From Bacteroidota bacterium (GTDB taxonomy: Bacteria; Bacteroidota; Ignavibacteria; Ignavibacteriales; Ignavibacteriaceae): DNA of 41,100 nt. The notes below the pieces were generated by a model. That model saw only the letters and a list, made by a program, of their open reading frames with translations. It ran no database searches and was not told where the DNA came from. Shown here in pieces: positions 1-41,100 of this stretch. The stretch lies in NCBI GenBank assembly GCA_023475265.1, contig JAMCWE010000247.1, forward strand, positions 1 through 41,100, given 5' to 3'. Position 1 is the first letter of the stretch. Every line of letters begins with the position of its first letter. The translations under genes were made by a program, and so were the position numbers.

Positions 1-1
1 G

Positions 2-121
2 CTTGCTGCTCAAGGTGGTTTAAGATATTGGGTTTCACCCACGGTTGCCATAACTGGAAGAATTGGTTTTGGTACGTTGAGTTACTCAGGATTGGATTTT
101 GGCGTAGACTTTAAATTTTAA
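2..121 (+). CDS. C-terminal end of an outer-membrane beta-barrel protein (partial)
   Basis: Only the last 39 codons are in the window; the gene starts further left. The translated end alternates hydrophobic and polar residues (GRIGFGTLSYSGLDFGVDF) and finishes with Phe before TAA at 119-121. A C-terminal aromatic residue on the last strand is the usual signal for outer-membrane barrel assembly, so an OMP barrel is inferred. The family cannot be named from this fragment. A strong terminator follows at once, so the gene ends its own transcription unit. Confidence 0.6.
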   Translation, partial: LAAQGGLRYWVSPTVAITGRIGFGTLSYSGLDFGVDFKF

Positions 122-142
122 TTTTGTTCAGGCTTTATTTTT

Positions 143-181
143 AATATCCCTGTATTCAAAAAATGCAGGGATATTTTTTTT
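143..181 (+). terminator. Rho-independent terminator
   Basis: A perfect 10-bp stem (AATATCCCTG at 143-152 with CAGGGATATT at 166-175) has a 13-nt loop and runs into a T-tract to 181. It lies 22 bp after the stop of the partial barrel gene and should end its transcript. Confidence 0.85.
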
Positions 182-206
182 CATGATTTGTTTCACTTCT
201 AAAAAA

Positions 207-226
207 AACTAATCAAATGATTAGTT
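207..226. promoter_or_regulatory. Short inverted repeat in the leader of the OmpA-family gene
   Basis: AACTAATC (207-214) and GATTAGTT (219-226) form a perfect 8-bp inverted repeat around AAAT. An A-tract precedes it and a T-rich run follows. It could be an operator, an attenuator or a second weak terminator. The sequence does not decide between these. Confidence 0.3.
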
Positions 227-405
227 GTTTTAGCTGCACTCGGTTCATATCTTCGAACTAATAATAATTCCCATACAAATATTAGAACTACAAAATTAAA
301 ACTTGCTGCAATATAAAAACGGCTTTGTTTAAGGAATCTTTCTTGACTAAATATTCAGAAACCGACATCTAAAAATAAATATTATAAAATTTTTGAGAGG
401 TGAAG

Positions 406-1617
406 ATGAAAAAAATATTATTATACTCTGTAGCAATTATTTTTCTATCAGTTATTAAAGCACATGCCCAATTCGGCGATATACTAAACCACGTTAAGGA
501 TAAGGCAAAAGAAAAAGTTGAACAGGGAATAGATAAAACAATGGATAACGCCACAAGCGGCAAGAAAAAAGACGGAACTAAAAATTCTAATAACGCAAAT
601 AACAATAACGGCAACAGCAATTCAAATAATACTGCTGCAGATAATTCCAACCAAGTACCGACAATAATTTCTTATAAGAATTATGACTTCGTTCCCGGCG
701 ACACAGTTATTTTTCAATCCAATTTAGCGGATGAAGAAGTTGGTGAGATTCCGTCTCAATTTACTTTGAGCCACGGACAAATGGATATCCAGGTTGAAGA
801 CGGTGAAAATGTTATTCATATTCCCAGCGGACCGGGAGCTACGCTTACTCCCAGAATGAGTACTACTACTTACATGCCCGATCAATTCACAATTGAATTT
901 GATTTTAAAAACGAAAAATTCGGTCTATGTCATCTTATGGTAGATTTCGGGCATAGAACATATTATTCCGGCGGCGAAGGTATTACACCCGGAATGACTT
1001 TTGATAATACTTCGGTTACTTGGACGCTCGGGGACGTTTCCTACCCAGATGAGCTGCAGAAGATTTTAGACAAGCCTATGCAGTGGCATCATATTGCAAT
1101 CGCCATTAATAAAACGGTTGGTAAAATTTACGTCGATCAATTCAGGGTAGCTAATGTAAATAATCTTACCGGCAAACCTAATAATGTTACCATTGATGTT
1201 AACGGTTATGAAAATTCTTACATAAAGAACGTGCGGATAGCCGCCGGAGGAATTAATATTTACAAAAAGATTACCACGTTAACCAAAATAGTAACTCACG
1301 GTATTCTGTTCGATGTTGATAAGGCTACACTCAAGCCTCAGTCTATGGGAACAATAAATGAAATTTATAATGTTCTTAAAAGAGATCCTTCGCTTAAATT
1401 TGAAATTGACGGACACACGGACAACACAGGCAACGCTGCCCAAAACTTAACTCTTTCCCAGCAGAGAGCCGATGCAGTTAAAACAGAGCTTGTTAGTCTT
1501 GGTATTGATGCTTCCAGATTGACTACAAAAGGATTCGGCGATACAAAGCCGATGGACACTAACGATACTCCGGAAGGAAAAGCTAATAATAGACGGGTTG
1601 AGTTTGTAAAGATATAA
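406..1617 (+). CDS. Secreted OmpA-family protein with lamin-G-like middle domain
   Basis: The start is ATG at 406 with GAGAGG at 395-400; an in-frame GTG at 400 overlaps that ribosome site and is less likely. The 403-residue protein opens with a signal peptide ending in AHA-Q near residue 22. An Asn/Ser/Lys-rich linker follows (about residues 40-85), then a beta-rich section resembling LamG/concanavalin-type domains (about 90-285). The C-terminal OmpA-like domain (about 295-403) holds FDVDKATLKPQS, the peptidoglycan-binding core IDGHTDNTGN, SQQRADAVK and NNRRVEF. Family knowledge: OmpA-like domains bind meso-diaminopimelate in peptidoglycan and tether envelope proteins. The ligand of the middle domain is unknown. 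It heads a run of exported proteins on the same strand. Confidence 0.85.
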   Translation: MKKILLYSVAIIFLSVIKAHAQFGDILNHVKDKAKEKVEQGIDKTMDNATSGKKKDGTKNSNNANNNNGNSNSNNTAADNSNQVPTIISYKNYDFVPGDTVIFQSNLADEEVGEIPSQFTLSHGQMDIQVEDGENVIHIPSGPGATLTPRMSTTTYMPDQFTIEFDFKNEKFGLCHLMVDFGHRTYYSGGEGITPGMTFDNTSVTWTLGDVSYPDELQKILDKPMQWHHIAIAINKTVGKIYVDQFRVANVNNLTGKPNNVTIDVNGYENSYIKNVRIAAGGINIYKKITTLTKIVTHGILFDVDKATLKPQSMGTINEIYNVLKRDPSLKFEIDGHTDNTGNAAQNLTLSQQRADAVKTELVSLGIDASRLTTKGFGDTKPMDTNDTPEGKANNRRVEFVKI

Positions 1618-1689
1618 TCCGGCTTTTACGGAAACAGTTTTGAACAGAAATAATTCAGCAAATATTCTTTCTAATATTCAGGAGCAATT

Positions 1690-2067
1690 ATGGATAACTC
1701 ACAACAAACCACAACCGGCAGCTTACTTAGAGTTGATGACGGAAAGACTATCGCCATCATCAGCTATCTCAGCATCATCGGATGGATAATTGCATACATA
1801 ATGTATGGCAATAATAAAGCTCCTCTGGCAGCGTTTCATCTCAGGCAGACGATTACGCTTTACATTGCCTCGCTTGCAGTTTGGATTGTGGAAATGATTC
1901 TTGCATTCATCCCAGTAATCGGAATTCTTGCAAGCATAGCGGCAATTTTTCTGTACATTGCCTTCTTTATCTTTTGGATAATCGGGTTTATAGCCGCAGT
2001 AAACGGACAGGAAAAAGCAATGCCTTTTATCGGAGTTCAGGCGCAAGCATGGTTTAGGGGGATATGA
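1690..2067 (+). CDS. DUF4870-like small integral membrane protein
   Basis: This 125-residue protein starts at ATG 1690 after AGGAGC. It has a short polar N-terminus with DDGKTIAIISYLSIIGW, then about three to four hydrophobic helices, ending near GQEKAMPFIG. The pattern (first helix after an N-terminal acidic stretch, a conserved AAFHLRQ motif between helices 1 and 2, central paired helices) matches the DUF4870/Tic20-like family. Its function is not established. Its stop overlaps the start of the next gene by four bases (ATGA), so the two are probably translated together. Confidence 0.7.
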   Translation: MDNSQQTTTGSLLRVDDGKTIAIISYLSIIGWIIAYIMYGNNKAPLAAFHLRQTITLYIASLAVWIVEMILAFIPVIGILASIAAIFLYIAFFIFWIIGFIAAVNGQEKAMPFIGVQAQAWFRGI

Positions 2068-2606
2068 TGACTAAAACTAAACTGAAAATTTTACAAATGT
2101 GCATCATAATTATGTGCACAATATTTTTAACAAGCGCCTATGCGCAAGTTAATTTGTTCCAATTTACGTTAAGCGGTCAAGAGTACGGGAAAGGCAGAAC
2201 ATTTACAATCCCGGATAATCCTAACACAAGCATGAACTGTCACGCGCAGCTTGTAGATGATAACATGCGAACTATAATAGACGGATCAATGGAATTGCCA
2301 ACTAAAGAAACTTACATATTTGCATCGGTACAACTCCACATTGAACTTTACCGAGGGATGGGTAAGACTACCGTGAACCTAAACCCGAAACATTCAACCG
2401 GAACTTTACATCTTGTAATTACAGGCCCGGATGGGAATGATTTTCTTGCAAACGGCGGTACGGTTACAATTGATCAGTATAATAAAACCGGTGGCTATGT
2501 TAAAGGAAATTTTACCGTGACACTTCTACGAACAAATAATTACGCAGATAAAAATTCAAAAGCATACAACTTAAATGGAAATTTCAGAGTAAAGAGAATT
2601 CAGTAG
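2064..2606 (+). CDS. Secreted protein of unknown function
   Basis: The protein is 180 residues. ATG codons at 2064 and 2067 both follow AGGGGGA at 2056-2062, and the overlap with the upstream stop suggests coupling. A signal peptide of about 27 residues ends in AYAQ. The mature part is beta-rich, with a single Cys near residue 60 and motifs such as GTLHLVITGPDG and GGYVKGNFTVTLL. The last third looks like a small beta-sandwich of the kind found in bacterial surface proteins. I do not recognise a family. Its place in a run of exported genes supports an envelope or extracellular role. Confidence 0.6.
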   Translation: MMTKTKLKILQMCIIIMCTIFLTSAYAQVNLFQFTLSGQEYGKGRTFTIPDNPNTSMNCHAQLVDDNMRTIIDGSMELPTKETYIFASVQLHIELYRGMGKTTVNLNPKHSTGTLHLVITGPDGNDFLANGGTVTIDQYNKTGGYVKGNFTVTLLRTNNYADKNSKAYNLNGNFRVKRIQ

Positions 2607-2700
2607 TCGGTCAGAGCAGACTAGTTATATTTAGTCTAAAGCACGTTTGCCAGAATTTAAAACGTTTTTTAGAACAATGTTTAACAACAAGGCATACATC

Positions 2701-3804
2701 ATGAAAAAATATATTTTACTCATAGCAGGATGTTTATGGATTTCATTCGCTGTCAATATTGATGCTCAATCCGAAACAAGTGGAGACCAATACACCGCAA
2801 ATTTCGGTAAGTACAAAATATCTTCAGTATTAGCCTACAATCGTTCTGATGTAAAATTTCCCTACTGGGGCTGGATGAATGAATATTCATATTATGAGAT
2901 TAAGGATAACACAGTAGCATGCAGAGCAATTGTTTATGGTGCCGAAAAAGAAGATGAAGCAGGCACCTTATTAGGTAATACTGCCGCATATATTTTTGAA
3001 AACGGAAAGCTGATTAAAAAAACCACCGTAGATGATATAGAAAAACAAAAGAAATCTCTTGAAGCAGCTCGCAGTAAATACGACTGGCCTTACGGCTCAG
3101 GTGATGATATTGGAAATTATATGACATACAGTTCAGGAACCGCCGGGCAGCAAGCGTTCGTAAATTTTAACGGGAAACAATACGGTCCATATATGATGAT
3201 TAGCGGACTGGACGTGAGCAAGGATAAAACAAAATTTTTTGGAATTGGCGGCGCAATGGGTAACGACGATGTTGATTATTACCTGTTTTCATCAAACGGA
3301 AAAAAAATCAAACTTCCTTCAATGCCGGTAGGAATGTTAGTCAATACTGATTTTTCACACGGAGCTGTTACGGGTTTTGCGAACACTAATAGTGACGACG
3401 AAGCATCAGCCGGCAATATGAATTACCATGAAATTTATTTTGCTGATGGAACAGTTCGAAAAGATGTGACCAATTTAAGTGCTGGTACTACAGCGTGGTT
3501 GGATCCAAGCGGAAAAAATATTCTTGCAGTTGGTCAAGGTATCGGGGCTTATTTAAACGGAAAGAAAGTAACCAGTAACGATGTTGGCGCGGGTAGTTTT
3601 TGGTGCAGCCCTGATGGGTCAAGGTGGTGCTATACATATAATGATGATACACAAATTAGTCACCTTGTATTCAGTGATGGTGCCAATATTAGAGGATTCA
3701 TACATCCGCAGCAGCTTGTGGTCGGCAGCAAAACTTACATCGCGTGGTTTCAATATAAAGATAAAAGCGGTGGGGACATGCTTTTCTGTACGAAGGAATT
3801 ATAA
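2701..3804 (+). CDS. Secreted protein, possibly a beta-propeller, function unknown
   Basis: The start is taken at ATG 2701, which gives a standard signal peptide (MKKYILLIAGC... ending near IDAQ, residue 23). An upstream in-frame TTG at 2647 would only add a polar tail. The 367-residue protein has aromatic- and Gly-rich repeats of the form FNGKQYGPY, followed later by SKDKTKFFGIGG, YFADGTV and SPDGSRWCY. Such spaced G-K-x-Y-G-P-Y and S-x-D-G-x-x-x blades suggest a WD40/TolB-like propeller. This is an inference from pattern only. It ends exactly where the next gene can start. Confidence 0.6.
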   Translation: MKKYILLIAGCLWISFAVNIDAQSETSGDQYTANFGKYKISSVLAYNRSDVKFPYWGWMNEYSYYEIKDNTVACRAIVYGAEKEDEAGTLLGNTAAYIFENGKLIKKTTVDDIEKQKKSLEAARSKYDWPYGSGDDIGNYMTYSSGTAGQQAFVNFNGKQYGPYMMISGLDVSKDKTKFFGIGGAMGNDDVDYYLFSSNGKKIKLPSMPVGMLVNTDFSHGAVTGFANTNSDDEASAGNMNYHEIYFADGTVRKDVTNLSAGTTAWLDPSGKNILAVGQGIGAYLNGKKVTSNDVGAGSFWCSPDGSRWCYTYNDDTQISHLVFSDGANIRGFIHPQQLVVGSKTYIAWFQYKDKSGGDMLFCTKEL

Positions 3805-5811
3805 GTGACTGCACTTAAAAATTTATTTAACAAAATCAGAACGACCATGAAAAACAAAATTATCAGTACAATTTTTATTCTGTCCATGTTTATGTCTCCA
3901 AGAATTGCCTTTTGCCAAAGTACGTTCGATTTTGTCCGAGATACGGTACAGAGCCATTACTTTCTTTGGTTTCACGGACACTGGGACAATAAAAAGAAAA
4001 ATACTTTCGATATAAAACCTGCTTTTGGTACACTCGGTGGCGGAACTGCAACAGTAGAAAATGACGGCAATGTTAAAGTTCAAACGCCTACAATGGATAA
4101 CTGGGACAAATTTTTCGATCAGGGACTTGATGATATTTATAAATGGGAGCAGGAATTAAAGAGCACTTCTCACGATTATGAAGAATGGTCTCATCATCTT
4201 AATGTAGAACTACAGCCTTATTTAGAGTCGATGAAAAATGAATGGAAAGAATATAAAATTAAGCCGGAAGAAAAAAAAGTCGATCTGGAAAAACAGAGGA
4301 TAAAATCTATATCAGACTCTCTGGATAAAAGTTGCTCTAGCTTTAAACCCCGATTCGACGAGATTATGAGTTACTATAAAAAGCATCGGCATGATGGTTT
4401 TGCCGATCTTGTAAATCCTCCTCCTCCGGAAATTGATTATACATGTTCTGAGTGCGACACAAATATTGAAAAAAGAAATAAAAAGATTGTTGACGACTAT
4501 GCAAAAAAGTTTGTGGAGCCTGAAGCAGGTATGATACGTGACTTGATTCCAAGGATAAGAAATATGGAATTGCTCGGAGTTGGCCAGTCTTATAACCTTG
4601 GTGACGAAAGCGGAAATGGTCTTCTGGGTCTTATAATTAAAGATTTTTACAACAAAAATGGTGTATGCAGCTACCTTCACAAAGATGAAATGTGGAAAGT
4701 GGTTCAATTTTTAGCAAATCACGTATTGGAGCGCGCTGAAAAACTAGTTGAGCATAATCGTAAAAATTTTAAAACAGCACGTGCGCTTATAGAGGTTTAT
4801 TGTTCAGTTGCCAGGGATAATGCACTACTTGGCAATTCACCTAGCAATGGCGAGTACTTTGGATATTTTCAGAGTATGATGATGGATCAATTTTATTATT
4901 ACAAACATAAACTTTTTGGAGAGCACGACTGGTCCCAGCTTTCAAATTTTAATATTTTTTTTGAGTTTGTAAGAAGTTATTTGCTGCTAGGAGGAGACGA
5001 AAAATCATCATTTGCTTTTGAGTGGACAAAACTGCTTGCTATGCTGAATGATTTTCAGCTAAGTATAGAGATGACCGTTAATGCAAATGGGAAAGCTATT
5101 GTGCGGCTTAAAGGTACCGCTAAGGTAGCTCCGGAATTTAATCCCGATTCAAACAAGTGTTATACCTGGGTAGTTATAAAGGACAAACCCAGTAGCGATG
5201 GGTCTCCGATTCTAGATAAGGCAGGTATAGTACATTGTGATCTTCTGCAGAACACAATGCCGGGTTTAAAGTACATAGGCACACACAAATATTACACTGA
5301 AATAAAACAACTGAAGATGGATTACTGTCATCCGGGTCAAGATACAATAATGTTTACCAGATTCATTCCTGATCCTACAGGTGACGGGTGGTGGGTAGAC
5401 CCTTATGGACATAGATTTGAGATGGAACTTAACAGTCTTGATTCTTTCTTTCAGGATAAATCCAAAGCTATTTCGGAAGCAGGTAATTTAAGGCAAATGG
5501 CCTCCGGAATAAAATCGAAAGGTTTGAATCTTGCTGCCCAGATGAAGGCATTGGAAAGCAAAATGAAAAGCGGTGGTGGTTTGAATGGTCTTACTGACAT
5601 TCACAAGATTCAGGAACTTGCAAATCAGAGTACAGCTTTATTAAACAACCAAAAAATTGCAGCTATTTTCTTTATTGATTTCCCTTTAACCTCAGATAAC
5701 TTTACAACAACACTGGTTAATAAAACATACAATCTCGATGAAGTCGATCCGATGGTAGCCAGAGCTGCACACGGCACAACGACTATCAAGATCGTGTATA
5801 CCGGTAAATAG
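3805..5811 (+). CDS. Large secreted protein of unknown function
   Basis: The GTG at 3805 directly follows the upstream TAA and has AAGGAA six bases before it. The alternative, ATG at 3847, gives a more usual signal peptide (MKNKIISTIFIL... ending FCQ) but lacks a clear ribosome site. From 3805 the protein is 668 residues. After the signal come charged helical stretches with probable coiled coil (about residues 100-180), a Cys pair TCSECD near residue 215, a helical middle and a beta-rich later part holding GDGWWVDPYGHRFEM. I do not recognise a family. Its tight spacing with both neighbours suggests one operon. Confidence 0.6.
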   Translation: MTALKNLFNKIRTTMKNKIISTIFILSMFMSPRIAFCQSTFDFVRDTVQSHYFLWFHGHWDNKKKNTFDIKPAFGTLGGGTATVENDGNVKVQTPTMDNWDKFFDQGLDDIYKWEQELKSTSHDYEEWSHHLNVELQPYLESMKNEWKEYKIKPEEKKVDLEKQRIKSISDSLDKSCSSFKPRFDEIMSYYKKHRHDGFADLVNPPPPEIDYTCSECDTNIEKRNKKIVDDYAKKFVEPEAGMIRDLIPRIRNMELLGVGQSYNLGDESGNGLLGLIIKDFYNKNGVCSYLHKDEMWKVVQFLANHVLERAEKLVEHNRKNFKTARALIEVYCSVARDNALLGNSPSNGEYFGYFQSMMMDQFYYYKHKLFGEHDWSQLSNFNIFFEFVRSYLLLGGDEKSSFAFEWTKLLAMLNDFQLSIEMTVNANGKAIVRLKGTAKVAPEFNPDSNKCYTWVVIKDKPSSDGSPILDKAGIVHCDLLQNTMPGLKYIGTHKYYTEIKQLKMDYCHPGQDTIMFTRFIPDPTGDGWWVDPYGHRFEMELNSLDSFFQDKSKAISEAGNLRQMASGIKSKGLNLAAQMKALESKMKSGGGLNGLTDIHKIQELANQSTALLNNQKIAAIFFIDFPLTSDNFTTTLVNKTYNLDEVDPMVARAAHGTTTIKIVYTGK

Positions 5812-5820
5812 AAAGTTAAA

Positions 5821-6726
5821 ATGAAAAAAACTAGCTCAACCCGTTGTTCGAAATTATGCTTTAAACCGTTGAAACGGTTTTGTTTTCATGATTACACCAT
5901 TAACACCTCGATTAATCGAGGTGTTAATGGTAAAGCTACATTTATTATTAACTGTTTTAACAGTTTCCAATTTATCTCATTTAGTTTCGAACAATGGGTT
6001 AGCTCAATATTTTTTATTATTATTTTTTCGTTCTGCCTCAGCACAAAGGTCCTATCTCAATCAAGAGCAAAAGCCCAAGAAAATGTTAAAGCAATTACAG
6101 ACCTGATGAAAACATGTGTAAATCACGACTGGATGCTGTACGATATACTGTTTAACGGAAAGCCATTTATGAATTATAATGTTCTTTTCAATGAAAATGT
6201 TTCTAAGAAAATAGATACTTCTGTTCTTGACAAAAGAGATCAGTACTTCAAAGGAGAATTTGGATTGGATCCCAGGTCAGAGTTATCAAAAAAACTGATT
6301 GATCCGCTAGATAAAGAGTTTATAAGGATGTCATCTGAAAACCCTGAGCCAAACGATAGTATGAACGCAATATCGAAGAAGGAAAGGGAAATAAGCGTTG
6401 TGTATGTCTACGTTTTCATCAATAAGAAAAAAATAGAAGGCAGACCGTTCACGGGTGAAAAAATTCCCGGCGTCTCACTGGCTACTATGTTAAACGGTGC
6501 ATATAGAGATAGCTGCAACTGGGACAGCTATTTTCTTGCTTTCGGGAATTGGAAAAGCTCTGTTGGTCGCTCAGATAGTGAGATTCATAAATTTAGATTC
6601 AAACATAATGCAAACTCCCATGATATTGAAAATTTGGTTGTTGTATTAACCGGGGTCAAGTCAAGAGTGGACGAACTGTTAACGAAAATTAATTGGCAGC
6701 AATTAAACAAACTAATCTCCAACTAA
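5821..6726 (+). CDS. Secreted paralogue of the next gene, with an in-frame insertion in its signal peptide
   Basis: The 301-residue frame starts at ATG 5821, ten bases after the previous stop. The C-terminal part (NWDSYFLAFGNWK, VVVLTGVKSRVDELL) is clearly homologous to the next gene (NWISYFLAFGNWK, IVIVMTGAPDRMKEL), so the two are tandem paralogues of unknown function. The N-terminus is odd: residues 7-62 are encoded by a 168-bp insertion (160-bp palindromic element plus an 8-bp duplication). Removing it restores a perfect signal peptide beginning MKKTSSIFFIIIFSF and ending VLSQ. The insertion is a multiple of three and free of stops, so the frame survives. The hydrophobic core now begins about 60 residues in, and export may be impaired. 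No in-frame ATG, GTG or TTG lies between the insertion and the core. Confidence 0.65.
   Translation: MKKTSSTRCSKLCFKPLKRFCFHDYTINTSINRGVNGKATFIINCFNSFQFISFSFEQWVSSIFFIIIFSFCLSTKVLSQSRAKAQENVKAITDLMKTCVNHDWMLYDILFNGKPFMNYNVLFNENVSKKIDTSVLDKRDQYFKGEFGLDPRSELSKKLIDPLDKEFIRMSSENPEPNDSMNAISKKEREISVVYVYVFINKKKIEGRPFTGEKIPGVSLATMLNGAYRDSCNWDSYFLAFGNWKSSVGRSDSEIHKFRFKHNANSHDIENLVVVLTGVKSRVDELLTKINWQQLNKLISN
5840..5999. mobile_element. Non-autonomous palindromic insertion element (MITE-like)
   Basis: The ends are near-perfect inverted repeats: CCCGTTGTTCGAAATTA at 5840-5856, and TAGTTTCGAACAATGGG at 5982-5998, with 15 of 17 bases matching in inverted orientation. TAGCTCAA is directly repeated at 5832-5839 and 6000-6007, as expected for a target-site duplication (7 or 8 bp; one base is ambiguous). 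Inside are a hairpin at 5863-5880 (AAACCGTT/AACGGTTT), a 36-bp perfect palindrome at 5896-5931 near the centre, and a hairpin at 5950-5965 (AACTGTT/AACAGTT). The whole unit reads as one imperfect inverted duplication. No transposase is encoded, so it needs one supplied in trans. Confidence 0.8.
5896..5931. repeat. 36-bp perfect palindrome at the centre of the insertion element
   Basis: Both halves match without error around the midpoint 5913/5914: the left half ends TCGATT and the right half begins AATCGA. It can form a cruciform in DNA or a tight hairpin in either RNA strand. It lies within the coding frame of the surrounding gene. Confidence 0.95.
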
Positions 6727-6742
6727 TTTATATTGATGAAAA

Positions 6743-7546
6743 ATGAAGAACACAATTCACATGGTAATTTTGTTATTCATTTTATCTGTTCTTTTGGGCG
6801 GCAATACTCCGGCACAATCCTTAAAGAAACCTAGTCCGGCAGAGCAAGCAATCCTCGACAAAGCTATTCCAATTATTCAAAGTGTTCTAGATAGATTCGG
6901 TGACAACGATTGGAGTTTGAATCAGGACTGGTATAACGGGGAACCGTACGTGCCGATTAGCGATGATGGGACCGGGCCAATTGGTATTGATCAAAACTTT
7001 GAGAGAGAATACCAAGTACAGGAAAATTCCAAAAGATTTAACACCATCATCATGCCGTTAAACAATAAGCTGCAAGAACTGAATTCAAAATACCAGGAAG
7101 AGTATCAGGCTATCCAAAGTAAAAGCGTTAAAGAACAGGAAGATTTTATGAGCAAATCGAACCCTACTATGGACAGCATAACAGCAATAGGTGATAAAGC
7201 AGAAGAACTAAATGAAATTGATGTCTATGCCTACGTAAACACAACATTAATTAAAGGCAAACCGGTAAACGATCCAGGTATAAATGTCCGAGGCGCATCC
7301 TTGGTAACAAAATTAAATCACGGCTATTACCAAAAAGATAATTGGATAAGCTACTTCTTAGCTTTCGGCAACTGGAAGGGTTTAAAATATAACAATGAGT
7401 TCAATTGTTATTATTACAAATTTAGGAACACGAAGACATCCAGCATTCAAAATATAGTAATTGTAATGACCGGCGCACCGGATAGGATGAAAGAACTGAT
7501 GAATAAGATAGACTGGAGTGTACTCAACAAAGCATTAACAGAATAA
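6743..7546 (+). CDS. Secreted protein, intact paralogue of the preceding gene
   Basis: The 267-residue protein starts at ATG 6743, 17 bases after the upstream stop; the ATG at 6736 opens only a three-codon frame. A signal peptide of about 25 residues ends in PAQS. The mature protein has a helical, Gln/Glu-rich centre (about residues 95-150, possible coiled coil). The C-terminal half contains IDVYAYVNTTLIKGKPV, NWISYFLAFGNWK and VIVMTGAPDRMKELMNKIDW. It matches the gene before it across this half. The family is not recognised. It shows what the disrupted paralogue looked like before the insertion: the short signal peptide is in place here. Confidence 0.65.
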   Translation: MKNTIHMVILLFILSVLLGGNTPAQSLKKPSPAEQAILDKAIPIIQSVLDRFGDNDWSLNQDWYNGEPYVPISDDGTGPIGIDQNFEREYQVQENSKRFNTIIMPLNNKLQELNSKYQEEYQAIQSKSVKEQEDFMSKSNPTMDSITAIGDKAEELNEIDVYAYVNTTLIKGKPVNDPGINVRGASLVTKLNHGYYQKDNWISYFLAFGNWKGLKYNNEFNCYYYKFRNTKTSSIQNIVIVMTGAPDRMKELMNKIDWSVLNKALTE

Positions 7547-7768
7547 AAAATTAAATATAATTGTGTGCTATAAATTTTACAGCTATAGATGATAAATTTT
7601 CGTTAAATCAAAAACTATGTTCGGTCGCTCAGAACACAGGATATTGGTTTAAACTACATTTCTTCAACAATCTGAATTCATATCACATTTTAATAAATCT
7701 CAAAGCTCTTTTATTCAAAAACATGCTGTGGATAAAATTCATGAATCCTTTTCATTGAGTTTGTATCG

Positions 7769-7776
7769 TATATTTG
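7769..7776 (+). promoter_or_regulatory. Candidate -7 promoter box (TATATTTG)
   Basis: TATATTTG matches the TAnnTTTG -7 element known from Bacteroidota sigma-A promoters. It lies 34 bp before the rhodanese start, the first gene of the redox operon. No convincing -33 TTTG is found at the usual distance, so this is a weak call. The rest of 7547-7810 shows nothing else. Confidence 0.4.
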
Positions 7777-7810
7777 CGGCAAAAAAATATTTTAATTGAA
7801 AGAGAGGCTT

Positions 7811-8200
7811 ATGACAACATCTCAAATTCTTTTGCTGATTTTTGCCGCATTGGTAATCGTTCTTTATGTAAGAAGATTTTTTCGAAACAAGAACATAAAA
7901 CATTATGATCCGAATGAGGCTGCTGAGAAGATTAAGAAAAGCATCAATGTTATTTTATTGGATGTAAGAACTCCAACTGAACGAAAAGAACAATTTATAA
8001 AAGGCTCCTTTCATATTCCGTTGTATGAATTGGAAAAAAGAATTGATGAATTGATGAGATTTAAAAATAAAGAGATTATTTGCTATTGCCGTTCCGGTAA
8101 CAGGAGTTTAACAGCTGCGGCAAAGTTAAAGAAAAAAGGATTTAACAGCGCCAATCTTAAGGGCGGAATAATTAGATGGAATCATAATAATTTAAAATAA
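7811..8200 (+). CDS. Membrane-anchored rhodanese-domain sulfurtransferase
   Basis: The start is ATG 7811 with AGAGAGG at 7801-7807; the TTG at 7796 lies before that site and is not used. The 129 residues comprise one N-terminal membrane helix (about 5-21), a basic stop-transfer RRFFRNK, then a single rhodanese domain. LLDVRTPTE (about 49-57) and the active-site loop CRSGNR with Cys93 match the family. Rhodaneses carry a persulfide on that Cys and move sulfane sulfur to acceptors. It is first in an operon with DUF2892 and thioredoxin-type partners. E. coli YgaP joins rhodanese and DUF2892 in one chain; here they are two adjacent genes. Confidence 0.85.
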   Translation: MTTSQILLLIFAALVIVLYVRRFFRNKNIKHYDPNEAAEKIKKSINVILLDVRTPTERKEQFIKGSFHIPLYELEKRIDELMRFKNKEIICYCRSGNRSLTAAAKLKKKGFNSANLKGGIIRWNHNNLK

Positions 8201-8211
8201 CTTCAGGATAA

Positions 8212-8427
8212 ATGATGAGAAAAAATGTTGGCACAATCGATAGAATAATAAGGATATTATTTGCACTTGGTATTCTTATATTATTCTTAGCCCATCAAAT
8301 TACGGGCGGAACAGCGGTGTTTTTAGGATTTGCTGCAATCATTTTATTCTTTACAGGTACAACAAGCTTTTGTCCGTGTTATGTAAGATTAAATATTAAA
8401 ACCGTCAAAGAGGAAGAAAAAAAATAA
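8212..8427 (+). CDS. DUF2892 family membrane protein
   Basis: This 71-residue protein starts at ATG 8212 or 8215, eleven bases after the rhodanese stop. The N-terminal motif MRKNVGTIDRIIRILFAL, two membrane helices and the following CPCY segment are the typical DUF2892 pattern, found as the membrane part of YgaP. The Cys pair at the end of helix 2 may face the membrane surface near the partner rhodanese. The exact role is unproven; context suggests sulfur relay or export. Confidence 0.85.
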   Translation: MMRKNVGTIDRIIRILFALGILILFLAHQITGGTAVFLGFAAIILFFTGTTSFCPCYVRLNIKTVKEEEKK

Positions 8428-8448
8428 TTTTCAGTAAGGTAATTTTTC

Positions 8449-8847
8449 ATGATGATTTTTGTGTATATAATTTTAGGTCTGATTGCATTATTTCTCAGCA
8501 TGCAATTTATAATGGTCTTCGCTGCGAAACGAACAAAGGGAAAAAAGTTGAACGGACTTTCCGGGAAACTTAAATCTCTTGAGAAAAACGGCTCGGCGGG
8601 ACTCGTGTATTTTTTCAGTCCAAGCTGCAGAGCTTGCAAAATGCAAACGCCCGTTATTAAGGATTTACAGAAAAATTATAAAAACGTTTTTGACGTTGAT
8701 ATTTCTAAAGATTTGCAAACAGCCAGGATATTCGGCGTGAAAGCAACACCCACGACTGTCGCAGTAAAAGATGGTTTGATAAGTAAGGTATTTGTGGGAT
8801 TTAAACAACAAGATATAATTGAGAAACAATTAATGGAGATGAGATAA
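8449..8847 (+). CDS. Membrane-anchored thioredoxin-like protein
   Basis: The 132-residue protein starts at ATG 8449 with AAGG upstream. One N-terminal membrane helix (about residues 3-25) is followed by a thioredoxin fold with FFSPSCRACKMQTP (Cys60 and Cys63) and the cis-Pro segment VKATPTT. The CRAC active site differs from the classical CGPC of the cytosolic thioredoxin two genes on. The orientation of the domain across the membrane cannot be read from sequence. It is probably the reductant for the neighbouring rhodanese or for exported thiol proteins. Confidence 0.8.
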   Translation: MMIFVYIILGLIALFLSMQFIMVFAAKRTKGKKLNGLSGKLKSLEKNGSAGLVYFFSPSCRACKMQTPVIKDLQKNYKNVFDVDISKDLQTARIFGVKATPTTVAVKDGLISKVFVGFKQQDIIEKQLMEMR

Positions 8848-8848
8848 T

Positions 8849-9232
8849 ATGAAGTATGGATATTCAAAAACAACCAATCTTTCTTTTGAGCAGGCGATTG
8901 AAAAAATTACTGATGAACTTAAAAAGGAAGGCTTCGGTATTTTAACCGAAATAGATGTACAAGAAACGCTGAAAAAGAAATTGAACCTGGATTTTAAGAA
9001 ATATAAGATCCTTGGCGCATGCAATCCACCAATTGCACACAAAGCTTTGCAGCTTGAAGAAGAACTCGGATTACTTCTTCCATGTAATGTTATTGTCTAT
9101 GAAAAAAATGGAAAGAATGTTGTCTCTGTTTTTAATCCTATGATTATGACACAGCTTTTAGATAAAAAAGAAATGGTATCAATTGCAGAAGAAGTTAAAG
9201 CAAAGCTTTTGGCTGCGTTGGAAAGAGTTTAA
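8849..9232 (+). CDS. DUF302 domain protein
   Basis: This 127-residue soluble protein starts one base after the previous stop. Features typical of DUF302 are LSFEQAIEKITDELKKEGFGILTEIDV at the N-terminus (residues about 11-37), then YKILGACNPPIAHKAL and LPCNVIVYE. Family members are small and often sit near heme, metal or sulfur-handling genes, but no reaction is established. Its position inside a thioredoxin/rhodanese operon supports a redox or sulfur-related role. Confidence 0.85.
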   Translation: MKYGYSKTTNLSFEQAIEKITDELKKEGFGILTEIDVQETLKKKLNLDFKKYKILGACNPPIAHKALQLEEELGLLLPCNVIVYEKNGKNVVSVFNPMIMTQLLDKKEMVSIAEEVKAKLLAALERV

Positions 9233-9292
9233 CATTCTGTAATCATAAAATTTTTAATCAAATAAATAATGAATTATTAAAAAGGTAAAAAA

Positions 9293-9658
9293 ATGCCAGA
9301 AGATTTAACTAAAGAAACTTTTCTCAAAAAAGTTTTTAATTATGAAATAAACAAGGAATGGAAATTTGAAGGCGATCTTCCGTGTGTTATAGATTTTTGG
9401 GCACCATGGTGCGGCCCGTGCCGTATGGTTGCGCCAGTTATGGAAGAACTCTCTATCGAACTTGCAGGAAAAGTAAATTTCTATAAAATCAATACTGATG
9501 TTGAACAAGAATTGGGCTCTGCATTTGGGATTAGAAGTATTCCATCATTATTGTTCGTCCCGAAAGAAGGCCAACCCAAAATGGCTGTAGGTGCTTTACC
9601 TAAAGAGACTCTGAGAAAAGCAATAGAAGAAGAACTCTTAACTGTTCAAGCAAAATAA
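9293..9658 (+). CDS. trxA: Thioredoxin
   Basis: The 121-residue protein begins at ATG 9293 after AAAAAGG. It has the canonical FWAPWCGPCRM site (Cys40, Cys43), the Asp within VIDFWAP, the cis-Pro SIPSLLFV and a C-terminal helix. Length and motifs fit a classical cytosolic thioredoxin, which reduces disulfides using thioredoxin reductase. It is the last gene of the redox operon and is followed by a strong hairpin terminator. Whether it is the housekeeping or a dedicated thioredoxin is unknown. Confidence 0.9.
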   Translation: MPEDLTKETFLKKVFNYEINKEWKFEGDLPCVIDFWAPWCGPCRMVAPVMEELSIELAGKVNFYKINTDVEQELGSAFGIRSIPSLLFVPKEGQPKMAVGALPKETLRKAIEEELLTVQAK

Positions 9659-9675
9659 ATCTGCAGGAAAATTTT

Positions 9676-9708
9676 ATAGGGACAATCTTACAATTGTCCC
9701 TATTTTAT
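9676..9708. terminator. Strong, probably bidirectional terminator
   Basis: An 11-bp perfect stem (ATAGGGACAAT at 9676-9686, ATTGTCCCTAT at 9693-9703) encloses a 6-nt loop. A T-rich tract follows it and an A-rich tract precedes it. It separates the converging thioredoxin gene (plus) and membrane-protein gene (minus). Confidence 0.85.
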
Positions 9709-9715
9709 TAAAATC

Positions 9716-10147
9716 TTATGCAGTCTGTGCAACAGGGGCTTCTGCCGGCTTATAAATAAGTGCAGCTGTTATGCCGAGTATAATGGATTGAATTAATCCG
9801 TAAATAAACCACAGAAGAATAAGAGAATAAGAAAGTGGATAAACAACATATTGTGCATATGCCGCTACGAACGAGACAAAAAGCCCTATATAAATTCCAT
9901 AGCGAATACCCTCTGCAATTCCCTTATTTTCATATCCCTTAGTGAAGAAGAAAACAAAGAAGAAGGACCAGACGAAATCTACTACGTACATTACCCACAT
10001 TTTAGACATCATAGCGTCCATTTCTCTGAAAGCAGTTTTATTAGCTTCATAAGCGGACATTAACAGAACGTTGTGAATTAATAGATTGGTAAATTCGAGC
10101 AGTACAAAAACTACAACGAAAGCAATAAGGAACTTCTTTTTGTTCAT
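9716..10147 (-). CDS. Four-helix membrane protein, unknown family
   Basis: The start is ATG 10147, which follows GGAG; a TTG twelve bases upstream precedes that site. The 143-residue protein has four hydrophobic segments, a loop with FREMDAMMSKMW after the first, and a proline/alanine-rich tail. It resembles small DUF1761-like proteins only in size and topology. No catalytic residues are visible. It converges on the thioredoxin operon. Confidence 0.65.
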   Translation of the reverse strand: MNKKKFLIAFVVVFVLLEFTNLLIHNVLLMSAYEANKTAFREMDAMMSKMWVMYVVDFVWSFFFVFFFTKGYENKGIAEGIRYGIYIGLFVSFVAAYAQYVVYPLSYSLILLWFIYGLIQSIILGITAALIYKPAEAPVAQTA

Positions 10148-10298
10148 GAAAGCCTCCAATTGTTTATTGATAATTTATTTATAATACTGCAACGGACAGG
10201 AAATACAAAACCAAACTACGCATAGTAATTTCAATACGCAATTAAAATCTTTCATTAACTAAATATTTATTGCTCTCCTTTTTTTAAGAAACAGTGGT

Positions 10299-10796
10299 CT
10301 ATTTCGATTTGTCTGTTTTCTTTGCTGATGAATATTTTTCGATGTCATATTTTATCATTCGATCCGGCATATCAAGCTTAACAATTTCTACTCCTGATCC
10401 GGTATAGAATTGTGTAGCAAGAGTGTCGTGAAAATCGGAAAACACAACGACACGAATAATACCAGCAGCAATTAATGCTTTTGCACAAGTTGTGCACGAC
10501 ATGTTTGTAATATAAGCTGTAGCTCCTTTAATATTAACACCGTGGTTAGCAGCTTGGGTTAAGGCATTTATTTCTGCGTGATTGGTCCTAACACAATGAT
10601 TATCTACAACAAGACAACCAACATCCTCGCAATGGGGATGGCCAGGAAGTGAGCCGTTGTAGCCGGTTGCAAGCACAAATCTATCTTTAACAAAAACACA
10701 TCCGCAATGCATTCTTGGGCAAGTTGATCTTTCGGAGGCAAGCATTGCTAATTTTAAAAAATATTCGTCCCACGTTGGTCTATTACTATTTCCCAT
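10299..10796 (-). CDS. Deoxycytidylate (dCMP) deaminase
   Basis: The 165-residue protein starts at ATG 10796. The zinc site of the cytidine/deoxycytidylate deaminase fold is visible: TNHAEINAL (His73, Glu75) and SCTTCAKALI (Cys101, Cys104). The family proline before the first Cys is replaced by Ser here. Extra Cys/His residues between about 26 and 68 (CPRMHCGC, HPHC) match the second structural zinc site of ComEB/phage-type dCMP deaminases. The enzyme converts dCMP to dUMP for thymidylate synthesis. It stands alone, with the nearest genes well separated. Confidence 0.88.
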   Translation of the reverse strand: MGNSNRPTWDEYFLKLAMLASERSTCPRMHCGCVFVKDRFVLATGYNGSLPGHPHCEDVGCLVVDNHCVRTNHAEINALTQAANHGVNIKGATAYITNMSCTTCAKALIAAGIIRVVVFSDFHDTLATQFYTGSGVEIVKLDMPDRMIKYDIEKYSSAKKTDKSK

Positions 10797-10844
10797 AAAT
10801 TAATTCTCTTTTTTAATATGAAAGATATTACATTATTTTAAATT

Positions 10845-10967
10845 TCATAAGTCTGATTTTTTCTCGATTACTTCGAGTTCATCTCCGATATTAATATTTC
10901 CTTCCCCTGTATGAATTAGATTCTGACCGAATAAAATTTTATTTCCGAATTTTCTAAATATAGATAT
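10845..10967 (-). pseudogene. C-terminal remnant of a MOSC-domain protein
   Basis: Forty codons on the minus strand read FRKFGNKILFGQNL and GEGNINIGDELEVIE before a stop. The F-G-x-N followed by G-x-I-x-x-G-D-x-x-x-V pattern is the end of MOSC domains (molybdenum cofactor sulfurase-type). An in-frame stop lies directly upstream. The flanking frame continues with a different reading frame (YAEIYFKRDKYLYLE), which suggests frameshift decay. No start codon or full domain is present. Confidence 0.45.
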
Positions 10968-11041
10968 TTATCTCGCTTAAAATAAATTTCTGCATACGAA
11001 AGATTTTTTGTAGTTAAGATAGGTAATTTCAAACAATTTAT

Positions 11042-11785
11042 TTATGATCCTAAAAGTATTTTCTCTATCAAAATGTTCATGTTCTTATAATGACTACCAG
11101 GCCAATAAATTTTATCACAAAGACTACATGTATAAAATTCATTTTGATTTGTTCTTACTTTCAGCGGAAGGCGATCAATTATCTTTTCCTTTTTAATCAG
11201 TTTCAGAATTGAATTACATTCAAGGCAGCGAGAAAATGTTTTTACTTCACCTTTAAGATTAAAACGAACAATCACCTCTTCAATTTGTTTTTCGGGATTT
11301 GAGTCTCTAACAAAATAACCATGGGTTACTTTTTTGTTTTTTAATATGCCAATATCTTTTGTGAGAATTGTTCTTTTTTCTACAAACGATATTTCTATTA
11401 ATTCTTCATCGCTATAATTATTTTTATAAAGCGTATCAAAGCCAAGCATCCGCATATATTTTGCAAGTGTTCCTAGATGAACATCAAGAATAAATTTTGG
11501 ATTACGAAGCGGTTTTTCTCTTAAATGCTGAAGATTTTTTATATCTAATGACTCAAACACCGGATAGACGCTTATATCATCGCCATCATTAACAAGATAA
11601 GAAAAATCAACTGAGTTACTATTAACTAAAATTAAATCTACTTCTCCATGGGGAATGCCAAGCGATTCAATCATATCTTTAACGGAAGGTTTGCCGCTAA
11701 ATTTATGTTCAAACCGGATTTTCTTTTTTATATCAGGAAGAAAATCATTTAGCTCTTCATAAAATCTTAGATGTGCTGTTTTCAT
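11042..11785 (-). CDS. Mut7-C RNase-fold protein with N-terminal ubiquitin-like domain
   Basis: The 247-residue protein has two parts. Residues about 1-85 resemble a ThiS/MoaD-type ubiquitin fold (LRFYEELNDFL ... DDISVYPVFE). Residues about 95-240 are a Mut7-C (PIN-like) domain with FILDVHLGTLAKYMRMLGFD, SDEELIEIS and TILTKDIGIL, which supply the acidic residues. Cys pairs CLEC and CSLC near the end form a zinc-ribbon. The same two-domain layout is known in bacterial Mut7-C proteins, predicted RNases by fold; the substrate is not known. It is separated from its neighbours by about 75-130 bp of plain AT-rich DNA plus the MOSC remnant. Confidence 0.85.
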   Translation of the reverse strand: MKTAHLRFYEELNDFLPDIKKKIRFEHKFSGKPSVKDMIESLGIPHGEVDLILVNSNSVDFSYLVNDGDDISVYPVFESLDIKNLQHLREKPLRNPKFILDVHLGTLAKYMRMLGFDTLYKNNYSDEELIEISFVEKRTILTKDIGILKNKKVTHGYFVRDSNPEKQIEEVIVRFNLKGEVKTFSRCLECNSILKLIKKEKIIDRLPLKVRTNQNEFYTCSLCDKIYWPGSHYKNMNILIEKILLGS

Positions 11786-11862
11786 TATTCAAATCATGTA
11801 TAATGATTTGGAAAAAGCAATGCAAATTATTTTGAATTTTTAAAACGAAATCTGTATCAATT

Positions 11863-11896
11863 TAAAATAAAACGAGGCTCGATAATTCAAGCCCCG
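11863..11896 (-). terminator. Terminator of the duplicated secreted helical protein gene
   Basis: Read on the minus strand, a 7-bp stem (CGGGGCT with AGCCTCG, one G-U pair) leads into TTTTATTTT. It starts 21 bp after the stop at 11918. Confidence 0.7.
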
Positions 11897-11917
11897 AAGA
11901 AATGCATATAAGTTGAA

Positions 11918-12637
11918 TTAAAAAAGTTCTTCAAGACTTTGATACTTTGAATGAACTTTTTCTACCGCCAAATTAATATCTTTTCCTTTGGTAGTTTTTT
12001 TCAGCGAATCCAAATCTTTCGTGGCTTTTAAAAGATCTGTAGCTGCTGAATTAATTTTTTCTGCTTTTGCTTCCAATTTTTGAGAAATTTTCATTTTAGA
12101 AATTGCTTCAGCCTTCTCTACTAATTTACCGCTTACACTAAGAATCTTTTTATAATCTTTGTTTGGTAAGTAAGTGTGGTAAATTACATAAAGCTGCTGG
12201 TGAAATTCATCAACTTCTTTTGAGACTGGCCGTATAACCCGAACAAGCATTTCATATTTAGAATGTAAAACTTCAGCCGCTTTTAAAAGTGCAGCATCGT
12301 CCTTTCCTGCGGCTTTAGAATCATATCCATTTACGGATTTTTTGAATTCATCAATTCCCTTTTCCCATTTTGCTTTTTTGTCGCGAAGAATTCCTGGAAG
12401 CCTGGCAGAATATATTTTCTCTGCTAATGAATTAACTTCTCCGGCATAACTTCTAAGCGCTGCATAATCTTTCTCTGGATAAGCAGTATGCCAGATTGAA
12501 TAAATTACTTCATGAAATTGTTCGAGTTCCGGAACTTTGCTTTCGGTTTCTTTCATTTGATCTTCGTGCTGGGAAAAAATATTTTTTCCAACAAACAAAA
12601 CAATTAGCACTACTAAAAGAAATATTTTTTTGATCAT
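11918..12637 (-). CDS. Secreted helical protein with an internal duplication and repeated histidines
   Basis: The start is taken at ATG 12637, giving a signal peptide of about 22 residues ending IFSQ; an ATG 15 bases upstream is possible but less fitting. The 239-residue mature-plus-signal protein consists of two copies of a helical module. The first has EQFHEVIYSIWHTAYPEKDY and later VLHSKYEML; the second has DEFHQQLYVIYHTYLPNKDY and later VHSKYQSLEE. Each copy thus keeps three His residues, Tyr residues and a P-x-KDY turn. Such spacing in a four-helix bundle suggests metal or heme binding, by analogy to cytochrome-b562-like bundles. This is inference only. It has its own terminator and candidate promoter. 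Confidence 0.65.
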   Translation of the reverse strand: MIKKIFLLVVLIVLFVGKNIFSQHEDQMKETESKVPELEQFHEVIYSIWHTAYPEKDYAALRSYAGEVNSLAEKIYSARLPGILRDKKAKWEKGIDEFKKSVNGYDSKAAGKDDAALLKAAEVLHSKYEMLVRVIRPVSKEVDEFHQQLYVIYHTYLPNKDYKKILSVSGKLVEKAEAISKMKISQKLEAKAEKINSAATDLLKATKDLDSLKKTTKGKDINLAVEKVHSKYQSLEELF

Positions 12638-12669
12638 TGTAGTATCCCGCATTTTATTTTTTGATAAAA

Positions 12670-12677
12670 CAAATATA
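12670..12677 (-). promoter_or_regulatory. Candidate -7 promoter box (TATATTTG)
   Basis: On the minus strand TATATTTG lies about 33 bp before the secreted helical protein's ATG. This is the same box and spacing as before the rhodanese gene. No clear -33 element is seen. Confidence 0.4.
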
Positions 12678-12732
12678 TAAAGCTTAATAGAATTTTTCTA
12701 ATAAGCTGAAACGTTTTTTCGGATTAAGTTTA

Positions 12733-12763
12733 AAACAAAAAGAGCAGAAATCAATCTGCTCTT
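12733..12763 (-). terminator. gyrA terminator
   Basis: The 9-bp perfect stem AAGAGCAGA (12740-12748) with TCTGCTCTT (12755-12763) and a 6-nt loop is followed on the minus strand by a T-tract. It ends the dnaN-to-gyrA transcript. Confidence 0.85.
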
Positions 12764-12786
12764 AGTTTGAAAATCTTATTTTCAAT

Positions 12787-15252
12787 TTACTTTTCTTCTA
12801 TGCCGTTAGAGTTGTTTTCACCCTCATCTTCCTCAGGAACAACTTTGGCGATATCAGCAATTTTGTCAGATTCATTCAAACGAATAACTCTAACGCCTTG
12901 TGTATTTCTTCCCATGACTCTGATATCTTTTACGCTTTGTCTAATTACCATTCCTCTAGAAGAAATTATTACTAACTCATCGCCATCAACAACTTCCATC
13001 ATTGCAATCATCTTGCCTACTTTTTCGTTAGTCTTAACAGTAATTACACCTTTGCCGCCGCGATGTGTAATTCTATAATCATTAATGTCAGAACGTTTGC
13101 CATAACCATTTTCCGTAACAACAAGAATATTGTCATTTCTTTTTATGACCAAAAGTCCAACAACAATATCTCCCTTGCCTAATCTGACACCACGAACTCC
13201 AGTAGCAACTCTTCCCATGTCTCTAACGTCTTTTTCGTTAAAGCGAATTGCAAAACCATTTTTTGTCCCAAGCACAATGTCGCTAGTTCCATCGGACATC
13301 TTAACCGAAATTAATCTATCACCCTTAACAATGTTTATTGCATTAATACCGCCTTTGCGAACATTGCCATAAGCAGAAAGAACTGTTTTTTTAATCGTTC
13401 CTTTTTCCGTAGCCATTATCAAATAGCTGTCATCTTTAAATTCTTTGACCGTCACAAATGCAGTTACTTCTTCGTCCTGTTCTTTCCCGATCAAATTTAA
13501 AATTGATCTTCCTCTTGTTGCTCTGCCGCCTTCAGGTATTTCAAAAACTTTAAGCCAATAAACTTTTCCTTTATCGGTAAAGAATAAAATATAATGATGA
13601 GTTGAAGCAATAAACATATGTTCAATGAAATCGTCATCTTTTGTCCCGGCTCCCGTTACGCCTTTGCCGCCGCGTCCTTGCTTTCTATAGCCGCTTACAG
13701 GAAATCTTTTAATAAATCCTTTGTGAGAAATTGTAACAACAACATCTTCTTCGGCAATAGTATCTTCAAGCGAAAACTCTTCATAATTATAGATGATTTC
13801 AGTTCTTCTTTCATCGCCGTATTTTTCTTTTATTTCAAGAAGCTCATCTTTAATGATAAGAAATCTTTTTTCTTCACTTGCTAAAATTCCTTTTAATTTT
13901 TCAATTATCTTAATTACTTCTCTATACTCATCTTCTATTTTCTTTCTTTCCAAGCCTGTCAAACGCTGCAACCTCATATCTAGAATTGCTTTTGCTTGGA
14001 TTTCACTCAACTTGAATTTTTTCATCAAGTTGTTTTTTGCGGTCTCAACATCTCTGGACTTTTTTATCGTTTCGATTACTTCATCAATATTATCTAGAGC
14101 TATTATATAACCCTCTAAAATGTGTGCGCGTCTTTCTGCAGCATCAAGATCGAATTTCGTTCTTTTAATTAGAACATCCATTCTGTGTGTTAGAAAATGC
14201 TGCATCATTTCTTTTAACGTAAGAACCTTAGGAGCACCATGAACAAGAGCCAGCATTATTACCCCAAAGGTCGTTTGCATCTGTGTATGCTTGAATAGTT
14301 GATTCAACACAACAGATGGCTGAGCATCGCGCTTTAATTCAATCACCACTCGCATTCCATCGCGATCTGATTCATCTCTAATATTTGAAATGTCATTTAT
14401 CTTACCACCGCGTACCAATTCGGCTATTTTCTCAATAAGATTTGCTTTGTTAACTTGATATGGAAGTTCGGTGATAATGATATTTTCCCTGCTGTTTTTG
14501 AGAGTCTCAACGTTTGCTTTTGCACGAACGATAATTCTTCCTCTACCGGTTGTATATGCTTCTTTAACACCTTCATAGCCGTAAATAATTCCGCCGGTTG
14601 GAAAATCCGGTGCGGTAATAAATTTCATTAACTTTTCAGAAGTCATGTCGGAATTTTTAATTAAAGCAATTAATCCATCTATAACTTCGGTTAAATTGTG
14701 TGGGGGAATGTTTGTTGCCATACCCACGGCTATTCCGCTCGATCCGTTCACAAGTAAATTGGGTAAGTATGATGGAAGAACTGTCGGCTCTTGAAGTGAA
14801 TCATCAAAGTTTGGAACAAAGTCTACAGTATTCTTATCAAGATCGCGAAGCATTTCATCTGCAATTCTAGCAAGCCGGGCTTCGGTGTAACGCATTGCAG
14901 CAGGTGAGTCGCCATCGACAGATCCAAAATTTCCTTGTCCATCAACCAGAGGATATCTAAGTGAAAACTCTTGAACCATTCGAACCATGGTATCATAAAC
15001 AGCCGTATCACCATGTGGATGATATTTACCTAAAACTTCTCCAACTATTCTTGCTGATTTTTTATAAGGCTTATTATAAGCAACGCCAAGCTCGGACATT
15101 CCATATAAAACTCTACGATGCACCGGTTTCAATCCATCTCTCACATCGGGCAAAGCGCGTGCGACAATTACCGACATCGAGTAATCGATGTAAGAGGATT
15201 TCATTTCTTCTTCTAACGAAACAGGAACTATTTTTTCAAATATTGTTGCCAT
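12787..15252 (-). CDS. gyrA: DNA gyrase subunit A
   Basis: The 821-residue length is typical. The N-terminal breakage-reunion domain has [17 protein letters not shown], the catalytic Tyr122 in [13 protein letters not shown], and [13 protein letters not shown], where position 83 is Thr and position 87 Asp in E. coli numbering. The C-terminal beta-pinwheel has the GyrA box QGRGGKG, which marks gyrase rather than topoisomerase IV, and an acidic tail [15 protein letters not shown]. With GyrB it introduces negative supercoils using ATP. It lies 35 bp after gyrB and is the last gene of the replication cluster, followed by a terminator. Confidence 0.97.
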
Positions 15253-15287
15253 TATTTTCTGACTTTTATTTTAAAGTTGTACAAATG

Positions 15288-17282
<1,995 letters not shown>

Positions 17283-17304
17283 TTATAGTTTTTTCAAAAT
17301 CGTC

Positions 17305-17592
17305 TCATCTGCCGAAACTTATTTTTGCAATTCGTGATTCATTAAAATATTTATTAATTTTTTCTACTATCAGGTTTTCTTTAAATTTCAATTCGCTTCT
17401 CCATGCTGGGTTTTCAACCTTAAGAAACAAAATTTTTTTTTCTACTTTTAATGGCACAACTACTTTTTCAAAGTCCGGAAAAATTTTATTAAACTCCCGG
17501 ACAACGTCTGATTCGTTGATAATTTTTTTTATTCTTCTTAGTCCGGGATCTTTGTCGAAAACTTCCGCTAAGCTTCTGAAACCGTCAGGCAT
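17305..17592 (-). CDS. dciA: DciA-type (DUF721) replicative helicase operator
   Basis: The 95-residue protein overlaps the end of recF by eight bases (its ATG at 17592). It has the DUF721 core with VVVPLKVEKKILFLKVENPAWRSEL, a K-homology-like beta-alpha pattern. DciA proteins load or activate DnaB helicase in bacteria without DnaC/DnaI. The recF-DUF721-gyrB order is a widespread arrangement, which strengthens the call. It is probably translationally coupled to recF. Confidence 0.85.
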   Translation of the reverse strand: MPDGFRSLAEVFDKDPGLRRIKKIINESDVVREFNKIFPDFEKVVVPLKVEKKILFLKVENPAWRSELKFKENLIVEKINKYFNESRIAKISFGR

Positions 17593-18697
17593 AGCTTATT
17601 TCTCCGTTGTTTAATATTATCCGCCGGTCTTTGTCGTTCTTTTTTAAAAAGTTGTAGTTGGTAAAATCCGTTAATGTTATAAATGCCTGTCCAACATTTT
17701 TTAAATACTCACTTATTTTTATTGAGCGCTTGGTATCTAGCTCTCCAAAAACATCATCAAGCAAGAACAACGGCTGCCTTCCAATTTTTTCTTTAAGATA
17801 AAAATATTGCGCAAACCTTAGCGCTGTTTGAAACGTTTTGTGCTGTCCTTGGGAACCAAAGTCTTTTAGAGTAATATCATTTATTTTAAAAATAAAATCA
17901 TCTCTATGCGGACCGAATAAATTTGACGCCCGTCTAATTTCTTCGTCTATTCTTTCAGATATCAAAACTTCAAAGTCTTTTTCAATTTCATTTCCACCAT
18001 ATCCATTCAGAAAAAAATATAAAATTTCCGGAACTTCATCTTCTTCCATAATCAGCTTATAAGATTCCTTAATAAAAGAATTAAACTCCTCAATAAAAAC
18101 CTTTCGGCGTTTTATAATTTCTGTCCCGGTACGAACCAATTTCTGAGTCCATGCGTCGAGTTCTCCGAATAATTCTCTTCTTTGTGTTTCTCTTAGAAGA
18201 TTAAGAATCGTCGAGCGCTGTCTTAACGTTTTATTATAATCCAACAAAAAGTTTAAATATGTTTCGCTTGCTTGGGAAATAACAGAATCAACAAATTTTC
18301 TCCGATCGCTTGGCGAACCTTGGGTGATAGAGTGATCTGTTGGTGTTAATAATACAACAGGAAACTTTCCTATAATATCCGCCGAACGAGATATCTGCTT
18401 TCCATTTTGAAAATAATATTTTTTGTTTTCCTTTAAAGAATAAAAGATTCTTGCGGTATTTTGAGTTAAATTTTTAAATTCACCCTCAATTTCAAATTCC
18501 TCTTCGTTAAATTTTACAACTTCACTATCTGATTTTGAATTGCTGTTTTTTGTAGTACAAAGATAATAGATGGCTTCTAAAATCGAGGTTTTTCCCTGGC
18601 CATTTCCTCCGACTATATAGTTTAATTCATCGGAAAAGTCTAGATTGGTATTTTTATGACTCCTAAAATTTTTCAAATGAATGGAGGTCAAAATCAT
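17585..18697 (-). CDS. recF: DNA replication and repair protein RecF
   Basis: The 370 residues match the family length. The Walker A motif is VGGNGQGKTS (about 29-38), the ABC signature region is FGSQGQHKTFQTALRFA, and Walker B is PLFLLDDVFGELD. RecF binds ssDNA-dsDNA junctions and helps load RecA at gaps with RecO and RecR. The start ATG 18697 is one base beyond the dnaN stop, so the genes are coupled. Confidence 0.95.
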   Translation of the reverse strand: MILTSIHLKNFRSHKNTNLDFSDELNYIVGGNGQGKTSILEAIYYLCTTKNSNSKSDSEVVKFNEEEFEIEGEFKNLTQNTARIFYSLKENKKYYFQNGKQISRSADIIGKFPVVLLTPTDHSITQGSPSDRRKFVDSVISQASETYLNFLLDYNKTLRQRSTILNLLRETQRRELFGELDAWTQKLVRTGTEIIKRRKVFIEEFNSFIKESYKLIMEEDEVPEILYFFLNGYGGNEIEKDFEVLISERIDEEIRRASNLFGPHRDDFIFKINDITLKDFGSQGQHKTFQTALRFAQYFYLKEKIGRQPLFLLDDVFGELDTKRSIKISEYLKNVGQAFITLTDFTNYNFLKKNDKDRRIILNNGEISYA

Positions 18698-18698
18698 A

Positions 18699-19808
18699 TT
18701 AATTATTTAATCGAACAGGCATTAGAAGCATCATTAATTCTTCGTTTTCTTTTGCCGAAGATGGTTCTATAATGCAGGCTTTTGTAGGGGAATGTAATTT
18801 GAAAATCACTTCTTCACCATCAACATGTGATAAAACATCGTTTACATATGTTGTGTTAAATCCTATATCCATCGTTTCGCCTGCATATTCACAAGCTACA
18901 TTTTCTTTTGCATTAGAGCCATGATCGATATCTTCGGCAGATACTTCTAAGCTGTTTTTGTTAATTGAAAATTTTACCTGCTTCGTGCTGGAAGCTGAAA
19001 ACAAACCCATTCTTTTTATGGTTGAAAGAAGATCGCTTGTTTTTACTTTTAATAAATTTTCATTTTCTAATGGAATAACGCTATTGTAAGAAGGATATTT
19101 GTCGCCAATAAGTCGAGATATAAATTCCAAATCTCCTATATGAAATGAAATGTTTGTTTTGCTTAAATAAATTTTTACTTCATTTTCATTAAGCAGTTTT
19201 GATAAAACAGAAATTGCTCGTTCTGGAATAATGTATTGTTCCTCTATTTCTGATTTAATATTCTTATTAATTAACTTAACAAGCCTGTGTCCGTCTGTTG
19301 TAACAAATTTTAATCCATCATCTGAAAATTCCAAAAGTGTTCCGGTCATTGCAGGCCGCATATCTTCTTTGCTCATTGCAAAAGAAGTTTGGTCAATTGA
19401 TTTTTTTAAATCATCACCTTTAATATTTATTTCTTTGTCTTCGTTTACTGCTGGAATTGCAGGAAAATCCTCTGAAGAAGTATAACTTAAATTATATGTT
19501 CCGTTTTCTGTAGTAAGCTTCAGTTTTGAGTTGGGTTCCGTTTCAAATTTAATTTGCGTTTCATCTAGTGTTCGCAAAATATCGTATAACAATCGAGCAG
19601 GAATTACCATTTTAATATCACTATCGGCAGCAACATTTATAGTAGATCGGAGAGCAATTTCAAGATCTGTTGCACAAACGGTTAATGCGCCTTCTTTAAT
19701 TTCAAACAGAAAATTTTCTAAAATCGGCATTGGTGTCCTGCTTGGAACTGCCGGAATTATTTTTGACAATAATTTTTCTAAAACTTTGCTGTTAACTTTA
19801 AATTCCAT
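18699..19808 (-). CDS. dnaN: DNA polymerase III beta subunit (sliding clamp)
   Basis: The 369 residues begin MEFKVNSKVLEKLLSKI at ATG 19808 after AAAAGGAG. They contain the three clamp folds, with NFLFEIKEGALTVCATDLEI in the first and a C-terminal MMLLMPVRL, the usual end of DnaN near the peptide-binding pocket. The clamp tethers polymerase III to DNA. The gene is separated from dnaA by a lipoprotein gene and the AT-rich origin region, whereas many genomes have dnaA and dnaN adjacent. Confidence 0.96.
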   Translation of the reverse strand: MEFKVNSKVLEKLLSKIIPAVPSRTPMPILENFLFEIKEGALTVCATDLEIALRSTINVAADSDIKMVIPARLLYDILRTLDETQIKFETEPNSKLKLTTENGTYNLSYTSSEDFPAIPAVNEDKEINIKGDDLKKSIDQTSFAMSKEDMRPAMTGTLLEFSDDGLKFVTTDGHRLVKLINKNIKSEIEEQYIIPERAISVLSKLLNENEVKIYLSKTNISFHIGDLEFISRLIGDKYPSYNSVIPLENENLLKVKTSDLLSTIKRMGLFSASSTKQVKFSINKNSLEVSAEDIDHGSNAKENVACEYAGETMDIGFNTTYVNDVLSHVDGEEVIFKLHSPTKACIIEPSSAKENEELMMLLMPVRLNN

Positions 19809-19948
19809 CTAAATAATCTCCTTTTGAAGAATTGAAAAATACAAAAAATACTTACTAATCTCAACGATGTGGTTGAGTATTGAGGATAATTTTCGGTATG
19901 ATTTTTTGAAAAAAATATTTTATTGTTTTCTTTCCGTATAAAAATATT

Positions 19949-20347
19949 TTAAGGAGCCGTTGGGCTCGTTGCACTTTGATTATCGCTGTTGGACATAGTG
20001 ACAAAAACAGTATATGTGCCATTCGAGAAAGTGCTCGAATAAAGAAATAAAATTTTTGTGCCGGCTTGAATTTTTAATGTTCCGCTTAAATTCCCTTGTG
20101 AACTTGAACTGGTAGTGCCGGCTGGTACCGCGAATGTTGTTGCATAATCATAAGTTCCTTTTGGAATTTCCTTTATAACAGAATTTTGTCCCGCAGGAAT
20201 ATCAATTAACGATCCTCTAAAATTTATATAAATATCACTTTCGGTAGAGTTGTTGAATGTAATGCTGTTATTTGCAGACGAAGAGCATCCGACTAAATTT
20301 ATTAGAGCAAAAAAGAAAAACACAACGTATGTAATCGATCTTTTCAT
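19949..20347 (-). CDS. Small lipoprotein between the origin and dnaN
   Basis: The 132-residue protein begins MKRSITYVVFFFFAL and has the lipobox LVGC at about residues 18-21, so it should be lipid-anchored in the envelope. The mature part is Ser/Thr-rich and beta-prone, with NSTESDIYINFRGSLIDIPAG and a tail NQSATSPTAP. The ribosome site GAAGGTGA precedes ATG 20347. I recognise no family. Its location inside the origin region is unusual for a non-replication gene. Confidence 0.7.
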   Translation of the reverse strand: MKRSITYVVFFFFALINLVGCSSSANNSITFNNSTESDIYINFRGSLIDIPAGQNSVIKEIPKGTYDYATTFAVPAGTTSSSSQGNLSGTLKIQAGTKILFLYSSTFSNGTYTVFVTMSNSDNQSATSPTAP

Positions 20348-20439
20348 AAAAATATCACCTTCTAAAATTTTAATAAAAATATCCTAGCATTACTTTATCA
20401 TAAATAAAAATTAGCTTAAAAGTTTATAATAATCAATAA

Positions 20440-20720
20440 GATTATTAACCAGTAAAATTGATTTTCAATTCATCAACACCCTTATTATTAATATATAAGT
20501 ATTAATTAATAATTAATATTAATAAATGTAGTGTTAATTTGTTTATAAACACTATTCCCTGGATTTTTAATTCAATTTCCAAATATTTAATTAATTATGA
20601 ATGTGGATAAAATCAGCATTAAATTGATTTATTAACACAATGTTAATTTCCGTCGACTAATTAACATATTATATAATGGTTACTAACAAATTATTAACAA
20701 CATATTTATGGTTTAAAAAT
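20440..20720. other. Candidate oriC, unwinding region between dnaN and dnaA
   Basis: The stretch 20348-20768 holds no gene. It contains a very AT-rich tract (about 20478-20545, made of TTATTAATATATAAG-type repeats), a perfect DnaA box at 20602-20610, two copies of TTATTAACA (20629-20637 and 20691-20699), a related TTATTAACC (20452-20460) and inverted repeats at 20529-20554 (TAGTGTT/AACACTA) and 20631-20647 (ATTAACA/TGTTAAT). The arrangement resembles the downstream half of the Bacillus origin, where the duplex unwinds. Function is inferred. Confidence 0.65.
20602..20610 (-). promoter_or_regulatory. Consensus DnaA box
   Basis: TGTGGATAA on the plus strand is the exact complement of TTATCCACA, the high-affinity DnaA box. 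It is the only perfect copy I found in the gene-free DNA on either side of dnaA. Confidence 0.75.
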
Positions 20721-20751
20721 AAAAAGAGCTCCAATCAATGGAGCTCTTTTT
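20721..20751. terminator. dnaA terminator
   Basis: A 13-bp perfect stem (AAAAAGAGCTCCA at 20721-20733, TGGAGCTCTTTTT at 20739-20751) has a 5-nt loop, with T-runs readable in both directions. It lies 18 bp after the dnaA stop. Confidence 0.9.
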
Positions 20752-20768
20752 ATTAAGAATATTTTATT

Positions 20769-22172
20769 TTATGAACAGCTAATTTCTATGTTGTTGCGCA
20801 ATGTTTCAATAATATCTTTATAATAACCATCAGATTGTTTCAATGTTTCAATGGTAGTACAAGAATGAATTACGGTTGCATGATCACGCCCGCCAAAATG
20901 TAAACCAATAGTTTTTAAAGATGATTTAGTCAATTCTTTTGAAAGATACATTGCAATTTGTCGCGCAATAACAATTTCTTTTTTTCGAGTTTTATCTCTG
21001 ATCTTATTTTCATCAATTTTAAAATAATCGCAAATAACTTTTGTAATAGATTCGATTGTTATGTTGACTTTTCTATCGGTTGCAATTTCCTTTACTGTTT
21101 TTTTTGCTAAATCTAAATTTATTTCCTTAGAATTTAACGACGCATTAGCCAATAATTTTATTAAACACCCTTCCAATTCACGAATGTTAGACGTAATGTT
21201 TGTTGCGATGTATTCGAGAATATCGCCTAAGACTGACATACCATAATCTTCTGCTTTTCTTTTTAAAATAGCAATTCTTGTTTCCAAATCAGGCGGCTGA
21301 ATGTCCGCGGTAAGTCCCCACTGAAAACGTGATATTAGTCGGTCATCTAATCCCTTTAGATCTTTTGGTGGTTTGTCGCTAGATAATATTATTTGTTTTC
21401 TTGATTGGTGCAATGTGTTAAATATCTGGAAAAACAAATCTTGGGTTTTTTCTTTACCTATAAGAAATTGGATATCGTCAATAATAAGTACATCCATTTT
21501 TCTGTAAAAAAGAGAAAAATCATTTAATGTATTTGTTTGAATTGCCTCAACAAACTCAATTGTAAAAATATCTGCAGACAAATAAATTACTTTTTTGTCT
21601 GGAAAATTTTGTAAAATTTTATTTCCGATTGCCTGAATTAAATGTGTTTTTCCCAGACCAACGCCGCCATAAACGAATAAAGGATTAAAAGATGTCCCGC
21701 CTGGATTATCGCTTATTGCACCTGCGGCAGCTCTCGCAAGTTGATTGCCCTCTCCTTTAATAAAATTTTCGAATGTGTATCTGGGATTTAAAAATGTTTC
21801 AAACTCCGGCTTTGGTTTTGTATCCTCAATAATTTTTATTTTGACAGCCGGTTTTTCATCGTGTATATGGTCGGTTTCTTCAGAAGTTTGCGTATCGGTA
21901 ATTATATAAGCTAGTTTAGCTTCGGGACCAATAATCTCATGAATAGTTTTAGTGATTAAAGTGTTATAATGCTCATCTATCCACTCCCAAAAAAAACGAC
22001 TCGGTAACTGGACCTTTAATATTGAATTTTTAATATCAATTGGTTTGATGGGCACAAACCACGTATTATAGGTCATTAGGGTGACGTTATCTTTTATGGT
22101 TTTAAGGCACTCTCTCCAAATCAAACTAGGTTCTTGAATGGTGTTTTTTTCCGGAATAATTGTTTCGATCAT
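20769..22172 (-). CDS. dnaA: Chromosomal replication initiator DnaA
   Basis: The 467-residue protein has domain I (about 15-90, WFVPIKP), a variable linker, the AAA+ domain with Walker A GGVGLGKT (169-176) and Walker B LIIDDIQFL (about 229-237), and domain IV with the DnaA signature GGRDHATVIHSC. DnaA binds TTATNCACA boxes and opens oriC. The start ATG 22172 lacks an obvious ribosome site. Origin-like sequence lies on both sides of the gene. It is read toward the proposed unwinding region, as in Bacillus. Confidence 0.97.
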   Translation of the reverse strand: MIETIIPEKNTIQEPSLIWRECLKTIKDNVTLMTYNTWFVPIKPIDIKNSILKVQLPSRFFWEWIDEHYNTLITKTIHEIIGPEAKLAYIITDTQTSEETDHIHDEKPAVKIKIIEDTKPKPEFETFLNPRYTFENFIKGEGNQLARAAAGAISDNPGGTSFNPLFVYGGVGLGKTHLIQAIGNKILQNFPDKKVIYLSADIFTIEFVEAIQTNTLNDFSLFYRKMDVLIIDDIQFLIGKEKTQDLFFQIFNTLHQSRKQIILSSDKPPKDLKGLDDRLISRFQWGLTADIQPPDLETRIAILKRKAEDYGMSVLGDILEYIATNITSNIRELEGCLIKLLANASLNSKEINLDLAKKTVKEIATDRKVNITIESITKVICDYFKIDENKIRDKTRKKEIVIARQIAMYLSKELTKSSLKTIGLHFGGRDHATVIHSCTTIETLKQSDGYYKDIIETLRNNIEISCS

Positions 22173-22420
22173 AAAAACTTATTAACAATCTGAAATTTCA
22201 AAATTTTTATAAAAACTACTTGTTTTATTATAACTTGAGGACTAAGCCGGAAGTTATTAACAATTTACCAACATTAAACGTGGGGTCGCAACACATTAAA
22301 GTATAAGACAATAACGCTGTGTTTTTAAGTTGTTCACAAAAAAACGGCGCCCGCAGCGCGCCCATAACAAAAAAATCATTTGTGAAACGTTTTCACAAAT
22401 AAAACTTATTAACAAAATAT
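22173..22420. other. Candidate second origin segment, upstream of dnaA
   Basis: The 434-bp gap between dnaA and rpmH holds three copies of TTATTAACA (22179-22187, 22254-22262, 22406-22414), a near-consensus DnaA box TTGTTCACA (22330-22338), a 10-bp-arm inverted repeat at 22378-22400 and a short GC-rich hairpin (22346-22362) within AT-rich DNA. The divergent gene directions centre here. It likely combines dnaA autoregulation with the upstream part of a bipartite origin. The rest, 22420-22550, shows only AT-rich sequence. Confidence 0.55.
22378..22400. repeat. Inverted repeat with DnaA-box-like arms
   Basis: ATTTGTGAAA (22378-22387) and TTTCACAAAT (22391-22400) are perfect complements around CGT. 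Each arm holds TTTCACA, a weak match to a DnaA box. It also resembles a CRP-type site but with one base too many between half-sites. Confidence 0.6.
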
Positions 22421-22557
22421 AAACAAATTTTTGGATGTCCTACCCGACGAAAAAATATGAAGTATTCTTGTTCAGAGCAAATTAATTTTTTAATATTTTA
22501 AAAATTAATTTCACTTAGGGGAAAAAACAGTATTATGAAATAAAAATATGTTTGTTG

Positions 22558-22565
22558 TATATTTG
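22558..22565 (+). promoter_or_regulatory. Candidate -7 promoter box for rpmH
   Basis: TATATTTG lies 41 bp before the rpmH ATG, the same box found before two other genes here. A TTTG at 22551-22554 is too close to act as -33. Confidence 0.45.
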
Positions 22566-22606
22566 TAATTCTTAATTTAAAAACGTTTTATTGAAGGAGT
22601 TTGTAA

Positions 22607-22756
22607 ATGAAAAGGACTTACCAGCCGAGTAAAAGAAAAAGAAAAAACAAGCACGGTTTTAGAGAGAGAATAAAATCTAAAAACGGTAGAAAAGTGTTGG
22701 CAAGAAGAAGAGCAAAAGGTCGGAAGAAATTAACCGTTAGTAACGAGAAAAAATAA
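22607..22756 (+). CDS. rpmH: 50S ribosomal protein L34
   Basis: The 49-residue, highly basic protein begins [18 protein letters not shown] and holds [17 protein letters not shown], the diagnostic L34 sequence, with a short tail TVSNEKK. ATG 22607 follows AAGGAG at 22594-22599. It starts the rpmH-rnpA-yidD-yidC operon next to the origin, the common bacterial order. Confidence 0.98.
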
Positions 22757-22758
22757 CT

Positions 22759-23157
22759 TTGAAAAATTTTAGTCTTTCTTCCAAAGAAAGGATTAAAAAA
22801 AGAAAAGATTTTGAAATTATATATTCCGCAGGCAGCATAGTTTATTCTTCAGGTAAAACAATCAAAGCAATCTATAATTATAAAATAACAAATATCGATG
22901 CAAACATAAAAATTGCAGCAGTAGTTGGCAAAAGACAAGGTTGTGCTGTCTGGAGAAATCGAGTAAAAAGACTAATTAAAGAATCATATAGATTAAACAA
23001 AGAAATGCTTCTCCTGGAATGCTTGGAAAAAAAACTAGAGATGAAAATTGTTTTTTCTTCTCCTCTTTATACAGAAAAGAAGAATAAAAATTTGGAGTTG
23101 ATAGATTTTATGCCTGGGATTATTGAGACAATGTTAATAATTAGAAAAAAATTGTAA
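22759..23157 (+). CDS. rnpA: Ribonuclease P protein component
   Basis: The 132-residue protein starts at TTG 22759, two bases after the rpmH stop; no ATG is available nearby. It shows the family features [15 protein letters not shown] and the RNA-binding RNR motif [20 protein letters not shown] (about 56-75). It assists the RNase P RNA in tRNA 5'-end maturation. The stop overlaps the yidD ATG by one base. Confidence 0.93.
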
Positions 23158-23366
23158 TGAGAAATATTTTTGTATTATTTATAAGAGGATATCAAAAATT
23201 TTTATCTCCCTTATTTCCGCCTTCCTGTAGATTTTATCCAACATGTTCGGAATATGCCGTACAGGCTTTTCAGAAATACGGCGTTTTTAAAGGCGGAACA
23301 AAAGCAGCATGGCGAATATTAAGGTGCAATCCTTTTAACAAAGGTGGATACGATCCCCTAATTTGA
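23157..23366 (+). CDS. yidD: Membrane protein insertion efficiency factor YidD
   Basis: The 69 residues include the YidD core [32 protein letters not shown] and [16 protein letters not shown]. The three conserved Cys residues are present. YidD is a small membrane-associated protein that helps YidC-dependent insertion. It is encoded between rnpA and yidC as usual. Confidence 0.95.
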
Positions 23367-23376
23367 TGGAATATTA

Positions 23377-25260
23377 ATGGACAAACAAACAACAGTAGCT
23401 TTTATAATTATTGGGGTAATTTTAGTGTTGTGGCTTTATTTGAACTCGCCGCAGCAGCCTCAAAAATCAGGTAAAACCCCAGACTCAACTTTGGTTTCGA
23501 AGGAATCAACCAAAACGATTTCCGAAACAAACCCAAAAGAAAAAACTAAAGAGCAAGCAAAAGTTAATTTTGGTTCAACACAAAACGATAGTCTTGCTTT
23601 AGGAAAATACTTTTCTGCTGCTTCCGGAGAAGAAAAAATAATTACAATTGAAAATGATCTTGTAAAAATTGAACTCTCCAGCAAGGGCGGAGACATAAAA
23701 AAATATTTTTTAAAAAATTATAAAAATTGGTATTCAACCAATCATAATACTAAGAATAGTTTTTATGATACTCACGTCCAACTTGTAAATTATCCGGAAG
23801 GCGGCGGCGGACCGGATTTATCTTTTATTTCCTCAGACGGCAAAGCAATTAATACGTCGAAATTAAGTTTCAAATCAACGGGCGAAAAACCATATTATAA
23901 AATTACCGGCAAGGATTCCCTGGTTCTTTCGTATGTATTTAGTGTAGGTAATAATAAATATATTGAAAAGAAATATGTTTTTTATGGCGACAAATACAGC
24001 ATGCAATGCAATCTGCAGCTGGTTGGCCTTGGAAATATTATAAGCAACAACGACATAGATTTTGTTTGGAACAAAGGGCTAAGATTTGTTGAAGAAAATT
24101 CAGTTGATGAAGCAATATATGCAAATGCTAGTGTTTATTCTGGCGGCGAACATGTTGTAGTTGAGGCAACAAAGAATGATGAAAAAGTTGAAAAGGATTT
24201 TAGAGGGCGCATCGATTGGGTTGCTGTACGAGATAAATATTTTGCAGTTATAATTGCGCCACAAAATCCGTCGGAAGTAGATGGCGCATATATTGATGGG
24301 ACAAAGATAGCATACGCGAATAACGGGGAAAGAGCTTATTATAATGTTCGATTAGCACTCCCATTTGACACATCAAAAATTAAACAGAAAAATTTTACAA
24401 TTTACATCGGTCCGGCAGATTATAATATTCTTAAGTCGTATGGAAATAATTTTGATAAGATTGTAGAGTTTAGCAGCATGGCGTGGCTAAAATTTATCGT
24501 GCAGCCAATTGCTCAATATGTTCTTTTGCCTCTATTTAATTTTTTACATTTATTCATTCCCAACTATGGTCTCGTAATAATTGTTTTCTCTCTTATCATA
24601 AAGCTCGTACTGTATCCGCTTACGAAATCAAGTTTTCAGTCGATGAAGAAAATGCAGCTTCTTCAGCCCAAGATAACCGAGCTAAAAGAAAAATATAAAG
24701 ACGACCCACAAAAAATGAATAAAGAGACCATGAAGCTTTATTCAACATACGGCGTAAACCCTGCCGGAGGATGCTTGCCAATACTTTTGCAAATGCCGGT
24801 TTTTATTGCGTTGTGGGGTTTGTTAAAAGTTGCTATAGAACTCCGCCAGCAGCCCTTTGTTTTTTGGATTACAGACCTCTCGCGCCCGGATGTAATTTAT
24901 ACTTTACCATTTAAAATTCCATTCTTTGGGATAGACCAAATTAGCGGCTTAGCTTTGTTAATGGGTGTTACGCAGTTTATTCAGCAAAAGATGACTGTTA
25001 AAGATCCAAAGCAGCAAGCGCTAATTTATGTAATGCCTATTTTCTTAACGTTATTATTTATGAGTTTTCCTGCTGGTTTGAACTTATATTATTTTATGTT
25101 CAATTTATTTTCAATTGGTCAACAGTATTATATAAACCATAAACACGATGGAATGGAATTACAACCAGTAAAAAATCCGAAGAAATCTAAAGGGCTTATG
25201 GGTAGGCTGATGGAAGCAGCTGAGCAAAATGCAAAAGTTCAGCAAAAAAGAAAACGATAA
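23377..25260 (+). CDS. yidC: Membrane protein insertase YidC
   Basis: The 627-residue protein has an N-terminal membrane helix (about residues 7-24), a linker rich in Lys/Thr/Ser, a large periplasmic beta-sandwich domain (about 70-350), then the conserved five-helix insertase core with SLIIKLVLYPLTKSSFQSMK, GCLPILLQMPVFIALWGLL and MSFPAGLNLYYFMFN. The C-terminus is basic. YidC inserts and folds inner-membrane proteins, alone or with SecYEG. The long periplasmic domain fits a Gram-negative envelope. Confidence 0.96.
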   Translation: MDKQTTVAFIIIGVILVLWLYLNSPQQPQKSGKTPDSTLVSKESTKTISETNPKEKTKEQAKVNFGSTQNDSLALGKYFSAASGEEKIITIENDLVKIELSSKGGDIKKYFLKNYKNWYSTNHNTKNSFYDTHVQLVNYPEGGGGPDLSFISSDGKAINTSKLSFKSTGEKPYYKITGKDSLVLSYVFSVGNNKYIEKKYVFYGDKYSMQCNLQLVGLGNIISNNDIDFVWNKGLRFVEENSVDEAIYANASVYSGGEHVVVEATKNDEKVEKDFRGRIDWVAVRDKYFAVIIAPQNPSEVDGAYIDGTKIAYANNGERAYYNVRLALPFDTSKIKQKNFTIYIGPADYNILKSYGNNFDKIVEFSSMAWLKFIVQPIAQYVLLPLFNFLHLFIPNYGLVIIVFSLIIKLVLYPLTKSSFQSMKKMQLLQPKITELKEKYKDDPQKMNKETMKLYSTYGVNPAGGCLPILLQMPVFIALWGLLKVAIELRQQPFVFWITDLSRPDVIYTLPFKIPFFGIDQISGLALLMGVTQFIQQKMTVKDPKQQALIYVMPIFLTLLFMSFPAGLNLYYFMFNLFSIGQQYYINHKHDGMELQPVKNPKKSKGLMGRLMEAAEQNAKVQQKRKR

Positions 25261-25346
25261 TTTCATTAGCTGCTCTGAATCTTTTATTCTTAGGTGGATT
25301 CGGTATATTTAAGATTAAAATGTGTTGAGAAGTGCATTAAACAAGA

Positions 25347-25367
25347 TGGGAAAAATTAATTTTCCCA
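25347..25367. promoter_or_regulatory. Hairpin in the leader of the patatin/barrel gene
   Basis: TGGGAAAA (25347-25354) pairs with TTTTCCCA (25360-25367) around ATTAA. No T-tract follows, so it is not a typical terminator. It could be an operator or an RNA structure in the leader, 24 bp before ATG 25391. Confidence 0.3.
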
Positions 25368-25390
25368 AGAGACACAATACATTTATTTAA

Positions 25391-28099
25391 ATGATATTCT
25401 TCAAAAAAATATTCTTACTAACCTTACCGTTTCTTTTTTCTTTGTCTTTTGCACAAACCACCCACATCTTATCAGTTAAAACAAAAATTAAAAAACTTCC
25501 TTTCGGTTTAACCGAGAACGTATCTTCCCAAATGCCCGAAGTTGCAGTTGCATTAAGCGGAGGCGGCGCTCGTGGTTTAGCTCAGATTGGAGTGCTTAGA
25601 GCTTTAAAAGACTTTAACATTCCAATTGATATAATTGTTGGAACAAGCATGGGAAGCATTGTTGGCGGGCTTTACGCCGCGGGATATAGTTTGGATCAAC
25701 TGGATTCGATCGCACTAAATACAGATTGGGATAATCTATTGTCTTCAGATAGAGAAACAAATAGACGAGAATTGTTTGTTGATCAAAAAATTACCGAAGA
25801 CAAAGCAATTTTTTCTTTAAGATTAAAAGGCCTAGGCTTGGTTCTGCCAACTTCCTTAAACAGCGGTCAGAAATTATCAAATTATTTAAACCTGCTAGTT
25901 TTTCAGGCACCAATTCATGCAGATTCCAATTTTGACGAAATGACAAAAAAATTTAGAGCGGTCTGTACAAACCTTGTTACGGGACAGCCGGTTATATTGG
26001 GTGGCGGTTCTTTAAGCGAGGCGATGCGAGCCAGTTCAAGCGTATCATTCTTTTTATCTCCGGTCAAAGTTGATTCATTAACATTAGTTGATGGTGGTTT
26101 GGTTGCAAACATTCCCGTGAAAATTGCATCCGAAATGGGAGGCGATTATATAATTGCAGTTAATACAACCAGCGAATTGCATCCTGAAGGAGAGCTATCG
26201 CTTCCGTGGGAAGTTGCCGATCAAGTAGTAAGCATTCCAATGAAGCGCATTAATGAAGCCCAGTTGAAACTTGCCAACAATATTATTACACCTGATTTGG
26301 ATGATATTGCTATCAATGATTTCTCAAATCCCGATTCTTTAATTTTAAAAGGCTATCAGGCAACGGTTCCCGTGACCGAAAACATTAAGCTACAGTTAGA
26401 TTCCTTATTCAAAAAAAATTTAGGTTTAAAGGAATTTTTTATTCATGATGTTTTAATCGATAGCAATAATACCAGCTTAGAAACTCCGTATATTCAAAAA
26501 TATGCGACACAAGATTCCGTTTCTAATTTTGAAATTATGAAAGATTTAAATACTATTTATTCAAAAGGAATTTATAAAAGTCTTAAGGCAGAAATAACGC
26601 AATTTAATAAATACGCGAAGATTAAATTTATCGCAGAAGAAAATTCCTTGGTGAAAAAATTAGAAATTGACGGAGTTACTTTGGTTGATAGCAGCGCGGT
26701 CTATTCAATTCTAAAGGGCATTATAAACGAGCCGTACAATCCCAAAAAACTCGTATCAAAATCAATTCGGATTTTAAATCTTTACAGGGAGAAAGGTTAC
26801 TCCCTGGCGGAAATAAAAAAAATTAACTTCGATGAAAATTCCGGAGAATTGAAAATCTCTTTTGATGAAGGAAAAATTTACGCAATCAAAATAGAAGGGA
26901 ATAAATACACTCTCCCGTCTATAATTACAAGAGAGCTTCCGTTAAAGGTAGGAGATTATTTTAATTATAATAATCTCAAACAAGGGCTCACAAATTTAAG
27001 AAGCACAAATTTATTTGATGAAATTTTTCTTAATGTAGAAAGAAATGGCGGCAATAATATTTTAGTGATAGATGTTCAGGAAAAAACAGCAAGCTTGATT
27101 CGGGTTGGATTCAGGATCGATAATGAAAACAAGGCTCAGCTTAGCCTCGATGTTGTTGATGAAAATCTTTTTGGCACCGGAACAGAGTTAGGGCTTTTGC
27201 TTTTCGGCGGACAAAGAAATAGAGCTTTCAGCCTTGAACAAAAATCAAATAGAATTTTTAATACTTACTTAACTTATAAGATAAATGCATTTTATAAATT
27301 CGACGACATTTATTCTTATTCAGACGTTCCAACAAAAAGCGCCGCACATTTTGAAAGGAATCAAGACGGAGAATACCGGCAAACTTTTTATGGCGGTTCA
27401 TTTTCTGTTGGTACTCAAGTTGAACGGTTCGGCAACTTGATTCTCGACGGGAAATACCAGGTCGATCAAGTTGAAAACTTACAGCAAAACACCCAGAACC
27501 CTTTCAGAACAAATATAGTAAGTTTGAAAGCCAGCTCTACAATAGATACTCAAGACAAATATCCATATCCGCAAAGAGGATTTTATTTTAAAGGCGAATA
27601 TGAATCGGCACAGACAATTTTCGGAGGCGATATTGGATTTACAAACATAAATTTTTATTACAAAAGCTATTTTACATTTGGAGGTGTTAATACTTTTTCT
27701 CCAAGATTTGAATTAGGATTTGCCGACAAAACCCTTCCACTCAGCGAGCAATATTCCTTGGGAGGCCAAAATAATTTTTTTGGAATGAGAGATAATGAAT
27801 TTAGAGGAAGACAAATTTTTCTTTCTTCGCTGGAATATCGTTATAAAATTCCTTTCAGAATTTTCTTTGATACTTACTTTAAAGCAAGATACGATCTAGG
27901 ATATGTATGGCCCGAACAAGAGGAAATTCGCTTTAAAGATTTAAGGCACGGTATCGGGGCTACGCTTTCTTTTGATACTCCGATAGGACCGGCAGATTTT
28001 TCAATCGGGAAAAGTTTTTTATTTGTGAAAGATCTTCCCGGCAATCCGCTTAGTTTTGGAGATACGTTTTTCTATTTCTCAATCGGTTACTATTATTAA
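25391..28099 (+). CDS. Patatin-like phospholipase fused to POTRA and BamA-type barrel
   Basis: The 902-residue protein has a signal peptide (to about residue 21, SFAQ) and an N-terminal patatin domain (about 50-330). The oxyanion loop is SGGGARG (56-62), the nucleophile Ser86 lies in GTSMG, and the catalytic Asp is in DGG near 234, so the Ser-Asp dyad is complete. POTRA-like repeats follow (about 410-560), with a surface-antigen/BamA-like barrel (about 560-902) ending FYFSIGYYY. This layout is that of type Vd secreted phospholipases (PlpD/FplA). In this phylum group the lipase may stay surface- or periplasm-anchored. It is separate from yidC and probably has its own promoter. Confidence 0.88.
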   Translation: MIFFKKIFLLTLPFLFSLSFAQTTHILSVKTKIKKLPFGLTENVSSQMPEVAVALSGGGARGLAQIGVLRALKDFNIPIDIIVGTSMGSIVGGLYAAGYSLDQLDSIALNTDWDNLLSSDRETNRRELFVDQKITEDKAIFSLRLKGLGLVLPTSLNSGQKLSNYLNLLVFQAPIHADSNFDEMTKKFRAVCTNLVTGQPVILGGGSLSEAMRASSSVSFFLSPVKVDSLTLVDGGLVANIPVKIASEMGGDYIIAVNTTSELHPEGELSLPWEVADQVVSIPMKRINEAQLKLANNIITPDLDDIAINDFSNPDSLILKGYQATVPVTENIKLQLDSLFKKNLGLKEFFIHDVLIDSNNTSLETPYIQKYATQDSVSNFEIMKDLNTIYSKGIYKSLKAEITQFNKYAKIKFIAEENSLVKKLEIDGVTLVDSSAVYSILKGIINEPYNPKKLVSKSIRILNLYREKGYSLAEIKKINFDENSGELKISFDEGKIYAIKIEGNKYTLPSIITRELPLKVGDYFNYNNLKQGLTNLRSTNLFDEIFLNVERNGGNNILVIDVQEKTASLIRVGFRIDNENKAQLSLDVVDENLFGTGTELGLLLFGGQRNRAFSLEQKSNRIFNTYLTYKINAFYKFDDIYSYSDVPTKSAAHFERNQDGEYRQTFYGGSFSVGTQVERFGNLILDGKYQVDQVENLQQNTQNPFRTNIVSLKASSTIDTQDKYPYPQRGFYFKGEYESAQTIFGGDIGFTNINFYYKSYFTFGGVNTFSPRFELGFADKTLPLSEQYSLGGQNNFFGMRDNEFRGRQIFLSSLEYRYKIPFRIFFDTYFKARYDLGYVWPEQEEIRFKDLRHGIGATLSFDTPIGPADFSIGKSFLFVKDLPGNPLSFGDTFFYFSIGYYY

Positions 28100-28114
28100 A
28101 ATGAATTCCTAAAC

Positions 28115-28660
28115 TCAATTTCCTTCCCGCTGATAGATTTCTCCCAACTTTTGATAACCAATGCTTTTTTCATTATTGCCGATTTTCTTATAAAGATTAG
28201 CAAGCGAAAAACAAAGCGGACTTTTCAAATCGACCCTTGCAATTGCATCCTCAATTACCTGTATAATAGTTTCAAACTTTGGAATGTTAAACTCAAAGTT
28301 ATACATTTTTGCTATTGCTAAATATGGTTCATTTAGCGAAGGCTTGCTGTTGGCGGCTTTTGAGTAAAATAAAAATGCCCGCTCAAGATATTTTCCGTAT
28401 GATGAAATAGATTCGAAAAGCTGCCCAACACAAAAATAAATGTTGTAAGAAAGGTCCGGAAATTCTTTACAGATTTTTTCTGCAAACATAGAAATTTCAT
28501 CGGCGGAAAGAGCTTTGTTTCGAAGTAAGATTTTGTAAAGATCTTCGTCGTGGATTTTTTTTTCAATTGCTGCTCTGAATGCATCGAATAATTCATCCGA
28601 TGAATTTGAAGTTCGAAAAATTTCTTCTAAATCCTGTTTTAATTTGTAACTTGTGCGCAT
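28115..28660 (-). CDS. TPR-like helical protein
   Basis: The 181-residue protein has no signal peptide. Helical pairs with Ala/Tyr spacing (LFYSKAANSKPSLNEPYLAIAK, residues about 100-121, and LANLYKKIGNNEKSIGYQKLGEI near the end) resemble tetratricopeptide repeats used as protein-binding scaffolds. No catalytic motif is seen. It converges on the patatin/barrel gene, with 15 bp between stops, and lies downstream of the PD-(D/E)XK-like gene on the same strand, possibly co-transcribed. Confidence 0.6.
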   Translation of the reverse strand: MRTSYKLKQDLEEIFRTSNSSDELFDAFRAAIEKKIHDEDLYKILLRNKALSADEISMFAEKICKEFPDLSYNIYFCVGQLFESISSYGKYLERAFLFYSKAANSKPSLNEPYLAIAKMYNFEFNIPKFETIIQVIEDAIARVDLKSPLCFSLANLYKKIGNNEKSIGYQKLGEIYQREGN

Positions 28661-28705
28661 AAAAAATGTTCCTATGAAATATTAAAACCGGGAATGCCTA
28701 AAAAT

Positions 28706-29197
28706 TTAAATAAGATATTTCAAAACGTTTGCTTTCGTAAATTCGGGCAAATCCTTTTCAAATTCAACAGTTGTATTTTTATCCCATTCTTTTTGATTGG
28801 AAGAGGTATAAGAATGAACACCAAGACAAGCAAATTTGAAATCGAGAAAGGCTTCGTGATTATTAAATAACGCAAAACAAATCAATACAGGGAGATTTAA
28901 TTTGCTTTTCCAACTTTCATACGAAAGAATTGCGCGCTTATTACTAAGCCAAATCGGATGATGTTTTCCTTTCCAATCAACTAAAGCTTTTTTTCCATTA
29001 TACTCGATAATTAGATCCGGTTGATCTTCTCCATCTTCCCAAACTTTTTGATGACGGTTGTCTTTCCCAAATTCCGTAAAACCAAATCCCCATTGTATTA
29101 AAAGATTCTTGCCATAAGTTTCAGCAAGATCGTGAAGCTTGTAGTTTTGCCGAAATTCATCTTTTGTTTTATAAGGATTGAAATTTAAATCCTTCAT
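28706..29197 (-). CDS. Small protein with PD-(D/E)XK nuclease-like motif
   Basis: The 163-residue protein is not one I can name. It shows PDLII (Pro60-Asp61) and ALVDWKGK (Asp74, Lys76), thirteen residues apart. This is the layout of the PD-(D/E)XK catalytic core, with a preceding helix ETYGKNLLIQWGF that could supply the first acidic residue (Glu26). Trp- and His-rich stretches follow. The fold includes many restriction and repair nucleases, but many small members are uncharacterised. It sits just after (nine bases) the acetyltransferase-like gene on the same strand. Confidence 0.55.
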   Translation of the reverse strand: MKDLNFNPYKTKDEFRQNYKLHDLAETYGKNLLIQWGFGFTEFGKDNRHQKVWEDGEDQPDLIIEYNGKKALVDWKGKHHPIWLSNKRAILSYESWKSKLNLPVLICFALFNNHEAFLDFKFACLGVHSYTSSNQKEWDKNTTVEFEKDLPEFTKANVLKYLI

Positions 29198-29206
29198 AAA
29201 TTCATT

Positions 29207-30337
29207 TTATATTTTCCAATAAATATTTCTTTTGTTGCACCAAAGTAAAACAACCCACAATACGGCGGTCCAAACGAGTCCGATAAACATTGCGTACCAT
29301 CCGCTTAAGTCGATTAAATATGGTTTGAATCCCAACGCATAAGCAAAAATTCTTACGATCGGTTGAAGAAAATATCCCAGCAAAGCATTAGAGCCAAAAA
29401 CAATAAATGCCCACGCCCACTTTTGATATTTTGCAACGTCCATTATCAAATAAAAAATTAGAAATGTAATTGCCGAAAAACCGGAAGTGAAAATTGCATA
29501 GGAAGCCGAAACGGTGTCTTTGTTCATTGCAAAGTTTGGCCAATCATACAAATGCAAAACATAACCGATAACGCAAAGAATAACGCCGATTAAAATTGAT
29601 TGGGTGATTATTGTTTTGTGTGAATGACTTAATAAAGATTCTCCAAGCAGCGTTCCAACAATTGTAATCATCCCATATGATATTGACGCCCACGGAGTAC
29701 AGTGAATTGTAAGCGGTCTTAGAGGATCGCCGGAAAGATTTGCGATGGTTAAAAATCCTTTGCCCGGATCGCCAAGATGCAGCCACCAATTGAAATGCAT
29801 CGACATGAAAAGATGAAAAGCGGCAATAACAAAAACCAAAATCCATCGCTGCCATTTGTTCAGCATCATTGATGCGGCGCCCATGAAATATGCAATGCCA
29901 ATCGCTTGAAGAATTCCCCACCAATATGATAATCCGCCCCAGGCATTTGCAGAACCCAGCGCGAGAGAAATATAAATTACTCCAAGAAAGATTAGCATAA
30001 AAGTTCTTGTGCCGACATGCTTCCACCATTCTGCGCCTCTTCTTTTTTTGCTTAACGGAAGAACCATTCCGACAATAAAAACAAAAAACGGCGCAACCAA
30101 ATCTGTAAATGTTAAGCCAATGCCGGTTGTTGCGCCAACAGCATCTGCGGCATGTTTGAACGTTGATACCGGCGGGCTTCCGAACCACGACATTGTTAAA
30201 GGTAAGCCGGTATAACCGGCAACTTGAATTACAAATATCATTGCAAGCACGGTGAATCCTCTGAATGCATCAATTGAGGAAACGCGGCTGCTTTGCTTTG
30301 AATTAGAAGAAACGTTAACTAATTCTGCGGCGTTCAT
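29207..30337 (-). CDS. Heparan-glucosaminide N-acetyltransferase-like (DUF5009) membrane protein
   Basis: The 376-residue protein starts at ATG 30337 after AAAAGGAG. After a polar N-terminus comes SIDAFRGFTVLAMIFV, the signature of the HGSNAT/DUF5009 membrane acyltransferases, followed by about ten membrane helices, with FTDLVAPFFVFIVGMVLPLS and WWGILQAIGIAYFMGA. Relatives transfer acetyl groups across membranes to amino sugars; the substrate here is unknown. It lies upstream of the PD-(D/E)XK-like gene on the same strand. Confidence 0.82.
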   Translation of the reverse strand: MNAAELVNVSSNSKQSSRVSSIDAFRGFTVLAMIFVIQVAGYTGLPLTMSWFGSPPVSTFKHAADAVGATTGIGLTFTDLVAPFFVFIVGMVLPLSKKRRGAEWWKHVGTRTFMLIFLGVIYISLALGSANAWGGLSYWWGILQAIGIAYFMGAASMMLNKWQRWILVFVIAAFHLFMSMHFNWWLHLGDPGKGFLTIANLSGDPLRPLTIHCTPWASISYGMITIVGTLLGESLLSHSHKTIITQSILIGVILCVIGYVLHLYDWPNFAMNKDTVSASYAIFTSGFSAITFLIFYLIMDVAKYQKWAWAFIVFGSNALLGYFLQPIVRIFAYALGFKPYLIDLSGWYAMFIGLVWTAVLWVVLLWCNKRNIYWKI

Positions 30338-30459
30338 TTAATTCTCCTTTTTGTAAGTTCTGTTATCAATTCACTTTTTAGTTTTACAAAGAATTAGAAT
30401 AACCTTTGAGAAAACTAAAGTTATTTAAATTGAATAACAATCATTTATCGATAATGATT

Positions 30460-31923
30460 TTAGAGGTTTGGATTTTTTCTTTTTTTCACGGCGAGTTCAT
30501 AAAGACCGATATACTTTTTTGCAGAACTTTCCCAGGAAAAATTTTCCGCCATTCCGTTGATTTGAATTTTTTGCCAAACATCTTTTTTGTTAAAAGATAC
30601 TATCGCAAGCTTTATGGAACCGATCAAAGCATTTGAAGAATATTCAGAAAAAGTAAAACCAGTACCGGAATTGTTATCATTCGAATTTATTACGGTATCA
30701 GCCAAGCCACCAGTTTTTCTGACAATAGGAACTGTTCCATATTTCAAGCTGTAAATCTGATTAAGCCCGCACGGTTCATAAAGTGAAGGCATCAAGAAAA
30801 TATCTGAAGCAGCTTCAACCAAATGTGAAAGCTCATTATTAAAACCTATATATAAAGCAACCTTGTCCGGGTATGCTTGTTGAAGATTTCTGAACATTTC
30901 TTCATAACTATCTTCGCCGCTTCCAAGAATTATCCATTGAGCATTTAGCCGCATAAGATCGTTCGCCGCTTCTTCAACTAAATCGAAACCTTTTTGACTG
31001 ACCATTCGAGAGACAATTCCAATCAGCGGAACAGTTTCGTCAAATTTTATATTGAATTTCTTTAGAAGTTCTTGTTTGATCTTTATTTTGTTTTTCAAAT
31101 CATTAGAAGAATAATGATACGGAATAAATTTATCGGTCTGCGGGTCCCACTCTGAATAATCAACGCCGTTTAAAATTCCGAACAGGTCATCTTTTCTTTT
31201 TATTAAAGAATCTTCCATTCCTGAGCCGAACTCAGGAGTTAATATTTCTTTTGCGTAGGTTACGCTTACGGCGTTGATAATATCGGAAAACATAATCCCG
31301 GATTTCATAAAAGAAAAATCACCGTGGTATTCGACAGGGCCGCCGGGATAAAACAAATCTTCTCTGATTGCCGCATGTTTAATTGATTCTTTTGAAAATC
31401 TGCCTTGGTATCCAATGTTGTGAATTGTAAAAAGAGAAGCAGTTGATTCGAGCAATTTATCCCACGCATAATTTTCTTTTAAATAAAGCGGAGTCAATCC
31501 GGTTTGCCAATCGTTGCAGTGAATAATATCTGGCGCCCATTTCATCCGCTGTAAAGTTTCAATTACGCCGCGGTTGAAAAGAATAAACCTTTCATCCTCA
31601 TCAAAGCCGTCTGTATAAATCTGATCTCGATGAAAATAATGCGGGCAGTCTATAAAATTAACTTCAACATTAGAGCCGGGTAAATGAGATTGATAAACAT
31701 GAACGGAGCGAGTGTGGTTAGAAATTTTTATTGGAATTTCGCCAATCTCCCAATTGTAATGCAAACCAAATTCTTCCTCATCAATTAAATAGTACTTTGG
31801 AATAAAAAGTTTGACTTCACATCCTAAATGTTCCAAGGCTTTTGGCAATGAGCCGGCAACATCCGCCAGGCCGCCTGTTTTAGCGTACGGTACAGCTTCC
31901 GAACTGAGAAATGCAATTTTCAT
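30460..31923 (-). CDS. glgA: Glycogen (starch) synthase
   Basis: The 487-residue GT5 family enzyme begins MKIAFLSSEAVPYAKTGGLA, with the ADP-glucose-binding KTGGLADV at 15-22. Further family motifs are CNDWQTGLTPLYL, GIVSRMVSQKGFDL, the EPCGLNQIYSL segment near the end and YGTVPIVRKTGGLADTV. It extends alpha-1,4-glucan from ADP-glucose. No other glycogen genes are next to it in this window. Confidence 0.93.
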   Translation of the reverse strand: MKIAFLSSEAVPYAKTGGLADVAGSLPKALEHLGCEVKLFIPKYYLIDEEEFGLHYNWEIGEIPIKISNHTRSVHVYQSHLPGSNVEVNFIDCPHYFHRDQIYTDGFDEDERFILFNRGVIETLQRMKWAPDIIHCNDWQTGLTPLYLKENYAWDKLLESTASLFTIHNIGYQGRFSKESIKHAAIREDLFYPGGPVEYHGDFSFMKSGIMFSDIINAVSVTYAKEILTPEFGSGMEDSLIKRKDDLFGILNGVDYSEWDPQTDKFIPYHYSSNDLKNKIKIKQELLKKFNIKFDETVPLIGIVSRMVSQKGFDLVEEAANDLMRLNAQWIILGSGEDSYEEMFRNLQQAYPDKVALYIGFNNELSHLVEAASDIFLMPSLYEPCGLNQIYSLKYGTVPIVRKTGGLADTVINSNDNNSGTGFTFSEYSSNALIGSIKLAIVSFNKKDVWQKIQINGMAENFSWESSAKKYIGLYELAVKKRKNPNL

Positions 31924-32030
31924 AGGATAAAAAATATATTTTCTAAATCAAGATTAAAATATTAAAAAATAATTTTAATATTTATATCGATTGTTTGATG
32001 CAAAACATTTTCTTTCAATAATTGTTTAGT

Positions 32031-32876
32031 TTAAAGAATCGCATAAACAATGCCAAGCTGAAGCGCTTGTTTCATTTGTGTTGTCGGTGATTGATCTTTC
32101 TGATAAATCAAAAGATAACTTAGATTTACATTCATCCAATTATTTATCTTTGCTATCAGAGCGTTATCCCACCGAACATCCCAAACATCAAGACTATTAA
32201 ATCTTGTGAAGAGAGTAAGGCTGCTCGTGAATAATAAATTTTTTGCTACATCAAACTTACCGTTTGTAACCGATTGCATACCGGTTTCCAATTTAAAAGC
32301 TTCAACCTTGGTGGTTGTAGGGTCGTCTGAGTACTGCCGGAATTTATTAGTAAAAACTTCCTGTATTGCAATTCCCAATCTCGTATTAAAATTTGAAAGC
32401 TTATCATAAGTAAAACCCAAGCTTTGCGTAACATAACCAGGATCAAAAAAGTTTGCTATTTCTGTGGCTGTATTGTTTGTATATGTGTATCCGGTTGTAA
32501 CAGTAGTTCTGATGGTGTTGCCGATAAAAGGATCGACAGCCCAGCCGAAAGATCTCGATAAAACACTTTCCATATAAAAATCATTATCGTTGGTTTTGAA
32601 ATCTGCGCCGCCGAGCTTTGTTCTTCCATACGCAATCTTAATATCGTTTTTAAAGCGCCATTCGGTTGTTAAATATTTTAATCCAAGGTTTCCGGTTAAA
32701 GTCCAGGTTAGAGAATTTTCTCCGCCTTGTGTCCAGTTGCTTAATGCAAGCTGACTTATATTTAATCCGGCAATTGCTGTTGGAATCCACTTATTCAGGG
32801 TTGTGTCTTTCTGTGCAAAGCCCTGGCACGTTAAAATTGTAGAAATAATCATGAGGATTTTAAATTTATTTTTCAT
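32031..32876 (-). CDS. DUF3078 outer-membrane-type protein
   Basis: The 281-residue protein has a signal peptide of about 21 residues (ending GFAQ). The mature part has LNISQLALSNWTQGGENSLT, the conserved start of DUF3078, then alternating beta strands with aromatic girdle residues, ending GIVYAIL. The family is typical of Bacteroidota/Chlorobi and predicted to be a beta-barrel in the outer membrane. Its function is unknown. It diverges from the alpha/beta hydrolase gene with only 61 bp between starts, so promoters overlap there. Confidence 0.85.
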   Translation of the reverse strand: MKNKFKILMIISTILTCQGFAQKDTTLNKWIPTAIAGLNISQLALSNWTQGGENSLTWTLTGNLGLKYLTTEWRFKNDIKIAYGRTKLGGADFKTNDNDFYMESVLSRSFGWAVDPFIGNTIRTTVTTGYTYTNNTATEIANFFDPGYVTQSLGFTYDKLSNFNTRLGIAIQEVFTNKFRQYSDDPTTTKVEAFKLETGMQSVTNGKFDVAKNLLFTSSLTLFTRFNSLDVWDVRWDNALIAKINNWMNVNLSYLLIYQKDQSPTTQMKQALQLGIVYAIL

Positions 32877-32937
32877 GGTATAATCCTTAATTTTATTTAT
32901 GATTTTATTGCGAACAAATTAAAACGATGAAGAACCT

Positions 32938-33729
32938 ATGAAATCCCGAAAAGAAAGTAATTCAATATACAAACATGGAAATCCTTTAGCCACACCCATA
33001 GTATTTATTCATGGCTTTCCGTATGATCATAACATGTGGGACAAACAAATTTCATTTTTGCAAAATTCATATTTCTGTATTTCCTATGATATTCGCGGAC
33101 TGGGAAATTCGCCTGCTGGTGACGGACAATTTACAATGGAATCTTTTGTCGATGATCTTGAAGAAATAATAGATGAACTAAAGCTTGATAAGCCTGTTCT
33201 GTGCGGGCTTTCGATGGGCGGATACATTGTTCTTCGAGCAGTTGAACGAATTGAAGGACAACTTGGAGGATTAATTCTGTGCGATACAAAATCCGAAGCC
33301 GATACAAACGAAGTTAAACTTAAAAGAGCAGCAGGAATTAAAAAAATTAATGATGAGGGCGTTCAAAAGTTTGTAGAAGATTTTGTTCCGACCTGTTTTA
33401 CTGAAGAATCAATAAGAAGTCTTACAGAATATAAGGAAACACTTGCAAGATCATTAAAGTCTGATCCAATCGGTGTCAAGGGATGTTTGCTTGCAATGCA
33501 GGGAAGAACCGACACGACATCTTATTTAAGCAAAATTAAAATACCGGCTCTTGTTCTTTGCGGTGAAGAAGATAAATTGTCTCCGCCTTCTTCAATGAAA
33601 AGCATGTCGGAAAAAATTAATTCTGCTGAGTTTGTTGTTATTCCCGATGCTGCACACATGACGCAGATTGAAAATCCCGAAGCAGTAAACAAAGCATTTT
33701 TAAGTTTTCTAAAAAGGAATTTTGTGTAA
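32938..33729 (+). CDS. Alpha/beta hydrolase
   Basis: The 263-residue protein has the full hydrolase triad in order: oxyanion HGFPYDHNMW (from about 25), nucleophile Ser92 in CGLSMGGY, Asp in LCGEEDKLSPP (about 217) and His in DAAHMTQIENP (about 240). There is no signal peptide, so it is probably cytosolic. It resembles 3-oxoadipate enol-lactonase-type or general esterases; the substrate cannot be assigned. It is the first of three plus-strand genes, with about 46 bp to the next. Confidence 0.85.
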   Translation: MKSRKESNSIYKHGNPLATPIVFIHGFPYDHNMWDKQISFLQNSYFCISYDIRGLGNSPAGDGQFTMESFVDDLEEIIDELKLDKPVLCGLSMGGYIVLRAVERIEGQLGGLILCDTKSEADTNEVKLKRAAGIKKINDEGVQKFVEDFVPTCFTEESIRSLTEYKETLARSLKSDPIGVKGCLLAMQGRTDTTSYLSKIKIPALVLCGEEDKLSPPSSMKSMSEKINSAEFVVIPDAAHMTQIENPEAVNKAFLSFLKRNFV

Positions 33730-33775
33730 TTAAAAATTCATAAAATAATTTCATCATCAAAAAGGAATTTATTAG

Positions 33776-35026
33776 ATGAAAACGAAACCGGAACAATTCA
33801 AAGAGATTATTAAACATAGAAATGATTTTCCATCGCTTAATAAAAAAGTAAACGGATATCCACTTGCATATCTTGATGGCCCAGGTGGAAGCCAGGTTCC
33901 AACAAAAGTGATTGAAGCAATTTCAAATTATTATAAAAATTCGAATGCAAATACTCATGGATATTTCATTACTTCGATCGAATCGGATGAAATGATATTG
34001 CAAGCCCGCAGAGCCGCCGCTGATTTTATTGGTGCGGAAAATGCTGAATGCATTTCATTCGGCGCGAACATGACGACGCTTAATTTTTCTTTAAGCAAAG
34101 CAATAGGAAGATCATTGCAAAAAGGAGAGGAAATTGTAATTACGCAGCTCGATCACGAAGCGAACCGCGGACCGTGGCTTAACTTAAGAGAACAAGGAAT
34201 TGTTGTTAGAGAAGTTCTTCTCAAGCAAGACGGCACTTTGGATTACTTTGACTTCAAAGAAAAAATAAACGAAAGAACCCGGTTAGTTGCAATGGGATTA
34301 TCATCCAATGCGCTTGGAACCGTAAATAACGTTAAGCTTGTCCGGCAGCTTACTTATGAAGTCGGCGCGCTGCTTATGGTAGATGCGGTTCATTATGCAC
34401 CGCACTTTTCAATTGATGTTAAATCGCTTGGAGTTGATTTCTTAATTTGTTCAGCTTATAAATTTTACGGACCTCATGTAGGAATTTTATATTCGCGCGA
34501 AGGTTTGCTTGAACAGTTACAAACAGACAGGCTTCGCACCCAAGACCCAAAGGCTCCGTATAGAATTGAAACCGGTACGCTTAATCATGCTGCAATTGCC
34601 GGCGTTAAAGCTGCGATAGAATATATCTCATCATTTGGTGAAGGAAATTCATTTCGATCCAAGCTTGTTGATGCAATGGAAAGAATAAACTCCTATGAAC
34701 ATTATCTTGCCTCAACTCTGTATGATGAATTAAAAAAGATTAACGGCGTTAAGGTTTTCGGGCAGTCATTTGACGATCAATTAAGAGCGCCAACGGTTTC
34801 TTTTACTATTGCTGGAATTGAACCATCGGAAGCATGCAAGAAATTTGGTGAAAAAGGAATCTGCGTTTGGGACGGGAACTTTTATGCAATCCGTGCTGTT
34901 GAAGTTTTAGGATTGTTTGAAAAAGGCGGATTGATTAGAGCAGGCATTTCATTATACAACACTATCGATGAAGTCCATAGACTACTAGCTGAAGTAAAAT
35001 CAATTTCAAAGAAGAAATCAAAATGA
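33776..35026 (+). CDS. Class V aminotransferase, cysteine desulfurase-like (VC1184-type)
   Basis: The 416-residue PLP enzyme starts at ATG 33776 after AAAAAGGAA. It has the family's YLDGPGGSQVP start, the PLP-contacting DHEANRGPW, DAVHYAPH, and the Schiff-base Lys in CSAYKFYGPHVGIL (about residue 228). It resembles the VC1184-like subfamily of cysteine desulfurase-like proteins rather than IscS or SufS; the Cys loop of true desulfurases is not evident. The substrate is unknown. Its stop overlaps the next gene's ATG by four bases. Confidence 0.85.
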   Translation: MKTKPEQFKEIIKHRNDFPSLNKKVNGYPLAYLDGPGGSQVPTKVIEAISNYYKNSNANTHGYFITSIESDEMILQARRAAADFIGAENAECISFGANMTTLNFSLSKAIGRSLQKGEEIVITQLDHEANRGPWLNLREQGIVVREVLLKQDGTLDYFDFKEKINERTRLVAMGLSSNALGTVNNVKLVRQLTYEVGALLMVDAVHYAPHFSIDVKSLGVDFLICSAYKFYGPHVGILYSREGLLEQLQTDRLRTQDPKAPYRIETGTLNHAAIAGVKAAIEYISSFGEGNSFRSKLVDAMERINSYEHYLASTLYDELKKINGVKVFGQSFDDQLRAPTVSFTIAGIEPSEACKKFGEKGICVWDGNFYAIRAVEVLGLFEKGGLIRAGISLYNTIDEVHRLLAEVKSISKKKSK

Positions 35027-36072
35027 CAAAATCGAAATTAATATCACCGAAACTTTTATTTATCGGCTTCGGAAATGTTGGAAGAAAAGCTGCTGAGATT
35101 TTAATTTCATCAAAAGATAAATATCCAAACCTTGCAGGATTTAATCCAAGCATTGTCGGGATTTTTACAAAGACGCGCGGCGCTGTTGTAAATCAAAATG
35201 GACTTCATCTTGAAAAAAACTTTAATGAGTTTGAAAAGAATAGTCGCTTTTCAAAACACAATCCCGATTATTCTGAAATGAGTGTTGACGAAGCGATAAA
35301 GAAATTAGATTATGATATTTTAGTTGAACTAACGACTCTATCGATTGAAGAGAATGGAGAGCCTGCTGTTTCAAATGTTATGGCTGCATTGAACCGCGGC
35401 AAACATGTGGTTTCTGCAAATAAAGGACCGGCAGCGTTTTCATATCAAGAGCTTCATTTGCTTGCACAAAAAAACGATTGCAAATTTTTATTCGAGTCTG
35501 CCGTAATGGACGGCGCACCTATTTTCAATCTTTACCGTAATAATCTAAAAGGCTGCAAAGTTAAAGGACTTTCCGGCATTCTTAATTCAACAACAAATTT
35601 TATTTTTTCGGAAATGGAAAGCGGGAAGTCGTTCGAGCATTCGCTTAAAGAAGCGCAGCGGCTTGGCTTTGTGGAAGCGGATTTTGCAAACGACATTGAC
35701 GGCTGGGACGCAGCAGCGAAGATTGCGGTATTAACTAATGTTTTAGTGAACGTTTCAATTACTCCATTTGATGTTTTGAGAGAAGGCATAAGGGGCATTA
35801 CGGTGGGACAAGTTCAAAATGCTTATGAACGCGGCTACCATCTTAAACTTGTGTGCAGGGCGTTTTATAAAGATGAAAGATTAATTACTCGCGTTGCCGT
35901 TGAAGAAGTTCCGGATGATCATATATTTTCTAAAGTAACGGGCAGCGGCTCGGTGCTGCGCATAGAAACCGATTTAATGAATCCTATAATTATTGTGCAG
36001 GAAAATCCTTCGCTGATCGATACTGCTTACGGCGTTATAAGTGATCTTTTAGAAATAGGAACGGCAGATTAG
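35023..36072 (+). CDS. Homoserine dehydrogenase-like protein
   Basis: The 349-residue protein has the N-terminal NAD(P)-binding motif FIGFGNVGRKA, VVSANKGP with the catalytic-region Lys, GILNSTTNFI, and the substrate-site EADFANDIDGWDAAAK. The length matches the short form without a C-terminal ACT domain, so threonine feedback is not expected from sequence. The enzyme class reduces aspartate semialdehyde to homoserine. The overlap with the aminotransferase gene suggests a joint step, perhaps in a homoserine-derived pathway. Confidence 0.85.
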   Translation: MTKSKLISPKLLFIGFGNVGRKAAEILISSKDKYPNLAGFNPSIVGIFTKTRGAVVNQNGLHLEKNFNEFEKNSRFSKHNPDYSEMSVDEAIKKLDYDILVELTTLSIEENGEPAVSNVMAALNRGKHVVSANKGPAAFSYQELHLLAQKNDCKFLFESAVMDGAPIFNLYRNNLKGCKVKGLSGILNSTTNFIFSEMESGKSFEHSLKEAQRLGFVEADFANDIDGWDAAAKIAVLTNVLVNVSITPFDVLREGIRGITVGQVQNAYERGYHLKLVCRAFYKDERLITRVAVEEVPDDHIFSKVTGSGSVLRIETDLMNPIIIVQENPSLIDTAYGVISDLLEIGTAD

Positions 36073-36086
36073 TTTCAATGTTTAAT

Positions 36087-36788
36087 TTAAGAGTCGTTAA
36101 AAGCCTTAATATATTCATCCAAATATTTGTGCATCGACTTCCGTTTATACTGCATAATGTATCTCGGATGATCAAGTACAATTATCTTATCAAAAAAATT
36201 ATGTTCATCATTTATCTCTTTTAAGTACAAGCTGTTTTTTCTTCCAAGACAGATTACAAAATCTCTTTTAATTCCAAAATCAATTTGAGCTTTTATAGAG
36301 TCTACAATAGCCGGCTTCAATATTCTAAATAATTTCTGTTCATCGTAGTAGTTGTAATTCAATCCGTCTTTAATCAATGCAAGCGGATAAAGTGCGCTGA
36401 TGAAGCACTTGGAATAAAATTCTTCAACGCCGCCGTACTTTGTAATAAAAGAATAAATAAATTCGCTGGAGATTTCTCTCTTTTTATCAAAGCCGTTTTT
36501 AATTCCGCAGAACTTTTCAAGCGCGATGGGATCGGTAAATGAAACGCCGGTAATGCCGCCGCCGAACCTGCCCGGATTTATACCGAGCGCCAAAATTCTT
36601 TTGTTGTTATCGTTGAAATATTTTTTGAAGAATTCGATGACGATGTTTTTTACTTCCTCAGTTTCGTAGGGATTCATCGTGGTAATGTTTTTGGGAAGAT
36701 TATCCGGCGTTGATAAATTGAGAAAGAAGTCAAGTGTCCTATAAGCGAAAGTTGTCGAAGAAAGAATTTTATTTATCTTTTTTTGCAT
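36087..36788 (-). CDS. SMUG-type uracil-DNA glycosylase (DUF4918 family)
   Basis: The start is taken at ATG 36788 (233 residues). The frame stays open to 36944 but there includes part of a palindromic repeat, so the longer reading is probably not native. Motif 1 is LALGINPGRFGGGITGVSF, as in SMUG glycosylases (G-x-N-P-G), and the C-terminal motif 2 is LDHPRYIM, the H-P loop. These enzymes remove uracil from DNA. The gene is at the edge of the accessory region and converges on the homoserine dehydrogenase gene. Confidence 0.8.
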   Translation of the reverse strand: MQKKINKILSSTTFAYRTLDFFLNLSTPDNLPKNITTMNPYETEEVKNIVIEFFKKYFNDNNKRILALGINPGRFGGGITGVSFTDPIALEKFCGIKNGFDKKREISSEFIYSFITKYGGVEEFYSKCFISALYPLALIKDGLNYNYYDEQKLFRILKPAIVDSIKAQIDFGIKRDFVICLGRKNSLYLKEINDEHNFFDKIIVLDHPRYIMQYKRKSMHKYLDEYIKAFNDS

Positions 36789-36871
36789 TTCTATCTTATT
36801 CGCATAATTTAAGTTGTCATGAAGTAAGTAATTAAATAAATACGTCCTATCAAATAAACAAAAGCACATCG

Positions 36872-37123
36872 TCCCCTCCACTGGAGGGGCAGGGGCGGGT
36901 TTATTTTTCGGAATTTTTATCCACCCATTGTTCTTTACTCTCAATCACTTTTTCCAAATTATGTATTATTTCTAAATAGCAAAATCTCAGAACTGTAACT
37001 CCAAGCTCGTTTAATCTTTCATCTTTTTTCTTATCTTTCTTCGATTCATTATTGTAATAGGAAAACTATATTATTTACTGTTACTATTTATTGACCCACC
37101 CCTCGCCCCTCCGTAGGAGGGGA
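36872..37123. mobile_element. Inverted-repeat element with degenerate nuclease inside
   Basis: Palindromic, C/G-rich repeats face each other: the left copy (36872-36900) begins TCCCCTCCACTGGAGGGG, the right copy (37094-37123) ends CCCTCCGTAGGAGGGGA. Each is itself a hairpin, and the two align in inverted orientation over about 29-30 bp with a few mismatches. Between them lies a DUF559 nuclease remnant whose stop directly abuts the left copy. Such GGAGGGG palindromes are dispersed in many Bacteroidota-group genomes. No target duplication is clear. Confidence 0.55.
36901..37065 (-). pseudogene. C-terminal remnant of a DUF559 (Vsr-like) endonuclease
   Basis: Fifty-four codons without a start read KKDERLNELGVTVLRF and LEIIHNLEKVIES. 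D-x-x-R-x-x-x-L-x-x-L-G-x-x-V-L-R-F is the end of the DUF559 domain, related to very-short-patch nucleases. An in-frame TAG precedes the piece and the N-terminal catalytic part is missing. It lies between the inverted repeats. Confidence 0.65.
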
Positions 37124-37191
37124 CAACCTTCTTTTTGTTTGGTGCCGGGCTTAACTTAATGATATTGATTTATAAAGTGAATCGGGTGAGG

Positions 37192-37290
37192 TTAACATCC
37201 TTCCACTATTTTTATTTCTTCTTCCTTTAAGCTGTAAAGCTCATAAACAAGATTGTCTATTGTTCTTTTTATAAAATTATATTTCTTCAT
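37192..37290 (-). pseudogene. C-terminal fragment resembling a DNA methylase
   Basis: A 32-codon frame reads FIKRTIDNLVYELYSLKEEE and ends IVEGC. The I-D-x-L-V-Y-E-L-Y-x-L-x-x-E-E-I-x-I-V-E tail is typical of the last residues of Eco57I-type/N6-adenine restriction-modification methylases. The rest of the gene is absent. A further short frame (37290-37394, TTG start) ends in a TGATG overlap with this one and has no recognised match. Confidence 0.5.
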
Positions 37291-37475
37291 CAGTACTCTT
37301 TTACACCTTTTATAATTGTTTTGTTGAGTAGATTTTTATTAAAGTCTTTTACAAGTTTTTGAATTTGAAGAAATGCCGATTCGAAGTCTGTCAATATTCC
37401 ACCTTAAAAAGATTATGCTAATACAAAAATAGATGAAATAATTTCATTTCAACAGAGGAATAAAATAAATTCTTT

Positions 37476-37559
37476 TTAGCATGGTAATATTGTGGAAGTT
37501 AAAAAAAGATGTTGAATATCTTTGACAGCCCTTTTAGTATATACAAGCTCGTATTTCAT
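37476..37559 (-). pseudogene. Truncated RelE-type toxin
   Basis: A 27-codon frame starts MKYELVYTKRAVKDIQHL, the classic N-terminus of RelE/ParE toxins, then runs into unrelated TSTILPC and a stop. Intact members are about 85 residues, so the catalytic C-terminal half is lost. Its ATG overlaps the antitoxin's stop (ATGA), the normal antitoxin-toxin layout. The piece is probably inactive. Confidence 0.65.
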
Positions 37560-37765
37560 TTACTCTTAAAAACTTCAGCATGAGAAAATACTCTGCCTTT
37601 TTTGTAATCTTCGCGCGCCTCACGAATACTTTTTAAATATTCGGGACTAGAGGCGGCAAGGATATCTTCAATTAACGATGTTCTATCTTCTTTTTTCATT
37701 TTTTTAATTGCATCGATAATTTGTTCTCTAGATATGTTTATTCCAATAGATATTTCTGATTGCAT
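37556..37765 (-). CDS. RelB-type antitoxin, left without a working toxin
   Basis: The 69-residue protein has an N-terminal part consistent with a small DNA-binding fold (SREQIIDAIKKMKKEDR) and a C-terminal toxin-binding tail (SIREAREDYKKGRVFSHAEV), a pattern typical of RelB-like antitoxins of RelBE/ParDE modules. The coupled toxin gene is truncated. Such orphan antitoxins may still repress their own promoter or neutralise related toxins. Confidence 0.7.
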   Translation of the reverse strand: MQSEISIGINISREQIIDAIKKMKKEDRTSLIEDILAASSPEYLKSIREAREDYKKGRVFSHAEVFKSK

Positions 37766-37979
37766 AGTTACCTCTTTGCTTAACTAATTATTATAAGTCA
37801 AATATACATAATGACCGTCATTTTATCTTATCATACTTTTAAATCTAAATTACAGTTTGGTAAATAATTTATCAAGTAAATTTCCCGCTTTCATCGTTAA
37901 CGGCCCAATCTCTTTCAGCCATCGTTCGGTATTAAAATTGGAGACTGAACATTATTTGCTCAATCATGAACTCCAAAAC

Positions 37980-38160
37980 CGGAATGACTGTTCAGGCAGG
38001 TTCAAGCTCCTATCCGCCTGGTTCATCTGTGGACAAAAAAGGTTCAAGCTTCATCCCACAATGTGGTCAATTCTGAAAAAAAGGTTCGGCGTTCATCCCG
38101 GCTTGTCCAACAACCACCCCGGGAGAATAGCCAGTCAATAAAAAAGGTTCATCAACCTAT
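37980..38160. repeat. Cluster of GGTTCA-containing short direct repeats
   Basis: GGTTC(A/G) occurs at 37999, 38020, 38041, 38083 and 38146. Two of these belong to a longer unit, AAAAAAGGTTCAAGCTTCATCCC at 38035-38057 and its variant at 38076-38099, 41 bp apart. The 456-bp gap 37766-38221 otherwise shows no convincing gene; a TTG-started frame through it has no family features. Confidence 0.4.
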
Positions 38161-38197
38161 CTGAAGAATAGGAAAATGAACCCTTTATATAGGTTCG

Positions 38198-38219
38198 TTT
38201 TGGCAGAAATATGCCAAAA
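38198..38219 (-). terminator. Hairpin after the orphan gene, possible terminator
   Basis: TTTTGGCA (38198-38205) pairs with TGCCAAAA (38212-38219), loop six bases, directly downstream of the stop at 38222 on the minus strand. The T-run beyond is weak, so termination is possible but not certain. Confidence 0.4.
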
Positions 38220-38221
38220 TG

Positions 38222-38698
38222 TCAAGCGGAGGGTGGATTTTCTGTTTTTAACTTAGATTTACGTGAAAAACGTTTAGCCAAATCATCAATCACATCATCA
38301 AAACCAGCCAATTCTTCACCAGCATCTTTTGCTAAATTGTAAATCTTTAATGCTGATATGTATCCTTCGGCGTATGCCTCTGTTGTTGTGTCGGCAAATT
38401 TTTGAGCTAAAGCCGATAATGGCTGATTTATCTGGTTCAGCATTCTGTAAAGGTTTATGTCCTTTTCCATTTCTTCAAGAGTGAAATTGCGCGGAAGAAA
38501 ATTTGGATTCTGTTTACCGAGCGCCAAACACTTTTCCATAAAATCCAGGCTCTTTGAGCCGGGCTTCGGCAGCGCTTGCCGTTCATCTGATGTTAAGGAA
38601 ATTAGATAAGAATGTTCCGAATCGATCTTCTTTAAATCGGCATTGGTTGTCTCTACCGATTCTTGAGTTATTACTGCGCTTACCTTATTGAGCACCAT
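38222..38698 (-). CDS. Conserved-looking hypothetical helical protein
   Basis: The start ATG 38698 follows GTGAGG with proper spacing, whereas the ATG 15 bases upstream overlaps that site. The 158-residue protein is helical and has LTSDERQALPKPGSKSLDFM, a stretch around QNPNFLPRNFTLEEMEKD and a C-terminal basic tail RFSRKSKLKTENPPSA. D-E-R-x-x-L-P-K-x-G-x-K-S-x-x-F appears in a set of small hypothetical proteins from several phyla; no function is known. It stands alone in the accessory region. Confidence 0.6.
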   Translation of the reverse strand: MVLNKVSAVITQESVETTNADLKKIDSEHSYLISLTSDERQALPKPGSKSLDFMEKCLALGKQNPNFLPRNFTLEEMEKDINLYRMLNQINQPLSALAQKFADTTTEAYAEGYISALKIYNLAKDAGEELAGFDDVIDDLAKRFSRKSKLKTENPPSA

Positions 38699-38885
38699 AT
38701 TGTACCTCACCATTTATTTTTGTTTATGTTTTTTGCTGCCCCACTTGAAGGCATTTAATTTACAATACAATAGCACAAAATTTCTCAGAACATATTAGCG
38801 TCAAAAAAATTGGAACCGAATTAGATTAGGCTCCCCTAACAGTAAATAGCAGAGTCATATTTAACTGTATACAACTTAAGGAAAT

Positions 38886-38969
38886 ATGAATATAAAACCA
38901 AGGGATAAAGAACGAATTTTTTGGTTCGCTGATCATTCTGTCCAAAATGATTTTAACATGAAAAAATAA
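38886..38969 (+). CDS. Very short frame, doubtful
   Basis: Twenty-seven codons (MNIKPRDKERIFWFADHSVQ and seven more) follow AAGGAAAT. Length is too small to judge and no family is recognised. It could be a fragment of a lost gene. Nothing else coding is seen in the 713-bp gap 38699-39411 apart from the palindromic element. Confidence 0.15.
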   Translation: MNIKPRDKERIFWFADHSVQNDFNMKK

Positions 38970-39022
38970 ATTCAGAATATATAGAAATTTCCAATTGATT
39001 TGTTATCTTGAAATAGAAACCC

Positions 39023-39200
39023 TATTTCGTCCCTAAGGGACTTTTGACTGGTTTTGATTGTTTAATTCTATAATTATTTTGTCCCTACCGGGACAATAAC
39101 CTTTTCATTTTCATCAAATAATTTGATAATCCCGTTAGGGATTCAATATTTCTAGAAGACATAATAGTCTAATAATTCGGAGTCCCATAGGGACGAAATA
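39023..39200. mobile_element. Palindromic insertion element with GTCCC/GGGAC hairpins
   Basis: The ends are inverted repeats of 20 bp: TATTTCGTCCCTAAGGGACT at 39023-39042 and AGTCCCATAGGGACGAAATA at 39181-39200, 19 of 20 bases matching. Hairpin cores of the form (G/A)TCCC-N3-4-GGGA(C/T) lie at 39029-39041, 39081-39094, 39129-39142 and 39182-39194, about 50 bp apart; the left two and right two face each other. A palindrome ATCAAAT-A-ATTTGAT lies near the centre (39113-39127). No transposase or clear target duplication is visible. Confidence 0.65.
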
Positions 39201-39411
39201 ATTTATTTTAGACAGATATGCCGCAGATAATATTTCTTTTAGGTTCAGTAAATTTGCTAAAGAGCTTAGAATAGATGATAAAAATTTTTTTAGATGATAC
39301 TGGTTAGTGTCAAAAGTTTTATGAAAAATAAAGAGAATAAATGAAAATAGATTTAATGTATTTTTGAGTAAGGTTTAATAAGTGTTAATACATTATATAA
39401 TAAGCTTAACA

Positions 39412-39699
39412 ATGATTAAATGTTTTTACACAGGTATTCAACTAAAGGAAGATGAAGCCTATGTGCTCGATATTGGCGAGGCGAGGCGCATATTTAGGGA
39501 GTTAAAAGACAGAACAAATGCCATTGAAAAGCTTATTAAAGAATTAGGCGAAGTTGACGAAGTTGAAATTAATTCGAGAACAGGTAAAAAAATTAGACAA
39601 AGAAGAAGAAGATTAATCTGCAAGCAAATAGCTTCGGCTTTTATCGATACTTATAGAGACGCAGTGGTAGAAAAATGTTGTAGCTTTCTTTTTTATTAA
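39412..39699 (+). CDS. Small basic hypothetical protein
   Basis: The start is taken at ATG 39412; an in-frame GTG at 39382 would add a hydrophobic stretch without ribosome site. The 95-residue protein begins MIKCFYTGIQLKEDEAYVLD, then a helical charged part (ARRIFRELKDRTNAIEKLIK), a short basic stretch TGKKIRQRRRRLICKQIASA and CCSFLFY at the end. The N-terminal C-x-x-T-G motif and the Cys before the last helix might bind metal. I do not recognise the family. The basic stretch could contact nucleic acid. Confidence 0.5.
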   Translation: MIKCFYTGIQLKEDEAYVLDIGEARRIFRELKDRTNAIEKLIKELGEVDEVEINSRTGKKIRQRRRRLICKQIASAFIDTYRDAVVEKCCSFLFY

Positions 39700-39704
39700 A
39701 ATAG

Positions 39705-41100
39705 TTACTTCAACAATTCTATCTTTATAACCTTCATATTATTTTCGGTTTGCAGTTTGCAAAAATAAATACCGCTTGATAGAAGTGTGCCGTCCAAATT
39801 AATTTTATAAGTTCCCACAGAAAGATATTTATTTAAAAGTGTTTTAATCTTTATACCAAGAATATTATAAATTGATAAATCAACCATTCCGCTTTTGCCA
39901 ATTGAATATGTAATTGTAGTTTCAGGATTAAATGGATTGGGATAGTTTTGTTCCAGCTTGAATGTTATCGGCAGATTTTTTTCTTCATTTATTCCGACCG
40001 GTTCAATTATTACTCGAATTGAGTCTGTCCAGTTTACCCAGCCGTCACTCATTATTTCAAAACTAAGATTAATATATCCAGGGAAAAATGAATCGACTAA
40101 ACCGGCACAGCTCCAGGTAGATGAACCTACCATAGAATCAGGCACAATATCATTAATTATTATTTCGCTTGGATTAATTAAATTTACCCAAGGATCTTTC
40201 GAAGATAATTTTACTGTAACATTTTTAATTGTCTTTTTAATTCCGTGATTATAAAAAAATGGCCGTATACTTATATAATTATTCGAGCTCTTTATAGATA
40301 CGATGCTGTCAACGGTCACCGGTCCCGAAGTTGTAAACCGAGAAATATAGCTGCTGGTGAAAACTTTCTCATCGGTTATATCCTTTGCACTAAGTGAAAG
40401 GCTGAAGAAATCTTCTGAACCCTGAACTAATAAATTACCTTTCCATGTTTCCGATTTGCCGGATATTCCTATTCTATTAAGTATGAGTGAATCAACTAAA
40501 TTTCCTTCTGAGTTATTAATATATAACGTAGAAGATGTCTGATGTAAATTTGGATTTTCAATTTGTACCGACACTTTTAATGTATCATTCTCCGGATGAT
40601 AGTAAGACTTGTTCACCTTTAGGTCATGACCATAGATTAAATTATTAATCCAATCCAAGGCTTTTTCAACAACGGCATCTTTACCTGCAGCAACGTCATC
40701 CCGGTTGTGCCAAACCGGAAAATCAATAGGGAATTCTCTTCTATTTAAATAAATTCCAGGATTGTTAACATGATAGGCATCGGCGATGGAATATCTAAGA
40801 AACCAGCCTGAAAAATCTGTTATAAATGTATTAAATCCTAGAGAAGCATTCGAACTTGCACCGAAAAATTTTACCATAGGATGGTATCTTAAACGCTGCG
40901 CTGTTAAATCGCCGTTACTAACACATGTTGGTCCTAAAAGAACGGCAATTGGTCTATCATAAAGTTTAGGAGGTTTTCCGGTTATTTTATAGTCAGCATA
41001 ATTTTGTGAAGGACAAAGCTCAAATGAATTACGACTGCATCTAAGTGCATCTGCGAGTGTATTTATCGATCGATTAAATAGAATTTGAAAAGCATCATAA
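39705..41100 (-). CDS. S41-type protease-like secreted protein with type IX sorting domain (5' end cut off)
   Basis: The frame is open from 41100 to its stop at 39705; the first ATG inside (40877) is not the start. The N-terminal visible part has RPIAVLLGPTCVSNGDLTAQ, resembling the nucleophile segment of S41 (C-terminal processing) peptidases, with Ser in CVSNGD, then PMVKFFGASSNASLG. A beta-sandwich-rich middle and a C-terminal Por sorting domain (about the last 80 residues, YPNPFNPETTITYS ... GIYFCKLQ) follow. Such domains direct export by the type IX system and are then removed. The protease assignment rests on the short visible segment. Confidence 0.65.
   Translation of the reverse strand, partial: YDAFQILFNRSINTLADALRCSRNSFELCPSQNYADYKITGKPPKLYDRPIAVLLGPTCVSNGDLTAQRLRYHPMVKFFGASSNASLGFNTFITDFSGWFLRYSIADAYHVNNPGIYLNRREFPIDFPVWHNRDDVAAGKDAVVEKALDWINNLIYGHDLKVNKSYYHPENDTLKVSVQIENPNLHQTSSTLYINNSEGNLVDSLILNRIGISGKSETWKGNLLVQGSEDFFSLSLSAKDITDEKVFTSSYISRFTTSGPVTVDSIVSIKSSNNYISIRPFFYNHGIKKTIKNVTVKLSSKDPWVNLINPSEIIINDIVPDSMVGSSTWSCAGLVDSFFPGYINLSFEIMSDGWVNWTDSIRVIIEPVGINEEKNLPITFKLEQNYPNPFNPETTITYSIGKSGMVDLSIYNILGIKIKTLLNKYLSVGTYKINLDGTLLSSGIYFCKLQTENNMKVIKIELLK

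Follow-up and report, generated by a model that had tools for sequence, protein, structure and literature searches.

A probably secreted two-module helical protein of Ignavibacteria with invariant histidines and a possible periplasmic metal-binding role

The described proteins closest in fold to the one reported here are four-helix bundles. In cytochrome b562 (PF07361) the heme presumably has two axial ligands, Met7 in helix 1 and His102 near the end of helix 4, and in cytochrome c' (PF01322) heme is attached through a CxxCH motif in helix 4. PsbQ and the PsbQ-like subunits are components of photosystem II and NDH complexes, and the Csp copper-storage proteins are four-helix bundles lined with Cys. 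His and Glu ligands are no less suited to Zn, Ni, Co, Fe and Mn than to Cu(II). A functional counterpart is CopM of Synechocystis, which we take to be assigned to DUF305, a term that appears in the paper on CopM. That paper describes a protein of the periplasm with high affinity for Cu(I) that gives resistance to copper (PMC4335983).

Here we describe a gene from a 41,100-nucleotide stretch of an Ignavibacteriaceae genome (the window), whose product, P0001, we tentatively read as a periplasmic metal binder built of two fused b562/c'-like bundles, with a metal site and not a heme site, copper as the likeliest metal and a buffering role.

The gene, its duplication and its invariant residues

The P0001 gene occupies 11918..12637 of the minus strand (239 amino acids plus stop, delimited from the open reading frame and a 29-member alignment), from an ATG at 12637 to a stop at 11918-11920, with a second in-frame ATG at 12652. 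Its neighbours are gyrA (12787-15252, minus strand, named by eye) and, at 11042-11785, another gene of the minus strand. Terminator-like stem-loops stand on both sides of it, one with a T tract 3' of the gene (11873..11896, minus strand) and one between gyrA and the gene (12740..12763, minus strand), so it is probably transcribed alone, from its own transcript; three such structures occur in the region over both strands vs. 0.5 expected. The 4.77-Mb source genome contains a single P0001 copy, with nothing further up to E 10. Elsewhere in the window (5821-7546), adjacent proteins of 301 and 267 amino acids have C-terminal halves that look alike by eye.

Residues 1-22 (12572..12637, minus strand) read by eye as a signal peptide, probably cleaved before Gln23, in keeping with the initial annotation, which had called the protein secreted; the N-terminal part is a low-confidence region of the AlphaFold2 model, and on this reading of the signal the protein would be delivered to the periplasm. 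The rest falls into two modules of about 100 residues, module A (residues 33-137, 12227..12541, minus strand) and module B (residues 138-239, 11921..12226, minus strand), each delimited by the structure model and hhalign. An AlphaFold2 prediction from 21 sequences (pLDDT 91.3, pTM 0.74) gives two four-helix bundles, as the initial annotation had supposed of a helical bundle, with helices at 36-52, 58-63/65-76, 82-110 and 114-135 in module A and at 140-156, 162-180, 186-214 and 218-237 in module B. One module modelled alone, from 42 rows, reached pLDDT 95.2 and pTM 0.87. The two motifs from which a duplication had been proposed are both present twice: F-H-x3-Y-x3-H-T-x2-P-x-K-D-Y at residues 41-58 and 145-162, and L-H-S-K-Y at 124-128 with V-H-S-K-Y at 228-232. 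The duplication itself is borne out by the family alignment, the halves of which align over 101 columns by hhalign (probability 99.6, E 1.9e-23), and by half-vs-half z-scores, which ranged from 15.9 to 20.8 over the six of the 29 proteins compared in this way.

Each copy carries three motif histidines, as had been pointed out. Module A has His42 (12512..12514) and His50 (12488..12490) in helix 1 and His125 (12263..12265) in helix 4, and module B has His146 (12200..12202) and His154 (12176..12178) in helix 1 and His229 (11951..11953) in helix 4, all on the minus strand and every one of them invariant in 29/29 aligned proteins, P0001 included, from Ignavibacteria and Aminicenantes/Acidobacteria. 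Only 27 of the 239 columns are invariant, among them these six together with Glu122, Glu129 and Arg133, and they take in six of the seven His of P0001 (chance about 8e-6). Outside the 29-row alignment, one genome carries a second copy that is without the motif His (L146, G258:C187:4530-5240).

Family spread and single-module relatives

The database searches agreed with the view that no described family carries the motif: none of the P0001 matches in Pfam or NCBIfam reached the cut-off of its model. Searched alone against Pfam, NCBIfam and PDB, P0001 gave chance-level matches only, as did the family profiles against PDB; the new module of single-module relatives (four proteins in one scan, three in another) likewise had no Pfam or NCBIfam model above cut-off. 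The PrgI needle protein was rejected (E 0.008, far below the cut-off, and 0.28 in another search), as was DUF6491, which matched one single-module protein below cut-off and over its N-terminal 59 residues only. DUF305 appeared neither among the three P0001 matches nor among the families listed for family members (25 of 102). In the open-licence literature, none of the matches listed was a paper naming such a domain in its title or the start of its abstract. P0001 represents a family of known fold, without a described model, that is probably metal-binding.

Twenty relatives sharing 41-67% identity come from records named Bacteroidetes, Ignavibacteria, Aminicenantes and, once, Acidobacteria. By profile search, matches turned up in 62 of the 294 genomes from the class and in 24 of the 395 of a phylum sample, both counts including a few genomes with single-module matches only. 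Among 12 other genomes of the same genus the gene is present in two (G001, G004), with a weak match in a third (G005) and none in nine, some of which are incomplete. The weak match (L035, G005:C56:21140-21226) stands beside gyrA and covers the last 29 residues only (59% identity, E 0.004); another residue takes the place of the last motif's His, and the stretch is likely what remains of a lost gene. In a tree of 29 proteins the Aminicenantes rows fall among Ignavibacteria rows, with three label changes, a mixture compatible with gene transfer between phyla, one origin being possible as well. Neither the double-module nor the single-module form had a match on plasmids at the limits used.

A search with one single module found 30 of 395 phylum-sample genomes, two of them through double-module genes (L106, L107), leaving 28 single-module loci. 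The singles carry a DFHxVMxxTFHPxE-like motif in helix 1 and an LHDxFH-like motif in helix 4. Their profile aligns to module A (hhalign probability 96.4, E 1e-9) and to module B (98.3, E 2.5e-14), and the single modules are homologous to both. All four of their His positions are His in 27/27 single-module rows. These rows leave out L081 (a near-copy of L080) and L101 (a broken frame) and take in L073; they still include near-copies, and the two-His pattern used to cut them dropped none. L090 and L092 were replaced by longer stretches with the same genes (L119, L121), and L134 (no target frame) and a match in G251 were left out of the counts. The fourth His of the singles corresponds to Glu129 in module A (12251..12253, minus strand; Glu in 29/29 double-module proteins) and to Gln233 in module B (Gln in 21/29). 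Many single-module proteins look secreted or lipoprotein-like by eye, some with His-rich C-terminal tails.

Fusions, gene neighbours and the candidate metal

The single module also occurs as an addition to enzymes. A secreted Fe/Mn superoxide dismutase (SOD) with a C-terminal module is found in four genomes (G508, G358, G346, G533) of three families, with Sod_Fe_N/Sod_Fe_C assigned by Pfam in the L076/L078 and L124 proteins (G508, G533) and SOD recognised by eye in L079 and L087, and a secreted DJ-1/PfpI protein carrying the module is found in G410 (L114, Pfam DJ-1_PfpI). The fusion loci listed, SOD and DJ-1/PfpI together, are L078, L079, L087, L099 and L085.

Some single modules have metal-associated neighbours. 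For example, in L117 the gene order is a small C-x-G-x-C protein, MbnP, an MbnH-type di-heme protein, the module and DUF2911, and L168 has the same set; in L114 genes that match three of the kinds seen in L117 come after the DJ-1 fusion, and an SCO-like gene was recognised by eye. L108 adjoins SCO1-SenC, and L128 adjoins DUF2231, VIT1, a CzcB-type adaptor and a CusA/CzcA pump. Pfam or NCBIfam backs MbnP, the CCP_MauG/MbnH family, SCO1-SenC, VIT1, CusA/CzcA and the CzcB-type adaptor; the MbnP and MbnH-type matches lie above the Pfam cut-offs and below those of NCBIfam, and the YHS match of L122 is below the Pfam cut-off. The small C-x-G-x-C membrane protein, for which HYC_CC_PP is presumably the label, had no Pfam or NCBIfam match. 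Beside the single-module gene in L117, a secreted protein (9138-10055) with CEICGCSGNG after its signal likewise has no Pfam or NCBIfam match, and genes like it recur in L168, L174 and L178. An earlier paper reports that there were then no data linking close MbnP homologues to copper (PMC3621798).

Using a probe set of MbnP, MbnH, DUF2911, C-x-G-x-C protein, SCO, VIT1, adaptor, CusA and YHS, at least one match was found in 8 of 28 single-module loci (L108, L114, L115, L117, L119, L121, L122 and L128, with L115 included through CusA at 35% identity only) vs. 0 of 20 control stretches. Because the first probes came from these 28 loci themselves, the count was repeated on 16 further loci of one family, and only this second count is an independent test. 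Four of the 16 were positive (L168, L174, L177, L178; L174 and L178 through the C-x-G-x-C protein only) vs. 0 of 33 controls (the 20 earlier stretches plus 13, several shorter than 16 kb), and the chance of four random positives all falling in 16 of 49 is 0.009 (1820/211876). Omitting DUF2911 and the C-x-G-x-C protein, neither of which has an established function, the counts become 6/28 and 2/16 vs. 0/33, with a chance of 0.10 (120/1176) for the second set. Most single-module loci, 20/28 and 12/16, are without any metal-associated probe match. In the second set the frame was recovered in 13 of 16 loci (none in L170, L178 and L183) by a four-His pattern, so these loci are no test of His conservation. 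The other family tried matched in 1 of 120 genomes, the query genome itself.

The double-module genes show a different picture, with copper-type neighbours in 0/31 neighbourhoods. A convergent Cation_efflux gene adjoins 9 of the 57 double-module loci examined, a point in favour of a metal role that is weakened by its confinement to family f2; with flanks of mostly 1.5 kb at these loci, some neighbours may have escaped notice. Across 20 double-module loci no conserved neighbour was found, except that gyrA and the 11042-11785 gene also occur in L002 and L003. One double-module gene (L147, G258:C162:6055-6783) has an Oxidored_q6-type subunit gene on one side and a NiFeSe_Hases (nickel-dependent hydrogenase large-subunit) gene on the other. 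As the double-module genes are without the neighbours of the singles, the function of the tandem form is carried over from the singles by homology.

Copper is the most likely metal, judged only from the context of the single-module relatives. Counting against it are the 0/31 of the double-module genes and the L146 copy without motif His. We regard as rather unlikely that the metal is instead zinc, nickel, cobalt, iron or manganese, held by a periplasmic chaperone or buffer which might, for example, feed iron or manganese to the fused SOD. The Fe/Mn SOD fusions and the VIT1 neighbour in L128 could point to iron or manganese, and the Cation_efflux genes and the hydrogenase context of L147 also favour a metal other than copper; however, the MbnP/MbnH neighbours (L114, L117, L168) and the SCO neighbours point to copper, and DJ-1 is not an Fe/Mn enzyme.

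On the copper-binding reading, every module would bind a metal in the space between its helices 1 and 4. In module A the ligands would be His50, His125 and Glu129, while His42 would lie near this site, in its second shell, or bind a second metal; in module B they would be His146, His154 and His229. In an ideal-helix estimate (4000 trial bundles in one assumed b562 register, with residue 42 at Met7 and 132 at His102, giving rough geometry), a single metal is within reach of His50, His125 and residue 129 in 34% of trial bundles and His42 and residue 129 share a metal in 68%, whilst His42 and His50 never do (Cb-Cb 12.7 A). From this geometry we infer one site per module, made by the second helix-1 His and the helix-4 His, plus Glu129 in module A. 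By binding copper in the periplasm P0001 would buffer it and limit copper-driven oxidative damage.

A broader proposal, which we hold a little more loosely, is that the module is an undescribed periplasmic metal-site domain in which a b562/c'-like bundle carries His3-Glu or His4 instead of heme, occurring singly, as a phylum-crossing tandem, or as a SOD or DJ-1 add-on that may couple copper capture to removal of reactive oxygen species. If true, a metal-handling domain would be named where the copies searched have no Pfam or NCBIfam model, a natural case of a heme-protein-like fold with a different metal site would be at hand, and several kinds of unannotated protein (secreted singles, SOD and DJ-1 fusions and the tandem form) could be tested together.

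Comparison with heme bundles and other four-helix proteins

Foldseek searches with the predicted models found nothing at or below E 0.001. The best chains were scored by VIA-align, in which Z below about 13 is common for helical bundles generally, and cytochrome c' (Z 10.7-11.8) and b562-variant chains (Z 10.7-11.1, rmsd 2.4-3.1 over 99-100 residues) share the four-helix bundle of the module. The Cytochrom_B562 Pfam model has no match in P0001 at E up to 10; with an E limit of 1 it matches 15/29 family members (best 8.9e-6) and with a limit of 0.01 it matches 5/42 single modules (best 0.001), and Cytochrom_C_2 matches 6/29 members at E up to 1 (best 2.3e-4). Because of these matches, kinship with the cytochrome b562/c' superfamily is plausible, although not proven.

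The same fold and Pfam matches would favour a b-type cytochrome, in which two of the three His per module bind heme in a b562-like bundle and the tandem acts as a di-heme electron carrier, and six b562-type alignment rows (4..103 to 1..105) would place His146 at the Met7 position; the N-terminal register varies between rows (4 to 1, or 1 to 2). We consider this reading improbable. Judged by the C-terminal ranges (103 to 105 or 106), His102 of b562 falls near E235-E236 in module B, where position 236 is E in 24, Q in 4 and S in 1 of the 29 proteins, and P0001 has no His in residues 230-239, the last ten of module B, or in 126-139, no Met in 36-52 or 140-156, and no Cys. By the ideal-helix estimate, whose settings are those for a metal ion, a centre common to His42 and His125 arises in 6.9% of trial bundles, and the four His and His-rich tails of the relatives fit metal ions better. 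Of the "metal or heme" site suggested by the initial annotation, the metal half is therefore strengthened, by the invariant His, the fourth His of the singles and the metal-associated neighbours of a minority, and heme in P0001 is disfavoured by the missing Cys, helix-4-end His and helix-1 Met.

Equally improbable is a structural or protein-interaction bundle of PsbQ type with structural His: PsbQ-like NDH subunits are the best structural matches (Z 12.8, rmsd 2.5 over 101 residues, or 13.2 in another comparison) and talin and designed bundles match too, as is common for helical bundles at such Z, but the three His per module are invariant in both copies and in the singles, and the metal-associated neighbours and SOD/DJ-1 fusions also speak against it.

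Set beside the known systems, P0001 resembles PsbQ in fold, the one feature compared. It lacks the Cys on which cytochrome c' and the Csp proteins depend, and CopM, with which no sequence relation is shown, serves as a functional model only. Unlike cytochrome b562, with which it shares the bundle, P0001 has neither a His towards the end of helix 4 nor a Met in helix 1; it is duplicated, and the modules of its family carry three to four other invariant His.
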